Assembly: GCA_001636495.1 (NCBI GenBank)
Contig: KV440964.1
Coordinates: 2,806,666 to 2,870,665 of the forward strand
Origin: Sutcliffiella horikoshii
Lineage (GTDB): Bacteria > Bacillota > Bacilli > Bacillales > Bacillaceae_I
DNA: 64,000 bases
Direction: 5' to 3'
A program made the translations under genes and the position numbers. The first letter of the stretch is position 1. Each line of letters begins with the position of its first letter. Shown here one piece after another: positions 1-64,000 of this stretch. A model generated the notes under the pieces. The model saw nothing but the letters and a program-made list of their open reading frames with translations, was not told the origin of the DNA and searched no databases.

Positions 1-224
1 CCCACTTTAAAAACAGAATAATGAACAAAACCATCAGATCTGAGATGATAAGATAACCCCAATTGTGATTCAGGTTCTTTAACAAAAGCTAACTCACCAA
101 CTCTAGTACTCATCTGTAAAATCACTTCTTTTAATTGTGGCACCTCTGCATAGGCACCTTCCCACTTTAATCCCATTCCCCGATAAGAGGGAATGGTCAT
201 TATTTCACCAAGCAATGTTTTCAT
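1..224 (-). CDS. Partial protein of unknown function, possibly effector-binding (GyrI-like)
   Basis: The reading frame starts at an ATG at 224 and runs off the left edge, so only about 74 N-terminal residues are visible. It begins MKTLLGEIM and contains a segment LGLSYHLRSDGF followed by a V/F-rich strand. This recalls small effector-binding (GyrI/AraC C-terminal type) proteins, but the similarity is only an impression. The gene lies 11 bases downstream of another small gene of that kind on the same strand, so the two are probably co-transcribed. No DNA-binding domain is visible in the part present. Confidence 0.55.
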   Translation of the reverse strand, partial: MKTLLGEIMTIPSYRGMGLKWEGAYAEVPQLKEVILQMSTRVGELAFVKEPESQLGLSYHLRSDGFVHYSVFKV

Positions 225-235
225 TTCATAACCCC

Positions 236-712
236 CTATTCGACTATCGGAATAAGTAATTCAACAACCTCTTCTTCTACATTATCTTCATAATAAAAAA
301 CTTCAATTGGAAATGCTTTCTCAAGTCTTTCCTGCCTGTATCCATTGTACTTCATCCAAGAAAAGATTTTTTCATAGCCTTTATTGATCGTTTTATTTGA
401 GCAGCTTATTTTTGCATAAGTTGTCAGAGGGGTAGTTAATGCCATCATCCCCTTTGGAATATCGTTACATTCCTTTACTTCCAGACAAGCAAAATATGTG
501 GCAACCAGACTGTTTGCAAGGTACGGACTATAAATCACATCACGATTTACCGCATTCCTCACTTCGTCTCTTCTATTTTCGAAATCTTGTTGTACAGTCA
601 TCGCAACTTCAGGAAAGGACTGTGGAAAATTACCTGTGGCACTCTGGCCAACTAACTGAAGTTTTTTTTGAACGACTTCACATTTGAATGTTGCAATGGA
701 ATTCTGAATCAT
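236..712 (-). CDS. GyrI-like effector-binding domain protein
   Basis: This 158-residue protein has no N-terminal helix-turn-helix. Its C-terminal half (FPIEVFYYEDN followed by EEEVVELLIPI) resembles the end of GyrI-like / AraC effector-binding domains, which bind small cationic or aromatic ligands. I place the start at the ATG at 712 because an AGGAG lies about 11 bases upstream. A GTG four codons earlier overlaps that ribosome binding site. The next gene downstream starts 11 bases after the stop, suggesting a two-gene unit. The ligand is unknown, and stand-alone proteins of this kind may be ligand sinks or partners of a regulator. Confidence 0.6.
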   Translation of the reverse strand: MIQNSIATFKCEVVQKKLQLVGQSATGNFPQSFPEVAMTVQQDFENRRDEVRNAVNRDVIYSPYLANSLVATYFACLEVKECNDIPKGMMALTTPLTTYAKISCSNKTINKGYEKIFSWMKYNGYRQERLEKAFPIEVFYYEDNVEEEVVELLIPIVE

Positions 713-794
713 ACAAACCCCCACTCCTTTTGGATAATTTCACCATTGATTGATTTCGATATTAAAGATAAAAATCCTTTTTAGATTTTGCATT

Positions 795-1454
795 TTAACA
801 ACAATAATCAAATGGGTGGAGAGGAGGCTGTGCAGAATTAATCCATTTCGGTTCTAGCGTTTCGTCCGCCCAGTGCCACGCTGCTAGTGCTGCTGCACAT
901 GAATCAATGGTGTGGCTTTCATTTTCTACACCATTGGGCAACTTTAAAACTTTTTGTTGCTCAAACCAGTTCTTAAGATATATTCGAGCTGTAAGATTTT
1001 GCTTGTATGTAAGTACGTATTCTAATTCTTTTTCCGAAACTCTTGATCCCATTGCCGCTCCTGGATGCACTTCCACTATAGAAACTGGAAAAGTGGTATG
1101 GAGCGCGCCTATCTCTCTTGTGAGTTTGATACCTCTTAGCGTAAGATATATCATTCTATTGAATGTAGGAGGCATAATGGAACCAGACTTCATTCCTAAG
1201 GAAACTATATATTTTCGTAACTCTTTATCACTTGTCCTATCTCCCCCGCCATCCTGATAAGATAATGGGGCATCTATTCCAATGACGAGCTCATCTAATC
1301 TACTTAAATCTATAATTTCGTTTAGTATTTCTTCGTCGCTAATATTTGGAATCATTTTTTGGAAGGCTAATTGATTCTTATTCTTTTGGAAAACGGTGAG
1401 AACTGTATCTTTATGATTACTTGGACCAGCCAAGTCTAGCCCGACTACAATCAT
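795..1454 (-). CDS. DUF429 family protein
   Basis: The 219-residue product starts MIVVGLDLAGPSNHKD and has a second acidic strand ending VIGIDAPLS. These two motifs are typical of DUF429, a family predicted to adopt an RNase H-like nuclease fold with acidic active-site residues on the first strands. A good ribosome binding site (GAGGAGG) precedes the ATG. It follows the AAA ATPase gene with a 24-base gap on the same strand, so the two are likely co-transcribed. The actual substrate is unknown, and a nuclease role is inference from the fold prediction. Confidence 0.7.
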   Translation of the reverse strand: MIVVGLDLAGPSNHKDTVLTVFQKNKNQLAFQKMIPNISDEEILNEIIDLSRLDELVIGIDAPLSYQDGGGDRTSDKELRKYIVSLGMKSGSIMPPTFNRMIYLTLRGIKLTREIGALHTTFPVSIVEVHPGAAMGSRVSEKELEYVLTYKQNLTARIYLKNWFEQQKVLKLPNGVENESHTIDSCAAALAAWHWADETLEPKWINSAQPPLHPFDYCC

Positions 1455-1478
1455 TCGTCTTCCTCCTCAACATTTCAA

Positions 1479-2237
1479 TTAGGGCTGAAACAGGTGATAC
1501 AGCATCCTCTCTCTATCATCAAAGAATTGTTTCATGATGGTATAGTGTGGAGTCTCTCCCAAAGAGGTTTCACACATCCCGTCTTGAGTCAGCTCCATAA
1601 TTTTTGCATCAGGGTAAGCCATGACAATTGGTGAGTGAGTAGAGATAATGAATTGAGAGCCGTCCTCGACCAGCTCGTTAATTCTTGCAAGCATGGACAT
1701 TTGTCTTAGCGGAGATAAAGCTGCTTCCGGCTCGTCCAGGATATATAACCCTTTTCCTTGAAACCTTTCCACAAAAGCTGCGAAAAAAGATTCTCCATGC
1801 GATTGTTGATGCAGTGATTTTCCTCCAAAGGAATCAATGATCCTTCCTCCGCCCCCAGATTCACGGTCCATTTCCTCAATATTTGTTGCAACATTGTAAA
1901 AGGTCTCCGCTCTAAAGAAAAAGCTGTCTTGTGGTCTCTCTGCACCTTTTATGACACGTAAATAATTGTCCAACTCTGAGTGAGAATCATAGCTTGTAAA
2001 GTTAAAATTCAACGTCCCACCTTCAGGATTAAAGCCTAAAGCTATAGCTATCCCCTCAAGCAAGGTGGATTTACCCATTCCATTTTCTCCGATGATGTAG
2101 GTGACATTAGGATGCAGGTGAAGTGTATTCAAGTCTTTTATTACTGGAAGGTTGAAAGGGAAGCTATCGAAAGTGGGAATGATTTCTCTTTTTAATGTAA
2201 TTCCTCTTATGTATTGGGTTTCTTTCTCTAATTTCAA
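1479..2237 (-). CDS. ABC-type/AAA ATPase (AAA_15/AAA_21-like), possible SOS gene
   Basis: A 252-residue soluble ATPase. Walker A is GENGMGKST (about residue 50). The region HQQSHGESFF acts as an ABC-like signature, Walker B is LYILDEPEAALSP, and the H-loop is STHSP. The layout is that of small SMC/RecF-related ATPases with no membrane or long coiled-coil part, which often act with a nuclease or toxin partner. The start is a TTG at 2237, set by AGGAGGGAG five bases upstream. A LexA-like box lies 46 bases upstream and overlaps a plausible -35. The downstream DUF429 gene is a candidate partner. The cellular role is unknown. Confidence 0.75.
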   Translation of the reverse strand: MKLEKETQYIRGITLKREIIPTFDSFPFNLPVIKDLNTLHLHPNVTYIIGENGMGKSTLLEGIAIALGFNPEGGTLNFNFTSYDSHSELDNYLRVIKGAERPQDSFFFRAETFYNVATNIEEMDRESGGGGRIIDSFGGKSLHQQSHGESFFAAFVERFQGKGLYILDEPEAALSPLRQMSMLARINELVEDGSQFIISTHSPIVMAYPDAKIMELTQDGMCETSLGETPHYTIMKQFFDDRERMLYHLFQP

Positions 2238-2282
2238 TTTTACTCCCTCCTCTTACTCTTATGGTAAATAATGTACCACAAT

Positions 2283-2296
2283 CGAACAAATGTTTC
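2283..2296 (-). promoter_or_regulatory. LexA (SOS) box candidate upstream of the AAA ATPase
   Basis: The sequence CGAACAAATGTTTC matches 13 of 14 positions of the Bacillus LexA consensus CGAAC-RNRY-GTTYG. On the minus strand it overlaps a plausible -35 (TTGTTC) followed after 17 bases by TACCAT, ahead of the ATPase start at 2237. Its placement fits SOS control of that gene. It also lies about 24 bases upstream of the tRNA promoter on the other strand. Confidence 0.55.
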
Positions 2297-2319
2297 CACT
2301 TCATAAAGCAACATTTTTA

Positions 2320-2348
2320 TTGCATTCTTCCATAGCTATAAGTAAAAT
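2320..2348 (+). promoter_or_regulatory. Promoter of the tRNA-Sec gene
   Basis: TTGCAT (2320-2325) and TAAAAT (2343-2348) are separated by exactly 17 bases and match a sigma-A promoter. The tRNA begins 19 bases after the -10, which leaves a short leader for processing. Confidence 0.55.
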
Positions 2349-2366
2349 GGTAATTATCCAATGTAT

Positions 2367-2463
2367 GGGGCTGATTGCAATGCTGGTGCTTGTCTCGGTC
2401 TTCAAAACCGCTTGTGAGGCGCGTGCCGTCTCAGGTGGGTTCGATTCCCACGCAGTCCCGCCA
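2367..2463 (+). tRNA. selC: tRNA-Sec (anticodon UCA), selenocysteine
   Basis: The 97-base gene folds as a selenocysteine tRNA. The anticodon loop CTTCAAA carries TCA, which reads UGA, on a 4-bp stem CGGT/ACCG. The variable arm is long, with a 7-bp stem. The D-arm can form six pairs (one base bulged) closed by a 4-base loop TGGT; a long D-stem with a tiny loop is a hallmark of tRNA-Sec. The T-arm is GTGGG-TTCGATT-CCCAC. The acceptor pairs GGGGCTG with CAGTCCC (one G-U), and the eighth pair is an A-G mismatch. Discriminator G and an encoded CCA end the gene. Total length is close to E. coli selC (95). No selA, selB or selD is in the window. Confidence 0.85.
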
Positions 2464-2523
2464 ACCCTTCAATACGAGGGGAATGAGGATTTTAATAATA
2501 CACATATTTGCATACATAAAAAT

Positions 2524-2559
2524 AGTAACCGATATACATATATCGGTTACTGTTTTTTA
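2524..2559 (+). terminator. Bidirectional terminator between tRNA-Sec and the monooxygenase gene
   Basis: A 12-bp perfect stem (AGTAACCGATAT with its complement) with a 4-base loop is followed by GTTTTTTATTTT on the plus strand and by a shorter T-rich run on the minus strand. It ends the tRNA transcript and the convergent FAD monooxygenase gene. Confidence 0.8.
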
Positions 2560-2561
2560 TT

Positions 2562-3782
2562 TTATTTTATTTTATAGCCAACTACCCAGTGCATCCTGTC
2601 TATAAACAGTTTTGTAGGTAACCTTCTTAACATTGTATTTCTGGCTTGTAAAATGAGAGGATTTTCTATTTGAACGAGTCTTCCCATCCTTCTCGATTGT
2701 TTAACCACTTTTGTCGTTCTTGGAATCCTTTTCTCCTCGTACTCTTTAAGCGCTTTAGTAATATCAGTTGTGCTGTTTAGTGACTGTGTTAATACAAAGG
2801 CATCTTCCATTGCCTGAGCACCGCCCTGTCCTAAGTTTGGCAGCATTGGATGTGCAGCATCACCAAGCAAAGTCACTCTATTGCTACTCCAGTAGGTTAG
2901 AGGTGTACGATCAAATATGTCATGATGAAGAATATCGTCCGAATGAGTAGCTTGTATGATCGCGTTTATTGGATCACACCAACCGTTTAATAAATGTAAT
3001 GCTTTGGTTTTACGTTCTAGTTTTGGGATTTCTTTGTTTTCAGGTGTATTAATTGCAGTAAACCAAAAGTACTTTCCTTTACCAATCTTCGTAAATCCAA
3101 ATCGCTTTCCCTTTCCCCATGCTTCAAATCCTCCGCCATGTTCATCCATCAACACGTTGTCTTTTAAGGTGCAAATTCCTCTTAAAGCTGTGTACCCAGA
3201 ATAACGTAAAGGTTGAGGTCCAAATAAAATTTCTCTTACTTTTGAATGGAGCCCATCAGCTCCTATTAATACATCTGCCTCTTCTGTACTTCCATCTTTT
3301 GAGAATGCAGTAACTTTGTGTTCCGATTCGGAAAACTGCAGTAACTCTTTTTGAATATGTAAACTCGTTTCCTTCTTTAATTTGTTACGTAAGATAGTTT
3401 GTAAAGCCCCTCTATGTATAAGGTAGCTATGTGTACCATATTTTTGAGCTTGTATGTCGGTTGGTAAACACATAATTTCTTTTCCATCCCATGAGAGGAT
3501 GACTGCTTTATCTACCTTCGATCCATGATTTCGAATATCGTTTGCCACACCAAGCTTTTCTAATACAAACATTGCATTAGGAGCTAAAACAATACCCGCT
3601 CCAAGTCCTGTTAAACTGTTAGCTTTATCCCATATAGAAACCTTCCATCCAGTTCTCTGGAGTTCGATTGCCGTGCAAAGCCCCCCTATACCGGCGCCAA
3701 TAATAATTGCTTTTTTGTTCAATTGGAACACCCCATTTTCCACTGAATATTTACTACTCCGTTTCCCCTTACCTTGTTGCAT
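2562..3782 (-). CDS. FAD-dependent monooxygenase (salicylate hydroxylase-like)
   Basis: A class A flavoprotein monooxygenase of up to 406 residues. It shows the FAD-binding GxGxxG motif (IIIGAGIGGLCTAIEL, about residues 26-41), the mid-protein DG motif (VLIGADGLHSKVRE) and the C-terminal FAD ribityl motif (VTLLGDAAHPMLPNLGQGG). These enzymes use NAD(P)H and oxygen to hydroxylate aromatic or isoprenoid substrates. The substrate cannot be told here. The first ATG (3782) lacks a good ribosome binding site, and GTG codons about 15-19 codons downstream fit the usual N-terminus just before the FAD motif better. It appears to be a single-gene unit. Confidence 0.75.
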   Translation of the reverse strand: MQQGKGKRSSKYSVENGVFQLNKKAIIIGAGIGGLCTAIELQRTGWKVSIWDKANSLTGLGAGIVLAPNAMFVLEKLGVANDIRNHGSKVDKAVILSWDGKEIMCLPTDIQAQKYGTHSYLIHRGALQTILRNKLKKETSLHIQKELLQFSESEHKVTAFSKDGSTEEADVLIGADGLHSKVREILFGPQPLRYSGYTALRGICTLKDNVLMDEHGGGFEAWGKGKRFGFTKIGKGKYFWFTAINTPENKEIPKLERKTKALHLLNGWCDPINAIIQATHSDDILHHDIFDRTPLTYWSSNRVTLLGDAAHPMLPNLGQGGAQAMEDAFVLTQSLNSTTDITKALKEYEEKRIPRTTKVVKQSRRMGRLVQIENPLILQARNTMLRRLPTKLFIDRMHWVVGYKIK

Positions 3783-3817
3783 TTTCTTTCATTATACACT
3801 TTATATTTAGGTCGTAA

Positions 3818-3842
3818 TAAGGTAGGACCAGGTCCTACCTTA
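3818..3842. repeat. 25-base perfect palindrome
   Basis: TAAGGTAGGACC and its exact reverse complement flank a single central base. It lies between the start of the FAD monooxygenase gene and the end of the frameshifted gene. It could be an operator or a short extragenic palindrome; on the plus strand a run of T follows, but a one-base loop makes a normal terminator less likely. Confidence 0.6.
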
Positions 3843-3851
3843 CATTTTTTT

Positions 3852-4210
3852 CTATGGGGTCATATTTCTATCCTGCATAACCACTTCAGGATTACGACCA
3901 AACATTACATAGTCTGTGGAGATTGGTAAAATGTCGATAATGCTATTAAAGTTTAATAGATTATCAAACTGAGTTCCTCTTACTGTTACAATTTGAGTTT
4001 TACTGTAAATATCTCCATTGAAATTAGTCGACATCACAATACCATTCAAGAACGGATTTTCTTCACTTCCGTAGAAAATTGTTCTTGTTTGTCCTGGACG
4101 CAAGGTGAATACCACTTCTTGGCGTAGTTTGCTGGGTTGCTTCCTTGGCGAACAAGGAGAACCATTTGCAAGCTAGCTGCACTGCGATTGTTAAACGTTT
4201 TTTCTGCCAT
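3852..4210 (-). pseudogene. Frameshifted small gene of unknown function
   Basis: An ATG at 4210 with a good ribosome binding site (AAGGGGGTG) opens a frame starting MAEKTFNNRSAASLQMVLLV. After residue 29 (tyrosine, near 4124) the natural-looking continuation RQEVVFTLRPGQTRTIFYG lies in another frame, which runs to a stop at 3852. Restoring one C in TAC-GCC to give TAC-CGC-CAA joins both parts into about 119 residues. This is either a 1-bp deletion or a sequencing error. I do not recognise the family. The product would be a small, beta-rich soluble protein without signal peptide or membrane segment. Confidence 0.6.
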
Positions 4211-4304
4211 ACTTTCACCCCCTTATCCATGCAATTACTTTATAGTATTCTAGTAATTCCAAATTGATAGGGTAAGTATAATGGTCAAATCTATCAATTT
4301 TCAG

Positions 4305-4353
4305 AAAATAAAAAGAACACCTTTGCACTCTATTTTGAGAATACAACGGTGTT
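4305..4353 (-). terminator. Terminator of the small membrane protein gene
   Basis: On the minus strand AACACCGTTG pairs with CAAAGGTGTT (one mismatch) around an 18-base loop, and the stem is followed by CTTTTTATTTT. It lies just past the stop codon at 4361. Confidence 0.6.
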
Positions 4354-4360
4354 TCTTCAT

Positions 4361-4849
4361 TTAGTTCTGTTTATAGTGTTCCAACCATCCAACCAATTCT
4401 TCTGGCCATTTTTCCTCATTGATAATTTTAGGTGTATATCCACCCATCTCAATTAACATATACCTTGCAGAAGTCTTTATAAAAAAGAAATCTTCCATAG
4501 GAGTCGCGATAATCTTTTCTATCTCAACATTATGTTTTTGGAGGAAAGACTTTATATCATCCTCTTCCTTGGTGTTCAAAGGCTGAGGTGTTGCATCAAT
4601 AAGTGTTTCATTTGAATTTACAGCAATTTTTTTACGTCTTTTAGGTATGTTCTCGTTTATCCCTTCTAATATTCGAATGATTTCTGACAGCCCAATTAAA
4701 ACCATCCCTGTAACAAGTGAACCAAGAAATGTAGTAACAAAAAATAAAAAACTTTGTGTTTGTGTTCCACCGATAATGCCTAAAAAGAATCCTAGTGCTA
4801 TAACTATTCCGCCTACTACTTTAAGTACTGCGCCAATTTGGTTTTGCAT
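4361..4849 (-). CDS. Small two-helix membrane protein of unknown function
   Basis: A 162-residue protein with two N-terminal hydrophobic segments (about residues 8-28 and 34-56), a basic patch KRRKK near residue 70, and a soluble acidic C-terminal half. The C-terminal part contains YMLIEMGGYTPKIINEEKWP. An ideal ribosome binding site (AGGGGAG) precedes the ATG. I do not recognise a named family. It appears to be transcribed alone, with a terminator behind it. Confidence 0.6.
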   Translation of the reverse strand: MQNQIGAVLKVVGGIVIALGFFLGIIGGTQTQSFLFFVTTFLGSLVTGMVLIGLSEIIRILEGINENIPKRRKKIAVNSNETLIDATPQPLNTKEEDDIKSFLQKHNVEIEKIIATPMEDFFFIKTSARYMLIEMGGYTPKIINEEKWPEELVGWLEHYKQN

Positions 4850-4926
4850 AATATCTCCCCTTTTCTCTCTCTACAATATGTATTCCACTTTCGACAAAAT
4901 AATCCTCTATTTACTTAATATGATTA

Positions 4927-4961
4927 TTAAAAAGAGCCCTGCACATAAATAGGCAAGACTC
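4927..4961 (-). terminator. Terminator of the proline operon
   Basis: GAGTCTTGC pairs with GCAGGGCTC (two wobble pairs) around a 10-base loop and is followed by TTTTTAAT on the minus strand, just past the proA stop. Confidence 0.7.
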
Positions 4962-4973
4962 ATCTAAACATTA

Positions 4974-6233
4974 TTATCTAATCTGACCGTCACCAGTCAT
5001 TTGGAATTTCACTGTTGTTAATGCAGGTAATCCCATAGGACCACGAGCATGCAGTTTTTGAGTAGAAATACCGATTTCCGCACCGAATCCTAAGGCTCCA
5101 CCGTCTGTGAAACGTGTGGATGCATTATGATAGACTGCTGCTGCATCTACAATTTTCATGAACTTGCTGGCAGTTTCTTTGTTTTCTGTAATGATTGCTT
5201 CGGAATGTTTCGTTCCATACTCATCTATATGGTCTATTGCCTCTTCCATGTCGCCGACCACTTTCACGGCAATATCCAGGCTTAAATATTCGTTCGTCCA
5301 ATCTTCTAGACCTGCTTTTACAGCTCCCGGGATCGTTTCAACAACTGTGTCATCTCCATGAACTGTAATGTCGTGCTCGTTGAACATGTTGATTAAAGCT
5401 TCTTTGTTGGCATGGAACCAAGCTTCATGCACAATTAACGTTTCTGCTGCATTACAAACCGCCGGACGGTCCGTTTTGGCATTAACCACAATGGATAATG
5501 CTTTCTCAACATCTGCATCCTTGTCAACATAAAGGTGACAATTCCCGACTCCCGTCTCGAGGACAGGTACTGTCGCATTTTCTACTACAGCATTGATTAA
5601 GGATGCCCCTCCACGAGGAATCAACACATCAATATGCTCCTTCATCGTAAACAGTTCTTGTGTTGCTTTGCGGTCTGTACTTGCGATAAATTGCACCGCT
5701 TCTGCAGGGATGGAAGTGGTCTTCAATGCTTTGTGAATTACATCCACTATCGCCTGATTCGAGTTGATGGCAGATGAACCGCCTTTTAACACAATCGCGT
5801 TACCTGATTTCAAAGCAAGTCCTGTAGCATCTACTGTAACGTTAGGACGTGCTTCGTAGATCATGCCGATAACTCCAAGTGGTACTCGAACTTTTTCGAC
5901 TTGCAAGCCGTTTTCCAATGTCCAGTCTGAAAGAATATCACCTACTGGATCTTCGAGCTCTGCAACCTCTCTCAATCCATTTGCAAAATCTGCAATTCTG
6001 TCTTCAGATAATGCCAGACGGTCCATATAAGCTTCCGTATAGCCTTTTTCGCGCCCTTGCTCCAAGTCCTTGTTGTTCGCTTCGAGAATGTGTGATACGT
6101 TGCTTTCAAGAGTGTTGGCGATATGCTTTAGGATACTGTTCTTCTCTTCTGTTGTGAGTAGGCTGACTACCTTTGCCGCTTTTTTTGCTTCCTTAGCTTG
6201 TGTTTCTACATTTGTCTCTACTAATAAAGACAT
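4974..6233 (-). CDS. proA: Gamma-glutamyl phosphate reductase
   Basis: ProA reduces gamma-glutamyl phosphate to glutamate semialdehyde with NADPH, the second step of proline synthesis. The 419-residue length is normal. The aldehyde-dehydrogenase-like core shows GVIGMIYEARPNVTVDA, GNAIVLKGGSSAINSN and the catalytic cysteine in TDRPAVCNAAETLIVH. The C-terminal signature GALGFGAEIGISTQKLHARGPMG is intact. I start at the ATG at 6233 because AGGAGG lies five bases upstream; a TTG one codon earlier is too close. It is the last gene of a proC-proB-proA run, and all three steps from glutamate to proline are present. Confidence 0.95.
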   Translation of the reverse strand: MSLLVETNVETQAKEAKKAAKVVSLLTTEEKNSILKHIANTLESNVSHILEANNKDLEQGREKGYTEAYMDRLALSEDRIADFANGLREVAELEDPVGDILSDWTLENGLQVEKVRVPLGVIGMIYEARPNVTVDATGLALKSGNAIVLKGGSSAINSNQAIVDVIHKALKTTSIPAEAVQFIASTDRKATQELFTMKEHIDVLIPRGGASLINAVVENATVPVLETGVGNCHLYVDKDADVEKALSIVVNAKTDRPAVCNAAETLIVHEAWFHANKEALINMFNEHDITVHGDDTVVETIPGAVKAGLEDWTNEYLSLDIAVKVVGDMEEAIDHIDEYGTKHSEAIITENKETASKFMKIVDAAAVYHNASTRFTDGGALGFGAEIGISTQKLHARGPMGLPALTTVKFQMTGDGQIR

Positions 6234-6284
6234 CAAATTCCTCCTAGTTTTTATTTGGAAATGTTGTTTTTGTTAGTGGATATT

Positions 6285-7403
6285 TTATATTCCAACAGGG
6301 ATGGACGATTCTAAATGACAGACCATATCTTCATTTTTCACAACTTCTTCTGTAAATTTATCTTGAGTTTGGTCGTATTCTCTCAATTGTTCTGAGGAAT
6401 AATTTACAACCCCAAGTCCGAGTCTGTTTCCTTCAAAATCAAGGATTCTTACTACTGAACCTTCCTGAAAGTATCCTTTTACTTTGCTGATACTTGATGG
6501 TAACAATCTCTTTTTCCCGAGCATCGTCACATCTGCGCCCTCTGCAAGGACCACTTCCCCTTCTGGTCCTGAGTTGAACGCAATCCATTGCTTCTTATGA
6601 TTCAAGTTCGTGCTAGTGTCTTTTGATTCAAAATACGTACCTGTTGCTTCTTTCTCCACTGCTTGAAGGAGAATATTCGCTACGCCTGCTTTCCCTAGAA
6701 ACGCAGGGATTCCTGATGCCATGGCAATCTTCACCGCATCAATTTTAGACTTCATTCCGCCTGTACCGACAGAGCTTCCCGGGTCTCCCGCTGCCGCTTC
6801 GATTTCAGGGGTGATCTCTTCCACCTTGCGTAAAAGAGTGGCATCCGGATCCTTGCGTGGATCTGCATCATACAATCCGTCGATATCAGATAAAATCAAT
6901 AGCATGTCTGCATCAACAAGTCCGGCAACCTTCGCGGAAAGTGTATCATTGTCGCCAAATTTCAATCGATTTACCGTGACGGTGTCATTTTCATTGACGA
7001 TCGGTACAATACCACGCTCTAAAAGAACATTCGCGGTGTTGCGCGCGTTATTGTAGCGATTTTCATCCGAAAAATCTTCTCTTGTAATAAGGATTTGAGA
7101 GGCAACGTAACCGTTGGATAATAACAGTTCGCTGTAAGCCTCCATCAACAAGCCCTGTCCGATGGACGCTGCCGCTTGTTTTTCCGGTAAACTTGTTGGT
7201 CTGTTCAAGCATCCGAGCTTTCGGTATCCTGCTGCAACTGCACCAGATGAAACTAATAATACTTCATAGCCTTGATCTTTCAGTTGTGCCACTTCATCCA
7301 CAAGTCTCTCCAGCTTTCGTCTACTGATTTCACCGTGAGAACTTGTCAATGAGCTACTTCCAATTTTTATTACTACCCGTTTTTTCTTATTATCGGGGGT
7401 CAT
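6285..7403 (-). CDS. proB: Glutamate 5-kinase
   Basis: ProB phosphorylates glutamate to gamma-glutamyl phosphate, the committed and normally proline-inhibited step. The 372-residue protein has the amino-acid kinase domain (VVIKIGSSSLT at residues 9-19; VNENDTVTV; LILSDIDGLYDADPR; GTGGMKSKIDAVKIA) and a C-terminal PUA domain (about residues 280-360). The start has a clear ribosome binding site (CAGGAGTG). It lies 34 bases downstream of proC and 51 bases upstream of proA. I see no T-box motif upstream of the operon, unlike the B. subtilis proBA leader. Confidence 0.95.
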   Translation of the reverse strand: MTPDNKKKRVVIKIGSSSLTSSHGEISRRKLERLVDEVAQLKDQGYEVLLVSSGAVAAGYRKLGCLNRPTSLPEKQAAASIGQGLLMEAYSELLLSNGYVASQILITREDFSDENRYNNARNTANVLLERGIVPIVNENDTVTVNRLKFGDNDTLSAKVAGLVDADMLLILSDIDGLYDADPRKDPDATLLRKVEEITPEIEAAAGDPGSSVGTGGMKSKIDAVKIAMASGIPAFLGKAGVANILLQAVEKEATGTYFESKDTSTNLNHKKQWIAFNSGPEGEVVLAEGADVTMLGKKRLLPSSISKVKGYFQEGSVVRILDFEGNRLGLGVVNYSSEQLREYDQTQDKFTEEVVKNEDMVCHLESSIPVGI

Positions 7404-7437
7404 TCAATCACTCCTGTTATAAACATAGTTGTAGTAC

Positions 7438-8280
7438 TTACTGTAAAACCAATTCTCTCTCTTTTTCCGCACTAATCTCCTTCGAACGTTCTGCTGCACC
7501 TTTTATGGCAGCTGAAATGGCTTTTCCGCCACCATTGTCACTTAAAGCTTCCAATCCTGCGGCAGTGGTGCCGTTTGGTGATGTCACTTTTTTTCGAAGT
7601 GAAGCCGGTTCTGCATTCTTTGTCTGCATCATTTTTGCTGCTCCTAGTATCGTCTGAGCGACTACATCTCGGGTAACCTCTTCATCCAACCCTGCTTCTT
7701 TTGCGGTTTTCTCCATATGCTCCATCAAATAGTAGAAATACGCCGGGCCGCTTCCTGCCACTCCAGTGAAAACGTCCATTTGCTCTTCTTCAATGGAATA
7801 CACTTTACCGATTGTCTCTAAAATCACCTTTGTATCTACAATGTGATCCATCGCAACGTGCTTGCCAGCAGAAATGGCTGTAGCGGACTCGCCAATCATG
7901 CTTGACGTGTTAGGCATCACGCGAATAACAGGCTGACCTGGATTTAATCCCTCTTCCATATAGCTTGTGGATACGCCTGCTAATACGGATAGCAATAATT
8001 GTGATGGTTTCAGTTGATCTTTTAATGAAGCTAATGCAATTTCTATATCTTTCGGTTTCATGGCCAAAACAATGATATCCAATTCTTCCATGTTCAAATC
8101 CTGTTTCATGATGCCACGAACACCGTATTTGTTCTCAAGTTCAATTAATCTGTCGATATTTGATCTGTTGCTTACTACTACATTATTGGCAGGTAAGATT
8201 TCACTTGCTACAATTCCTGAAATCATTGCTTCAGCCATCGATCCTGCTCCGATAAATCCAATCACTTTGTCTCTAAGCAT
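7438..8280 (-). CDS. proC: Pyrroline-5-carboxylate reductase
   Basis: This 280-residue enzyme reduces 1-pyrroline-5-carboxylate to proline, the last step of proline synthesis. The N-terminal Rossmann motif is IGFIGAGSMAEAMISGI, and the mid-protein strand is IIVLAMKPKDIE. The C-terminal signature GVAGSGPAYFYYLME and the conserved TSPNGTTAAGLEAL loop are intact. It leads the proC-proB-proA operon. B. subtilis keeps several reductases apart from proBA, so the compact three-gene operon here differs from that model. Confidence 0.93.
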   Translation of the reverse strand: MLRDKVIGFIGAGSMAEAMISGIVASEILPANNVVVSNRSNIDRLIELENKYGVRGIMKQDLNMEELDIIVLAMKPKDIEIALASLKDQLKPSQLLLSVLAGVSTSYMEEGLNPGQPVIRVMPNTSSMIGESATAISAGKHVAMDHIVDTKVILETIGKVYSIEEEQMDVFTGVAGSGPAYFYYLMEHMEKTAKEAGLDEEVTRDVVAQTILGAAKMMQTKNAEPASLRKKVTSPNGTTAAGLEALSDNGGGKAISAAIKGAAERSKEISAEKERELVLQ

Positions 8281-8320
8281 CTAATCGCTCCCGTCTGTCC
8301 GTTCGTTTTTAACAACGTTT

Positions 8321-8351
8321 ATAATACTAACATGTAGGGGATGTATATCAA
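8321..8351 (-). promoter_or_regulatory. proC: Putative promoter of proC-proB-proA
   Basis: On the minus strand TTGATA (8346-8351) precedes an overlapping TAGTAT/TATTAT element (8321-8330) by 16-19 bases, about 40 bases upstream of the proC start. The 8281-8540 stretch otherwise holds no convincing gene, T-box or riboswitch. Confidence 0.45.
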
Positions 8352-8540
8352 GGGTGTTCGGGCAATTAGTTCGCATGGTAGCCAGATAGTGAGTGTAAAC
8401 GCTACCAATAATATCGACCTCCGTTTAATTTCGGTAGAAGCGGAATAATCGCTGAATATGAAGAAATACGACGGAATATGATGGAGGATAATTATGGTAA
8501 ACGTTTATAAATCCTACTGCAGACATGATTTTGAGGCATA

Positions 8541-8576
8541 AAAAAACAGTGCACCGAAAAAAATCGGCACACTGAT
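8541..8576 (-). terminator. Terminator of the MoxR-DUF58 operon
   Basis: An 11-bp stem (CAGTGTGCCGA with TCGGTGCACTG, two wobble pairs) closed by a T-rich loop is followed by GTTTTTTAT on the minus strand, 10 bases past the stop of the last gene. Confidence 0.85.
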
Positions 8577-8585
8577 TAATCTTTA

Positions 8586-9794
8586 TTAACTCGCTTTCTT
8601 CCACTGCTTCATCACTTTGCGGATTTCTTCCGCCATTGCTCTGCAGGTTTCCACTTCTTTGTCTGTTAGCTTCATTTCCCCATACCGCACTTTGGCATAC
8701 AGTTTCATAAAACTCTCATTAAAAGTGGTTTCTCGTTGTAGCCATTCTTCTAATGTTTCATTAGGAAGCCGTCCCCTTTTTTTCTTGATAGCCAGCTGCT
8801 CTAGATCAAACATCAACCTTCTTACTTCATCTTCAGGCGGCTTTTGTTTTCTTCTGCCACTAAAGAACCCTCCGCTCATTTTGGTCATAGTGGAAGTAAA
8901 CTCCTGTTCAGAGGGAAGCTCACGCTGTTTTTTGGTGACTTTCTTCTTGTTTAATAGGAAGTAGAGAATGGTTAGGAAGAGGATCACCCCTAATGCTATT
9001 GCAATAGGATTATCCAGCAGGCTTTCCGAAGGTGTTACTAACTCCGCCGTTTCCTCTTCATTTTCCTCCCCTATCTCAACCGTACTTTCTTCTTGTGAAC
9101 CTTGGCTTTTTATGGACCAATCATGTAATCCCATAAGGAAAAATATTGGTCTTGCCAATATATTGAACACGACACTTACACCTTGTCCGAATAATGATAG
9201 CCCTGCTGTAACCATGAATTTCCCCACGGTTGCAAAAAGGGCAGAAACAGCAATTATTGAAACAAAAACTGTAGCAGTTGCCCCTACCACCATTTTCTGC
9301 ATGTAACGGTTCCCTTTTAAATTCAATATAGCCGTCCCGCTATATAAGAGAATTACCAGGGCCAGCTGTCCCCCAAAGAGGATCATCAGTGTCATTCCGT
9401 GAGGATAGTCGACCAATATACCTGCACCATATACAAAAGGCATCCAAATGAAAGATATAATCAACAAAGCAAAAGTGGACAGTGCCCTTTCCTCTATAAA
9501 GTACATAAATGCCCGGAAACTAATAAAAATACCGATGATGATGGAAAGCGCAAGGCTATATGATGTTAAATAGGTAAAAACCGCAAGTACAGGCGCAACA
9601 AGCATTATCGCAACATAACTTTTAGGCAGTTTATCATATAAAAAACCAAAAATGGCAATTGCGAATCCAAACGGTAGTAATATCCCTACCATAGAAGGAA
9701 GATTTCCTGAATCCAAGTACATAAGCAAGATAAAGAAATAAAAAATATTCAACTCAAGCAATAGATGAATGCTGTTTCTCCACAGATTACCCAT
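8586..9794 (-). CDS. Multi-pass membrane protein with C-terminal DUF4129-like tail
   Basis: A 402-residue protein with about seven hydrophobic segments in the first 225 residues, an acidic loop (EEENEEE-like, about 230-260), another membrane helix (about 265-285), then a soluble basic tail. That tail (RLMFDLEQLAIKKKRGR followed by ETLEEWLQR) resembles the DUF4129 tail found in membrane transglutaminase-like proteins. The transglutaminase core normally present in the third gene of such operons (YebA in B. subtilis) is not visible. The start overlaps the upstream DUF58 gene by 8 bases, so the two are translationally coupled. The function is unknown. Confidence 0.65.
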   Translation of the reverse strand: MGNLWRNSIHLLLELNIFYFFILLMYLDSGNLPSMVGILLPFGFAIAIFGFLYDKLPKSYVAIMLVAPVLAVFTYLTSYSLALSIIIGIFISFRAFMYFIEERALSTFALLIISFIWMPFVYGAGILVDYPHGMTLMILFGGQLALVILLYSGTAILNLKGNRYMQKMVVGATATVFVSIIAVSALFATVGKFMVTAGLSLFGQGVSVVFNILARPIFFLMGLHDWSIKSQGSQEESTVEIGEENEEETAELVTPSESLLDNPIAIALGVILFLTILYFLLNKKKVTKKQRELPSEQEFTSTMTKMSGGFFSGRRKQKPPEDEVRRLMFDLEQLAIKKKRGRLPNETLEEWLQRETTFNESFMKLYAKVRYGEMKLTDKEVETCRAMAEEIRKVMKQWKKAS

Positions 9795-10959
9795 TTACTG
9801 CCTCCTTTCTTGCTACAGTACGCCAAATTCTTAATGTACACTGAGAATCCATTACATCAAGCTTAGTTACAGTCGCGGAAGGAGGCATTTGCCAACCTCT
9901 CAAACGTTCTTCCTCCCCACAAAGTATGACATATGGGGAATTTAATGCATGTTGAAAGGTTATTCTTTCGAAAGTAGGCATACCAATCGACACACTATTA
10001 CCTTGCAACCTTGCCAATATGGTCAACGCGGATTGAAGATGCCGTTTCCCTTCCCCATATGGAAGTTCGAAATAACTTGGGGTTCCAACCCTTTTAATAT
10101 TCACCAATAATGAAAATGGAATATTGAATTTTGTCGCATGATGCAATAGATAAGTTATCCCTTTGATCCTCTCTTCCATATTTCCTGATCGAATATCAAA
10201 AACAATCAACCATGAGTACTGGGAAGTTTTCTCGTGGACTTTTGTCTGCAGATTACTTACCCTTGCTGATGCTTTCCAATGTATTCTATTGAAGGCATCT
10301 CCATCTGCATAATCTCTAGTTCCTATGATGGTACTCGCATCTTCAAAAAGGGAAGAACGAGTCGGATAAGTGCCTTGATTCTTCGGCAAGATCCTCTCTA
10401 ATCCTGTGACAGGCAATTGCTCAGAGTAGACTAGTGCTTCAAACTTGGTTAAATCGTTTTTCTGTAGGTACACCTTGCCAAAATCAATAAAATGGGAGAT
10501 TTGAATTTCAATATGATGCAATTTTGCTACTCCTCTTTCTTTGGCAGTAAAAGGAATTTCCAATACTGTTTCGCTCCTGCTCATTAAAGAAAAAGGTAAA
10601 TGAAGCTGGCTGATCCTTGTTCTTCTGTCTCCATTTTGAAACTCAATGTTATTGTCGGCTACAAGTTGAATTCGTCCTGAAAAGATCGGTATCCACGAAG
10701 GTTGTTCTATCTTCAATTTTATGACTCCTGTTTCACCAGGGAACAGTTTCACTTGACCGTCCACGATTGTAACCCGCAACTCCTTACCGACCTTATCCAA
10801 ATAATAATAGGAAACGATAAAATATATTAAATACAAACTCCCCATAAAGAAAAGAATGGGATGCCCTGTGAAAAAACCAATTGCAATAATTACAAATGCA
10901 CATACACGAAAGTAAATATGATGGGTCAAATTATCTACTTGTTGGTTCCACTTAGTCAT
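9787..10959 (-). CDS. DUF58 domain protein (YeaD-like)
   Basis: A 390-residue protein with two N-terminal hydrophobic segments (about residues 15-50), a beta-rich middle, and the DUF58 signature GTRDYADGDAFNRIHWKASAR (about 210-230), followed by a VWA-like region. DUF58 proteins are almost always paired with MoxR ATPases and are thought to work with them in assembly or maturation of envelope proteins. It lies 2 bases after the MoxR gene and overlaps the next membrane gene. The partner arrangement supports a shared complex; the client is unknown. Confidence 0.85.
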   Translation of the reverse strand: MTKWNQQVDNLTHHIYFRVCAFVIIAIGFFTGHPILFFMGSLYLIYFIVSYYYLDKVGKELRVTIVDGQVKLFPGETGVIKLKIEQPSWIPIFSGRIQLVADNNIEFQNGDRRTRISQLHLPFSLMSRSETVLEIPFTAKERGVAKLHHIEIQISHFIDFGKVYLQKNDLTKFEALVYSEQLPVTGLERILPKNQGTYPTRSSLFEDASTIIGTRDYADGDAFNRIHWKASARVSNLQTKVHEKTSQYSWLIVFDIRSGNMEERIKGITYLLHHATKFNIPFSLLVNIKRVGTPSYFELPYGEGKRHLQSALTILARLQGNSVSIGMPTFERITFQHALNSPYVILCGEEERLRGWQMPPSATVTKLDVMDSQCTLRIWRTVARKEAVNG

Positions 10960-10961
10960 TC

Positions 10962-11897
10962 CTAAATTGTCGCCTCCACAGGCACAACGACCCTTGCCAG
11001 CACTTCTTTGATAATTTGTTTATTTGTCTTCTTAAGGGAACCTTCCATGGTAAGCACCAAGCGATGACTAAGTACATAAGGTCCCATTTTCTTCACGTCC
11101 TCAGGTGTTACATACTCTCTGCCCTGGACGAATGCTGCTCCTTGTGCTGCACGCATCAGCGCCAATGTCCCACGCGGGCTGGCCCCAAGCTCTATTTCTT
11201 CATGATTCCTGGTCATATGTATAATTTCTAGTATGTAGTCCTCCACAACGGAAGAAACCTTCACCTGCTTGACCTGCTCTTGTAGTTCCAAAATTTCCTC
11301 TTTTGTAAAGAAAGAAGTCATCTGCTTGATTGGCTCGTCCAATCGATATTTGTTCATGATTTCTTTCTCTTCCTCCATTGTTGGATAGCCTAAGTCGATT
11401 TGAATGAAAAATCGATCCATCTGTGCTTCCGGCAACGGGAAAGTCCCTTGCTGCGATTCGATTGGATTCTGGGTAGCCAACACCATAAATGGGCCTGGTA
11501 TCGGTAACGTTTCCCCGTCAATCGTAACCTGGCGCTCCTCCATCACTTCAAGCAAACTTGATTGTGTTCTAGGGGTGGCACGGTTGATCTCGTCTGCTAA
11601 GAGAATATTTGTCATGATTGGACCTGGTCTCAGTTCAAAATTTTGTTCCTTTGGATTAAAAAATTGAATTCCAGTAACATCACTCGGAAGAACATCAGGT
11701 GTGAACTGAATCCGTTTAAAACTGGCGTCCATCGTCTTCGCAAAACTTTTTGCGAGCATCGTTTTACCTGTCCCCGGAACACTCTCTAGTAGGACATGCC
11801 CTTTATTCAGTAAGGAAATGAATAATAACTCAACTACGTCATCTTTCCCAATTATTACATTAGACATTTCATTTTTTAACTGTTGTACCTGCTTCAC
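10962..11897 (-). CDS. MoxR family AAA+ ATPase
   Basis: A 311-residue AAA+ ATPase of the MoxR type, related to YeaC of B. subtilis. Walker A is ESVPGTGKTMLAKSF, Walker B is NILLADEINRATPRTQSSLLEVMEE, and sensor 1 is MVLATQNPIESQG-like. The C-terminal lid carries GASPRGTLALMRAAQGAA. MoxR proteins act as chaperones that activate or assemble client complexes, usually with a DUF58/VWA protein. The start is a GTG at 11897, eight bases after AGGGGG; a TTG two codons earlier is too close. It is the first gene of the three-gene operon. Confidence 0.9.
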   Translation of the reverse strand: MKQVQQLKNEMSNVIIGKDDVVELLFISLLNKGHVLLESVPGTGKTMLAKSFAKTMDASFKRIQFTPDVLPSDVTGIQFFNPKEQNFELRPGPIMTNILLADEINRATPRTQSSLLEVMEERQVTIDGETLPIPGPFMVLATQNPIESQQGTFPLPEAQMDRFFIQIDLGYPTMEEEKEIMNKYRLDEPIKQMTSFFTKEEILELQEQVKQVKVSSVVEDYILEIIHMTRNHEEIELGASPRGTLALMRAAQGAAFVQGREYVTPEDVKKMGPYVLSHRLVLTMEGSLKKTNKQIIKEVLARVVVPVEATI

Positions 11898-12004
11898 GAA
11901 CAAGACCCCCTATTGTTTTCTTTCTATTTAGAATTATTCTACCATTATATCACTAGCAAAAATAGACATTTTTTTGAATTTTTGTCGTTTGGAAGCAGTC
12001 CTCA

Positions 12005-12041
12005 TAAAAAAACTCCTAAAATGAAAATTTCATTTTAGGAG
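12005..12041 (-). terminator. Terminator of the DnaI/DnaC-like ATPase gene
   Basis: A perfect 14-bp stem (CTCCTAAAATGAAA and its complement) is followed by TTTTTTTAT on the minus strand, nine bases past the stop codon. Confidence 0.9.
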
Positions 12042-12049
12042 CGCCTATA

Positions 12050-12841
12050 TTAGTCTTTATACATCGTCAAATCCTTTGTTCGAAAACTTTCAGGTGTTAC
12101 TATCGAGATCAGCTGGTTCTGGCTCATCTTATTTTTGATTCTGTCTGCAATCCGTTCGCCGTAACGCTTCGTCAGGTCTCCTGGATGAATATTGGAGGTG
12201 AAGACGATACTCTTACCTTGCCTTTGGTTCAAGATGGAATAAATTGTCTGATCCACCCACTCACTGACCCTCTCCACACCAAGGTCATCCAGAATTAGAA
12301 CATCTACTTCCTCTATGGCTTTCATAAACTTGCTTTCCGAATACCCTGAATCGTTGTCCCAGGACGCGACAATCGTATCCATCAGTTTGGGAACATCAAA
12401 GAACATAGCTGTGATGTTGTTATCCTTGAAATATCTGTACAATCCAACTGCAAGATGTGTTTTCCCCCTACCTGTTCGGCCAAAGTAATAGAGGTTCTCT
12501 CTTCCTGTAAACTGATCAAAAAAATCGATGGTGCTTGCCAATGCCTCCCCTTGACTTGAATACTCCACCTTAAAGTTTTCCAGTGTTGCATCCTCCAACT
12601 CTCTTGGGATAATGCAGAACTGCTCGAAGTACTTATGCTTTCTGCGTTTTTCCGCCTGCATCGTTTCAGCAGCCAGGCGACAGTCACATTCATTTTCAAA
12701 CTCCTGCCATTGTCCTTTATTCTCACCGCCGATAATTTGCATGCGAACGCGTTTTACTTCTCTATTACATTTAGGGCAGACTCTTTGGGACAATACCTCG
12801 GTTTTCCCCATGCTGCCGATAACAGCTCCAATTTTTTTCAT
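12050..12841 (-). CDS. DnaC/DnaI-like ATP-binding protein (helicase-loader family), orphan
   Basis: A 263-residue AAA+ ATPase of the DnaC/IstB type. A Cys cluster (CPKC near residue 22 and CDC near 53) suggests an N-terminal zinc site, as in DnaI-type loaders. Walker A is GRTGRGKTHLAVGLY, Walker B is VLILDDLGVE, and the arginine-rich sensor region is YGERIADRIK. Such proteins load replicative helicase or serve transposases and phages. No transposase or phage replication gene adjoins it. The start is an ATG at 12841, five bases after GGAGGTGG; an upstream TTG lies before that site. It may be a domesticated phage gene or an extra loader. Confidence 0.7.
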   Translation of the reverse strand: MKKIGAVIGSMGKTEVLSQRVCPKCNREVKRVRMQIIGGENKGQWQEFENECDCRLAAETMQAEKRRKHKYFEQFCIIPRELEDATLENFKVEYSSQGEALASTIDFFDQFTGRENLYYFGRTGRGKTHLAVGLYRYFKDNNITAMFFDVPKLMDTIVASWDNDSGYSESKFMKAIEEVDVLILDDLGVERVSEWVDQTIYSILNQRQGKSIVFTSNIHPGDLTKRYGERIADRIKNKMSQNQLISIVTPESFRTKDLTMYKD

Positions 12842-12973
12842 CAACGCCACCTCCGTCAAAACTTTGTCATTTTTTCTATATGAATTGGGTTGGATTTTTC
12901 ATTTACTAGTGCAATTATAATAGTTTCGGTTATAATAATACAAGAATGTTAACGAGTTCGGAGGGAAAAGAAC

Positions 12974-13399
12974 ATGTTAACCGGATGGTTTTTATGGTTA
13001 ATTTTATTTTGGGTTGTCACAATGGTCGGCTTATTGGCCATCGGTGGATTCTTTATGTTTCGTAAATTTCTTAAAAGGCTTCCTAAAGAAGATGGAAAAT
13101 CCGAGTTGGATTGGCAGGATTTCTACCTGAAAGAAACCCGTCATCTATGGCCGGAAGATCTTAAACTGTTGTTAGAGGAGCTTGTTTCACCCGTACCGGA
13201 ACTGTTCCGTGACATTGCTAGACAGAAGATAGCAGGCAAAATCGGCGAAATAGCCTACAAGGAAAAAGCGAACGAAATAACGAGAGAACATGTCATTCGC
13301 GGCTATATCCTGGCCACGCCGAAACGAGATCATAAGTTTCTAATAAAAAAACTGGAACACCTCAATATTGATCGCGCACCATATCAACATTTATTTTAA
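12974..13399 (+). CDS. yneK: DUF2621 family membrane-anchored protein YneK
   Basis: A 141-residue protein with one N-terminal transmembrane segment (about residues 5-27) and a soluble alpha-helical domain that includes WPEDLKLLLEELVSPVPELF. It matches B. subtilis YneK (DUF2621) in length and position: ccdA, yneI, yneJ and yneK stand together in both. A GGAGGG ribosome binding site precedes the ATG. The function is unknown. Its stop codon lies inside the 7-base target duplication of the insertion element that follows. Confidence 0.8.
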   Translation: MLTGWFLWLILFWVVTMVGLLAIGGFFMFRKFLKRLPKEDGKSELDWQDFYLKETRHLWPEDLKLLLEELVSPVPELFRDIARQKIAGKIGEIAYKEKANEITREHVIRGYILATPKRDHKFLIKKLEHLNIDRAPYQHLF

Positions 13400-13403
13400 T
13401 GAA

Positions 13404-13587
13404 AAGCTTTGTTAAAGTTAGTTGTTGATTACGACCTGTTTCTAGCTGGTGATTGGAGCAAAAGGCGTAGACTCCAGCGGGAGAGCAGCGACAATCTTGA
13501 GACCCGCAAGTGTTACGAGGAGGCTCAAGGTCGCCCCGCGGAAAGCGAAGCCTGTTGCGGAAATCAACAGCGACGTTTAACAGAGTC
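13404..13587 (+). mobile_element. Non-coding insertion element, family A, copy 1 (MITE-like)
   Basis: A 184-base element bounded by a perfect 7-base duplication (TAATGAA at 13397-13403 and 13588-13594). Imperfect terminal inverted repeats (AAGCTTTGTTAAA against GACTCTGTTAAA) are followed inward by GTTGAT/ATCAAC. Its core contains CTTGAGACC and GAGGAGGCTCAAGG arms that pair. A nearly identical full-length copy lies at 61509-61691, with related shorter copies at 42664-42833, 42900-43023 and 53220-53347. It encodes no transposase; an ORF across it is accidental. Confidence 0.8.
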
Positions 13588-13592
13588 TAATG

Positions 13593-13625
13593 AAAAAACC
13601 TCGGTTTGGTTATACCGAGGTTTTT
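13593..13625. terminator. Bidirectional terminator between yneK/element and ccdC
   Basis: AAAAACCTCGGT pairs with ACCGAGGTTTTT around an 8-base loop, with T runs on both strands. The ccdC stop codon (13610) lies in the loop. Confidence 0.85.
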
Positions 13626-14104
13626 ATCGTTGGTGGAATGGATCCACTCTCTAACTTCTTGTATTTAATATACATTGCAATTCTCCACGGCACGATCATG
13701 CCGAAAGCAAGCAACCAGAACATTCCGGTGAGCTCCCCAATATCAATCTGTGTACTCAGTACAAGCTTCAAAACAACCCTTATAGCTAATAACCCAAGTA
13801 AGATAAACACAAACGCCTTCGAACGTTTTAAGTAAATGTCATTATCCTTCATTTCGAATTTGGATGTTTTTATCAAGAAAATCGAAAATATCGCTCCAAC
13901 ACTTAATGCTTCTAAAACCTGTAACGATGATACTCGGAATTCAGGAAATAGGAACATAAGTGCACCTGTACTCATGAAAATGGGAGGCAATACAATTTTT
14001 TTCACTGATGAAGGTTTCTTGGCAGCTTTCATTCTGATAAACAAGACCAGAAGTGCCATACATACTGCGAAAATCGTAGATAGTACTGTATACACGTTAA
14101 TCAT
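13610..14104 (-). CDS. ccdC: CcdC family membrane protein (YneJ)
   Basis: A 164-residue protein with four to five hydrophobic segments (about residues 5-23, 37-55, 62-80, 95-115 and 125-148). It matches YneJ/CcdC, a membrane protein first linked to cytochrome c synthesis in B. subtilis by its position next to ccdA and yneI. Its loss in B. subtilis is reported not to block cytochrome c maturation, so the role is unsettled. The ATG at 14104 is directly abutted by GAGG; a GTG at 14095 has better spacing and may be the real start. Confidence 0.8.
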   Translation of the reverse strand: MINVYTVLSTIFAVCMALLVLFIRMKAAKKPSSVKKIVLPPIFMSTGALMFLFPEFRVSSLQVLEALSVGAIFSIFLIKTSKFEMKDNDIYLKRSKAFVFILLGLLAIRVVLKLVLSTQIDIGELTGMFWLLAFGMIVPWRIAMYIKYKKLESGSIPPTIKTSV

Positions 14105-14229
14105 CCTCTGTATTCACAACTTTTAACCTCTTACTATTATACCGAAAAAGAGAAATATTAAAAGTCATATCTACGTTTTTCGCAACTCAACAACCCCTGT
14201 AGTAAGTGCATGAAACTCCCCCAATTAAA

Positions 14230-14269
14230 ATAAACTACCATCTACCTTATTTTAAAGTAGATGATAGTT
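14230..14269 (-). terminator. Terminator of yneI
   Basis: AACTATCATCTAC pairs with GTAGATGGTAGTT around an 11-base loop, followed by TATTTTAATT on the minus strand, just past the yneI stop. Confidence 0.75.
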
Positions 14270-14276
14270 CATCTTG

Positions 14277-14636
14277 TTATCCCAAGACTCTTTTAACTGC
14301 CTCAAGAACCCTATTTTCATCAAAAGGTTTTACAATGAAATCCTTGGCACCTGCTTCAATGGCTTCCACAATCAAACGCTGCTGTCCCATGGCAGAGCAC
14401 ATGATTATTTTGGCTTTCGGAAAATTTTTCACTATTTCACGAACAGCTTCAATACCGTTCATTTCAGGCATCGTTATATCCATCGTCACAAGATCAGGCT
14501 GGTGATCTCGATAAAGTGAAACCGCATCTTTCCCATTCTCTGCTTCACCGATAACAGTGTGGTTAGATTTAGTTAAAATGTTTCCAATTGTTAGCCTCAT
14601 AAACTTTGCATCATCCACTACTAAAACGTTAGCCAC
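14277..14636 (-). CDS. yneI: CheY-like single-domain response regulator (YneI/CcdB)
   Basis: A 119-residue receiver domain without output domain. The acidic pair is in VLVVDDAKF (residues 4-12), the phospho-acceptor aspartate in DLVTMDITMP (about residue 53), the switch residue is a serine in IIMCSAMG, and the conserved lysine is in FIVKPF. It corresponds to YneI (CcdB) of B. subtilis, encoded between ccdA and ccdC. No histidine kinase adjoins it, so its phosphodonor is not visible here. It lies about 105 bases downstream of ccdA. Confidence 0.88.
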   Translation of the reverse strand: MANVLVVDDAKFMRLTIGNILTKSNHTVIGEAENGKDAVSLYRDHQPDLVTMDITMPEMNGIEAVREIVKNFPKAKIIMCSAMGQQRLIVEAIEAGAKDFIVKPFDENRVLEAVKRVLG

Positions 14637-14741
14637 CGCAGAGTCCTCCTTATGTCCTATAAAAAAGTTTTAATTTTCTTTTATTCCCAATTTTAACTTT
14701 ACTCTTTTCAGACATAAGAATCAACTAAAATATCACACAAT

Positions 14742-15452
14742 TTAAAATCCTGTAAATCCTCCGGTAATTGCCGTCAGCCACACAATTATTTTTGTCAGCC
14801 AATCGAAGAATAACAATATCCCCATAAAGATCATGCTATATCCTCCGACTTTCATGATTAGTACATGATTGCGTCTGATCCAAGACAGTTTTCCAATGAA
14901 GAAAGAGAGGATAAAGAATGGTATCGCAAATCCAAGCACGTAAGCCGTCATGTATAATACGCCTGAACCAGGATTTGCTGCCGCCAAGGCCATTACAGAT
15001 ACAAGTATTGGGCCGGTACAAGGTGTCCATCCTGCCGCAAAAGCCATTCCAATCAACACCGTACCGATATATCCAGTCGGTCTATTCTTGAACGTGAGCT
15101 TTTTATCTGTCATCAAGAATTTAGGCTGAAATACTCCAAGTATGACAAGTCCAAAAAAGATGATCAGAATCGCCCCGATCTGGCGAATCAAATCATTGTA
15201 TTGAACAAAGAATTGGCCCAAAAATGATGCACTAAAGCCTAACCAGATAAATATGATGGAAAAGCCCAATAAGAAAAACACTGTATGTAAAATACTTCTG
15301 CTACGAAACATACCTTTCTCATCTTTCAGTTCTCCTACCGATACACCGGTAATATAGGAAAGAAATGCAGGATATATTGGTAGCGTACAAGGGGAGATAA
15401 ACGATAAGAATCCCGCTCCAAACGCCAAAAACAGCGTAACATCTGCAGACAT
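14742..15452 (-). CDS. ccdA: Cytochrome c biogenesis thiol-transport protein CcdA
   Basis: CcdA carries reducing equivalents from cytoplasmic thioredoxin across the membrane to extracytoplasmic thioredoxins. These keep apocytochrome c (and spore-cortex enzymes) reduced. The 236-residue protein has six membrane segments and the two active cysteines in [14 protein letters not shown] and [13 protein letters not shown] start at the ATG at 15452, ten bases after AGGAG; the TTG seven codons upstream overlaps that site. It is followed by yneI and ccdC as in B. subtilis. Confidence 0.93.
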
Positions 15453-15614
15453 AGTATCACTACTCCTATTCAATTATAATTAATATACTAACAGAAAACG
15501 TTTGAGAACAAACCCCCACTTTATAATAATCTATGACGAAACCGTGACAGTATTGCCTAGTTATTTTTCACTAGTTTAACAATTATTAAAGTCCCATTAA
15601 CTTGCATTTTTCCT

Positions 15615-15643
15615 TTGTATTGCCTCCTAAATTCTAGTATAAT
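15615..15643 (+). promoter_or_regulatory. Promoter of the spo0E-like gene
   Basis: TTGTAT (15615-15620) and a perfect TATAAT (15638-15643) are 17 bases apart, 37 bases upstream of the spo0E-like start. Confidence 0.65.
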
Positions 15644-15679
15644 GATGTTACGAATTGGAAGAAGGAAGGATACTCAACA

Positions 15680-15841
15680 TTGGCTACTAAACATGAACTA
15701 TTGAATCTAATTGAAAAAAAGCGATCAGAACTGATTGATATTGTCGCGAAGTACGGAATGTCCTCTTCTAAAACGTTAAAGCTTAGTCAGGAGCTGGACA
15801 CTCTTCTAAACAAGTATAACCATATCATCGTTCCTAAATAA
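15680..15841 (+). CDS. Spo0E family aspartyl-phosphate phosphatase
   Basis: A 53-residue gene starting at a TTG with GGAAGG about 10 bases upstream. The protein contains the family signature SQELDTLLNKY near the C terminus and an N-terminal helix (LIEKKRSELIDIV). Spo0E-type proteins dephosphorylate Spo0A~P and so hold back sporulation. The small helical hairpin length fits the shorter paralogues of B. subtilis (YisI, YnzD). It has its own promoter and terminator. Which paralogue it matches cannot be said. Confidence 0.88.
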   Translation: MATKHELLNLIEKKRSELIDIVAKYGMSSSKTLKLSQELDTLLNKYNHIIVPK

Positions 15842-15879
15842 TACATAGGATTTAAGTGAGCTTTTAACAGGTTTTCTGT

Positions 15880-15913
15880 ACCCCTTCTCAAATGGAGAAG
15901 GGGTTTCTTTTTT
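15880..15913 (+). terminator. Terminator of the spo0E-like gene
   Basis: CCCCTTCTC pairs with GAGAAGGGG around a small loop and is followed by TTTCTTTTTT on the plus strand. Confidence 0.9.
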
Positions 15914-15921
15914 GAAGAACG

Positions 15922-15954
15922 AAAAAATACACGGCCATTCAAGATAGCCGTGTA
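15922..15954 (-). terminator. Terminator of the ABC exporter operon
   Basis: TACACGGC pairs with GCCGTGTA around an 11-base loop, followed by TTTTTTC on the minus strand, just past the stop of the second ABC gene. Confidence 0.85.
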
Positions 15955-15961
15955 CCTTTTA

Positions 15962-17764
15962 TCAAGGGTGGATGACCGCATCTTCCACCTTATCTGGATT
16001 TCCGTTTTGAAGAAGGTACATTTTGTAATATAGCCCCTCCTGATTTAACAACTCCTGATGTGTTCCCCTCTCCACAATTTCTCCTTGATGCAAAACGAGA
16101 ATCTGATCTGCATCTTGTATGGTAGAAAGTCGATGCGCAATCGCTATTGTTGTTCGACCCTTCCTCATTTTTTCAAGAGCCGTCTGGATGGCTTCTTCCG
16201 TCTCTGTATCTATGTTTGCAGTCGCTTCATCCAATACGAGAATCTTCGGCTTAGTTGCGATGGTTCTCGCAAAAGCAACCAGCTGCCTTTGCCCGCTGGA
16301 GAAGGTTGCACCTCTCTCCACTACCAGCTGCTCATATTGTTCTGGCAGTTTTTCAATAAACGAGTCTGCCTGCACAAATTCTGCCGCTTTTTTAATCTCC
16401 TCATCTGAAATCGACGGATCATGCAAGCGGATGTTATGACTGATTGTTCCATAGAAGAGGAACGGATCCTGCAGAACAAGCCCCATCTTTTTACGAAGCT
16501 CCTGATCTTCAAAGTACTTCAATGGAAATCCATCAATTAGGACTTCTCCTTTTTCGATTTGATAGAATCTCATCAATAAATTGATGATAGAACTTTTGCC
16601 GCTGCCGGTGTGGCCAACTAACGCTATCGTCTCACCGGGCTTTGCGATAAAAGATATATCCTTCAGTACATCACGTTTCCCATCATAGGAAAAAGTAACA
16701 TTTTTAAATTCGATTTCTCCCCCCGAGATGACCGGTTGACTAAGCGATTTCTCTGCTCTTGGTGCAAGTTCTTTTTCATCCAAAAGATGAAACACCCTTG
16801 ATGCGGAGACAATGGCCTGTTGGTACATGGAAAGCCTCATCATCATTTGATTCACCGGCTCAAAGAATCTACCCAAGTAGTTAACAAATGCATAAAGTAC
16901 TCCAATTTCTATGACATTCCCTATGGAGGAAATACCAAAATAACTTAACACTAAAATCAACGACAAAACATAGACAAAATCGATCGCCGGACGAAGCAGA
17001 AGCCCGTCAAGCTTGATATTCTTTACACCAGCCTGGTAATGCGCCTCATTGATTTCCGCAAATTCCTTTCGAAGTCGCTTCTCTTGCCTGAATACCTGAA
17101 TGATGGACATTCCTTGCAAGGATTCATTCAGCTTGGCATTCAGTTGGCTGAGCCTTTCTCTCATATCGGCATAAAATCTGGAACTGAAATGACGATATGT
17201 TGCCATGATTGCGAATATGATCGGGATGATGAGCAAACAGAAGATGGCCAACTGAACATTTAACAAAAACATTGCAATAAATATTCCGATCAGGAACACA
17301 CCATTTTGAACAAACGTCGATATAACACTCACAAACATATCCTTGATGGCTTCGGTATCGTTGGTAACCCTTGAAACAATACTGCCACCAGGCGTTTTAT
17401 CAAAAAACTTCAATCCAAGTTGTTGTACCTTCGCAAAAATGTCGATGCGAAGCTCCTGAATAATTTTCAAAGAGATTTCTTGGAATTTCAATAGCTGAAA
17501 GTAGGTAATGATTACTTTGGCAATCAATATTCCGATATATAGCGAAGCCAGTGTCACAATCGGGCCCGTTTCCATCACTTGAGGTGTTAAATAATCATCA
17601 ATAAAAACCTTTATGATCAATGGACCAACTATTTCACCTATGGTGGCTAGCACAAGCAAAATGAAGGCAAAAATGAATTGCTTTGTATGAGGTTTAGCAT
17701 ATCCTAATAGCCGCCCTAGAACCTGCCTTTGTTCTTTTGCTGTTATTGTCTGATTGTTCATCAT
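15962..17764 (-). CDS. Heterodimeric ABC exporter, subunit with canonical Walker B
   Basis: A 600-residue fused exporter half: six membrane helices in residues 1-330 and an ATPase domain after about 350. Walker A is GHTGSGKSS, and Walker B ILVLDEATANID keeps the catalytic glutamate. Its signature is FSSGQRQL, deviating from LSGGQ. The partner upstream has LSGGQ but lacks the catalytic glutamate. So the pair forms one good and one degenerate ATP site, as in BmrC/BmrD (YheI/YheH) multidrug exporters. It starts one base after the upstream stop codon, so it is translationally coupled. The substrate is unknown; multidrug or lipid export is likely. Confidence 0.88.
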   Translation of the reverse strand: MMNNQTITAKEQRQVLGRLLGYAKPHTKQFIFAFILLVLATIGEIVGPLIIKVFIDDYLTPQVMETGPIVTLASLYIGILIAKVIITYFQLLKFQEISLKIIQELRIDIFAKVQQLGLKFFDKTPGGSIVSRVTNDTEAIKDMFVSVISTFVQNGVFLIGIFIAMFLLNVQLAIFCLLIIPIIFAIMATYRHFSSRFYADMRERLSQLNAKLNESLQGMSIIQVFRQEKRLRKEFAEINEAHYQAGVKNIKLDGLLLRPAIDFVYVLSLILVLSYFGISSIGNVIEIGVLYAFVNYLGRFFEPVNQMMMRLSMYQQAIVSASRVFHLLDEKELAPRAEKSLSQPVISGGEIEFKNVTFSYDGKRDVLKDISFIAKPGETIALVGHTGSGKSSIINLLMRFYQIEKGEVLIDGFPLKYFEDQELRKKMGLVLQDPFLFYGTISHNIRLHDPSISDEEIKKAAEFVQADSFIEKLPEQYEQLVVERGATFSSGQRQLVAFARTIATKPKILVLDEATANIDTETEEAIQTALEKMRKGRTTIAIAHRLSTIQDADQILVLHQGEIVERGTHQELLNQEGLYYKMYLLQNGNPDKVEDAVIHP

Positions 17765-19513
17765 CTAACCCCCATGCTCCACAAGGGACTCTAATGCTTG
17801 ACGGTGGTACATTTCCCTGTACCATCCTTCTTCTTCCATCAATTGCCCATGTGTTCCCTTCTGTACAATGTGCCCATTTTCCAAGACGATAATCGTTTGA
17901 GCATGCTGAATGGCACTTAAACGGTGGGAGGTAATAATCGTTGTCTTGCCCTCTCGGTTTTCTTTTAGGGCATGAAGAATGCTCTCCTCTGTTTTGGCAT
18001 CCACTGCAGATAGTGAATCATCCAGTACTAAAATTTCGGGATCCATCAACAGCGCTCTGGCTATGGACAATCGTTGCTTTTGTCCTCCTGATAAGGAAAC
18101 ACCACGCTCCCCCACCATCGTTTGATAACCGTCCGTAAATTGGATGATATCCTCATGAACGTTTGCCAATTTCGCTGCCAGAATGATTTCCTCAAACGAC
18201 GCTTCCGGTACTGCAAAGGCTATATTATCCGCAATGGTTGCAGAAAATAAGAAATGATCTTGTGGCACATAGCCGATTGCTTTCCTTAGTGATTCCAAGG
18301 AGTACTTTGTGCTTGGATTGGAACCAATAAAGATATTCCCTTTTATCCCATCATATTCCCTAATCAACATTTTTAACAATGTGGTCTTACCGCTACCGGT
18401 CTTACCAACAACTCCGAGCGTCTGACCTTGTTTTAATTGGAAATTAATGTCTTTTAAAAGAGCTTCATCTTTTGTCGGATAAGTAAAGGTTTGCACATTA
18501 TATTGAATGTCTCCTGTAGGGACTGCTTCCATGACATCGTTAGCATCCTTAATATCCACTTCTTCTTTCATAAGTGCTGAAACACGATCATAAGAGGCTC
18601 TTCCACGTTCCACGATGTTAAAAAGCCAACCAAATGCAAGCATCGGCCAGATTAAAAGGCCAAGATAGGTAGTGAAAGCAATTAAGTCCCCGATTGTCAT
18701 TTCTCCCATCATGACATATCTCGAACCGAAAGCGATGGCAAGGAAGAAGGAAATACCGATGATCAAGCCAATGGTAGGATCAAACAAGGAATCTATTTTT
18801 GCTACGGTAACATTCTTTTTCACTACATCTTCTGCCTGCTTTTCAAATTCTTCAATTTCTTCTTTTTCCTGTCCAAATGTTTTGACCACCTTAATTCCGT
18901 TCACACTTTCTTGCACTTTATCATTCAAAGATGAAAAGGCCGCCTGTGCTTTATGAAATGTTTTATGTAACAAAGACCCATAGTAGTTTGTTGCAAGTGC
19001 CATGAATGGAAGCGGTATAAGGCAAATTAACGTCAATTTCCAGCTTATTGTGGCTGCCATGGCGATTAATACAAATCCACCGGTCATTAAAGAATCAACG
19101 AGTGTTAATACTCCTGCACCAGCGGTCTGTTGGACCGCTTGTAGGTCATTGGTGGAATGAGCCATCAGATCCCCAACTCGCCTTCGTTGATAGAAACTTG
19201 CTGACATTTTCGTAAAGTGCTCATACAAATTATTTCGTAGTAATCTGGCAAGTCTCACTGCCGGTCCAAAAATCATGATTCTCCAAAGATAGCGTAAAAT
19301 ATAGACGATAATAGCAGTACCAAGGAGTACCAGCATCAATGTTTGAATGGTCTCTCTTGTTAGCGTCCCATCCACAATATGATCAACCGTCATTCCCACT
19401 ATCCTGGGTGGAATAAGCTCTAGAAATGCGACTATTGCAAGCAGCAACACTCCTGGTATGTATGACTTTCGTTCTTGTTTAAAAAACCACCAAAGGTCTT
19501 TGAAAATACTCAT
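17765..19513 (-). CDS. Heterodimeric ABC exporter, subunit with degenerate Walker B
   Basis: A 582-residue exporter half, similar in layout and length to YheI/BmrC of B. subtilis. Six membrane helices span about residues 17-300. Walker A is GKTGSGKTT, the signature is the canonical LSGGQKQRL, and Walker B ends ILVLDDSLSAVD with aspartate in place of the catalytic glutamate. That change together with the partner's FSSGQ marks the degenerate nucleotide site. It is the first gene of the two-gene operon, and a family B insertion element lies upstream at 19635-19819. Confidence 0.88.
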   Translation of the reverse strand: MSIFKDLWWFFKQERKSYIPGVLLLAIVAFLELIPPRIVGMTVDHIVDGTLTRETIQTLMLVLLGTAIIVYILRYLWRIMIFGPAVRLARLLRNNLYEHFTKMSASFYQRRRVGDLMAHSTNDLQAVQQTAGAGVLTLVDSLMTGGFVLIAMAATISWKLTLICLIPLPFMALATNYYGSLLHKTFHKAQAAFSSLNDKVQESVNGIKVVKTFGQEKEEIEEFEKQAEDVVKKNVTVAKIDSLFDPTIGLIIGISFFLAIAFGSRYVMMGEMTIGDLIAFTTYLGLLIWPMLAFGWLFNIVERGRASYDRVSALMKEEVDIKDANDVMEAVPTGDIQYNVQTFTYPTKDEALLKDINFQLKQGQTLGVVGKTGSGKTTLLKMLIREYDGIKGNIFIGSNPSTKYSLESLRKAIGYVPQDHFLFSATIADNIAFAVPEASFEEIILAAKLANVHEDIIQFTDGYQTMVGERGVSLSGGQKQRLSIARALLMDPEILVLDDSLSAVDAKTEESILHALKENREGKTTIITSHRLSAIQHAQTIIVLENGHIVQKGTHGQLMEEEGWYREMYHRQALESLVEHGG

Positions 19514-19634
19514 GGTCTTTCCCCCGATTTTTCATCTCTCTCATTCTGCTCAAAGGTAATTTTTGCAACGTTCAACTATAACAGTTTAGCAAATATTCAA
19601 ATTTTTAGGAAGATACTTTTTTCATTTTTGACCA

Positions 19635-19819
19635 AGGTTGTTTTCGTAAGCTTTGTTGCTTTTTTCGTATTTTTAAACCAACCGTAATATTCCTTACTAT
19701 CGTGCTCTTTTCCCTGCTATACGGATAGGTTTTATGCGTACGTTAGAATCTATATGCGGTAAAAAGTCCAATTGCCGACTTTTTACAAATGAACAGCAAC
19801 AATCTTTGAGAAAAGAGCC
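19635..19819 (+). mobile_element. Non-coding insertion element, family B, copy 1 (MITE-like)
   Basis: A 185-base element flanked by a perfect 7-base duplication TTGACCA (19628-19634 and 19820-19826). The ends are imperfect inverted repeats (AGGTTGTTTTCGTAAGC against GGCTCTTTTCTCAAAG, continuing to TTGTTGC). Inside, AAAAAGTC and GACTTTTT form a short internal hairpin. A second full copy lies at 43047-43229 and a fragment at 52265-52315. There is no transposase gene. It fills most of the 19514-19862 gap between the ABC operon and yneF. Confidence 0.82.
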
Positions 19820-19826
19820 TTGACCA

Positions 19827-19858
19827 AAAAGAAAAAGCACCCAAATTGGAGTGCTTTC
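19827..19858 (-). terminator. Terminator of yneF
   Basis: AAAGCACTC pairs with GGGTGCTTT (one wobble) and is followed by TTCTTTTTGG on the minus strand, five bases past the yneF stop. Confidence 0.7.
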
Positions 19859-19862
19859 TCAT

Positions 19863-20081
19863 TTATTTCATTTGCTTATTCATCGCAGACATCATCTGAT
19901 TAATTTTCTTTTGGGATGGTTTCATTCCCATTTGCATCATCATCACGCGAAGCATTTGCTCATTAATTGGTGGATTTTTCTTAAGGTAAGTCATCATGTA
20001 CTTACGAGCGATGAAAAATCCTAGTGCAACCCCAGCAATCAATGCTAGAACTACAATAAGAATCCAAATCCATGTTGCCAT
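19863..20081 (-). CDS. yneF: UPF0154 family membrane protein YneF
   Basis: A 72-residue protein with one N-terminal membrane helix (about residues 3-25) and a basic C-terminal part with the family signature GFFIARKYM and [18 protein letters not shown]. It matches YneF (UPF0154) in size and position between tkt/sirA and ccdA. The ATG at 20081 follows GAGGAGG; an upstream start eleven codons earlier would put that site inside the gene. The role is unknown. Confidence 0.88.
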
Positions 20082-20172
20082 CAAAAATTTCCTCCTCAAA
20101 ACTAGGTCTACCAATGTAGTGTACTAAACTAGAACCTATTATACAACATTTTCCGATAGATTTCTCCCTCTA

Positions 20173-20604
20173 TTAAACAAATTTTCTTTGTTTGATTGGT
20201 TGTAGCCAACCATAACGATTGGAGTTGGCATCGATAGCAAGAAAATATGGTGCCTGCTTTCGGATGATTTCAAAGAAAATGGCTTCTGCTTCAAAAGACC
20301 CTGTGGAGGAGAGCTTTAAATACTTTTCAAAGATGGAAAGCTTTGCAGTTGAGTCTACTTTCTCTATTTGATGCTGATAGGCCACTCGTTTGTAGCCTTC
20401 GCAGTTTTTCAGTACATTTTCTAGTGATTGCTGAAGTGGGAAGGTGGGAATTGGGATCGTGACATAATCCACTTGCTGTTTGATTATAGAATGAAGTGGT
20501 TCCTCTTGTTCGTATTGCTGAAAGAGCTGGAAAAGCTTTAATTCATTACCTGAATAATGCTTGGCTACTTCTTCCTCTATTAAATAGATCATGTATTTAC
20601 GCAA
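20173..20604 (-). CDS. sirA: Sporulation inhibitor of replication SirA (YneE)
   Basis: SirA binds domain I of DnaA and blocks new rounds of replication when sporulation starts. The 143-residue product matches B. subtilis SirA (148 residues) best at the C terminus (FLAIDANSNRYGWLQPIK) and in the TIPIPTF and AEAIFFEI segments. The start is a TTG eight bases after AGGAGG. It stands between tkt and yneF as in B. subtilis. A Spo0A box about 100 bases upstream fits its known induction by Spo0A~P. Confidence 0.88.
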   Translation of the reverse strand: MRKYMIYLIEEEVAKHYSGNELKLFQLFQQYEQEEPLHSIIKQQVDYVTIPIPTFPLQQSLENVLKNCEGYKRVAYQHQIEKVDSTAKLSIFEKYLKLSSTGSFEAEAIFFEIIRKQAPYFLAIDANSNRYGWLQPIKQRKFV

Positions 20605-20704
20605 AACGAAACCCTCCTATCACTTCTTTCTTTCTATTATAGTGAATACTTTGGAAGAGTTTTGTCTTATAGTGTAGTTGGCAAGGGGCTATTTTTAGCG
20701 ATTG

Positions 20705-20712
20705 TTGTCGAA
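20705..20712. promoter_or_regulatory. sirA: Spo0A box upstream of sirA
   Basis: TTGTCGAA matches the core of the Spo0A-binding consensus and lies about 100 bases upstream of the sirA start, inside the short gap after the tkt terminator. Confidence 0.5.
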
Positions 20713-20717
20713 TAGAG

Positions 20718-20756
20718 TAAAAAAGAGAGCAATGCCGGTAAAGACATTGCTCTCTT
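20718..20756 (-). terminator. Terminator of tkt
   Basis: AGAGAGCAATG pairs perfectly with CATTGCTCTCT around a 10-base loop, followed by TTTTTTACTC on the minus strand. Confidence 0.92.
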
Positions 20757-20773
20757 GCTATTTTATACACCCA

Positions 20774-22780
20774 TTATTTATCAAGTAGCGCCTTCACTCG
20801 AGCAACTACATTCTCGGTTGTAAATCCGTATTCTTTCATGATGCGATCTCCAGGGGCAGAAGCTCCGAACCCGTTGATGGCAAGGATATCTCCTTCATCA
20901 CCAGTATAGCGTTCCCACCCAAGTGGAGTTGCCATTTCAATACCTAAGCGTTTTTTCACGTCTTTAGGTAATACCGAATTTTTGTATTCTTGCGATTGCT
21001 TTTCAAAACGATCCCATGATGGCATGCTGACAACAGAGATATGGATTCCATCTTGTTCTAGAGCTTGTTGTGCTTCTACTGCAAGTCCAACCTCAGACCC
21101 TGTAGCAAGAATAAGCGCATCCGCTACGTCTTTACCAGCTTTAGAGATTACATAAGCACCTTTACGAACACCTTCAAGTGCCGTCTCATCGGTTCCTTTA
21201 ATCGTTGGTAGGTTTTGGCGCGTCAACACAAGCGCAGTCGGTGTTTTCTCGGATTCCAGCGCAACCTTCCATGCAGCTGCCGTTTCGTTACCATCTGCAG
21301 GACGGATAACGGATAGGTTTGGCATTGCACGTAAAGAAGGAAGCTGTTCGATCGGCTCATGTGTAGGCCCATCTTCTCCAACAGCAATGGAGTCATGTGT
21401 GAACACGAATGTTACCGGAAGCTGTTGAAGTGCCGCTAATCGTATAGCTGGACGCAAGTAATCCGAGAACACGAAGAATGTTCCTCCATATACTTTCAAA
21501 CCACCATGAAGCGCCATACCATTAAGTGCTGCACCCATCGCAAATTCACGTACACCGAACCAAATATTACGTCCACTATAATCTTCTGCAGTAAAGTCCG
21601 CTTCGTTTTTAATATTTGTTTTATTGGAACCAGCCAAGTCAGCAGATCCACCAAAGAAGTATGGTACCTGTTTTGCAATGGCATTAAGAACTTCTCCAGA
21701 AGACGCACGGGAAGCCAAGCTTTTCCCTTCTTCATAGACAGGAATTTCAGAATCCCACCCTTCAGGAAGTTCGCCTTTCATTGCGGATTCAAGCTGTTTT
21801 CCAAGCTCTGGGTATTTTGTTTTGTAAGCATCAAACATCTCATTCCATTCTGCTTCCACTTTTGCACCTTTGTCTGCAACTGTTTCACGGAAATGAGTAT
21901 AAACTTCTTCAGGAACATGGAAATCGTTCTCAAAAGTCCACTTGTATGCTTCTTTTGTTAGTTTCAATTCGTCTGAGCCTAGTGGTGCACCATGAACATC
22001 TGATTTACCTGCACGGTTTGGTGATCCGTAACCGATGGTAGTTTTTACTTCGATCATGGTTGGACGGGAAAGGTCACCGTGTGCTTCTTCCACTGCTGCA
22101 GCAATTTCCTCTAAGTTGTTCCCATCTTCCACACGGATATATTGCCAGCCGTATCCTTTGAAACGCATTTCAATGCTTTCAGAGAATGAACGGTCAAGAT
22201 CGCCATCAAGTGAAATGTCATTGGAATCGTAAAGGACGATGAATCGGCCTAATTTCAAGTGGGATGCCAGGGAAGCTGCTTCTCCGGATACACCCTCCAT
22301 CAGGTCTCCATCTCCACAAATGCTGTATGTAAAGTGATTCACCAGTTCCATGCCTTCTTTGTTATATGTAGCAGCAAGGTGACGTTCTGCCATTGCCATA
22401 CCAACACCCATGGCAATACCTTGTCCAAGTGGGCCTGTTGTAGCGTCAACACCAGGAGTGTGTCCAAATTCAGGATGTCCTGGAGTTTTGCTACCCCATT
22501 GACGGAATTCTTTCAAGTCATTCATGGATACATCATACCCGCCTAAATGTAAAAGGCTATAAAGTAACATGGAACCGTGACCTGCTGAAAGTACAAAGCG
22601 GTCTCTATTGAACCAGTTTGGGTTCTTTGGGTTGTGGTTCATGAATTTTGTCCATAAAGAATAACCCATTGGTGCGGCACCCATTGGCATACCTGGGTGA
22701 CCAGAGTTTGCTTTTTCAATTGCATCGATAGATAAAGTACGAATTGTGTTAATGGAAAGTTGATCTATATGTTGTGTCAT
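20774..22780 (-). CDS. tkt: Transketolase
   Basis: A 668-residue thiamine-diphosphate enzyme of the non-oxidative pentose phosphate pathway that moves two-carbon ketol units between sugar phosphates. Visible features are the N-terminal [17 protein letters not shown], the TPP motif [22 protein letters not shown] ending in YDSN, the pyrimidine-domain [10 protein letters not shown], and the C-terminal domain with [12 protein letters not shown]. The ATG at 22780 follows AAAGGGTGG and starts MTQHIDQLS. It lies between ynzC and sirA, as in B. subtilis. Confidence 0.96.
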
Positions 22781-22872
22781 CTTATCCACCCTTTCTCTCT
22801 TCAACTTATTTTTTCATGGAAAAATTCTATTTTATCATAAATAGTATGTTCCAATGTTCTGAAAAAAAGCGA

Positions 22873-23103
22873 TTAATGCTTTAAATTCTTTTTTGTTTCT
22901 TTCAATTTCTCAGGCGTAACATCATTTCCTTCCGGATCCACAATCGTTACCCCTTGGAGAGTATTTTCCATGGAAGCACGGAAAGTCTTAATATACTCTT
23001 GGCGAAGCTTCTGTTGTTCAGCTGCTTCATCCTTTGTTAGTCCTTCTGTTTTCGCCTTTTTGGAAAGGGCGTTAATTCTTGCGATTTTTTCTTTTGATAG
23101 CAT
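22873..23103 (-). CDS. ynzC: DUF896 family protein YnzC
   Basis: A 76-residue, highly charged helical protein. The N-terminal helical hairpin ([17 protein letters not shown], then [14 protein letters not shown]) is the UPF0291/DUF896 signature. In B. subtilis ynzC is the third gene of the SOS-induced yneA-yneB-ynzC operon next to lexA. Here it follows yneB by 45 bases, so it is probably still under LexA control. Its function is unknown. Confidence 0.9.
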
Positions 23104-23148
23104 AGAAAACTCCTTCTTTCTTCCTTGTGAAGATATACTTTTATCTTA

Positions 23149-23904
<756 letters not shown>

Positions 23905-23961
23905 TATTTTTAATAAAAAGATGCTATACTTATACCAATATAAATGATAGAGGTGCGGAAT

Positions 23962-24573
23962 ATGAAACTATCAAAAAGGCAACAGGACATACTGGATTAC
24001 ATAAAAAAAGAAGTCCAAGCAAAGGGGTATCCACCATCCGTCCGTGAAATTGGTGAAGCGGTTGGACTTGCTTCTAGTTCCACTGTTCACGGTCATCTTG
24101 CACGACTGGAAAGTAAGGGGCTTATTCGCCGAGATCCAACGAAACCGAGAGCTATTGAAATTATGGAAGATGAACTTGTTCCAAAAATTTCAGCTGTGAA
24201 TGTTCCCATTATCGGTAAGGTAACTGCCGGACAGCCGATTACAGCCATCGAGAACGTGGAGGACTACTTCCCACTTCCTGACCGCTACGTTGCTCCTGAC
24301 GAGCAGGTTTTTATGCTTGAGGTTATGGGGGACAGTATGATAGAAGCAGGGATCCTTGATGGGGACTACGTTATTGTTCGCCAGCAGCAGTCCGCTAACA
24401 ACGGGGACATCGTTGTGGCAATGACAGAAGAGGATGAAGCTACTGTCAAACGCTTTTTCAAAGAAAAAGATTACATTCGACTACAGCCGGAAAACTCTAC
24501 ATTAGAACCAATCATTGTTCGTAATGTGAGTATTCTTGGTAAAGTGATAGGTGTGTATCGTAATATCCATTAA
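23962..24573 (+). CDS. lexA: LexA SOS repressor (DinR)
   Basis: LexA represses SOS genes and cleaves itself when bound to RecA filaments. The 203-residue protein has an N-terminal winged helix (residues 1-65, [25 protein letters not shown]), the Ala-Gly cleavage site in KVTAGQP, the catalytic serine in [10 protein letters not shown] and the lysine in [10 protein letters not shown]. The start is the ATG at 23962 after AGAGGTG; an upstream in-frame ATG has no such site. It is divergent from yneB and shares the LexA-box region. Confidence 0.96.
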
Positions 24574-24599
24574 AAAAGCCGTTTATCGGCTTTTTTCTT
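24572..24599. terminator. Bidirectional terminator between lexA and the nucleoside hydrolase gene
   Basis: AAAAAGCCG pairs with CGGCTTTTT around a 5-base loop, with T runs on both strands, located between the two convergent stop codons. Confidence 0.85.
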
Positions 24600-25535
24600 T
24601 TACCCTTCCTCTCCCACATTCACTCTTATAAAATCCGCCAAAAAATCGTTGTAATCAAAATCCATCACAATATAATGTTCAAATTTAGGCTCTTCATAGA
24701 CCATCCTTAAATCTGCCACACTTTGCCCCCTGTTCCCATCAACGATCGCTACCCTAACATCTCTTCGTATTGTATACGTTTTATCCTTGTTCAAAAGGAA
24801 GTAAAGGGTGAAAGCATCATGAACTGGTGAACCATCAATACCAGGCATTACTTCGTCATAAAATGCAGCATAATAATTTGTTACGGCAGGAATCAAGTAT
24901 TTGTAGGGCCCTCTCGTTTGATTAAAAATATACGTCGCAATATCCCTAGTCACAATTGCCCTATTTGTTACATTCAACGGTGTTATATACACTTTTTTCG
25001 CTTTATTCAAGACAACATTTACGGCAATCGGATCTCCCCAGAAGTTTGCTTCAGCAACATCTGTAACGTTCCCGGGAACCATGAACGCCCCTCCCATGAG
25101 ATACACTTCCTTTACCTGCTCCATGAGTTCCGGTCGAAGGTTATACGCGAAGGCTAGAGAGGTTTGCCTTCCCACGTCCACAATCACTATGTCTTCCATG
25201 TTGGTTTCAATAATTTCGAACATCAGTTCAAACGGACTAATATCCGCTTTGAAACTATCCGGAGGGATTATCGGACCTAACCCTTCTGGTCCATGTATTT
25301 CCGGGTAGAAGATTGTATGAGTGCCGCTCAGAGGTTGGGATGCACCCCTCATTACAGGAATATCCGTCCTCCCTGCAAGAGCTAATAGAAAAGCGGCATT
25401 TCGTGTCGCATCATACACAGAAACATTCCCATAGCCCGTTACAATGCCCATCAATTCAATATCTGGATGAAGTAGTGCGTAAATAATAGCTAAAGAATCA
25501 TCTATTCCTGGATCTGCAAAAAGAAGGATTTTCAA
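24600..25535 (-). CDS. Inosine/uridine-preferring nucleoside hydrolase family
   Basis: A 311-residue nucleoside hydrolase. The calcium-binding signature DPGIDDSLA (residues 8-16) is intact, followed by IVTGYGNVSV and the later motifs VDVGRQTSLA and DGSPVHDAF. The family splits N-glycosidic bonds of nucleosides to base and ribose. The start is a TTG preceded by GGAGTGG. It stands alone between lexA and two phage-type genes. Substrate preference cannot be read from the sequence. Confidence 0.85.
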   Translation of the reverse strand: MKILLFADPGIDDSLAIIYALLHPDIELMGIVTGYGNVSVYDATRNAAFLLALAGRTDIPVMRGASQPLSGTHTIFYPEIHGPEGLGPIIPPDSFKADISPFELMFEIIETNMEDIVIVDVGRQTSLAFAYNLRPELMEQVKEVYLMGGAFMVPGNVTDVAEANFWGDPIAVNVVLNKAKKVYITPLNVTNRAIVTRDIATYIFNQTRGPYKYLIPAVTNYYAAFYDEVMPGIDGSPVHDAFTLYFLLNKDKTYTIRRDVRVAIVDGNRGQSVADLRMVYEEPKFEHYIVMDFDYNDFLADFIRVNVGEEG

Positions 25536-25580
25536 ATTTCACCACTCCAATTAAACATATGGGGTATTAGGACAAACTAG

Positions 25581-25607
25581 AAAAAACCAAGGCTTACCAC
25601 CTCGGTT
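25581..25607 (-). terminator. Terminator of the holin gene
   Basis: AACCGAGG pairs with CCTTGGTT (one wobble) and is followed by TTTTTTCTAG on the minus strand. Confidence 0.75.
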
Positions 25608-25618
25608 ATACTTTGATT

Positions 25619-25852
25619 CTATTTCACTCGACCTCTCGCTTTCTCTGTCCAATCATTATCCTTCCACCATGCAATAACCGCTGCAACGGAAGTCCATATT
25701 AAACTGAATAATTGCTCCAACTCCGCCTCTGTAAAAGGTAGCGGAGACTTTCCATACACAACAAGTAGCTGGTTTAGAAGAGCAAATGCAAGAAACACGA
25801 TACGGAACCAAGCACCTTTTGATACTGGCCTAATTTGTTTTGATTCTGACAT
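25619..25852 (-). CDS. Phage holin, XhlB/SPP1-holin type
   Basis: A 77-residue protein with two hydrophobic segments (about residues 16-33 and 48-63) separated by a turn with KSPLPFTEAE, and a basic tail. The layout and the FRIVFLAFALLNQLLVVYGKSP region resemble XhlB of PBSX and the SPP1 holin, which form lesions in the membrane to release endolysin. No endolysin gene adjoins it. It follows another phage-like small gene by 19 bases. It is likely a remnant of a prophage. Confidence 0.8.
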   Translation of the reverse strand: MSESKQIRPVSKGAWFRIVFLAFALLNQLLVVYGKSPLPFTEAELEQLFSLIWTSVAAVIAWWKDNDWTEKARGRVK

Positions 25853-25871
25853 CTCATAAATCCTCCTCTTT

Positions 25872-26273
25872 TTATTTTGGCGTTAGAGGCTTAACTGATA
25901 TCGCCAAGGATGAATTGGTGACCAAACAGCCTTCCAGATCCTTTTCTTTAATCAAATTGAGTTGGATGGCGGCTTTAATTTTCGCATCATCAGGCTTCTT
26001 GACTGTCTTTATCAGATCATTCATACTTAGTGCTTCTAGCTTTTCGACCGTGCCATCGGAGTATTTTTCAGATTTTCTGACCTGCCTTTGAAGCTTGTAT
26101 CCTCCCATGACCACCTCCGCTTTTTCATCTTCTCCAAAACTTTTATCAAAATAAAGATGAAACCGCTCCTTCAGTTCCTCCATTTGCTTTTCCAATTCTT
26201 TTTTCTGTTTATTGCATTCATAATACATTTCAATCATTTCAGCCGTTACAGTAGGATGATTCACTTTTGCCAT
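25872..26273 (-). CDS. Hypothetical phage-like coiled-coil protein
   Basis: A 133-residue soluble protein starting MAKVNHPTVTAEMIEMYY, with a charged helix (KQKKELEKQMEELKERFH, about residues 23-40) likely to form a coiled coil. The ATG at 26273 follows AAGGGAGTGG; the longer upstream start is less likely. I do not recognise the family. Its place just ahead of a holin gene suggests a phage origin, but no other phage gene supports this. Confidence 0.55.
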   Translation of the reverse strand: MAKVNHPTVTAEMIEMYYECNKQKKELEKQMEELKERFHLYFDKSFGEDEKAEVVMGGYKLQRQVRKSEKYSDGTVEKLEALSMNDLIKTVKKPDDAKIKAAIQLNLIKEKDLEGCLVTNSSLAISVKPLTPK

Positions 26274-26378
26274 ATAGCCACTCCCTTGTACACTCACTAC
26301 TAAAGCTTATTTGTTCAATGAGGATATTATGACAATACAGGAATCATTAAGGATGAAAGGTTCATCATTTTCAACAGC

Positions 26379-26412
26379 AAAAACCCTTGGCACTTAATGC
26401 ACCAAGGGTTTT
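26379..26412 (-). terminator. Terminator of glnRA
   Basis: AAAACCCTTGG pairs with CCAAGGGTTTT around an 11-base loop, with a T-rich end on the minus strand, 13 bases past the glnA stop. Confidence 0.88.
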
Positions 26413-26424
26413 GCGTATTCTTTA

Positions 26425-27759
26425 TTAGTACTGAGTCAAATATTGATCTCTCTCCCATGGGTGAACCTGCGTGCGGAACATATCCCATTCGATTTCTTTT
26501 GCTTCGATGAAGTGCTCAAGTAAATGCTCACCTAGAGCAGCTTGGATTACTTCATTGGATTTTAATTCTTCAAGTGCAGCATAAAGTGTTGCAGGAAGAT
26601 CAGCGATACCAGCAGCGACACGCTCTTCTTTGTTCATCACATAGATGTTGCGGTCGATTGGTTTAGGAGCTTCCAATTTGTTTTTGATGCCGTCAAGTCC
26701 AGCTTGAAGTAATACAGCCATAGCAAGGTATGGATTAGCTGCAGGGTCTACACTACGGACCTCAACACGCGTGGAGATTCCACGGGAAGCTGGGATACGG
26801 ATTAGTGGGCTGCGGTTACGAGCGGACCATGCAACATAACAAGGTGCTTCATATCCAGGTACAAGACGCTTATAAGAGTTTACAGTAGGGTTTGTAACTG
26901 CTGTGAACGCCGTCGCGTGCTTGATGATACCTGCGATGAAGTGTCTTGCGTTGTCACTCAACTCCAAGTCGCCATTTTGATCGTAGAACGCATTTTCACC
27001 ATTTTGGAATAAGGAAAGGTTGCAGTGCATACCGGAACCGTTCACACCGAATAATGGTTTAGGCATGAATGTTGCATGCAAACCGTGCTTACGAGCAATC
27101 GTTTTTACAACAAGCTTAAACGTTTGGATGTCATCACAAGCTGTAATTGCATTCGCATATTTGAAATCAATTTCATGTTGTCCTGGAGCTACCTCATGGT
27201 GGGAAGCTTCAATTTCAAAGCCCATTTCTTCTAGCTCAAGAACGATGTCACGACGGCAGTTTTCACCAAGGTCTGTTGGAGCTAAGTCGAAGTATCCGCC
27301 TTTATCGTTTAATTCTAGTGTAGGCTCGCCTTTTTCATCTAGCTTGAATAGGAAGAACTCTGGCTCAGGACCAACGTTGAAATCAGAGAATCCTAGGTCT
27401 TCCATCTCTTTTAACATACGCTTTAAGTTAGCGCGCGGATCTCCATCAAATGGAGTTCCATCTGGATTGTAAATGTCACAGATGAAGCGGGCAACTTTAC
27501 CCTTTTCGGAAGTCCAAGGGAATACTACAAATGTGTCAAGATCAGGGTATAAGTTCATGTCAGATTCTTCAATACGAACGAAACCTTCAATGGAAGATCC
27601 GTCAAACATCATCTTGTTATCTAATGCTTTTTCCAATTGACTTACAGGAATTTCCACGTTTTTGATTGTTCCAAGGATATCTGTAAATTGAAGACGGATG
27701 TATTTTACATTTTCCTCCTGGACGATACGTTTAATGTCCTCATGTGTGTACTTAGCCAT
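26425..27759 (-). CDS. glnA: Glutamine synthetase, type I
   Basis: GlnA makes glutamine from glutamate, ammonia and ATP. The 444-residue length equals the B. subtilis enzyme. Visible motifs are [10 protein letters not shown], the metal site [28 protein letters not shown], and [17 protein letters not shown]. In Bacillus the feedback-inhibited enzyme also controls GlnR and TnrA. The ATG at 27759 follows GAGGAGG. It is the second gene of the glnR-glnA operon, 69 bases after glnR. Confidence 0.96.
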
Positions 27760-27828
27760 AAATAAGTTCCTCCTCAAGATTTTCACTATTATAGTTTTAA
27801 TAAAAACTTACCAAAAAACTCAAAATAA

Positions 27829-28230
27829 TTAATGGAAAAATCGGGACATGTCTCCTTGACGAAGACTCGTTCGATTATATCTTCCGGCTTGCATCATTTC
27901 CGCACGCAAAAGTTTGCGTAGTTGATCATCCGACAGTTCTGGTTTGGCAGCCTCTGTTGCCACTTCCTGTGTAGGGGCGGCCTGTTGTTGCTTAACTGCC
28001 ATCAGCTGTTTAATGCCTGCTATGTTAACTTTCTGTTCAATGAGGTTTTTTATCTCCAGTAGGGTATCAACATCATTGAACGAAAAAAGTCTGCGGTTTC
28101 CGTCTGATCGTGCGGGAAAAACAAGCTCATTTTCTTCATAATACCGGATTTGTCGAGCTGACAATTCCGTTAGTTGCATGACAATTCCAATTGGAAATAA
28201 TGGCATTGTACGTCTGATATTGTCACTCAC
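27829..28230 (-). CDS. glnR: GlnR, MerR-family nitrogen repressor
   Basis: GlnR represses glnRA under nitrogen excess after interaction with feedback-inhibited glutamine synthetase. The 133-residue protein has an N-terminal winged helix ([25 protein letters not shown]), a short dimer helix ([15 protein letters not shown]) and the unstructured C-terminal tail (QGDMSRFFH) that senses GlnA. The start is a GTG at 28230 after AAAGGGGG. A promoter overlapped by a GlnR-type site lies upstream. Confidence 0.95.
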
Positions 28231-28270
28231 TACAAATCCCCCTTTCAATATTTCCTATGAAGTTACTCTT

Positions 28271-28299
28271 ATTCTATGCGATGTTAGATAATCTGTCAA
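28271..28299 (-). promoter_or_regulatory. glnR: Promoter of glnRA
   Basis: On the minus strand a perfect TTGACA (28294-28299) is separated by 17 bases from TAGAAT (28271-28276), about 41 bases upstream of the GTG start. A GlnR half-matching site covers most of the promoter. Confidence 0.85.
28282..28298. promoter_or_regulatory. glnR: GlnR-box, proximal copy (one mismatch)
   Basis: TGTTAGATAATCTGTCA follows the TGTNA-N7-TNACA plan with one mismatch and overlaps the -35 element of the glnRA promoter, the usual place for repression. Confidence 0.7.
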
Positions 28300-28304
28300 G
28301 AACA

Positions 28305-28321
28305 TGTTAGGTTTTCTAACA
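28305..28321. promoter_or_regulatory. glnR: GlnR-box, distal copy (perfect)
   Basis: TGTTAGGTTTTCTAACA is a perfect match to TGTNA-N7-TNACA and lies just upstream of the -35. Two tandem sites are typical of glnRA control regions. Confidence 0.88.
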
Positions 28322-28461
28322 TCATTTTTATGAATTAGAGTAATTTGAAGGAATAAGGGGAAGAATTGCGACATTCGACAAGTATGTATGCTTGTTTGTT
28401 GTTCCCTTTATCTATAACCTGTTCCGTACATTTGAAAACATACCGCTTTTTTATATTCTAT

Positions 28462-28498
28462 AAAAACAAAAAGAGCCCAGTTCCCCAGGCTCAAAAAA
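28462..28498 (-). terminator. Terminator of ynbB
   Basis: GAGCCTGG pairs with CTGGGCTC around GGAA and is followed by TTTTTGTTTTT on the minus strand, just past the ynbB stop. The remaining stretch up to the GlnR sites holds no visible gene. Confidence 0.85.
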
Positions 28499-28503
28499 AT
28501 CAA

Positions 28504-29769
28504 CTATTCCATTAACCCCTTACTTATCAAATGATCCACCGCACTACACACAGCTATTTTAACGTGAGAATACGTCAATCCACCCTGCACATAGGCCACA
28601 TAAGGCGCTCTGATTGGACCATCTGCCGTAAGTTCAATACTCGCTCCTTGAATAAATGTCCCCGCAGCCATGATCACATCATCTTCATATCCAGGCATAT
28701 AGTTGGCATATGGCGTAACATGGGAATTGACGGGAGATGCATATTGAATCGCCTGACAAAAGGCAATCATCTTTTCCTTATCATCAAACTGGACAGACTG
28801 AATAAGATCCGTACGATGTGCATCCCAGCTTGGAGAAGTATTCATCCCAAGCTCTTCTAAGAACGCTGCAGTAAACATAGCACCTTTTAACGCCTGTCCA
28901 ACCACATGGGGAGCAAGGAAGAAACCTTGATACATCTCCTGTAAGCTGTATAGACTTGCGCCGGCCTCTGCACCGATCCCAGGTGAAGTCATCCTGTAGG
29001 AACAAGCTTCCACTAACTCCTTCTTCCCAACAATATAGCCACCTGTTTTCGCGATACCTCCACCAGGGTTTTTGATTAAGGAACCTGCCATCAGATCTGC
29101 ACCAACATGACACGGCTCCTCAAGCTCCACGAATTCGCCATAACAGTTATCAACAAACACCACCACATCCGGTTTGATTTCTTTTACGAAACGAATCATT
29201 TCCTTTATTTCTTCTATTGTAAAAGAAGGTCTTGTTGCATAACCTTTTGAACGTTGAATACCTATCATTTTGGTGGTAGGCGTCATCGCATTGCTGACTG
29301 CCTCCCAGTCAATTCCGCGATTATTTTTTAGATCAATTGTTTTATAGCCAATGTTGTACTCTTTTAGAGAGCCCACACCACTTCCGCGAATCCCGACAAT
29401 CTCTTCTAAGGTATCGTAGGGCTTACCGGTGATGTATAGTAGGTCATCTCCTGGTCGCAACACACCAAACAGAGCAATGGAGATGGCATGTGTTCCCGAG
29501 ATGATTTGCGGACGAACAAGCCCTGCTTCCCCACCAAAAACTTCTGCATAAATTTTTTCTAATGTATCCCTTCCGATATCATCGTATCCGTAGCCTGTGG
29601 AAGGGTTAAAGTGAGAGTCACTTACACGATTTCCCTGAAAGCTTTTTAATACTCGGAATTGATTCGTTTCTACACTTGCATCCACTTGTTGAAAACTTTC
29701 TTGAAGCTTCTCTTCTATCTTATGAACAATTGGTTCAATGACTTCCCCATGCTGTAATAAATGAAACAT
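28504..29769 (-). CDS. ynbB: PLP-dependent methionine gamma-lyase/aluminium-resistance family protein YnbB
   Basis: A 421-residue fold-type I PLP protein of the Cys/Met-metabolism-like YnbB family. Visible are SGTHAISIALFGVLRPGDDLLYITGKPYD near residue 95, VFVDNCYGEFVE, and SLIKNPGGGIAKTGGYIVG carrying the PLP lysine. The family is often labelled aluminium resistance protein or methionine gamma-lyase-like, but the reaction is not proved. It follows hflX by 12 bases; the order hflX-ynbB-glnR-glnA is conserved with B. subtilis. Confidence 0.85.
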   Translation of the reverse strand: MFHLLQHGEVIEPIVHKIEEKLQESFQQVDASVETNQFRVLKSFQGNRVSDSHFNPSTGYGYDDIGRDTLEKIYAEVFGGEAGLVRPQIISGTHAISIALFGVLRPGDDLLYITGKPYDTLEEIVGIRGSGVGSLKEYNIGYKTIDLKNNRGIDWEAVSNAMTPTTKMIGIQRSKGYATRPSFTIEEIKEMIRFVKEIKPDVVVFVDNCYGEFVELEEPCHVGADLMAGSLIKNPGGGIAKTGGYIVGKKELVEACSYRMTSPGIGAEAGASLYSLQEMYQGFFLAPHVVGQALKGAMFTAAFLEELGMNTSPSWDAHRTDLIQSVQFDDKEKMIAFCQAIQYASPVNSHVTPYANYMPGYEDDVIMAAGTFIQGASIELTADGPIRAPYVAYVQGGLTYSHVKIAVCSAVDHLISKGLME

Positions 29770-29781
29770 TTGTATTCTCCT

Positions 29782-31050
29782 CTATTTCTGCATTCTTTGC
29801 TGGATGACGGACGCTAATTTTGAGTTATCAAAATAATAGCCTTTCACCGTATAGCTTTCTTCCTCTTCTGTAAAATCCAAATTCGTCAGGATTGTTTCCT
29901 GCTTCAATTGTGCGATTAATTTTCCTTCCGAAGAAGGGACAATAATATGGTACGGATCCATTTGCACTTTAATCAATGATTCGATCTTGTTTGTCAACCT
30001 CGTTATGTCTTCTTTATCGAGTGCGCTGATATGCAGCATCTCTTCATTATAAGCAGGCGTGAACCCCTCGGTGGTCTGATCCTTTTTATTATAGATCGTC
30101 AATACGGGAACTCCCTCTACACCTAACTCCTTCAGCAGTTTATCTACCGTCTTCTCATGATTAACATGGTCAGGACTCGAGCTGTCTACTACGTGTAAAA
30201 TCAAATCTGCTTCTGTCACTTCCTCTAGTGTAGAGCGGAACGCCGCTACAAGGGAGGTCGGCAGGTCCTGGATGAATCCAACTGTATCTGTTAAAAGAGC
30301 GTTAAAACCGGATGGTAGCATCACTTTTCTAGTGGTCGGGTCGAGTGTGGCAAACAAGAGGTTCTCCTCAAAAGTCCCTGCTTCGGTCAAGCGATTGAAA
30401 ATGGTGGATTTCCCAGCATTTGTATATCCAACCAACGAAAGCTGAAATGCTTGGTTCCGCTTTCGACGCTCACGGTATCGTTCACGGTGGCTGACGATGG
30501 AAGATAATTGTGTTTTGATATCCACTATTCTTCTATTTATATGTCTACGGTCCGACTCCAATTTCGTTTCACCGGGACCTCTAGTCCCAATTCCCCCTCC
30601 AAGCCTGGACAGTTCCACACCCTTCCCGCCAAGTCGAGGCAGAAGGTATTGAAGCTGAGCAAGTTCCACTTGGAGTTTACCTTCCTTTGATTTGGCACGT
30701 TGGGCAAAAATGTCCAAAATCAACTGGGTGCGATCTATAATTCTGGCATTCAGCACCTTGGAAAGGTTTCTGTTTTGGCTCGGTGCCAGTTCCCCATTGA
30801 ATATAATGATTTCAGGCTCCAACTCTTCTTCAAGTTGAACAAGCTCTTCTATTTTCCCTTTTCCTATATATGTAGCAGGATGGACTCTTTCCCTCTTTTG
30901 TGTAAGCGTAACAAGAACTTCCCCATTGGCTGTTTTCGTCAGAGATGAAAGTTCATCCATTGAGTAAAAGAATGTTTGGTCATCATCTTTAGGGAGTTGA
31001 CACCCTACCAGAATGACCCGTTCTTTATCTTTCTTTTGCGTTTCGTTCAA
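29782..31050 (-). CDS. hflX: GTPase HflX (YnbA)
   Basis: A 422-residue ribosome-associated GTPase that splits stalled or stress-hibernating 70S ribosomes. The N-terminal HflX domain is followed by GGRGVELSRLGGG-like glycine-rich sequence and the G domain: G1 GYTNAGKST, G3 DTVGFIQDLP and G4 YNKKDQ. The start is a TTG eight bases after AAAGGGG. It heads the hflX-ynbB pair. Confidence 0.92.
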   Translation of the reverse strand: MNETQKKDKERVILVGCQLPKDDDQTFFYSMDELSSLTKTANGEVLVTLTQKRERVHPATYIGKGKIEELVQLEEELEPEIIIFNGELAPSQNRNLSKVLNARIIDRTQLILDIFAQRAKSKEGKLQVELAQLQYLLPRLGGKGVELSRLGGGIGTRGPGETKLESDRRHINRRIVDIKTQLSSIVSHRERYRERRKRNQAFQLSLVGYTNAGKSTIFNRLTEAGTFEENLLFATLDPTTRKVMLPSGFNALLTDTVGFIQDLPTSLVAAFRSTLEEVTEADLILHVVDSSSPDHVNHEKTVDKLLKELGVEGVPVLTIYNKKDQTTEGFTPAYNEEMLHISALDKEDITRLTNKIESLIKVQMDPYHIIVPSSEGKLIAQLKQETILTNLDFTEEEESYTVKGYYFDNSKLASVIQQRMQK

Positions 31051-31226
31051 ATGCGTAACCCCTTTTTCTATGTAGAATTAATGAAAGTTGAACAAGTTCC
31101 TATAATCATATCAAAATATATGCTTTTTCTCTATTAAATTCTTTAAAACTATTGCATTCCTACTGTTTTCTATATAAAATCAGGAAGGCTTAATGAATAT
31201 GTTACTTGTAATAACGGAGTGATTGC

Positions 31227-31835
31227 ATGACTTGGGAAGTATTCAGCATCATCGGCACCATCGCATTCGCAATAAGCGGGGCGATCGTCGCCATGGAAGA
31301 AGAGTATGACATACTCGGTGTTTATATATTAGGGATTGTGACAGCCTTTGGCGGAGGAGCCGTTCGGAATTTATTGATAGGGGTTCCTATCTCTGCACTT
31401 TGGGAGCAAGGCATGCTTTTTCAGGTAGCACTTGTTGCCATGACTGCGGTTTTCCTGTTTCCGAACAACCTGTTAAAGCATTGGCGGAAGTGGGGCAACT
31501 TTTTTGACGCCATCGGACTTGCCGCATTTGCCATTCAAGGGGCATTATATGCGACCGGAATGAATCATCCAATCAGTGCAGTGGTAGTGGCGGCAGTCCT
31601 TACAGGTAGTGGTGGTGGTATCATTCGCGACTTACTTGCAGGCAGAAAACCACTTGTCCTAAGAGCGGAAATTTATGCTGCATGGGCCATTCTCGCGGGA
31701 CTAATCATCGCATTCGGCATCGCCAGTTCCCCAATTCATCTTTATATTCTATTTATAGGGATTGTCACTTTACGCGTCTTATCTTACACGTACAAATGGA
31801 GGTTGCCTAACCGAAGTTTACAAAATGCTGCTTAA
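31227..31835 (+). CDS. TRIC/UPF0126 family membrane protein (YvgT-like)
   Basis: A 202-residue protein with six to seven membrane segments in two similar halves. The halves carry the repeat motifs GGGAVRNLLIG and GSGGGIIRDLLAG, the signature of the prokaryotic trimeric intracellular cation (TRIC) channel family, once called UPF0126. Members form potassium-permeable channels. A GGAGTG precedes the ATG. It lies on the plus strand within an insertion, relative to B. subtilis, between spoVK and hflX. Confidence 0.85.
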   Translation: MTWEVFSIIGTIAFAISGAIVAMEEEYDILGVYILGIVTAFGGGAVRNLLIGVPISALWEQGMLFQVALVAMTAVFLFPNNLLKHWRKWGNFFDAIGLAAFAIQGALYATGMNHPISAVVVAAVLTGSGGGIIRDLLAGRKPLVLRAEIYAAWAILAGLIIAFGIASSPIHLYILFIGIVTLRVLSYTYKWRLPNRSLQNAA

Positions 31836-31900
31836 ATTTCCGGTGACTTTATATCCATTTTTTTCAGGAGGTGAATCTGCCTCCTATTTTTTTACGAATC

Positions 31901-32974
31901 TCACAGGTCGATTTTCCGTCCCTTCCAAGTAACATTCTTTTTGAAAAAGGTTTGGACACAAGAATAGCCAAACAACATAAAAAAGAATACTAAATGAAAA
32001 GGAAATAACAATGCGGTTAACCAACCGAAATTACCGATAACCGTAAGTGTTCTCTTCATATGCAAAGCGATTAACACATATCCAGTAAAATAAAGTTCTA
32101 AAGCAATTGCTTGATAGCTTGTGAGAAATGTCATCAATCCACCAAGCCATACACAAACCAACATCAAATACCAAATACTAGTTTTCGATGCACCTGATGC
32201 AAAACTTTTGCTCCAGCCGTTCCATAAGGAAACAAAACCTTCCGGATACATCCTCATTTCAATTGCACCCAATCCACTATAGCACCTTACTTTTCCACCA
32301 TGCTTTTGAATCTGAAAACCAAACGCCATATTTTCCATTATTTCTCCCTGAATTGCTTGATGACCGCCATACTTAAAATAATCTTGGCGATGTATTAGTA
32401 GACACGGTCCGAATGCCCCCTTTGCCGGCAACCACTTTTGTAAAATATGAAAGGCGCCAAGGGATCCCATAACAACCAGATGAAAAAAGGACGATAAGCT
32501 TTCATATTTTTCTTTTATATTGTGATAAGGATGAACGGAAAGCACTTCCCCTTCTCCCTTGTATGCAGATAGCATATTTTCTAAGCCATTTTCTGAGATA
32601 ATGGTGTCAGCATCTAAGAATAGTAAAACTTCTCCTTTTGCATGCAAAGCCCCGTTCCAACATCCAAAAGATTTTCCAAACCACCCGGCAGGAAGATCCT
32701 CTAATCTAAGTACACGTGCGCCAAATGTTTTTGCAACCTTTATTGTATCGTCGGTTGAGTGATCATCTACCACAATAATTTCTTTCACCTTACCGTGATA
32801 CCTCTGCAGTGATTTTAATAAAACAGGAAGATTCCCCTCTTCATTTCTTGCAGGGATGATTACCGAAACCTTTTTCAAAAGAGAGGTCTTCTCTGACTTA
32901 AAGGACAAACTCGGAATATGATAAAACAGTACTCTCCCAAGTAATAATGTCACAATTAATATTAATACTGTCAT
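31901..32974 (-). CDS. Family 2 glycosyltransferase, CrtQ-like (carotenoid glucosylation)
   Basis: A 357-residue membrane-bound glycosyltransferase. An N-terminal membrane helix (about residues 2-20) is followed by a GT-A domain with VSVIIPARNEEGNLP, VVDDHSTDDT and LLFLDADT, then ASGASKTSIW and two or three C-terminal membrane helices. The layout resembles S. aureus CrtQ, which adds glucose to diaponeurosporenoate. It is divergent from a CrtP-like oxidase, which supports a carotenoid role. The ATG at 32974 follows GGAGGAG. No crtM or first desaturase is in the window. Confidence 0.75.
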   Translation of the reverse strand: MTVLILIVTLLLGRVLFYHIPSLSFKSEKTSLLKKVSVIIPARNEEGNLPVLLKSLQRYHGKVKEIIVVDDHSTDDTIKVAKTFGARVLRLEDLPAGWFGKSFGCWNGALHAKGEVLLFLDADTIISENGLENMLSAYKGEGEVLSVHPYHNIKEKYESLSSFFHLVVMGSLGAFHILQKWLPAKGAFGPCLLIHRQDYFKYGGHQAIQGEIMENMAFGFQIQKHGGKVRCYSGLGAIEMRMYPEGFVSLWNGWSKSFASGASKTSIWYLMLVCVWLGGLMTFLTSYQAIALELYFTGYVLIALHMKRTLTVIGNFGWLTALLFPFHLVFFFMLFGYSCVQTFFKKNVTWKGRKIDL

Positions 32975-33066
32975 TACAAACTCCTCCATATACATCTATT
33001 TTTGTTTGAAAATAGAAAAAAAGGGTAAAATGTAAAGTTGTATACACATATATATTACTTCTATCT

Positions 33067-33081
33067 ACTAGACAGTCTAGT
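33067..33081. promoter_or_regulatory. 15-base perfect palindrome between the carotenoid genes, likely operator
   Basis: ACTAGACAGTCTAGT reads the same on both strands around a central base. It lies 34 bases upstream of the CrtP-like start, at the end of a weak promoter (TTGTAT at 33038-33043, TATCTA at 33062-33067). Its size and symmetry suit a TetR- or MarR-type repressor. The regulator is not encoded nearby. Confidence 0.5.
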
Positions 33082-33114
33082 CAAACTTATTAGTTTTCAT
33101 AAGGAGGAATAAGT

Positions 33115-34620
33115 ATGAAAAAGAAAGTAGTAGTAATTGGTGGTGGTCTTGGTGGATTATCGGCTGCTATACGGCTATCTGCTGACGGTTACGATGTACA
33201 TGTAATTGAAAAAGGAGAGCGTCTTGGAGGTAAGTTAAACATCCGTTCAGGCAAAGGATTTACTTTTGATACTGGTCCATCTATCCTGACGATGCCATGG
33301 GTGTTGGAACAATTGTTTGCAAGCGCCAAAAGGAATTTACATGATTATATTACCATTGAAAGAGTGGAGCCTCAATGGAGAACCTTCTTTGAAGACGGAA
33401 CAAAAATAGATGTAACAAGTGACCTTCCTCAAATGTTGGAACAAATTAGAGAACACTCCGCTAAAGACGCAAACGGATTTTTTGAGTATTTGAATTATTG
33501 CAGCAAAATGTATGAATACAGCATGAAGAGTTTTTACAAAAAGAGCCTTTCAGGTTTAGGTGAACTTCGGGCCCTTCATAATTTGAAAGAACTAATTGGA
33601 ATGGATCCGATGAAATCAATGGATCAAATTACAAAGAAATATTTTGAAGACAAACATCTCCAACAACTTTTTAACTTCATGATCATGTATATTGGTTCTT
33701 CTCCATATCATGCTCCAGCTGTACTGTCTCAATTAACGCATGTTCAACTCGGCCTTGGTATCTACTATGTAAAGGGTGGGATGTATAAAATCGCCGAAGC
33801 AATGCAGTCCCTCTTAGATGAACTGGGTGTTACTTACAGCTTAAATACCTCCGTTCGCAAAATTACTATGGATGGAAAAAAAGCGACCGGGATTATCACA
33901 GAGAATGGTGAAGAAATCTCTGCAGATCTGGTTGTTTCAAACCTTGAAGCAATCCCGACCTATAATACATTGTTAAAAGATATCCCGATGGCCAAAAAGG
34001 CTGCAGAGGATTTAGAAAAGTTCTCACCGACAGTTTCGGGGCTCGTTCTATTACTTGGCGTTAACAAAAAATATGACGAACTGGCACATCATAATTTCTT
34101 CTTCTCTGAAGACCCTGAGGTGGAATTCCACACAATCTTCAATGAAGGGAAGCCGGCAAATGATCCTACCATCTATATCGGAGTTTCTTCTAAAACGGAC
34201 CCAAGCCAAGCGCCGCAAGGAAAAGATAATCTGTTTGTCCTCACCCACGTTCCTCCATTAAAACAAGGTGAGACATGGGATGAATACAAGGATATTTATC
34301 GCGAAAAAGTTCTTACTAAACTTGAAAGAATGGGGTTAGAGGGCTTATCTTCATCAATTGAGTTCGAATACTGTTTTACTCCTAACGATTTAATGAACCT
34401 ATACGGAGCAAACGGAGGCTCCATTTATGGAGTAGTGACAGACCGCAAAAAGAATGGCGGATTTAAAATCCCTTGCAGAAGTAAACTACTTGATAATCTC
34501 TACTTTACCGGCGGCTCTACCCACCCAGGTGGCGGAGTGCCGATGGTGACACTGTCTGGCCAGTTAACTGCAGATGCCATTAACGAAGATTGGGAACAAG
34601 TTAATAAAAGTATTGGATAA
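33115..34620 (+). CDS. Carotenoid desaturase/oxygenase of the CrtI family (CrtP/CrtNc-like)
   Basis: A 501-residue FAD enzyme. The dinucleotide motif is VIGGGLGGLSAAIRL, and the C-terminal FAD motif is LYFTGGSTHPGGGVPM. Segments PSILTMPW, PQWRTFFEDGT, YIGSSPYHAPAVLSQL and HHNFFFSED align by eye with S. aureus CrtP, the diaponeurosporene oxidase, better than with a plain desaturase. It would oxidise a terminal methyl of a C30 carotenoid, providing the group that the neighbouring glycosyltransferase could glycosylate. An AAGGAGGAA site precedes the ATG. The exact reaction is inferred. Confidence 0.8.
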   Translation: MKKKVVVIGGGLGGLSAAIRLSADGYDVHVIEKGERLGGKLNIRSGKGFTFDTGPSILTMPWVLEQLFASAKRNLHDYITIERVEPQWRTFFEDGTKIDVTSDLPQMLEQIREHSAKDANGFFEYLNYCSKMYEYSMKSFYKKSLSGLGELRALHNLKELIGMDPMKSMDQITKKYFEDKHLQQLFNFMIMYIGSSPYHAPAVLSQLTHVQLGLGIYYVKGGMYKIAEAMQSLLDELGVTYSLNTSVRKITMDGKKATGIITENGEEISADLVVSNLEAIPTYNTLLKDIPMAKKAAEDLEKFSPTVSGLVLLLGVNKKYDELAHHNFFFSEDPEVEFHTIFNEGKPANDPTIYIGVSSKTDPSQAPQGKDNLFVLTHVPPLKQGETWDEYKDIYREKVLTKLERMGLEGLSSSIEFEYCFTPNDLMNLYGANGGSIYGVVTDRKKNGGFKIPCRSKLLDNLYFTGGSTHPGGGVPMVTLSGQLTADAINEDWEQVNKSIG

Positions 34621-34623
34621 CTG

Positions 34624-34657
34624 AAAATAGCAGCCGTCTGGCTGCTATTTTTAATTT
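34624..34657 (+). terminator. Terminator of the CrtP-like gene
   Basis: AAATAGCAGCC pairs with GGCTGCTATTT around a 4-base loop and is followed by TTAATTT. It also faces the convergent spoVK stop. Confidence 0.85.
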
Positions 34658-34663
34658 GGATAT

Positions 34664-35596
34664 TTATTTCAGGAGAAGATCTCTCGCTTCAATCGTCATT
34701 AATTCATTTTTTTGAAAACTGTCATACATTAAAAGGCGCATCGCTTGAGTCCTTATTGATTTTTCCAAAACGTTTCTTATATAACGGCCATTGCTGAAAG
34801 CAGAAGGCAATAATACACTTTTCATATGATTGAGGTGCTCACGCATCTTCCATTCTGCTTCTTTACTCATGACATATTCACGTTCTTTCAGCATACGATG
34901 ACAGATCTCCATCAACTCTTCCACTGAATAATCGGGAAAATCAACGATAATCGGAAAGCGGGAAATAAGACCAGGATTCGTCCGCAAAAAATCTTCCATC
35001 TCACGCTGATAACCTGCAAGTATCAAGATAAAGTCATGTTGCTTATCTTCCATATGTTTCACAAGGGTATCAATTGCTTCTTTCCCAAAATCCTTTTCTC
35101 CACCTCTTGCAAGAGAGTAAGCTTCATCTACAAACAATATGCCTCCTAATGCTTTTTTCACCAGATCTCTCGTCTTCTGAGCAGTATGACCAATATATTC
35201 CCCGACAAGGTCCGCTCTTTCCGCCTCAATCAGGTGTCCTTTTGAAAGAACATTCATGTCACAAAACAACTTACCAATCAACCTGGCAACAGTAGTCTTT
35301 CCTGTCCCAGGGTTTCCTTTGAACATCATATGAAGCACTTGTCTCTCTGTCTTCAACCCGAATTCTTCCCGCTTTTTATTCACATAAATCCAAGCATAGA
35401 TTTCTTTAACTACTTTTTTCATTTCCTGTAATCCTACCAGTTCTCCCATTTCTCGCTCTATTTCCTGCAAGATTGCATGATTGGTAGGAGTAATTTGTTC
35501 CTCTAATGTATGAACATGGGTGACTCTCAACGGTTTTTTTTGTCCATTTAAGACGATATTAATCTTCCCATTCTGATTCTTCATTGGTTGATCCAA
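34664..35596 (-). CDS. spoVK: Stage V sporulation protein K (AAA+ ATPase)
   Basis: SpoVK is a CbxX/CfqX-type AAA+ ATPase needed for late spore maturation, made in the mother cell. The protein matches B. subtilis SpoVK closely: NGKINIVLNGQK at the start, Walker A KGNPGTGKTTVARLIGK, GHLIEAERADLVGEYIGHTA, and Walker B GGILFVDEAYSLARGG. I favour a TTG at 35596 (five bases after GAGGTGG), giving 310 residues; a GTG three codons upstream overlaps that site. It is separated from hfq by about 300 bases. Confidence 0.9.
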   Translation of the reverse strand: MDQPMKNQNGKINIVLNGQKKPLRVTHVHTLEEQITPTNHAILQEIEREMGELVGLQEMKKVVKEIYAWIYVNKKREEFGLKTERQVLHMMFKGNPGTGKTTVARLIGKLFCDMNVLSKGHLIEAERADLVGEYIGHTAQKTRDLVKKALGGILFVDEAYSLARGGEKDFGKEAIDTLVKHMEDKQHDFILILAGYQREMEDFLRTNPGLISRFPIIVDFPDYSVEELMEICHRMLKEREYVMSKEAEWKMREHLNHMKSVLLPSAFSNGRYIRNVLEKSIRTQAMRLLMYDSFQKNELMTIEARDLLLK

Positions 35597-35804
35597 GATG
35601 TCCACCTCATTTCCACGCCAAAATCCGACATATCCTGATGCAGTACATTATTCCCTATACTAAATTCCTCTTAAATCTGCTCTTTTTCGATTCTCTTCTA
35701 CAACTTTCATATATTTTCATTAAAATATTGACAAACTTGTCATATTATGCGCTTTCCCGAGAAATAATTACTGTTTTTCGAGCCTATTATTTCCGCAATA
35801 AAAC

Positions 35805-35827
35805 AAATGGAGAGAAATTCTCCATTT
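35805..35827 (-). terminator. Hairpin between hfq and spoVK
   Basis: AAATGGAGA pairs with TCTCCATTT around five bases; on the minus strand GTTTTATT follows. It may back up the hfq terminator. The rest of 35597-35872 holds only an inverted repeat TGACAA-AC-TTGTCA at 35729-35742 and no visible gene. Confidence 0.5.
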
Positions 35828-35871
35828 ATTAACTAAATATATGATGATAAGAGAGCTATATGTTTATTTTA

Positions 35872-35904
35872 TGCAAAATAAAAAACCAGCATATAGCTGG
35901 TTTT
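35872..35904 (-). terminator. Terminator of hfq
   Basis: AAACCAGC pairs with GCTGGTTT around a 4-base loop, followed by TTTTATTTT on the minus strand; it touches the hfq stop codon. Confidence 0.85.
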
Positions 35905-36130
35905 AGGCTTCCGTTTCGATCTGCACATTCTTTGATGGAGAAAAAGTAGAGATGGCATGTTTATAAATCAACTGCTGCTTCCCTTCTGTTTCCAGGAGCA
36001 CAGTGAAATTATCAAACCCTTTAATTAATCCGCGAAGTTGAAACCCATTCAGCAAAAATACCGTTACACTTGTTCCATCTTTTCTTAATTGGTTAAGAAC
36101 CTGATCTTGGATATTAATCGATTGCTTCAT
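35903..36130 (-). CDS. hfq: RNA chaperone Hfq
   Basis: A 75-residue Sm-like protein that forms a hexameric ring and binds small RNAs and A/U-rich tails. Sm1 is [21 protein letters not shown] and Sm2 is [12 protein letters not shown]. The short length without a long C-terminal tail is normal for Bacillus. It lies 30 bases after miaA, as in B. subtilis (ymaH), with GAGGAGG before the ATG. Confidence 0.95.
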
Positions 36131-36160
36131 TTTTTCGTCCTCCTCTTATCTCTATCTTCC

Positions 36161-37111
36161 TTACTTATTCGCTTCAAGTTGAAGCTTTCCTGCAATAAAC
36201 GTAAAAATTTGTGATAACTTTTGATCAAAATCTCCATCCGTCATATCAAACCACGTGACATCCATTTTGTTCCGGAACCAGGTGAGCTGACGTTTGGCAT
36301 ACCTTCTTGAATTCTGCTTCAAATCTTCCATTGCCTGTTCTTTCGATACTTTCCCATCAAAGAATGCATATAATTCCTTATATCCAATAGCTTGAATGGA
36401 CTGGCAATCACGTATGCCCTTGTCATAGAGGTTTCGTACTTCTTCCAACAGACCTTGATCTTCCATCATGTCCACCCTACGATTAATCCGATCGTACAAC
36501 ACGTCCCGTTCCATCGTAAGTCCAATAAGTGCAACTTCATATAATGGCTCATGTTGCTGTGTTTCTTGATACTCTGACATGGTTTTTCCTGTTGTATGGA
36601 AGATTTCCAATGCGCGAATCACCCGTCTCACATTATTGGGATGGATATTTGCTGCACTTTTCGGGTCAATTTCTGCGAGCTCAGCATGAAGCTTATCAAA
36701 ACCTATCTCTTCACTTTTTTTCTCAAGACTATTACGGATCTCTTCGTCTTTCCCACTATCGGAAAAATGATAGTCAAATAAAACGGATTGGATGTATAGA
36801 CCTGTCCCTCCAACAACAATAGGAAGATGACCCCGCGAGGCAATCTCATCGATCCGACTTCGGACATCTTGCTGGAATTCAGCAACTGAATAGGCGTCAG
36901 TTGGTTCCTTGATATCTATCAAGTAATGAGGAATACCTTGCATTTCCTCCCGTTTCACCTTAGCGGTACCGATATCCATGCCTTTGTATATCTGCATAGA
37001 ATCCCCACTAATAATTTCTCCGTTTAATAACTTCGCCAATTCCACACTCGTTTTTGTCTTTCCGACTGCTGTCGGACCAATGATCACGATAACTTTCTGC
37101 TTCTCTCCCAA
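36161..37111 (-). CDS. miaA: tRNA dimethylallyltransferase
   Basis: MiaA adds the dimethylallyl group to A37 of tRNAs reading UNN codons, giving i6A, the substrate for MiaB further along this window. The 316-residue protein has the P-loop GPTAVGKTKTSVELA, the SGDSMQIYKGMDIGTAK motif with DSxQ, and HYLIDI. The start is a TTG at 37111 with only a weak ribosome binding site. It follows mutL by about 100 bases and precedes hfq; this order is common in bacteria. Confidence 0.94.
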   Translation of the reverse strand: MGEKQKVIVIIGPTAVGKTKTSVELAKLLNGEIISGDSMQIYKGMDIGTAKVKREEMQGIPHYLIDIKEPTDAYSVAEFQQDVRSRIDEIASRGHLPIVVGGTGLYIQSVLFDYHFSDSGKDEEIRNSLEKKSEEIGFDKLHAELAEIDPKSAANIHPNNVRRVIRALEIFHTTGKTMSEYQETQQHEPLYEVALIGLTMERDVLYDRINRRVDMMEDQGLLEEVRNLYDKGIRDCQSIQAIGYKELYAFFDGKVSKEQAMEDLKQNSRRYAKRQLTWFRNKMDVTWFDMTDGDFDQKLSQIFTFIAGKLQLEANK

Positions 37112-37213
37112 CGTTCACTCACTCTCTCAATTAATCTTTATCACAAGATATCATTATACCCATTTCTGTATCGACTCAACCTTGTTGACAAAAAACTTTT
37201 TATTTTGGCTATT

Positions 37214-39118
37214 TTACATGACCCGTTTAAACATCTTTTCCAACTCATAGGACGAAAAATGAATGAGGATTGGTCTGCCATGAGGGCATGTAAAAGGATT
37301 TTCAGCCTCTCTCAACGTATTCAAGAGAGCAGAAATCTCATCCTGTCTCAAATGTTGATTCGCCTTGATGGCGGCTTTGCAGCTCATCATAATGGCTGCT
37401 TCTTCCCGCAAATCCGCAAGATTAATTCTTCTTTTGTCTTTTACCAGGTTAATCATTTCATCAATGGTTTCTCTTTCTTCCCCTTTAGGAAACCAAACTG
37501 GATGAGCTTTCACAATAAAAGTCTGATGGCCAAACGGCTCAAGCCAGATACCGACTTCCTCAAAAACTTCCAAATTTTCTTCCAGGAACAGATACTCCTC
37601 CATAGAACATTCGATAGTTAACGGAACCAGAAGCTCCTGCAGGTTCCTCTCTTCTCTTCCGAGTTTTTGATAAAAGTATTCATAATTGATCCGTTCTTGT
37701 GCAGCATGTTGGTCAATTAAATACAAGCCATTCTCATTCTGAGCCACAATATAGGTTCCATGCATCTGTCCAATTGGATAGAGAGCAGGAATCCGAGGCT
37801 CCCTTTTAGAAGTTTTCTCCCCTTCTCCCTGTGCAACTTCCTGCGGCAAAGAATGTTCAGCTTCCTCTTCTTCATTTTCGGCAAGAACATCAGAAACCCG
37901 GGGGATGAATTTCTCTTTTTCAGTATAGTCTTCTAACGGGATAGAAGGTTCATTCAGCAATGAAGCATTCTCTTTCCTTTCTACTACTTGGTTAAAAAGG
38001 GTTGGCTTTTCTTTTTTCACAGAGAAAGCCATCTCAGTCGGACGGCTCTGCTCCAAACTGAATGCTTCCTGAGTAGGCTTCACTTCCGTTGCGTAGCTCA
38101 TTGGTTTTCTACTCACATTAGATGGAATCAACTGTTTATGCTGAAACTCTCCCTTAACGCCATCTGCAATCAGCCGGTATAGTTCATCTTCCTTGCTCAG
38201 TCTTACTTCCAACTTAGCTGGATGGACATTGACATCGACCAACAGAGGGTCCATATTCACTTCCAGATATACAATCGGAAACCTTCCAATAGGAAGTAAA
38301 GTGTGATATCCCTCCTGGATTGCCCTAACAACGGTATAATTTTTGACATATCGCCCATTTATTATGGTTGAAATATAGTTCTTGGAAGCTCGTGTCACTT
38401 CCGGCAAGGCGATATATCCTTTCACTTCAAAATCCAATGATTCAAACCGAATCGGAACCATTTTCTTTGCAATATTCATCCCATAGATTGCAGCGAGCAC
38501 GTGCAAACTGTCTCCACTTCCGTTGGTAGCAAGCATCCTTTTCCCGTTATGACTAAGACGAAAGGAAATAGAAGGATGCGCCAAAGCAAGCCGGTTTACC
38601 ATATCGGAAATGTTCCCAAGTTCCGTATGAATGGTTTTCATATACTTCAGACGTGCAGGAGTATTGAAAAACAGATGTTGGACAACAATATCTGTCCCTT
38701 TTCTACTGCTGGAAAGCTCATGCTTTGCTAGCACTCCACCTTTAAAGCTCAGATGAGTGCCTGGACCTTCCCCGGTGCTTGTCGTCATATCAAACAGGGA
38801 TACAGACGCTATACTTGGTAGTGCCTCTCCCCTGAATCCAAGGGTCCTGATGCGGAACAGGTCATTTTCATTCTTTATTTTACTTGTCGCGTGACGTTGA
38901 AATGCAGTTAGGCAATCCTCCTGTTCTATGCCGTCTCCATTGTCTAGCACTCGGATTTTTGTTAGGCCGGCTTCTTCCAGCTCGATTTCAATAATGGTGG
39001 AATTGGCATCTATTGCGTTTTCCACCAGCTCTTTTACAACAGAAGCAGGTCGTTCCACCACTTCTCCTGCCGCGATTTTATTGGCCAGGCTTTCATCTAA
39101 TTGGACGATTTTCCCCAT
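37214..39118 (-). CDS. mutL: DNA mismatch repair protein MutL
   Basis: A 634-residue mismatch-repair ATPase and nicking endonuclease. The GHKL ATPase domain shows [17 protein letters not shown], and [16 protein letters not shown] low-complexity linker (about 330-440) joins the C-terminal domain. The endonuclease metal motif [14 protein letters not shown] and the zinc-type CPHGRPI are present, as in bacteria without MutH. The ATG follows GGAGGAGG, 18 bases after the mutS stop, so mutS-mutL is an operon. Confidence 0.96.
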
Positions 39119-39136
39119 TCTATTTCCTCCTCCCTT

Positions 39137-41752
39137 CTAGGCTTTGGTTTTCAATAGCTTTTGTATTTCGTATAGTTTGTTCAGCGCTTCAAGTGGTGTT
39201 GTATCCAACAATTCCATCTTTTTCAGTTTTTCAAGGGCTTGTTTCTCTCCCTTGGACTTTCTATCATTCTGCTTTTCCCCTTCATTTATTTCAAAGAAGG
39301 AAAGCTGTGTCAGGGGATCTTGTTCTTTGATCTCCACAGCCTCTTTTGTCGAAGCAGCTTCCATAAGGTCCGTTTTAGGTTGACTTTCCAGCTTTTCTAG
39401 GATACTTTGCGCTCTTTGGATAAGCTCCGCCGGCAATTCCGCCAACTCCGCTACATGAATTCCATAACTCTTATCTGCTGGGCCTTCTTTCATCTTATGA
39501 AGAAATACCACTTTTCCGTTTTGTTCCACGACACTGACATGGATGTTCCTGAGCTTGTCCAGTTCCTTATCCAAAGAGGTCAACTCATGATAGTGCGTGG
39601 AAAATAGAGTTTTTGCCCCAATCTTATCATGAATATATTCTATTAATGCTTGTGCGAGTGCCATCCCATCATAAGTGGATGTACCTCGTCCTATTTCATC
39701 AAAAAGAATCAGACTGTTCTGCGTTGCATACACAATGGCATTTCTTGCTTCGAGCATTTCGACCATAAATGTACTCTGACCGGAAATCAAGTCATCTGCA
39801 GCACCTATCCTCGTAAAAATTTGATCAAAAATAGGCAATGATGCTTCCTTTGCAGGAACAAAGCAGCCTATCTGAGCAAGAATAGCCGTCAATGCCACTT
39901 GGCGCATATACGTACTTTTACCTGACATGTTAGGACCAGTGATAAGCAACATTTCACTTTCCTTATCCATCCATGTATCATTTGGTACATACTCATTTGC
40001 ATCCATCACTTTTTCTACGACAGGGTGACGTCCCTCTGTAATATAAACTTTTCTTTCCTCATTGAAAGTAGGTCTCGTATAGAACCTTTCTTCACTAATC
40101 GTAGCAAAGCATTGTAGTACATCGATTTCACTGACCGCTTTCGCAAGCTTTTGCAATCTTGGGATGAACGCCTTCACTTCTTCGCGTAATTTGAGGAACA
40201 GATCGTATTCTAAAGCGACAATCTTTTCTTCCGCCTCTAAAATCAGTGTTTCTTTTTCTTTTAACTCTTCTGTGATATAACGCTCTGCATTAGCAAGCGT
40301 CTGTTTTCTTTCATATCGACCTTCGGGAAGAGAAGAGATATTCGCTTTTGTTATTTCAATATAATAACCAAAAATCCGATTATAGCCTATTTTTAATGAA
40401 CGAATCCCTGTCAGATCCCGCTCCCTTTTCTCCAATTCCGCTATCCAGGTCTTCCCATTACGTCTGGCATCCCTGTATTTATCAAGCTCCTCATGAAAGC
40501 CGTCCTTCATCATATTGCCTTCTTTAACAGATAAAGAGGGCTGTTCAATGAGACTGTCATGCAGCAGTGTTGTCAATTCTTCACATTCATCCATATTTTC
40601 CATAATGGTTGCATTGTCTATTGGAAGTTTTTCCACCATCGTTTTCAAATGAGGAATTTGGGAAAGGGACTTCCGTAATTGTACAAGGTCCCTTGCATTC
40701 ACATTCCCGAATGCGACTCTCCCAGCCAATCTTTCCAAATCATAAACCTCTTTAAGTAACTCTCTTATCTCTTGTCTTGTAAAATACTCCTGTATGAGTG
40801 TTTCGACCATCTGATGGCGCTGCTCAATTTTCTTAGGACTGATCAGAGGTCTGTCCACCCATTGCTTTAACAGTCTGCCGCCCATTGCCGTCACAGTCTG
40901 ATCCAGCAACCAGAGCAAGGATCCTTTCTTTCCTTTAGATCGGATAGTTTCCGTCAATTCGAGATTCCGCTTGGAGAAAAGATCTATTTTCATCGATTGA
41001 TCCAGCTCAAAAAACCTCGCAGGCTGAAGATGATCCAAACTGCGTTTTTGGGTCCTTTTCAGATAATGCAAGAGCCTGCCTACTGTAATTAGCAGCTTTT
41101 CTTGTTCTAAATTGTCTACAATGGGATGGAATTCATGCGGTATATCTACGGATTCCTCATGGGAGCATGTAACAACCATTCTTTCCCGTATCATTTGTAA
41201 AGGATCCAAAGGGAATTGCTCCGAAACAACAATTTCCTTTGCCCCGATGGAATACACTTCATTCACCAGCTGCTGCAGTGGACCAGAAATAATGGTCGTA
41301 TGTAATTCACCTGTGGAAAGGTCGGCATATGCAAGTCCAAAGGTTTTATCCTCGAAATGGGTGACAGAAGTCAAAAAGTTGTTCTGTTTATCAGAAAGAC
41401 CTTTTGTTTCCATAACCGTTCCCGGAGTAATTAACTGGACTACTTCCCTTTTTACGACCCCTTTTGCCTGTTTCGGGTCCTCCACCTGTTCACAAATAGC
41501 CACTTTGTAGCCTTTTTCAATTAGTTGATCTATATAATTAGGAGCCGAATGGTAGGGGACACCGCACATCGGTATTCTTTCTTTACCTCCACCGTCCCGG
41601 CTAGTTAATGTAATTTCAAGTACTTGGGATGCTTTGGTTGCATCCTCAAAAAACATCTCGTAAAAGTCGCCAAGGCGAAAAAATAAAAAGGCATCTTGAT
41701 AGTCTGCCTTCACTCGTAAGTATTGCTGTATCATAGGCGTATAAGAAGCCAT
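39137..41752 (-). CDS. mutS: DNA mismatch repair protein MutS
   Basis: A mismatch-recognising ATPase of 871 residues. The mismatch-binding domain holds [11 protein letters not shown] (the Phe-x-Glu wedge), Walker A is [14 protein letters not shown], and Walker [17 protein letters not shown]. The C-terminal end carries a helix-rich tail and the beta-clamp-like stretch DPLTQLSFF. The ATG at 41752 follows GGGGG; the longer open frame upstream is not used because it crosses the cotE terminator. It leads the mutS-mutL operon. Confidence 0.96.
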
Positions 41753-41831
41753 CAAAAATCCCCCAACTATTGTTTTTTGCTGCTTTATTATATCATATTT
41801 TGCCGGATTGAGGTGAGCGGGGAAAAGGCGC

Positions 41832-41870
41832 CAAAAACAAAAAACCAGGAAGCACTCCCGCTTCCCAGTT
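41832..41870 (-). terminator. Terminator of cotE
   Basis: AACTGGGAAGC pairs with GCTTCCTGGTT (two wobble pairs) around six bases, followed by TTTTGTTTTTGG on the minus strand, between cotE and mutS. Confidence 0.85.
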
Positions 41871-41876
41871 TTCTTC

Positions 41877-42416
41877 TTATTCCTCGTATCCGTCGACGAT
41901 AAAGTCAGGGTTGAGATCTTCAAACTCATCTTCATCTACATCCCAGTCTGTATCGTCCGCTAATGTGTCCGGATGCACTTCTACCGTGACTTTCGTTTCC
42001 CCGATAATTTCTGTCAGGAACTCCCTCTCTACCTGTACATTGATCTTAGAGCCAGAGTCATCAATACTTGCTTCTAAGCAATTTGGTTGCTGAAGGACGC
42101 GAGCAATAACTTCGTGGTCATCCCCAAGACTGTTGTCATCTTTATATTTCAGTCTAACAACATCTTTGTAGGAAACTGTTTCTGTTACTACTTCCGTTTT
42201 CGTATTATCGCTGTAAGAAAACCAAACATTAAGGTCATAACGGCCTTTCACTTCTACCGTATCATCCACTTTGTTCGCATCATACGTATGGTTAATGACC
42301 CAGCATCCTAGAATGCTCGTAGGACGATGCGAGGGACTTATCGTATGTTTGGATTGCGTAAACTTTCTACCCTTGCCGGTTACTGCTCTTGTGATAATTT
42401 CTCTGTATTCAGACAT
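41877..42416 (-). CDS. cotE: Outer spore coat morphogenetic protein CotE
   Basis: CotE builds the outer coat layer of the spore. The 179-residue protein matches B. subtilis CotE in the stretches [38 protein letters not shown] and [16 protein letters not shown]. It has the highly acidic C-terminal tail ([19 protein letters not shown]). The ATG at 42416 follows AGGAGGG. An upstream sporulation-type promoter is visible. It lies ahead of mutSL, as in B. subtilis. Confidence 0.95.
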
Positions 42417-42536
42417 GCGAGCATACACCCTCCTCATTACAATCTTCATTTCATCCTATGCGGTTTAAATGACAATTGTGTTTTCCTTGAATCTAAAACG
42501 GAACAAGATGATTTCTTACACATTAACGTATAGTTC

Positions 42537-42564
42537 ATTGTATGCAAGCTTTTCTGGATATGTG
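42537..42564 (-). promoter_or_regulatory. cotE: Sporulation sigma-E/K type promoter of cotE
   Basis: On the minus strand CACATAT (42558-42564) is followed after 13 bases by CATACAAT (42537-42544), a full match to the -10 consensus shared by the mother-cell sigma factors. B. subtilis cotE uses sigma-E and sigma-K promoters. Confidence 0.65.
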
Positions 42565-42618
42565 CCTATTTTTTGAAAAAATCAAGACGGAGCAGTAACG
42601 GGCTATTGGATTTAGACG

Positions 42619-42650
42619 CAAAAAAACCGGGCTGAACCGCCCGGTTTTTG
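42619..42650. terminator. Strong GC-rich bidirectional terminator
   Basis: AAAAACCGGGC pairs with GCCCGGTTTTT around six bases, with T runs on both strands. No gene is seen ending next to it: cotE reads away from it and ymcA has its own terminator, so the transcript it ends is unclear. Confidence 0.85.
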
Positions 42651-42663
42651 AAAACTAATAAAT

Positions 42664-42833
42664 TTAGTTGTTTGGTTAACGCCGCTGTTGCTTTCCGCAA
42701 ATGGCTGCGCTTTCCGCGGGGCGACCTTGAGCCTCCTCGGCAAGCCTGCGGGGTCTCAAGATTGTCGCTATTCCCCCGCAGGAGTCTACGCCATTTGCTC
42801 CAATCCACAGCTGAAAATTACGTGAACGAAAAG
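42664..42833 (-). mobile_element. Non-coding insertion element, family A, diverged copy 2
   Basis: Read on the minus strand this stretch follows the family A core: GATTGGAGCAAATGGCGTAG, CAATCTTGAGACCCCGC, GAGGAGGCTCAAGGTCGCC and CCGCGGAAAGC. Its ends are degraded (GTTAACGCCGCTGTTG on one side) and I see no target duplication. It starts just after the strong terminator at 42619-42650. Confidence 0.65.
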
Positions 42834-42899
42834 CTAATGCTTTTTAGATAGCTAAATTAAATGGCTATTCGTTAACCTTTAGATGAATGAAGTCATCTT

Positions 42900-43023
42900 G
42901 TTGATTGGAGTGGAAGGCGCGCAGACGCCCGCGGGAGGAAGGGACAGGTGAGACCTCTGAAGCGTTGTGAGGAGGCTCAAGGACCGCCCGCAGGCAAGCG
43001 AAGCGCCTGGAACGGAAATCAAC
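42900..43023 (+). mobile_element. Non-coding insertion element, family A, short copy 3
   Basis: A 124-base variant bounded by GTTGATT and AATCAAC, with the core blocks GATTGGAGTGGAAGGCG, GGTGAGACC, GAGGAGGCTCAAGG and GCGCCTGGAACGGAAATCAA. It lacks the outer terminal repeats of full copies. It lies 24 bases before a family B copy. Confidence 0.65.
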
Positions 43024-43046
43024 CGTATAATAAACTATCTTATTAA

Positions 43047-43229
43047 AGGCTGTTTTCGTAAACTTTGTTGCTTTTTCGAATATTTAAGCCAACCCTAATA
43101 TTCCTTGCTATCGTGCTCTTTTTCCGGCTATCCAGATAGATTTTATGCCTGCCTTAGAGTCTATATGCGATAAAAAGTCCAATTGCCGACTTTTTACTAT
43201 GAATAGCAACAATCTTTGAGAAAAGAGCC
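43047..43229 (+). mobile_element. Non-coding insertion element, family B, copy 2 (MITE-like)
   Basis: A 183-base element flanked by a 6-base duplication TATTAA (43041-43046 and 43230-43235). It is nearly identical to the copy at 19635-19819, including the AAAAAGTCCAATTGCCGAC core and the terminal inverted repeats (AGGCTGTTTTCGTAAAC against GGCTCTTTTCTCAAAG). There is no coding capacity. Confidence 0.82.
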
Positions 43230-43232
43230 TAT

Positions 43233-43266
43233 TAAAAAAACAGTATGGATTTTTCATCCATACTGT
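43233..43266 (-). terminator. Terminator of miaB-ymcA
   Basis: ACAGTATGGAT pairs with ATCCATACTGT around five bases, followed by TTTTTTT on the minus strand. The T run borders the family B target duplication. Confidence 0.88.
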
Positions 43267-43295
43267 GTGACTATGGGCAAACTCTCGTTAAGGAA

Positions 43296-43730
43296 TTAAG
43301 AGCAACTTCCGCCATAAGTCGTGTTTTTTACATAGGATCCAGTTTCTCCACGTAGTACGTCCCCGCCAGTTGCAACGATGATTTCATCTGTTACTGTTTT
43401 GGAAATGTAAGAAGAAACTAGTTGTAAAAGGTCATTCACATTTGATTGGGAAGTTTTGAACTCCTGTACAATCGGAATCTCATCCAATTCTGCCAGAATA
43501 GCGTCCAATTTCGCTTCTGTTTTCTTTAAGGCTTCCGTTTTTCCGTAGTGTTGGAAATTAACAGCCTGTTTTTGCAAACTCTTCACACTCGCAACCATTT
43601 CTTTAATCTTTTGATTTTCATTGATTTGTGCTTCTGCACGTTGGAAGTATTCCACTTCTTCTGTATCTGCTATCATTTGTGCCAATTCTTTTGCTCTTTC
43701 TACTATGTCTGCTCTTGTATATTTCGCCAT
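43296..43730 (-). CDS. ymcA: RicA/YmcA, subunit of the RicTFA RNA-processing/biofilm complex
   Basis: A 144-residue helical protein of the YlbF/YmcA (DUF964) family. In B. subtilis YmcA, YlbF and YaaT form an Fe-S-bearing complex that works with RNase Y on mRNA maturation and promotes Spo0A phosphorylation, biofilm and competence. The helical core (EYFQRAEAQINENQKIKEMV) is clear, and the C terminus GGSCS carries the cysteine expected for cluster binding. It lies 4 bases after miaB, so they share an operon. RNase Y is also encoded in this window. Confidence 0.92.
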   Translation of the reverse strand: MAKYTRADIVERAKELAQMIADTEEVEYFQRAEAQINENQKIKEMVASVKSLQKQAVNFQHYGKTEALKKTEAKLDAILAELDEIPIVQEFKTSQSNVNDLLQLVSSYISKTVTDEIIVATGGDVLRGETGSYVKNTTYGGSCS

Positions 43731-43733
43731 TTT

Positions 43734-45278
43734 TTATACCTCCAGTGCTTCTTCTGCTACTTCTTCCGCCAGTTCTCCATCCAATGTCCAAGTTTTAGCT
43801 TTTACAACTTTCACTTTGACCATTTTACCGATGACAGATTTTGGTGCTCTAAAGTTAACTAGTTTACTTTTATCTGTATATCCAGCAAGTACTTCCGGAT
43901 TTTTCTTACTTTCCCCTTCAACCAACACTTCCACAATCTGACCTTCATATTCTTTTAATTTCTTTGCAGAAATTTCATTGACCAGTGCATTCAAGCGTTG
44001 AAGACGGTCTTTCTTCACTTCCATTGGTACATTATCCACCATTTTCGCAGCAGGTGTTCCCTCACGAGGTGAATAGATGAACGTATATGCCGTATCAAAT
44101 TCCACTTCACGGTAGAGTGACATCGTTTCTTCAAACTGCTCCTCCGTTTCGTTAGGGAATCCAACAATGATATCGGTGGTCAGGGAAGCGTTTGGCATTG
44201 CCGTTTTTATTTTCCCGACAAGCTCAAGATAGCGTTCTCTATCATACTTACGTGCCATCAGCTTCAAGACTTCCGAACTGCCCGATTGAACAGGAAGATG
44301 AATGTGGTCCAGCAGGTTGCCGCCTTTGGCCAAGACTTCCACCAAACGATCGTCAAAATCTCTTGGGTGACTTGTTGTAAATCGGATACGAGGGATATCG
44401 ATTTTGCGGATTTCATCCATCAGATCCCCAAGACCATATTTCATATCTTCAAAATCTTTTCCGTATGCGTTTACGTTTTGTCCAAGCAAGGTAATCTCTT
44501 TATACCCTTGTGCTGCCAAGTGGCGAACTTCCTGGATGATATCCTCTGGACGTCTGCTTCTCTCTTTCCCACGGGTGTAAGGGACAATACAGTACGTACA
44601 GAACTTATCACAGCCGTACATGATGTTCACCCACGCCTTGATTTCACCTTTGCGGTTTTTTGGGAGGTTTTCAATGACATCCCCTTCTTTAGACCAAACT
44701 TCAATGACCATTTCTTTGGACATATAAGCGTCCTTTAAAATGTTAGGAAGGCGGTGAATGTTATGGGTACCGAAAATCATGTCCACTTGCTGATAGGTTT
44801 TTAGAATCTTGTTAACCACTGATTCTTCTTGCGACATACAGCCGCAAACGCCAATAAGAAGACCAGGTCTTGATTTTTTCAAGGTTTTTAAATGACCAAG
44901 TTCACCGAACACCTTGTTCTCCGCATTTTCACGGATTGCACAGGTATTTAATAGGATCACATCGGCGTCGTTCACTGTATATGTCGCTTCATAGCCTAAA
45001 GCAAGGAATATCCCGGCCATAACTTCTGTGTCATGTTCATTCATCTGACAGCCATACGTACGTATATAAAATTTCTTTCCATCCCCAAGACCTTGAAATT
45101 CTTCGGAAATGGAAAAGTCTTGATAAGCAACTTCTTCTTTTCCGCGTTTTTTCGCATCTTTTAGGGAAGGTGGTACATAAACAGACTCAAAGTATTTGCT
45201 GAAATCCTTCTCGGATTTTTTGTCCGATGAATTTCCTGCAACTACTTGTCCTGCTTCCACTCTTTGTTTCTCATTCAT
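43734..45278 (-). CDS. miaB: tRNA-2-methylthio-N6-dimethylallyladenosine synthase
   Basis: MiaB, a radical-SAM methylthiotransferase, converts i6A37 to ms2i6A37. It has 514 residues. The N-terminal UPF0004 domain cysteines are in [20 protein letters not shown] and [10 protein letters not shown]. The radical-SAM motif is [16 protein letters not shown], and a TRAM domain follows (about residues 440-505). The ATG at 45278 follows AAAGGAG. It acts after MiaA, encoded 8 kb away, and is co-transcribed with ymcA. Confidence 0.95.
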
Positions 45279-45403
45279 TGTGTTAACTCCTTTCCAGAAA
45301 AGTAGAGCGCATAAAACCCTACACATTAACATAGTATATTATTTTATGGCTTCTTAAACAATAATTATGGAGAAGATTACATAAATCTACATATTTATAA
45401 CAC

Positions 45404-45439
45404 AACAAGAGAGACACTCCTTCATGTGTCTCTCTTGTT
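45404..45439 (-). terminator. Inverted repeat, likely terminator of tdh-kbl
   Basis: A perfect 14-bp stem AACAAGAGAGACAC with GTGTCTCTCTTGTT and an 8-base loop lies just past the kbl stop. The following T-tract is weak on the minus strand. Confidence 0.65.
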
Positions 45440-45450
45440 TGTAAGGTCTA

Positions 45451-46629
45451 TTAGGAGATAATCCCTAGCTCTTTCCCGGCTTTTTCAAAAATATCCAATG
45501 CCTCTTGAAGCTCTTCTTTTGAGTGCTGAGCTGTCACGATGGTACGAACGCGTGCCATCCCTTTAGCTACCGTTGGGAATGCGATACCTTGTGCAAAGAC
45601 GCCGTATTCCAACAATTTATCAGAGAACTTATGAGATAGCGCTTCGTCTCCAACAATAACCGGAGTGACAGGTGTTTGGCTGTCCCCAGTGTCAAAACCA
45701 AGTTTCAACAAACCATCTTTGAAGAATTTCGCGTTATCCCAAAGTTTTTCAATCAATTCCGGTTCTTCTAAAAGTACTTGAATCGCTTCATCACATGCAG
45801 CTGTAACTGCTGGTGGATGAGAAGTACTGAATAAGAACGGACGGCCTTTATGGATTAGATAATCAATTAAAGAACGGGAACTTGCCACGTATCCTCCAAG
45901 AACTCCAATTGCTTTACTTAATGTACCAACTTGAATGTGTACACGTCCATCCAAACCGAAATGATTCACCGTACCGCGGCCATTCTCACCAAGTACACCG
46001 GAAGCATGGGCATCATCCACCATGACAAGTGCGTCATACTTTTCAGCTAGTTCCACAATTTTATCAAGTGGTGCGATGTTACCGTCCATGGAGAATACTC
46101 CATCTGTTACGATAAGACGCTTGCGGTAATCACCTGACTCTTTTAATGCACGCTCCAAGTCTTCCATGTCCACATGCTTGTACACTTTACGTGCAGACTT
46201 TGTAAGACGGATGCCATCAATGATGGATGCATGGTTCAACGCATCAGAAATTACCACATCTTCCGGAGAAAGAATGGCAGAAAGTACACCCTGGTTCGTT
46301 GTAAAACCGGATTGGAAAACAAGGGAAGCTTCTGTATGCTTGAATTTCGCCAGCTTTTCTTCCAGTTGTTCATGCATCGTAAAAGTTCCAGCAATGGTAC
46401 GAACAGATCCTGTACCTGCTCCGTATTTTTCTACCGCTTCCAAAGCCGCTTTCACTAGGCGAGGGTGTGTTGTCAAGCCTAGGTAGTTGTTGGATGAAAG
46501 CTGAATCACTTCTTTCCCGTTAATAACAACTTTGGAGCCTTGATCAGATTCCAAAGGTACTAATTTACGAAAAGTACCCTCTTCTTTCATTTGATCTAAT
46601 TCTTCTTGTAAGTATTCAAAACCCTTCAT
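45451..46629 (-). CDS. kbl: Glycine C-acetyltransferase (2-amino-3-ketobutyrate CoA ligase)
   Basis: Kbl cleaves 2-amino-3-ketobutyrate, made by Tdh, with CoA to glycine and acetyl-CoA. The 392-residue PLP enzyme of the alpha-oxoamine synthase family has [33 protein letters not shown], and the PLP lysine in [21 protein letters not shown] precedes the ATG. It follows tdh by 21 bases, completing the threonine-to-glycine route. Confidence 0.95.
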
Positions 46630-46650
46630 ATTAACCCCTCCTATTATCTT

Positions 46651-47691
46651 TTATGGGTGTAAAACAACTTTACCACATTGACCGGAAATCATTAAATCAA
46701 AGCCTTTTTCGAAATCTTCAAGTGGGAAATGATGCGTGATCATCGGTTTCACGTCCACTTGACCTGATTTAAGAAGACTTGATACCTGTTGCCATGTAGA
46801 ATACATTTTCCGTCCCGTAATACCTTGTACAGTAACCCCTTTGAACACGATATCATTTGTGATATCCAATTCTACCGGTCTAACAGGCAGACTAAGGATG
46901 GAGACTCTGCCGCCATTTGTGATCATTTTGAAACCTTGGTTCATCGCAATTGGATGACCGGACATTTCACATACTACTTCTACGCCATGTCCTTCCGTCA
47001 GTTTCATTACTTCTTCAACAGGGTTTGCTTCTTTTGCATTGATAACAGTAGTCGCACCCATTTTTGTAGCTAAGTCTAAGCGATACTCGTTCAAATCAAT
47101 AGCAATCACTTGAGAAGCACCGGCTGCTTTGGCAACTCCAACCGCCATAATTCCAATTGGTCCACAACCAATAACGGCAACAGATTTTCCTGTTACATCA
47201 CCAGCAAGAACCGTATGAACGGCATTTCCCATCGGCTCTTGTACTGATGCCACATCATAAGGCATATCCTTAGGGTTCTTCCAGACATTGACCGCAGGGA
47301 GTGCTACATACTCTGCAAAACAACCTTGCGTGTCTACCCCGATAATTTTCGTATCTTTACAGATGTGATAGTCTCCTGTCAGACATTGTGGACACTTGTA
47401 GCAAACAATATGCGTTTCTGCAGAAACCTGGTCGCCCAATTGAACATTTGTCACTTTGTCGCCTACTTCTACAATTTCACCCGCAAATTCATGCCCGAAT
47501 GCGTATGGAGGATTTACTCTGCTTTGGGACCATTCATCCCATGTATAAATATGCACATCTGTCCCGCAGATAGATGTAGCTTTTACTTTTATCAAAACTT
47601 CGTCATCTTTAATTTGTGGTATATCTATCATTTGAAGTTCTGCACCATATCCACGATGATGCTTCACAATCGCCTTCATTTTTCCATTCAC
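46651..47691 (-). CDS. tdh: L-threonine 3-dehydrogenase
   Basis: Tdh oxidises threonine to 2-amino-3-ketobutyrate with NAD+. This zinc-dependent medium-chain dehydrogenase shows the catalytic zinc ligands in SICGTDVH and GHEFAGE and four structural-zinc cysteines in CYKCPQCLTGDYHIC. The NAD motif is AVIGCGPIGIMAVGVAKAAG. I place the start at a GTG (47691), six bases after GGGAGTG, giving 346 residues like B. subtilis Tdh. A cre-like site and an inverted repeat lie upstream. Confidence 0.93.
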   Translation of the reverse strand: MNGKMKAIVKHHRGYGAELQMIDIPQIKDDEVLIKVKATSICGTDVHIYTWDEWSQSRVNPPYAFGHEFAGEIVEVGDKVTNVQLGDQVSAETHIVCYKCPQCLTGDYHICKDTKIIGVDTQGCFAEYVALPAVNVWKNPKDMPYDVASVQEPMGNAVHTVLAGDVTGKSVAVIGCGPIGIMAVGVAKAAGASQVIAIDLNEYRLDLATKMGATTVINAKEANPVEEVMKLTEGHGVEVVCEMSGHPIAMNQGFKMITNGGRVSILSLPVRPVELDITNDIVFKGVTVQGITGRKMYSTWQQVSSLLKSGQVDVKPMITHHFPLEDFEKGFDLMISGQCGKVVLHP

Positions 47692-47774
47692 AGAGAACAC
47701 TCCCTCATAAATATAAAACTAATAATCATGAATACTAGTAAGAGTGTAACATCTATAAGGGTTTGTGTAAACCT

Positions 47775-47799
47775 AGTTGTCCACTGGGTACGGACAACT
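47775..47799. promoter_or_regulatory. tdh: Inverted repeat upstream of tdh, possible operator
   Basis: AGTTGTCC and GGACAACT, perfect inverted copies, are separated by nine bases. They lie just upstream of a plausible promoter (TTTACA, 17 bases, TACACT) for tdh-kbl. The binding protein is unknown. Confidence 0.5.
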
Positions 47800-47841
47800 G
47801 CTTATGTCAGATAAAAAAATCAAGTTTTTTTAAAGTTTTTT

Positions 47842-47855
47842 CGTAAGCGTTTACA
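47842..47855. promoter_or_regulatory. tdh: cre-like site (CcpA) upstream of tdh
   Basis: On the minus strand TGTAAACGCTTACG matches 13 of 14 positions of the catabolite-responsive element. It lies about 150 bases upstream of tdh, beyond the korB terminator. Confidence 0.5.
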
Positions 47856-47868
47856 TTTTGCGTATTTT

Positions 47869-47902
47869 AAAAAAGAAAGCCCCGGCTGTTAAGCCAGGAC
47901 TT
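47869..47902 (-). terminator. Terminator of korAB
   Basis: AAGTCCTGGC pairs with GCCGGGGCTT (two wobble pairs) around six bases, followed by TCTTTTTTAAAA on the minus strand. Confidence 0.85.
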
Positions 47903-47909
47903 CCCAATA

Positions 47910-48776
47910 TTACATAAATTCTTTTATTAATTCGTTAAATTGTGTTTCATCCAGCTGAAGGTCCGCTTTTGCTAGAGGCTCTTCACTGTAGTTATGCACT
48001 AGATCTTGATAGGATTGCTGATCTTTGTTCTGGTAGATCAGACCTGTTACAAGTCCATTGTGCTCCATTAGCGTTTGCATGGCAGATACTTTATTGTGAG
48101 CGTCATATCCTTCAATTTCAGCCAACTTTGTCAGGTTCTCTTTGAACCAGTCATATGTGTTCACTTTGTTATATGTTACACATGGACTGAAAACGTTGAT
48201 TAATGAGAATCCTTTATGGTTGATTCCTTGTTCAATCAAGGAAGTAAGATCTTTTAGGTCTGTAGAGAAGCTTTGCGCCACAAACGTAGCACCAGCTGTT
48301 AACGCCATCTCCATCACCGATAATGAAGACTCAATGGATCCTTGAGGTGTTGACTTCGTCTTAAAGCCCACTTCACTACGCGGTGACGTTTGTCCTTTAG
48401 TCAGCCCATAGATTTGGTTATCCATTACAATATATGTAACATCAATGTTACGACGAATTGCATGAATAGTATGTCCGAGTCCAATGGCAAATCCATCTCC
48501 GTCACCACCTGAAGCGATAACCGTTAGGTCCTTGTTCGCCATTTTCACACCTTGTGCAATTGGTAGAGAGCGTCCATGGATACCGTGGAAACCATATGAG
48601 TTGATATAACCAGAAATACGGCCAGAACAACCGATACCGGAGACAACTGCAAGGTTTTCAGGCTCTAATCCAACATTTGCGGCAGCACGTTGGATGGCAG
48701 CTTGTACAGAGAAGTCTCCGCAACCTGGACACCAGTTAGGTTTTACATTATTACGAAAATCTTTGAACGTTGCCAT
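47910..48776 (-). CDS. korB: 2-oxoacid:ferredoxin oxidoreductase, beta subunit
   Basis: A 288-residue thiamine-diphosphate subunit of 2-oxoglutarate (or related 2-oxoacid) ferredoxin oxidoreductase. The N-terminal cysteines of KPNWCPGCGDF and GIGCSGRI are cluster ligands in this family. The TPP motif is ASGGDGDGFAIGLGHTIHA with VMDNQIYGLTKGQ. Reducing equivalents go to ferredoxin instead of NAD+. The gene starts directly after the korA stop, so the two subunits are coupled. Confidence 0.92.
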   Translation of the reverse strand: MATFKDFRNNVKPNWCPGCGDFSVQAAIQRAAANVGLEPENLAVVSGIGCSGRISGYINSYGFHGIHGRSLPIAQGVKMANKDLTVIASGGDGDGFAIGLGHTIHAIRRNIDVTYIVMDNQIYGLTKGQTSPRSEVGFKTKSTPQGSIESSLSVMEMALTAGATFVAQSFSTDLKDLTSLIEQGINHKGFSLINVFSPCVTYNKVNTYDWFKENLTKLAEIEGYDAHNKVSAMQTLMEHNGLVTGLIYQNKDQQSYQDLVHNYSEEPLAKADLQLDETQFNELIKEFM

Positions 48777-50513
48777 TTATAACAACTCCTTGCATTTTGT
48801 GTGGATTTCTTTCGGTAGGAATGGATCTCCATCATACTTCAAGAGGCTACTGATTTTTTCGTGCTCGCCGACATTCATTTTCAAGATGCTTGCAAGCTGA
48901 CCTGTAGCATTATATTCCACAACAATTACTTTTTTCGCCGCTTTTACAAGAGGTGCCATTTCATCTGTCGGGAACGGATGTATCAGGCGGATTTGCGCAT
49001 GGTTGGCCTTAATGCCGTCCAGTTCCAGTCTTTCCATCGCTTCTTCAATGGTTCCGCGAGTTGAGTTGAATCCAACTAGTAATACATCTGCTTCTTCATG
49101 CTTTGCATTCACATGTACAGGTGTATTGAATTTAAGGTTATTTAATTTTCTTAGTCGCTTGTCCATTTGTGCCTGACGGTTCGCAGCAACTTCGGAAGGC
49201 TTCCCAGTCTCTTCATGCTCAACCCCTGTTACATGGTGAATACCGTTTTTCATACCTGGGATGACACGAGGCGAAACGCCGTCTTCCGTTACTTCATAAC
49301 GTTTGAAGTAAGCTTTATCATCAGGAGCTGGAATTTCTTGGTTGATATCCAACTTACCACGTCTAATTTCTATGTTTTTGTAATCCAATGCTTCTACAGA
49401 TTGCTTTCCTAGAGATAATTGCAGGTCAGTCAAGAGAATAACCGGTACTTGATACTCTTCTGCAATGTTAAATGCTTCAATAGTGTCGTAGAAAGCCTCT
49501 TGGACAGTACTCGGTGCCATAACCACTTTTGGTATTTCTCCATGTGTACCATAGATCATAGCCATAAGGTCTGACTGTTCAATCTTTGTCGGTAACCCAG
49601 TACTTGGACCACCACGTTGTGTATCTACTACTACTAGTGGGGTTTCCGTCATACCGGACAGTCCGATTGCTTCCATCATAAGAGATAGTCCAGGTCCTGC
49701 TGATGCAGTCAATGTACGGACACCTGCATAGTTGGCGCCGATAGCCATTGTACATGCCGCAATTTCATCTTCCGTCTGGATGACAGTACCACCGAATTTA
49801 GGAAGTTTTTTAATAAGATACTCCATGATTTCAGAAGCAGGCGTGATAGGATATGCCGGCATGAAGCGAGAACCTGCTGCCACTGCACCTAAAGCGATGG
49901 CGTCATTACCAATCATGAATAGACGTTTGTTGCCGTCCGCTTTTGCAAGTTGCATCGTTTCCACGTTTTCAGCTTGCTCTTTTACAAACTGAACACCTGC
50001 TCGGATTGCCTCCATGTTTTTCTCAACGATGGATTCCCCTTTACGTCCAAATATTTCTTGAACAACTTCACGGAAGGATTCCGCGTCCAAATCAAGAATA
50101 GCACTTGACGCTCCCACTGCCACCATGTTCTTCATTAATGAAGTACCTAGTTCTGTCGCAATTTCCGTAAATGGAACCGCATATAATGTAGCCTTCCCAT
50201 CTTCCGGAATGCTAGGTTTGAATTTAGCATCCGCAATTACCACGCCGCCTTGACGCAATTCATGATAGTTAACATCGATAGTCTCTTGGTCGAACGCTAC
50301 TAATATATCAAGGTCGTCAGAGATCGAACGGACCTGAGTAGTACTCACACGAATTTTGTTGTTCGTATGTCCACCTTTAATGCGTGAAGAGAAATGGCGA
50401 TAGCCATATAAGTAATAACCTAAACGATTTAATGCGATGGAGAAAATTTCACCAGTACTTTCAATACCTTCCCCTTGTTGCCCTCCAACTTTCCATGAAA
50501 GTTGATTGATCAT
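48777..50513 (-). CDS. korA: 2-oxoacid:ferredoxin oxidoreductase, alpha subunit with fused gamma domain
   Basis: A 578-residue subunit. Residues 1-185 form the gamma domain (KVGGQQGEGIESTGEIF, then FSSRIKGGHTNNKIRVS), fused ahead of the alpha domain (GNDAIALGAVAAGSRFMPAYPITPASEIMEYL). The C-terminal domain (VLLVGFNSTRGTIEEAMERL) is followed by AAKKVIVVEYNATGQLASIL. No separate ferredoxin-like delta subunit is next to it. AAAGGGG precedes the ATG. The 50514-50770 stretch upstream of it shows no gene. Confidence 0.92.
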   Translation of the reverse strand: MINQLSWKVGGQQGEGIESTGEIFSIALNRLGYYLYGYRHFSSRIKGGHTNNKIRVSTTQVRSISDDLDILVAFDQETIDVNYHELRQGGVVIADAKFKPSIPEDGKATLYAVPFTEIATELGTSLMKNMVAVGASSAILDLDAESFREVVQEIFGRKGESIVEKNMEAIRAGVQFVKEQAENVETMQLAKADGNKRLFMIGNDAIALGAVAAGSRFMPAYPITPASEIMEYLIKKLPKFGGTVIQTEDEIAACTMAIGANYAGVRTLTASAGPGLSLMMEAIGLSGMTETPLVVVDTQRGGPSTGLPTKIEQSDLMAMIYGTHGEIPKVVMAPSTVQEAFYDTIEAFNIAEEYQVPVILLTDLQLSLGKQSVEALDYKNIEIRRGKLDINQEIPAPDDKAYFKRYEVTEDGVSPRVIPGMKNGIHHVTGVEHEETGKPSEVAANRQAQMDKRLRKLNNLKFNTPVHVNAKHEEADVLLVGFNSTRGTIEEAMERLELDGIKANHAQIRLIHPFPTDEMAPLVKAAKKVIVVEYNATGQLASILKMNVGEHEKISSLLKYDGDPFLPKEIHTKCKELL

Positions 50514-50770
50514 GTGCCTTACACCCCTTTAATTACGTTCGTTGTCAGAATTTTTTACAATATTTATTGTAGCACTATTCCCATCATATAACTAGAAATT
50601 ACCTATTATATATTAAAAAATGACACGGGAAAACCGCTGGATATGTACTAAACGCTTTCATTGTAGACCTATTTTTTTAAAAATACAAGTCTTTGAATAA
50701 ATTTCTTTCGAAAAATTTGGATATTTTAGCAGTGCAGTAAAACCCTATGAACAACCGTATATTTACACTG

Positions 50771-51694
50771 TCATCGTGGGAATCTGGAATAGAAATTTTC
50801 AAACAAAAACCCTTTTACTTCTGTTTCAGAATAGTATTTTAATAAACTATTCACTAAATTGGAATACTCCTCATACCTTCCAAGGTCAGCAACCGTGTGC
50901 TCTATTCCATCAAAGTCTGAACCAAAGCCAATATGATTCACTGCTCCAAGGGTACAATAATGTTCTACATGCCTAATTACATCGCTTATCTTAGTCTCTT
51001 GACCCGCTGATAGAAATTGAGGCACAAAAGTTACACCAATAGCAGCATTCTTCTGAATAAGTGCCTGTATCTGATCATTTGATAGATTTCTTGGATTTGA
51101 ACACAATGCTTTACAGTTGGAATGGGAAGCAATCACATAATCGCCAATTTCCATCACGTCCCAAAAACCCTTAACAGATAGGTGAGACACATCGGTCCAA
51201 ATAAAATGGTCATTGTTCATCCTGACAACTTCCCGACCAAAAGATGATAAGCCCGCTCCTCGTTCTTCCAGGATACCATCTGCCACAGCATTTGCGTGAT
51301 TCCAGGTCAAACCGACGGAAGTGACCCCGAGCCGATAAAAGGTACGTAACTTTTCCAAATCATCACCAATAGCGTCACAGCCTTCCAATGTCAAGAGGGC
51401 GCCGATCTGACCTTGCTTTAAATCAGAAATTTCCTTTTTGGTTGTTACAAGTTTCATATTAGGAAACCTTCGCAATATCTTCTCATAAAAAAGATCTATC
51501 ATTTCCAATGCCACATGAAAAGCAGATTCCTTTCTCACTTTCTCTGGCACATATACGGCAAAACATTGTACTTTTGCATCAGCCTGCTTTAATCCATCCC
51601 AGGTTACGTGCAATTCTTCGCTATCTTTAAAGGATAATACCCTGTTTTCCCACATTTTCCATAACACATCACAATGCGCATCAAATATCCTCAA
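50771..51694 (-). CDS. Membrane dipeptidase family (renal dipeptidase-like)
   Basis: A metallo-dipeptidase of about 307 residues in peptidase family M19. The first zinc ligands are in FDAHCDVLWKM, followed by LTLEGCDAIGDDLEKL with the bridging glutamate, and SHSNCKALCSNPRNLSNDQI with zinc histidines; GFGSDFDGI is near the C terminus. Family members hydrolyse dipeptides, including some with D-residues. The start is probably a TTG at 51694, after GGAGGGA; an ATG just upstream abuts that site. Confidence 0.88.
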   Translation of the reverse strand: MRIFDAHCDVLWKMWENRVLSFKDSEELHVTWDGLKQADAKVQCFAVYVPEKVRKESAFHVALEMIDLFYEKILRRFPNMKLVTTKKEISDLKQGQIGALLTLEGCDAIGDDLEKLRTFYRLGVTSVGLTWNHANAVADGILEERGAGLSSFGREVVRMNNDHFIWTDVSHLSVKGFWDVMEIGDYVIASHSNCKALCSNPRNLSNDQIQALIQKNAAIGVTFVPQFLSAGQETKISDVIRHVEHYCTLGAVNHIGFGSDFDGIEHTVADLGRYEEYSNLVNSLLKYYSETEVKGFLFENFYSRFPR

Positions 51695-51792
51695 AATCAT
51701 TCCCTCCACTACTTTCTTACCATATGGTTGTTTTCCTATACCCTTTTACTTTACTTGTTTAAGGTTCTCGTGAAAACAAATAGGCATTAATT

Positions 51793-51836
51793 TTAAAAAA
51801 TAAATAAACCTGTTTGCTATAACAAGCAAACAGGCT
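51793..51836 (-). terminator. Terminator of spoVS
   Basis: GCCTGTTTGCT pairs with AGCAAACAGGT around six bases, followed by TTATTTATTTTTT on the minus strand. Confidence 0.9.
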
Positions 51837-51858
51837 TTGTAAGAAACTATTTTCATTT

Positions 51859-52119
51859 TTATCTTGGTTCAACTATTAGCTTGATTGCCGTTCTTTCTTC
51901 TCCGTCAATCAAAATATCCGTAAAAGCCGGGATACAGATTAAATCCACTCCACTTGGTGCTACGAACCCTCGTGCAATGGCCACTGCCTTTACAGCTTGA
52001 TTAAGCGCACCAGCACCTATCGCTTGGATTTCTGCACCTCCACGCTCTCTTAAAACCCCTGCTAAAGCCCCTGCTACCGAATTTGGATTTGACTTAGCTG
52101 AAACCTTTAATATTTCCAT
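51859..52119 (-). CDS. spoVS: Stage V sporulation protein S
   Basis: An 86-residue protein nearly invariant in Bacillus, including VSAKSNPNSVAGALAGVLRE and GAGALNQAVKAVAIARGFVAP. It folds like an Alba-type nucleic-acid binding domain and affects sporulation septation and coat assembly. The ATG at 52119 follows AAGGAGGAG; the longer upstream frame is not needed. Here it lies between ymdB and a dipeptidase gene. Confidence 0.96.
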   Translation of the reverse strand: MEILKVSAKSNPNSVAGALAGVLRERGGAEIQAIGAGALNQAVKAVAIARGFVAPSGVDLICIPAFTDILIDGEERTAIKLIVEPR

Positions 52120-52264
52120 TTCTAGCTCCTCCTTAACATTTACAGTATATGATGAAAGATCCATAGATGAATGAATTGTTAATAATTTCATTCCTACTAT
52201 ATTCAGGAGAAGCCCGATGTATTCCTCGTGTTGTCACATGAACGTCTAAATATTCAAACTATAT

Positions 52265-52315
52265 AACGGTTGGTTTAAAAATTCGAAAAAGCAACAAAGT
52301 GTTGAAAACAGCCTT
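52265..52315 (-). mobile_element. Truncated family B element at the end of ymdB
   Basis: Read on the minus strand, about 50 bases starting TTAAGGCTGTTTTCAACAC match the first quarter of family B copies (AAGGCTGTTTTC, ACTTTGTTGC, TTTTTCGAAT, AACCAACCG), after which similarity stops. The ymdB stop codon TAA overlaps its outer end. Confidence 0.75.
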
Positions 52316-53108
52316 AATCAAAGAAAGGGTGGTCTTCGTTTATCATTAGCGGTTTAATTTTTTTTGCTTTGCCGGTTTTCATGTCCACATCTATAAGGAC
52401 ACCGTTTAGCTGCGATCTTCCTTCCGTCACTTCAAACCTTACAGGAAGGGCAGTTGTGAAGCGCTTAAGCACTGCTTCTTTTTCGACTCCTAATATACCG
52501 TCATAAGGACCGGTCATCCCTACGTCCGTAATATAGGCGGTACCTTCAGGGAGAATGCGATAATCACTTGTCTGCACATGAGTATGTGTCCCGACTACAC
52601 CAGTCACTCTTCCATCCAGATACCAGCCGATTGCTTGTTTTTCACTTGTAGCTTCTGCATGAAAGTCAACAAAAATGAACGGTGTACGTTTTTTGGCTTC
52701 CTCCACCAGTTCGTCTACTTTATTAAAAGGACAATCTATCGGCGGAAGAAATGTACGACCTTGCAGATTAATGACTGCAAGCTCCTTCCCTTCAAAAGGT
52801 AGGTATGCGATCCCTTTCCCCGGGTTCGAAGTCGGGAAATTAGCAGGGCGAATCATATGTTTGGCACCATCTATGAATTCAAATATCTCCCTGTTATCCC
52901 ATGTATGATTTCCAAGAGTTACAAGATTGGCACCGGCTTTTAAAAAGCCCTGATAAATTTTTTCAGTGATACCTTTTCCTCCTGCTGCATTTTCCCCATT
53001 AACGATGGTTACAGCTGGTTTATACTTACTTTTCAATTTAGGTAGGTATTCACTCACCATTTTTCTTCCTGGTGATCCTACTACATCTCCAATAAATAAA
53101 ATTCTCAC
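52314..53108 (-). CDS. ymdB: YmdB metallophosphodiesterase
   Basis: A 264-residue phosphodiesterase, active on cyclic nucleotides in vitro, that affects biofilm versus motility fate in B. subtilis. Metal ligands are visible in IGDVVGSPGRK, VNGENAAGGKG, TLGNHTWDNREIF, DFHAEATSEK and GTHTHVQTSD. I start at a GTG (53108), eight bases after AAGGGAT, giving the same length as B. subtilis YmdB. It follows rny, as in B. subtilis, and its stop codon touches a fragment of a family B element. Confidence 0.93.
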   Translation of the reverse strand: MRILFIGDVVGSPGRKMVSEYLPKLKSKYKPAVTIVNGENAAGGKGITEKIYQGFLKAGANLVTLGNHTWDNREIFEFIDGAKHMIRPANFPTSNPGKGIAYLPFEGKELAVINLQGRTFLPPIDCPFNKVDELVEEAKKRTPFIFVDFHAEATSEKQAIGWYLDGRVTGVVGTHTHVQTSDYRILPEGTAYITDVGMTGPYDGILGVEKEAVLKRFTTALPVRFEVTEGRSQLNGVLIDVDMKTGKAKKIKPLMINEDHPFFD

Positions 53109-53219
53109 GTTCACTAATCCCTTCTAACTATCATTTTCATATTTAAGTGTTACATATGTAAGCGGAGGATGCAAATAAACGATGTACTATCCATATTATA
53201 ATGGATATTCTATTTAACT

Positions 53220-53347
53220 CCTGTAGATTTCCGTTCCAGGTGTTCGCTTTCCTAGGGGCGGTGCTTGAGCCTCCTCGTTTCACTGCGGGGTCTCAAGCTA
53301 CCGCTATCTCCCTTAGGAGTCTCACACCTTGCACTTCAATCTACAGG
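53220..53347 (-). mobile_element. Non-coding insertion element, family A, short copy 4
   Basis: A 128-base variant with perfect 10-base inverted ends (CCTGTAGATT and AATCTACAGG). The core blocks, read on the minus strand, are GAGACTCCTAAGGGAGATAG, GCTTGAGACCCCGC and GAGGAGGCTCAAGC. It lies between rny and ymdB. Confidence 0.7.
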
Positions 53348-53389
53348 GAATAATTATTATACGTTTCGTTTTTTTAATACGGTATTAGA

Positions 53390-53421
53390 CAAAAAAAATA
53401 AAGCGGTGCAAGCACCACTTT
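53390..53421 (-). terminator. Terminator of rny
   Basis: AAAGTGGTGC pairs with GCACCGCTTT (tight loop), followed by ATTTTTTTTGT on the minus strand; it touches the rny stop codon. Confidence 0.85.
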
Positions 53422-54985
53422 ATTTTGCATACTCTACGGCTCTTGTTTCACGAATCACCGTCACTTTGATATGTCCTGGATAATCCAGTTCTTCTTCAAT
53501 GCGTTTTCTGATATCCCGTGCCAATCGATGAGCTTCCAGATCGTCGATGCTATCAGGTTTGACCATGATACGCACTTCACGACCAGCTTGGATGGCAAAG
53601 GATTTCTCTACACCTTCATAGCTTTCTGAAATCTCTTCCAGTTTTTCAAGTCTGCGGATGTAGTTTTCCAACGTTTCACTTCGAGCTCCTGGTCTTGCGG
53701 CAGAAAGTGCATCTGCTGCAGCAACCAAGACCGCGATGATGGAAGTCGGCTCCGTATCACCATGGTGGGAAGCTATACTGTTAATGACAACAGGATGCTC
53801 TTTGTACTTAGTAGCCAATTCTACACCAATTTCCACATGGCTTCCTTCCACTTCATGGTCAACAGCCTTTCCGATATCGTGCAATAGTCCAGCGCGTCGA
53901 GCTAGTGTTTCATCTTCACCTAGCTCAGCGGCCATAAGACCTGATAGGAATGCTACTTCCATGGAGTGTTTTAGAACATTTTGTCCGTAACTTGTACGGA
54001 ATTTCAAACGTCCCAAGATTTTGATAAGATCTGGATGTAAACCATGCACACCTACTTCAAAAGTAGTCTGTTCACCCATTTCACGAATGTACTCATCCAC
54101 TTCACGTCTTGATTTTTCAACCATTTCCTCAATTCGTGCAGGGTGAATACGTCCATCTTGGACCAGCTTATCTAAAGCGATGCGTGCAGTTTCACGTCTG
54201 ATTGGATCAAACCCTGATAAAATAACTGCCTCTGGTGTATCATCAATAATTAAATCAATACCAGTATGTGTTTCAAGGGTACGAATATTACGACCTTCAC
54301 GACCGATGATTCGACCTTTCATTTCATCATTAGGTAAGTTAACGACGGATACTGTTGTTTCAGCCACATGGTCAGCGGCACAACGCTGTACGGCTAATGA
54401 GAGAATCTCCCTTGCCTTTTTATCCGCATCTTCCTTTGCTCTGTTTTCACTTTCTTTAACCATCAGAGCAATGTCGTGGGATAATTCGTTCTCAACACGA
54501 TCCAAAATGATATTCTTGGCTTCTTCTCGTGTCAATGCTGAAATGCGTTCCAGCTCTTCCTGCTGTTTGCGCACCATATCATCCACTTTGCTTTCTAATT
54601 CTTCAATATGCTGTTGTCTATCGTTTAAAGAATCTTCACGCCTTTCTAATGCAACTTCACGTTTATCAAGCGATTCATCTTTTCGATCAAGATTCTCTTC
54701 TTTTTGCATTAAACGATTTTCTTGTTTTTGCAGTTCGCTTCTACGGTCTCGAATATCACGTTCAGCTTCAGTTCGAAGTTTGTGAATTTCGTCCTTCGCT
54801 TCCAAAAGAGCTTCCTTTTTAAGCGATTCAGCTTCGCGTCTGGAATCTTCCACGATCTGATCCGCGACACTTCTCGCGCCAGCAATCTTTTGTTCGGCTA
54901 TGGATTTACGAACATAAAAGCCAACAACTACACCGACGATTAGGGCAAGCAAAGCGGAGATAATAATTGGCATATAATCCATCAT
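53420..54985 (-). CDS. rny: Ribonuclease Y
   Basis: The main endoribonuclease for mRNA decay initiation in Bacillus. The 521-residue protein has an N-terminal membrane anchor (residues 4-24), a long charged coiled coil (about 30-175), a KH domain ([17 protein letters not shown]) and an HD domain ([10 protein letters not shown] with [12 protein letters not shown]). GAGGAGG precedes the ATG. It works with the Ric complex, whose YmcA subunit is encoded 10 kb away. The 54986-55245 stretch to the recA terminator shows no gene. Confidence 0.96.
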
Positions 54986-55245
54986 TACACCTCCTCTTGC
55001 TATGAACTTTTTTCTTGCTAGATTTCATTGTCGGCATGTACATTGTAACAATTTGTGTCAACATACAGCTCAAGGGCTTTTGCTTTTTTATAGCTCTAAA
55101 ATTCTAACAAAATGTAAATTATACATACTAATTGTAAATCTGCGAAAAATTATTGTCAAGCCTGTCCTGGTAAGGATATAGCCTTTTTGGTAAACTAATC
55201 CTGTTTTTGATGATTTTTTTAGGGATTTGGGTGGATTAAATTATA

Positions 55246-55273
55246 ATGAAGACCCTGTAATAATGTACAGGGC
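55246..55273 (-). terminator. Likely terminator of recA
   Basis: GCCCTGT pairs with ACAGGGT around an 8-base loop past the recA stop; the downstream T-tract is only moderate. Confidence 0.5.
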
Positions 55274-55287
55274 CTAGGTGGGACGTA

Positions 55288-56328
55288 TTAGAAATCTAAT
55301 TCTTCTTGATCTATTTCTTCTTCCGCAGGAGCGTTTACATCTTTATCTAATCCGTGGTGATCACGGATTTGTTGGTGTATCTCTTTTAAGATATCCTTGT
55401 TTTCTTTAAGGTACTGTTTCGCATTTTCGCGACCTTGCCCTAATCTTTCTTCATTGTATGAGTACCATGAACCACTTTTTTGGACAATATCCAAATCGGA
55501 CCCCATATCAATTACTTCTCCTTCTCTGGAGATCCCTTCTCCATACATGATATCCACTTCCGCTACCTTAAATGGAGGGGCAATTTTATTTTTTACAACT
55601 TTAATCTTGGTTTTATTTCCGACAATATCATGCCCTTGTTTCAATTGCTCAGCACGACGCACTTCTAGACGGACAGAAGAGTAGAATTTTAGCGCACGGC
55701 CACCAGGAGTAGTTTCAGGGTTACCAAACATTACTCCAACTTTTTCACGAATCTGGTTGATGAATATGGCAATGGTTTTTGATTTGTTGATGGCACCTGA
55801 AAGCTTACGAAGTGCTTGGGACATAAGACGTGCCTGAAGACCGACATGGGAATCACCCATTTCCCCTTCGATTTCCGCTTTCGGCACTAGAGCCGCTACA
55901 GAGTCGACCACGATGATATCAACTGCACCACTTCTTACAAGTGCTTCTGCGATTTCTAATGCTTGCTCACCAGTATCCGGTTGGGATAAAAGAAGTTCAT
56001 CAATGTTTACACCAAGCTTTTGGGCATAAACAGGGTCCAAAGCGTGCTCTGCATCAATAAATGCAGCCTGTCCACCTTGTTGTTGTACTTCAGCAATAGC
56101 ATGTAGTGCAACAGTTGTTTTACCGGAAGATTCAGGTCCATATATTTCTACTACTCTTCCTCGTGGATATCCACCGGCACCTAAAGCAACATCCAATGCC
56201 AAAGATCCACTTGGAATAGTAGAGATTCTACTTTCGGTCTGTTCCCCCAACTTCATGATGGAACCTTTACCAAATTGCTTTTCTATCTGTTTTAACGCCA
56301 TATCTAATGCAGCTTTACGATCACTCAC
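55288..56328 (-). CDS. recA: Recombinase RecA
   Basis: RecA forms filaments on single-stranded DNA for strand exchange and triggers LexA self-cleavage. The 346-residue protein has Walker [10 protein letters not shown], Walker [11 protein letters not shown], loop 1 [18 protein letters not shown] and loop 2 [22 protein letters not shown]. The acidic C terminus is normal. The start is a GTG after GAGGA. It carries a clear promoter and a LexA box. Confidence 0.97.
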
Positions 56329-56384
56329 ACAATTTCCTCCTCATATCTATTAAACTAAATGAATAGTATCTATTAACTACTCTA

Positions 56385-56413
56385 ACTATACCCTTTTTCA
56401 ATTCGTTTGGCAA
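56385..56413 (-). promoter_or_regulatory. recA: Promoter of recA
   Basis: On the minus strand TTGCCA (56408-56413) and TATAGT (56385-56390) are separated by exactly 17 bases, about 57 bases upstream of the start codon. Confidence 0.8.
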
Positions 56414-56421
56414 CTAAAAAA

Positions 56422-56435
56422 CGAACATCCATTCG
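56422..56435. promoter_or_regulatory. recA: LexA box of recA
   Basis: CGAACATCCATTCG agrees with the LexA consensus in both half-sites except near the centre. It lies just upstream of the recA -35. Confidence 0.75.
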
Positions 56436-56589
56436 GTTTTTTTATAGATGTAAATAAGGGCAAAGTGATGTTTTTATTCTAAGGGGAAAAGTTAATTTTA
56501 AGGGTTAGATTTGGGTGAAAAAAGAAAATTACTGTTTTTTGAATTATTTTCGGGGGCAGGGAGGGTGAACTTTCCATTCTTTGACCGAA

Positions 56590-56626
56590 CCAAATAAAAA
56601 GTAGTTGAAGTTCCCCTCAACTACTT
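56590..56626 (-). terminator. Terminator of cinA
   Basis: AAGTAGTTGA pairs perfectly with TCAACTACTT around eight bases, followed by TTTATTTGG on the minus strand. The cinA stop codon is part of the stem. Confidence 0.88.
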
Positions 56627-57865
56627 AAACAATTCTTTCAGTAGATAGTGACAGCCATATTTAGCTGTTCTATGTCTTATGCCATCTCTTGTTCCTGCTA
56701 AATGAATTTTATGAACGGTAGTTTCTCCGTTTGGAAGAGCTATCCCGATGAACACGGTGCCAACAGGTTGATTATCCATTGTGCCTGGGCCTGCAACCCC
56801 TGTGAAACTGATACCTATGTCCGTTTGCAGTAATTTCTTCACGCCGATTGCCATTTCTTTTGCAGCCTGCTCACTTACTGCTCCATCATTTTCAAGTGTT
56901 TGTTTTTTCACACCAAGAACATTTTCCTTCACACTGTTAGTATAGCTGACAACAGCACCTTCAATTACTTCTGAAGCACCCGTAAAGCTTGTCATGCGCT
57001 CAGAGAATAACCCTCCAGTCAGACTCTCCGCACTGCTCAGCGTGTATTTGGATTCTTGTATCTTTTCAAAAAGAACGGAGTAGATGGTATCTTCATCATA
57101 TCCGAAGAAAAAATCTCCGACTATATTCAAAATTTCCTTTTCTGATTGTTCAATAAGGCGGTTAGCCTCTTCGTAGGAATGGTGCTTTGCAGTAAGTCTC
57201 AGCGTCACCTCATGGTCGCCTGCAAGTGGAGCGATAGTCGGATTCGTCTGCTTGTCTATCAGGTCTTCAATATCCGTTTCAAGCTGGGACTCCCCGATTC
57301 CGAAAAAACGGAGAACCTTGGAGACAATCTGTTCTTTGACTCCGAGTATTTCCAACAGGTACTCTCTGCCGTAGACTGAGAACATCGGCTGAAGTTCTTT
57401 GGGCGGGCCAGGTAAAAGCATGTATGTATGTGTCCCGTCGCTTAGAGCCATTCCCGGTGCCATTCCATGGTCGTTTGTTAAAATCGAAGAACCATCCAAC
57501 ACAAGTGCCTGCTTTTTATTGTTCTCGCTCATCACTCGCTTTGACTTATCGAAATAAGCCTTTATGTTTGTCATTGCTTCTTCATCCATCACCAATTGTT
57601 TTTCCAATACTTTAGCGATGGTTTCCTTCGTAAGGTCATCCTTTGTAGGTCCAAGTCCACCAGTGAAAATTAAAAGATTGGACCTCTGCTTGGCAGTTTT
57701 GATGGCGTCCATCAGTCTGGAGGGATTATCCCCCACAACTGTGTGGTAATAAACGTCCACACCGAGCTCAGCCAGCTGTTTTGAAAGGAATTGAGCATTA
57801 GTATTACAGATCTGCCCCAACAGCAATTCAGAACCTACAGCAATAATTTCTGCATTTCTAATCAT
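56621..57865 (-). CDS. cinA: CinA family protein (competence-damage inducible / NMN deamidase-type)
   Basis: A 414-residue two-domain protein. The N-terminal MoaB/MogA-like domain has [16 protein letters not shown] and [18 protein letters not shown]; the C-terminal PncC-like amidohydrolase domain has [17 protein letters not shown] and [17 protein letters not shown]. CinA is linked to competence and to recycling of pyridine nucleotides, and it lies upstream of recA as in B. subtilis. The ATG follows AGGGGAG. Confidence 0.94.
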
Positions 57866-57911
57866 GGAACTCTCCCCTTTTTTAATACTCTTTTAGCAAA
57901 AGGAACAAATT

Positions 57912-58490
57912 TTACTTAGAATTCATAAAAGCTTGTCTGTTTTTATAGAAATAATCCCAACCGGAAACAACGGTAAAAATCATCGCTACCCAAAGGGCAA
58001 TCATATCAAATGGGAAACCAATCAATGCAAATGGAAGGTTATGTAATAACAAGGCGGAAACAGCAATAATCTGTGCCCAAGTTTTGATTTTCCCAAGCAT
58101 ATTCGCAGCGACCACTTCCCCTTCACCGGCTAGTACCAAACGCAACCCGGTAACAGCGAACTCTCTGCTTATAATGACAATAACAATCCACGCTGGAGCT
58201 AATTGAAGCTCCACAAGCGCAATAAGTGCAGCCGAAACGAGCAACTTATCTGCAAGAGGATCAAGGAACTTCCCGAGGTTAGTCACAAGGTTTAGTTTTC
58301 TTGCATAATATCCATCTACCCAATCGGTAATGGAAGCAATGATAAATATAAGTGCTGCCAGAAGATGTGCGTAAGGAATCGACTTATCTCCAAGGTAAAG
58401 CTCTCCCCAATTGAAAGGTACGAGCATAAGTACCATAAATATAGGTATCATTAGTATTCTTGAAACTGTTATTTTGTTAGGTAAATTCAC
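57912..58490 (-). CDS. pgsA: CDP-diacylglycerol-glycerol-3-phosphate 3-phosphatidyltransferase
   Basis: PgsA makes phosphatidylglycerol phosphate, the first committed step to phosphatidylglycerol. The 192-residue protein has about five membrane helices and the CDP-alcohol phosphotransferase motif from DWVDGYYAR through LGKFLDPLADK. The start is a GTG at 58490 after GGAGGAA. It is followed by cinA and recA, as in B. subtilis. Confidence 0.94.
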   Translation of the reverse strand: MNLPNKITVSRILMIPIFMVLMLVPFNWGELYLGDKSIPYAHLLAALIFIIASITDWVDGYYARKLNLVTNLGKFLDPLADKLLVSAALIALVELQLAPAWIVIVIISREFAVTGLRLVLAGEGEVVAANMLGKIKTWAQIIAVSALLLHNLPFALIGFPFDMIALWVAMIFTVVSGWDYFYKNRQAFMNSK

Positions 58491-58572
58491 AATCATTCCT
58501 CCAGCATTCAATATTGCTTTTCCACTATACATAAAATATATAGATTTGTCTAATGTTAGGCTGAAATGTCTG

Positions 58573-58602
58573 TACAAAAAAAGCCATCATCCCGATGACT
58601 TT
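58573..58602 (-). terminator. Terminator of rodZ
   Basis: AAGTCATC pairs with GATGGCTT (one wobble) around GGGAT, followed by TTTTTTGT on the minus strand. Confidence 0.75.
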
Positions 58603-59485
58603 ATTGTTGTCCATTTGATACAAATTTAATAGTGATTTTCTGTGTTGTCACTTCATCTACCGAAAAAGGAAACTCAAGTGTTTCACCGTTAATTTTGATT
58701 TCAGTTGCAGGTACCCAACCTACATTGAAGAGGATTTCACTTTCTTCAGAAAGGTCAAATGTCTCCGTTTCTCCATCAAACAATTCCTTGCTATGGAAAT
58801 ACTCACCTTCTGAATTGCTGACACCTACCCAAGTGTTTCCGCCTTTTGCGGATAGCTCCACCTCGAACTTATCTGTATCTTTCAGTTCCAATGTTGCATT
58901 AGGACTGCTTGAAGAAACCTCTGATAATGAGCCAGCTGGTGATCCTACCTGCTCCTCTTCTGTCTCTTCCGCAGGGTCCTCACCTGCATCATCTTCTTGG
59001 CTGTCTCCCTCTCCTTCATCATTTACTGGAGTGGCAGGGTCATATACTACTCCTTGATTGTTATCTTCCTGCGAATCTGAAGTATTACCTACACCCCAAT
59101 TTTGGAAAAGAACATAGAGAATGGCTACCACTGCTACAAAAGCCAAGAACATTAATACTTTTGGTATGAAATTAATTACCTTGTGATTCTTTGAAGGCAC
59201 TTGCTTTCTGGTTTTCACTCTCGATAGTTGCGGAATCTCATCTTTCTCATTGGCAGGAATATCATTTTTATACTCTTCAAAAATAAGTTCAGGATCTAAC
59301 CCGACCGCTTCAGAGTATTGCCTAATAAAAGCACGTGCATAGAATTGACCCGGCATGATGGCATAATTACCTTCCTCAATACCAATCAAATATCTTTTTT
59401 GTATTTTCGTCGCTGTCTGTAAGTCCTCCAGTGACATACCTTTTTCTTCCCTTGCTTGCTTTAACCTATTACCTAATTCTGTCAA
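58601..59485 (-). CDS. rodZ: RodZ-like membrane protein (YmfM)
   Basis: A 294-residue protein with an N-terminal Xre-type helix-turn-helix (LGNRLKQAREEKGMSLEDLQ, residues 4-23), one membrane helix (about 110-130), a glutamate-rich linker (about 135-185) and a C-terminal DUF4115 domain. RodZ ties MreB filaments to the membrane and supports rod shape. The start is a TTG after GGAAGGTG. It stands between ymfK and pgsA, as YmfM does in B. subtilis. Confidence 0.9.
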   Translation of the reverse strand: MTELGNRLKQAREEKGMSLEDLQTATKIQKRYLIGIEEGNYAIMPGQFYARAFIRQYSEAVGLDPELIFEEYKNDIPANEKDEIPQLSRVKTRKQVPSKNHKVINFIPKVLMFLAFVAVVAILYVLFQNWGVGNTSDSQEDNNQGVVYDPATPVNDEGEGDSQEDDAGEDPAEETEEEQVGSPAGSLSEVSSSSPNATLELKDTDKFEVELSAKGGNTWVGVSNSEGEYFHSKELFDGETETFDLSEESEILFNVGWVPATEIKINGETLEFPFSVDEVTTQKITIKFVSNGQQ

Positions 59486-59507
59486 TACTTACACCTTCCA
59501 ACGTTAT

Positions 59508-60299
59508 TTAGAAATCAAAGCCCCCAAAAGGATTCTCTTCAAACATATTATTTGGTTGAACCACTTCGTAAGTGATTTCCTCATCTTCATTATTTCTGAG
59601 TTCAATGATATAGTCGAAATCATCAAGCTTATATTCTGTATTTTGCACGAAAATATCAGGATGTTCAACCACTTTTACGGCAGACAAACGCATTATTTCA
59701 CGGATAAGCTGCCAATGCTTTTCGTTTGCCCTTTTCGTTGATACGATTCCATCTATAATGAATAAGTTATCCACATTGTACTCATCTTCAATTAATTGAC
59801 TCCGGATGGTCTGTTTAAGCAATGTGCTGGAAACAAAGAGCCATCTTTTATTAGCACAAACACTTGAAGCGACAATGGACTCCGTTTTGCCGACGCGTGG
59901 CATCCCTCTAATACCTATCAGCTTATGTCCATCCTGCTTGAAAAGCTCGGCTAGGAAATCTACCAGGAGGCCCAGCTCGTCCCGAACAAATCGAAAGGTT
60001 TTCTTATCATCCGCATCTCGCTGTATGTACCTTCCATGTCTTACTGCCAAACGATCTCTCAATTTCGGCTCTCTAAGCTTAGTAACAGTTATATTATCCA
60101 TTGTATTTAAAATAGATTCAAGACGGACTATTTGCTCATTTGAATCGCTTAAAAGCAACATTCCCCTTCTTGCATCGTCGACTCCATTGATTGTGACAAT
60201 ATTTATGGACAACATACCCAAAAGGGATGCAATGTCACCAAGAAGCCCTGGCCTGTTGATATGTATTTCATATTCTAAATACCATTCTTTTTTCTCCAT
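59508..60299 (-). CDS. ymfK: DUF3388 protein YmfK (ACT-like domain plus P-loop)
   Basis: A 263-residue protein conserved in Bacillus. Residues 5-75 look like an ACT-type fold (YEIHINRPGLLGDIASLLGML). The rest has a P-loop-like GMPRVGKTESIV (about residue 134), a basic segment, and an acidic C-terminal end. Such a pairing suggests a ligand-regulated nucleotide-binding protein, but no function is established. The ATG at 60299 follows GGTGAAGGGG. It lies between ymfJ and rodZ. Confidence 0.8.
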   Translation of the reverse strand: MEKKEWYLEYEIHINRPGLLGDIASLLGMLSINIVTINGVDDARRGMLLLSDSNEQIVRLESILNTMDNITVTKLREPKLRDRLAVRHGRYIQRDADDKKTFRFVRDELGLLVDFLAELFKQDGHKLIGIRGMPRVGKTESIVASSVCANKRWLFVSSTLLKQTIRSQLIEDEYNVDNLFIIDGIVSTKRANEKHWQLIREIMRLSAVKVVEHPDIFVQNTEYKLDDFDYIIELRNNEDEEITYEVVQPNNMFEENPFGGFDF

Positions 60300-60410
60300 C
60301 AATCCCCTTCACCCTTTCAAAACGTTTCGTCCTGATATATGTTACCTCTATAATATCCAATAATCATATAATAAGAAAGCAATTCCTTACGATGCCTTAA
60401 AAAAAAGGCA

Positions 60411-60439
60411 AACAAAAAAGAGAGGTATAGGCCTCTCTT
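60411..60439 (-). terminator. Terminator of ymfI-ymfJ
   Basis: AAGAGAGG pairs with CCTCTCTT around six bases, followed by TTTTTG on the minus strand; the ymfJ stop is within the stem. Confidence 0.8.
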
Positions 60440-60695
60440 AATGTGTTGAATCATTTTGCACCAATTTAACCATCATATTGGCAATCGCATGTTGCTCTTC
60501 AGGACTAGCCACTTTCCAAAGGTCCGCTAACACTCTTTCCTGCGGATTTTTGGCTTCCACTTCTTTGGCAAGATAGTCACCAATCTCATATGCAAGCTGA
60601 GAAATAGCTCCGTTGTCCATCCCTTCATGCTCTGCATGGTTCAATCGATCTCCCAAGAAACCTTTCCATTGATCCCAATTATCAAGTACTGACAT
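60438..60695 (-). CDS. ymfJ: DUF3243 protein YmfJ
   Basis: An 85-residue soluble helical protein beginning MSVLDNWDQWKGFLGDRL and ending near NMMVKLVQND. It matches YmfJ (DUF3243) in size and position. The ATG at 60695 follows AAGGAGGAG; a longer upstream frame starts before this site. No function is known. Confidence 0.88.
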   Translation of the reverse strand: MSVLDNWDQWKGFLGDRLNHAEHEGMDNGAISQLAYEIGDYLAKEVEAKNPQERVLADLWKVASPEEQHAIANMMVKLVQNDSTH

Positions 60696-60764
60696 AATAA
60701 CTCCTCCTTCCAATATGTTCAAGAGTTAGTATGTGAAGGACCGTTTCACTTTATGCATCGACTG

Positions 60765-61481
60765 CTAATTCCAACCTCCATTTACGCCTAAAACCTGACC
60801 GGTTATGTAGGAGGCCTTTTCAGATAGAAGAAAGCTTACAGATTCTGCAATCTCATGCGGCAGGGCAAGTCTGCCCATCGGAATCTCCGCACTTATTTCT
60901 TGTAATTCATCTGGAGTAAAATTTTGTAGCATTTTGGTTGATACTGCACCCGGTGCGACGGCATTTACACGTATGCCATTTAAAGCTACTTCTTTTGCTA
61001 ACGCCTTTACAAAAGAAATCTGGGCACCTTTAGTCATGGAATAAAGCACTTCGCAGGAAGCGCCGATTTCACCCCAAATCGAAGAGATTACGACAATATT
61101 TCCATTCCGCCTTCTAATCATCTCCGGTAAAAAAGCCTGTACGGTTGAATATAATGATGTTATGTTAAGTTGAATCATTTCTTTCTTTGTATCTTCTTCT
61201 ATATCTGTCATTAGACCATAGTATGTAAACCCCGCATTAAATACAATCGTATCGATAGAAGTAAATACACTCCTCTTTAGTACTTGGACCCCATTATCTC
61301 CCGATAGATCTGCTTGTATTGGTGTTATTTTTTCAGGTCCATACTCTTCCATTAATTCAAGTATTGTCTGTTTATCTCGGTGATAGTGAAGATAGGTGGT
61401 ATACCCTTCATAAAGAAGTGACCTGGCTATTTCCTTTCCGATGTCCCCGCTTGCCCCTATGATTAGAGCTGTTCTATTCAA
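60765..61481 (-). CDS. ymfI: SDR-family reductase YmfI (EF-P 5-aminopentanone reductase type)
   Basis: A 238-residue short-chain dehydrogenase: cofactor motif ALIIGASGDIGKEIA, NAG in VFNAGFTYYG, catalytic serine in VISSIWGE, and YxxxK in YSMTKGAQ. B. subtilis YmfI reduces the aminopentanone on elongation factor P to 5-aminopentanol. The start is likely a TTG at 61481, nine bases after AAAGG. A family A insertion element lies only 28 bases upstream, between it and ymfH. Confidence 0.85.
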   Translation of the reverse strand: MNRTALIIGASGDIGKEIARSLLYEGYTTYLHYHRDKQTILELMEEYGPEKITPIQADLSGDNGVQVLKRSVFTSIDTIVFNAGFTYYGLMTDIEEDTKKEMIQLNITSLYSTVQAFLPEMIRRRNGNIVVISSIWGEIGASCEVLYSMTKGAQISFVKALAKEVALNGIRVNAVAPGAVSTKMLQNFTPDELQEISAEIPMGRLALPHEIAESVSFLLSEKASYITGQVLGVNGGWN

Positions 61482-61508
61482 TTTCCTCACCCTTTCTTCC
61501 ATTAAAAT

Positions 61509-61691
61509 AAGCTTTGTTAAAGTTGACTGTTGATATCGAGCTGGTTTCTAGCTGATGATTGGAGCAAAAGGCGTAGACTCCTGCGGGGGAGTAGCGACAA
61601 TCTTGAGACCACGCAACGAAGTGAGGAGGCTCAAGGTCGCCCCGCGGAAAGCGAAGTCTTTGGAGGAAATCAACAGCCGTTTAACAGAGCC
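61509..61691 (+). mobile_element. Non-coding insertion element, family A, copy 5 (complete)
   Basis: A 183-base element flanked by a perfect 7-base duplication TTAAAAT (61502-61508 and 61692-61698). Ends are AAGCTTTGTTAAAG and, inverted, GGCTCTGTTAAACG, then CTGTTGAT/ATCAACAG. It is closely similar over its full length to the copy at 13404-13587. It sits in the ymfH-ymfI gap. Confidence 0.85.
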
Positions 61692-61697
61692 TTAAAA

Positions 61698-61732
61698 TAA
61701 AGAAGCCGGTTCATACAAGAACCGAACTTCCC
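61698..61732 (-). terminator. Terminator of ymfF-ymfH
   Basis: GAAG-TT-CGGTTC pairs with GAACCG-G-CTTC around six bases, followed by TTTATTTTAAGG on the minus strand, just past the ymfH stop and abutting the element's target duplication. Confidence 0.75.
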
Positions 61733-61743
61733 ATAATTACTAT

Positions 61744-63027
61744 TTATTTTGGCACAACCTGACAGATTGTAAAAGCTTCTTCTTTAATAAATTCAGCCGC
61801 TACGTTCTTAAGGTCGTCGAGTGTGATTTTTTCTAGCTGTGGAGTTACCTCAAACAGGTCCATATTATTAAAAGCATATCGGGTAAATTGATTAGCAATG
61901 AACTCAGGTGAGTTGAGTGCACGTAAGAAAGAACCGATTTTCTTTTTCTTAATACGTTCCAGATCTTCCTCTTTTATGGAGGATGGATCAAACTGCAGCA
62001 AAATGTCTTTCACTCTTTCTGCTAATTTATCCGGTTCAGAAGTATCCCCGCCAAGCATCGCAAATCCAAAACCATTCTCACCGGTGTAATCATAAGCGAA
62101 AGTCTCATCAATTAACCCGTCATCATATAGTTTTTGATAATGGTCGGAACTTTTTCCAAAAAGCAGATCTAAGAGTATATTGACCGTAAGCTCATGCTTC
62201 AAAAGCTCCTCGCCCTGTCTAATCGGATTGGATTCTTTGATACCGATCATGCACTTTGAAGTATGGACGTTCATCTTAAGCACTTTCTTCTTTTCACTGA
62301 CAGTAACAGGTTCGTCAGCGAATTGGCGCTGAATCTCCTCCTGTTCTTTAAATGTCTTCTTTGCTTGATTGTCCTTGATGAACCACATCATCTCTTCCGT
62401 ATTCATAGGGCCAACCACAAACAATAACATATTGCTTGGGTGATAGAACGTCTCATAGCAAGTATATAAAAGGTCTTTTGTTACTTTTGATATCGAATCG
62501 ATGGTACCGGCAATGTCTATTTTCACGGGATGATGATGGAACATGCTTTCAATCAATCCAAAATAAGCACGCCAATCGGCATTATCCTCATACATGGTGA
62601 TTTCCTGGCCGATAATACCTTTTTCCTTTTCTACCGTTTTTTCCGTAAAATATGGGGCCTGCACAAAGTCCATCAATGTTTCCAGATTCTTTTCCACATT
62701 AGATGTACTTGAAAAGAGATAGGCAGTTCGTGTAAAGGAAGTGAATGCATTGGCCGATGCACCTTGCTTACTGAAATCCTGAAAAACATCACCATGTTCT
62801 TTTTCAAACAGTTTATGCTCCAAAAAGTGGGCAATACCATCAGGAACTGTCAGGAAATCGTCTTCCCCAATAGGTACGAACTTATTATCAATGGAACCAT
62901 ATTTGGTTGTAAACGTAGCATATGTTTTATGAAAACCATCTTTAGGCAGCAGGTACACCTCTAAACCATTATCTAGTGTCTCATGATACAGTGTTTCTGC
63001 TAGTTGGTTAAATTCAATCTTTTCCAT
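61744..63027 (-). CDS. ymfH: M16 family zinc peptidase YmfH
   Basis: A 427-residue M16 (insulinase/pitrilysin) protein with the inverted zinc motif HFLEH at about residues 67-71 and the downstream glutamate in the EKEKGIIGQEI helix. M16 proteins of this size usually act as pairs of half-clamshells. The partner is the upstream YmfF, whose stop is three bases before this start. The ATG follows AAAGGAGG. The substrate is unknown. Confidence 0.92.
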   Translation of the reverse strand: MEKIEFNQLAETLYHETLDNGLEVYLLPKDGFHKTYATFTTKYGSIDNKFVPIGEDDFLTVPDGIAHFLEHKLFEKEHGDVFQDFSKQGASANAFTSFTRTAYLFSSTSNVEKNLETLMDFVQAPYFTEKTVEKEKGIIGQEITMYEDNADWRAYFGLIESMFHHHPVKIDIAGTIDSISKVTKDLLYTCYETFYHPSNMLLFVVGPMNTEEMMWFIKDNQAKKTFKEQEEIQRQFADEPVTVSEKKKVLKMNVHTSKCMIGIKESNPIRQGEELLKHELTVNILLDLLFGKSSDHYQKLYDDGLIDETFAYDYTGENGFGFAMLGGDTSEPDKLAERVKDILLQFDPSSIKEEDLERIKKKKIGSFLRALNSPEFIANQFTRYAFNNMDLFEVTPQLEKITLDDLKNVAAEFIKEEAFTICQVVPK

Positions 63028-63030
63028 CTG

Positions 63031-64000
63031 TTACGCCTCCTTTCCGGTCAAGAAATAGATAGTATCCAGTTCAACAAGCTTTGCTACTTCCTGGATCTGT
63101 TCCTTTGTGACATTCTCCACACCTTCCAAAAATGCATCAATCGGTTTATCCACTTCTGAAACCTCATTATTGTAAAGCACTTCGATTAATCCTCTTGCAG
63201 TATCAATTGTTTCTAAGATCTGGTTTTTAATGACCGCCTTTGTCTGGGATATTTCTGATTCACTATATTCTCCTTGCTTCATCGCTTCAATCTGTTGATT
63301 GATAATGGTGACCGCTTTTTCAAAATTGGAGAAATCGATACCCGACATGACAAGAAGCAGCCCTTTATGGCTCTCTACTCTTGAGGCGGCATAATAAGCC
63401 AAGCTTTCCTTTTCCCTCACATTGATAAACAATTTGGAGTGGGAGAAGCCACCGAAGATACCATTAAAGACTTGTAAGGCATAATAGAGATCGTCCTTGA
63501 ACGTTACATTCGTCCTGTAGCCTATATTTAACTTTCCTTGTTTCACATCTTGCTTCTCTATTATTTCGTTCGGTTCTTTTTGATTATTTCTTGGTTCCGA
63601 GATGCTGGATATTACCTTATTTGCCTGTTCTGGCATTTCAAAATATTTTTTGACATAACCGTCGACTTCTTTTTCCTTAATATCGCCAACAAGATAGAGG
63701 TGGATATCATTTGTTTTCAACATTTGCTGATAGTATTCAAATAAGGACTGTGCTGTAATACTGTCCACTTTGTCTTTTTCCCCGTTTGCTGGCAGACGGT
63801 AAGGCTCGGAAGCACACATCTCTTCTACAAGGCGTTGGCTGGCATAACGCATTTTATCATCATAAACGGATTGAATACGCTGTTTCAGTGCCCGTTTTTC
63901 CTTGTCTACTGTGGAAGTTTTAAAGGCGTTCCCTTCCATAACAGGATGCAGGAGCACTTCACTTAATAACTCTATCCCTTTTTCAAGCAATGGGGTGGAA
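63031..64000 (-). CDS. ymfF: M16 family peptidase-like protein YmfF, N-terminus beyond the window
   Basis: The C-terminal 322 or so residues of an M16-family protein; the frame is open through the right edge, so the N-terminal quarter is missing. Visible are a Q-R-I helix (ALKQRIQSVYDDKMRYASQR), NDIHLYLVGD, and the second domain with NIGYRTNVTF and GFSHSKLFINVREKESLAYY. The zinc motif region lies outside the window, so I cannot say whether it is catalytic. It is coupled to ymfH. Confidence 0.88.
   Translation of the reverse strand, partial: STPLLEKGIELLSEVLLHPVMEGNAFKTSTVDKEKRALKQRIQSVYDDKMRYASQRLVEEMCASEPYRLPANGEKDKVDSITAQSLFEYYQQMLKTNDIHLYLVGDIKEKEVDGYVKKYFEMPEQANKVISSISEPRNNQKEPNEIIEKQDVKQGKLNIGYRTNVTFKDDLYYALQVFNGIFGGFSHSKLFINVREKESLAYYAASRVESHKGLLLVMSGIDFSNFEKAVTIINQQIEAMKQGEYSESEISQTKAVIKNQILETIDTARGLIEVLYNNEVSEVDKPIDAFLEGVENVTKEQIQEVAKLVELDTIYFLTGKEA

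Follow-up and report, generated by a model that had tools for sequence, protein, structure and literature searches.

A selenocysteine tRNA gene with a conserved, non-canonical shape and its probable targets in a relative of Bacillus

A gene for selenocysteine tRNA (tRNA-Sec), selC, is located at positions 2367-2463 on the forward strand of the window, by which we mean the whole 64-kb stretch of DNA analyzed here (contig positions 2806666-2870665; the tRNA starts at contig position 2809032). We are highly confident that this is a working selC, which would take part, together with SelA, SelB and SelD, in the recoding of UGA in the genes for a SelW-like protein and for SelD, and that the structural peculiarities of the tRNA are kept features. 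This view builds on what can be read from the DNA: the tRNA, the genes selA, selB and selD, two in-frame UGA codons, covarying hairpins, and the observation that tRNA-Sec, SelA and the SelW-like gene are present or absent together in related genomes. With the partner genes nearby, it is very likely that certain UGA codons are read as selenocysteine (Sec). Following the known bacterial pathway, the ordinary seryl-tRNA synthetase would load tRNA-Sec with serine, SelA would turn the resulting Ser-tRNA-Sec into Sec-tRNA using selenophosphate supplied by SelD, and SelB would deliver the product to UGA codons that precede a short GUN-triloop hairpin. The recoded UGAs would be those of the SelW-like Rdx redox protein, within its CMQU motif, and of SelD itself.

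ARAGORN identified the tRNA-Sec as the sole tRNA of the 64-kb window and placed its UCA anticodon at positions 2402-2404 (+). The Rfam model RF01852 matches positions 2367-2459 over its full length (model positions 1-91 of 91) with 57.5 bits (E = 5e-9; curated gathering score, 47), and is the only Rfam model above its gathering score within the window. Genome-wide, with 150 of 303 first-look candidates scored, one of the 16 RF01852 matches listed exceeds this threshold. The gene also has G73, a long variable arm and an encoded CCA. Its minimum-energy fold is a cloverleaf with an A-G eighth acceptor pair and a bulge in the D stem, the energy of which is weak evidence alone (z = -1.61; 15 of 200 shuffles are equally stable). 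On these grounds, and on the covariation among 28 distinct Bacillales sequences described below, we regard the locus as a real selenocysteine tRNA gene of a Bacillus relative. A preliminary description of this DNA had already recognized a tRNA-Sec in a Bacillaceae genome from the UCA anticodon, the long variable arm, the CCA end and a four-base D loop; ARAGORN and RF01852 agree with it, and the covariance-model score, which it had proposed as a check, is above the gathering score. The closest named SelA, among the 80 loci kept of at least 578 confirmed, is that of Sutcliffiella horikoshii (77%), followed by Bacillus tianshenii (67%), the other 78 not exceeding 59%. In 30 of these 80 named SelA loci ARAGORN found a tRNA-Sec; in the other 50, L024 and L025 included, it is absent from the stretch analyzed. 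A 95-codon ORF (2290-2577, +) crosses the tRNA gene in the window. This frame probably arises as a side effect of the tRNA sequence, and gene callers could mistake it for a gene.

To describe the shape of the tRNA, we compared 44 Bacillales genes (30 from the named loci, the gene of the window and 13 from relatives), which amount to 28 distinct sequences. The first seven acceptor pairs are all formed in 43 of the 44 genes. At the eighth acceptor pair, A 2374 faces G 2452 (both +) in the window, as previously described, and this purine-purine combination turned out to be a conserved trait of the lineage: the position is G-A in 23 genes, A-G in 20 and A-A in one, with a standard pair in none, so that it is non-standard in 28/28 distinct sequences and 44/44 genes. 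The D arm (2377-2393, +) has a UGGU loop and a stem of six pairs. Six possible pairs and a four-base loop had been noted before, but the bulged U 2381 which the six pairs require had been overlooked. With one bulged base, 6/6 pairs form in all 44 genes, and only 2 to 5 form without it; the six-pair D stem with a four-base loop that is typical of tRNA-Sec is therefore present given this bulge.

Several measures bear on the bulged form of the D stem. Across the 28 distinct sequences, 94.9% of the cells are paired with a bulged stem versus 90.4% with an unbulged one, tRNA covariation reaches 0.429 versus 0.176 in shuffled data, and five of the six D-stem pairs show changes on both sides. The number of further pair types in the tRNA is in no excess over shuffles (401 of 500 as high). 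The pair between columns 14 and 24, as drawn, fails in 14 of the 28 sequences, and the position of the bulge must therefore be free to move with the sequence. Such a free choice lets 7.2% of shuffled D arms reach 6/6 pairs, compared with 1.5% in the unbulged form; it favors the bulged form, yet it fails to explain 44 of 44 genes. As a control, E. coli selC showed 8/8 acceptor pairs with C-G at the eighth, and an unbulged six-pair D stem. Because the A-G eighth pair and the D-stem bulge have counterparts in all 44 Bacillales genes, they are to be seen as kept features of Bacillales tRNA-Sec and not as decay.

The tRNA shares with bacterial tRNA-Sec (selC; RF01852) the UCA anticodon, G73, CCA, the long variable arm, six D-stem pairs, the four-base D loop and five T-stem pairs, and differs from it by the purine-purine eighth pair and the bulged D stem, both found in 44/44 genes, whereas E. 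coli selC has eight of eight pairs and no bulge. In place of the canonical bacterial 8+5 form it has 7 + 5 standard pairs and the eighth A-G. A tRNA-Sec with a 12-pair AT-stem has been described in several lineages and counted as tRNA-Sec (PMC5330540, Santesmasses et al. 2017). The window tRNA resembles this 7/5 class in its 12 standard pairs of acceptor and T stem and in the D-stem bulge. In contrast to the seven residues of that class, it has eight between T stem and G73, so that its eighth position is mismatched rather than deleted or bulged. We thus classify it as a tRNA-Sec that is not of the canonical 8+5 form and that resembles the 7/5 class without being a member. The same paper calls a D-stem bulge at position 13a, which by our own count is the position of U 2381, specific to Clostridiales; Bacillales are missing from its section on 12-pair forms, and no word starting with 'bacill' occurs in its main text. 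The tRNA-Sec and the Sec system are of a known kind, with a lineage-specific tRNA shape.

A UGA-reading tRNA-Sec needs SelA, SelB and SelD, as the preliminary description pointed out, and it had named their absence as an argument against its reading. We found all three genes above curated cut-offs in the same genome. They are located on the same contig upstream of the window, 9-14 kb from the tRNA: selA (contig 2795234-2796631, -; SelA profile, 568.6 bits), selD (contig 2797116-2798180, +; SelD profile, 407.9 bits) and selB (contig 2798207-2800099, -; SelB profile, 360.2 bits), which is ∼9 kb away. The same cluster contains a gene for a SelW-like protein of 79 residues (contig 2796712-2796951, -; PF10262, TIGR02174). 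ORF ends were taken from the ORF listing, and the starts of the SelW-like gene and selD are the first ATG in the translations. B. subtilis was said to lack SelA, SelB and SelD. This holds for selA, without a match, and B. subtilis likewise gave no tRNA-Sec match at E = 1e-7, but its selB and selD profiles match at E = 0.001. At this threshold all 14 controls match the two profiles, two of them, not specified individually, above the cut-offs. By tblastn, selB is present in at least 41 of the 80 named SelA loci; the rest may carry it outside the locus or below threshold. Since these loci extend no further than 10 kb from selA and some are cut by contig ends, counts from them are lower bounds.

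The preliminary description predicted that UGA is read as selenocysteine in at least one gene elsewhere and suggested searching for UGA codons followed by a SECIS hairpin. Two such genes were found, each with an in-frame UGA at the Sec position and a hairpin after it. The SelW-like protein has its Sec at residue 14 (EFCMQUNYAPK, where CMQU is the CxxU motif), and SelD has U at residue 18 (KAGUGCK); each gene has a single in-frame UGA (an internal TGA in selD), and the reading frames are conserved on both sides of it. The SelW-like protein is placed in the Rdx family by PF10262 (82.2 bits; gathering score 22.6) together with its CxxU motif, and it scores 66.3 bits with TIGR02174 (SelT/SelW/SelH; cut-off 34.2). 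It agrees with this family in motif, length and both profiles. With NF041051 (SelTWH_Campy), in contrast, it reaches 85.4 bits and stays below the cut-off of 88, and so falls outside that equivalog. Proteins of known structure that are related to it in sequence include 2fa8 (Atu0228) and 2npb, the mouse-type selenoprotein W. SelD scores 414 bits with TIGR00476 and shares the UGCK motif and the single UGA with other Sec-containing SelD proteins; no difference was noted.

The same stop codon is found in relatives. In tblastn searches of the 80 named SelA loci, at least 67 have SelD and at least 65 the SelW-like protein, and every one of these sequences carries a stop codon at the residue assigned to Sec. 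A motif search accepting either TGA or Cys yielded TGA in at least 65 loci for the SelW-like gene and at least 54 for SelD, and Cys in none; it overlooked some SelD genes (54 of 80, compared with 67 by tblastn). One internal TGA is also present in the SelW-like gene of all 14 family genomes that have this gene. Ordinary gene calling cuts such genes short, a danger anticipated in the preliminary description: the plain ORF for SelD starts downstream of its own UGA. The SelW-like redox protein and SelD itself seem to be the visible Sec users of the genome, and SelD may have a second use via SelU (tRNA selenouridine).

Downstream of the UGA, a 19-base hairpin starts after 14 bases in the SelW-like gene and after 25 bases in selD. 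We collected 61 distinct hairpins, 25 from 93 SelW-like and 36 from 82 SelD sequences (totals of 93 and 82 in which some genes of relatives appear twice). Their covariation is 0.485, compared with a shuffled mean of 0.222 and at most 0.195 in slid registers, and for each of the eight pairs there is some sequence with both partners changed. Of the two outer pairs, one is broken in 37 and the other in 29 of the 61 sequences, and the number of further pair types is in no excess over shuffles (51 of 500 as high). Most inner loops read GUN, with A-U as the closing pair in 46 and G-C in 10 of 61. In the SelW-like region of the genome itself, a longer hairpin that takes in the bases directly downstream of the UGA replaces the triloop hairpin as the minimum-energy fold; among relatives, several share this alternative and others have the triloop hairpin as minimum. 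The alternative fold is unusually stable (z = -2.90; 2 of 200 shuffles as stable), whereas the SelD region shows no unusual stability (z = -0.66; 42 of 200). The covariation favors the triloop hairpin over the alternative SelW-like fold. A UGA-containing gene with a candidate hairpin just after the codon is thus at hand, even if another fold has the lower energy in the SelW-like gene.

From the SelW-like and SelD hairpins we built a covariance model, R1, whose recovery of these two sites is partly circular. In the genome itself they rank first (SelW-like, E = 0.0017; SelD, E = 0.0074; 150 of 601 first-look candidates scored). Beyond these, two weak matches (E = 0.40 and 1.02) were rejected, since neither has a UGA flanked on each side by a long open frame. 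All 14 Sec-positive family genomes have two R1 sites each at E ≤ 0.04, the stronger inside the SelW-like match and the other ∼0.3 kb away on the opposite strand, where selD stands in the genome under study. Eight further matches (E = 0.09-0.45) are spread over six of these 14 genomes, with one of the eight in the genome under study. In the four Sec-negative genomes, the lowest E values are 0.147 (G002) and 0.498 (G004), with none up to 0.5 in G005 and G011. In the named locus of Sediminibacillus massiliensis (L072), two R1 matches of 30.3 bits each lie 1.3 kb apart (8394-8412 and 9738-9756, +), perhaps reflecting two SelW-like genes.

The distribution of the trait was followed in 18 genomes of the family, 16 of them of the genus, the genome itself included; kinship among them inflates co-occurrence. 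The same 14 genomes have all three of tRNA-Sec, SelA above its cut-off and a SelW-like gene containing UGA, and none of the three is present in G002, G004, G005 and G011. G004, G005 and G011 belong to the same genus and are 99-100% complete, and here the whole trait was lost or never gained. Weak matches to the SelA profile (18.9-22 bits; cut-off 267.9) occur in two of the four Sec-negative genomes and in three others. With three of 16 genomes of the genus lacking the trait and few selenoproteins found, this group offers a tractable system for studying the function of the SelW-like protein and the cost of Sec.

The structural departures could also be read as marks of decay, in which case the tRNA would be a relic, or else a serine or suppressor tRNA that had been called wrongly. 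Two deviations from the E. coli form, a modest Rfam score (57.5 versus 47) with a weak fold z-score, and three genomes of the genus without tRNA-Sec would fit such a reading. Yet both departures recur in all 44 Bacillales genes, whose stems covary, and the genomes without tRNA-Sec also lack SelA above cut-off and the SelW-like gene; since the three are missing together, it is the whole trait that is missing. We judge a relic highly improbable. Even if selC works, the machinery might be kept for a formate dehydrogenase, the example given in the preliminary description, and FdhA is named as the most widespread bacterial selenoprotein in the accessible part of PMC13188914. That example did not survive: neither Fdh-alpha (TIGR01591) nor molybdopterin oxidoreductase (PF00384) has a single match at E = 0.001 in this genome, which is rated 99.89% complete, whereas each matches 11 of 14 controls, including B. 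subtilis. Without an Fdh-alpha gene the organism does not qualify as a user of selenium-dependent formate dehydrogenase, and this target is ruled out unless its gene falls in a part of the genome that the assembly does not cover, making it an extremely improbable reason for keeping the system.

A larger selenoproteome, in which further selenoproteins with another form of SECIS would be the main reason to keep Sec, is compatible with a working selC that serves the SelW-like protein and SelD. Near selA, relatives have TlpA-like (WASWURCR) and thioredoxin-like (DWUxxC) genes with UGA and hairpins that escape R1; the model is therefore blind to some SECIS elements, and it scored 150 of 601 first-look candidates. 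Against this stand all 12 PF00578 matches of the genome itself, which contain no internal stop, as well as its two weak R1 matches, neither with a UGA in long open frames. On balance, we consider a larger selenoproteome possible but somewhat doubtful.

A screen for UGA-containing frames in 100 kb of the genome itself and the 80 named loci gave 3688 candidates, swamped by frames antisense to conserved genes. Among the screen results listed, SelW-like, SelD, TlpA-like and thioredoxin-like genes looked real, as judged by eye and partly by a narrower screen (104 candidates). Sites with an in-frame UGA and a hairpin of the other type, thioredoxin-like or TlpA-like by eye and likely representing further selenoproteins, are found at ∼2008 and 11632 in L030, 11567 in L033, 1400 in L042, 983 in L044, 1259 in L046, 11587 in L059 and 11605 in L087 (all +). 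These genes stand near selA in Planococcaceae and some Bacillaceae.

To our knowledge, Sec use in Bacillales has been little studied. Literature searches revealed no paper on Sec in Bacillaceae or Sutcliffiella, and for Bacillus and Bacillales no title treating a Bacillaceae tRNA-Sec, with most subscription papers outside either search. Sec use in the order has been in print since 2006: the accessible part of PMC1794560 gives three families and three selenoproteins for Firmicutes/Bacillales, and also discusses species in which SelD is the single selenoprotein.

The tRNA-Sec gene had been described as having its own promoter and terminator, and both remain plausible. Upstream of the tRNA, the sequence TTGCAT-N17-TAAAAT (2320-2348, +) is a probable promoter, whose boxes end 18 bases before the gene. 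The same arrangement, with TTGCAT in eight and TTGTCT in one, precedes tRNA-Sec in 9 of 14 genomes. A consensus promoter scan of the window misses it (the first hexamer agrees at 3/6 positions); the two sites that it lists lie elsewhere, with 2.4 expected. Downstream, a terminator-like hairpin with a T run (2518-2557) was found by a scan of the window that gave two hits versus 0.6 expected; the hairpin is palindromic, was listed on both strands, and has only four G-C pairs. With the tRNA on one side and the convergent ORF 2562-3782 (-) on the other, it may serve both. By eye, this ORF resembles that of an FAD monooxygenase, and no such ORF is found just downstream of the tRNA in the loci of 13 relatives.

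The flanks of tRNA-Sec vary among the 14 genomes, and in three of the five relatives' loci examined (G012, G003 and G010) a partial second copy is present. It comprises bases 1-47, 1-48 and 1-56, and is located 13.5, 13.4 and 19.7 kb upstream of the full gene, respectively. The split loci of these genomes are L185-L190, and the full tRNA-Sec is also contained in L111, L108 and L105. The region before the fragment matches the native upstream region by blastn in G012 and G010, and a similar TAAAAT stretch is visible by eye in G003. An integrase ORF follows ∼0.2 kb after the start of the fragment in all three; it belongs to phrog_1 in G012 and G010, and that of G003 is by eye nearly identical to that of G012. 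The order is thus the same in each: fragment, integrase ORF, the rest of the element, and the full tRNA with foreign upstream sequence. We conclude that elements of 13-20 kb with an integrase apparently split tRNA-Sec and rebuilt the gene from an element-borne 5′ part, its upstream region now being element-derived.

Integrase gene, displaced fragment and rebuilt full gene in these relatives correspond to genomic islands in tRNA genes as collected in the Islander database (PMC4383910). Different from most of these islands, as far as the accessible part of that source goes, is the displacement of the 5′ end, recorded there for 159 of 3919; this difference concerns the relatives and not the window. 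With the 5′ end displaced, the rebuilt gene acquires an element-derived upstream region. Rebuilt bacterial tRNA genes are expressed from the original promoter with very few exceptions, according to the accessible part of a review (PMC8371274). In L108 and L111, the element-derived upstream region contains TTGTAA or TTGTAT-N17-CATAAT ending 91 bases before the tRNA, with an inverted repeat, seen by eye, between these promoter-like boxes and the tRNA; L104 (G017) looks similar upstream.

In E. coli tRNA-Sec, antideterminants against EF-Tu are located at and near the eighth acceptor pair. A mismatch at this very site makes a functional reading attractive, and provides a natural test of the 8+5 rule for reading by SelA and SelB. 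As a tentative proposal, to which we give some weight but less than even odds, Bacillales could have a tRNA-Sec architecture of their own, with an eighth pair beside the T stem that is always purine-purine and a bulged D stem, to which SelA and SelB would be fitted and which would help to keep ordinary EF-Tu off. In the genus, the apparatus would be kept for one SelW-like reductase and SelD and be gained or lost as a unit, while mobile elements would repeatedly replace the 5′ half of the tRNA and its upstream region.

The 3′-terminal 26 bases of the tRNA (up to three mismatches) and its 3′-terminal 16 bases (up to two) each occur only once in the window, and a duplicated att site was rejected. 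No second tRNA fragment was found in the 64-kb window or in 36 kb around the sel genes, and no second copy in 15 kb of G017 or 35 kb of G016. In the G016 locus L106, where 19 kb downstream contained no tRNA fragment, an ORF just downstream of tRNA-Sec (207-555 counted from the start of the tRNA, -) resembles by eye the C-terminal portion of a tyrosine recombinase.
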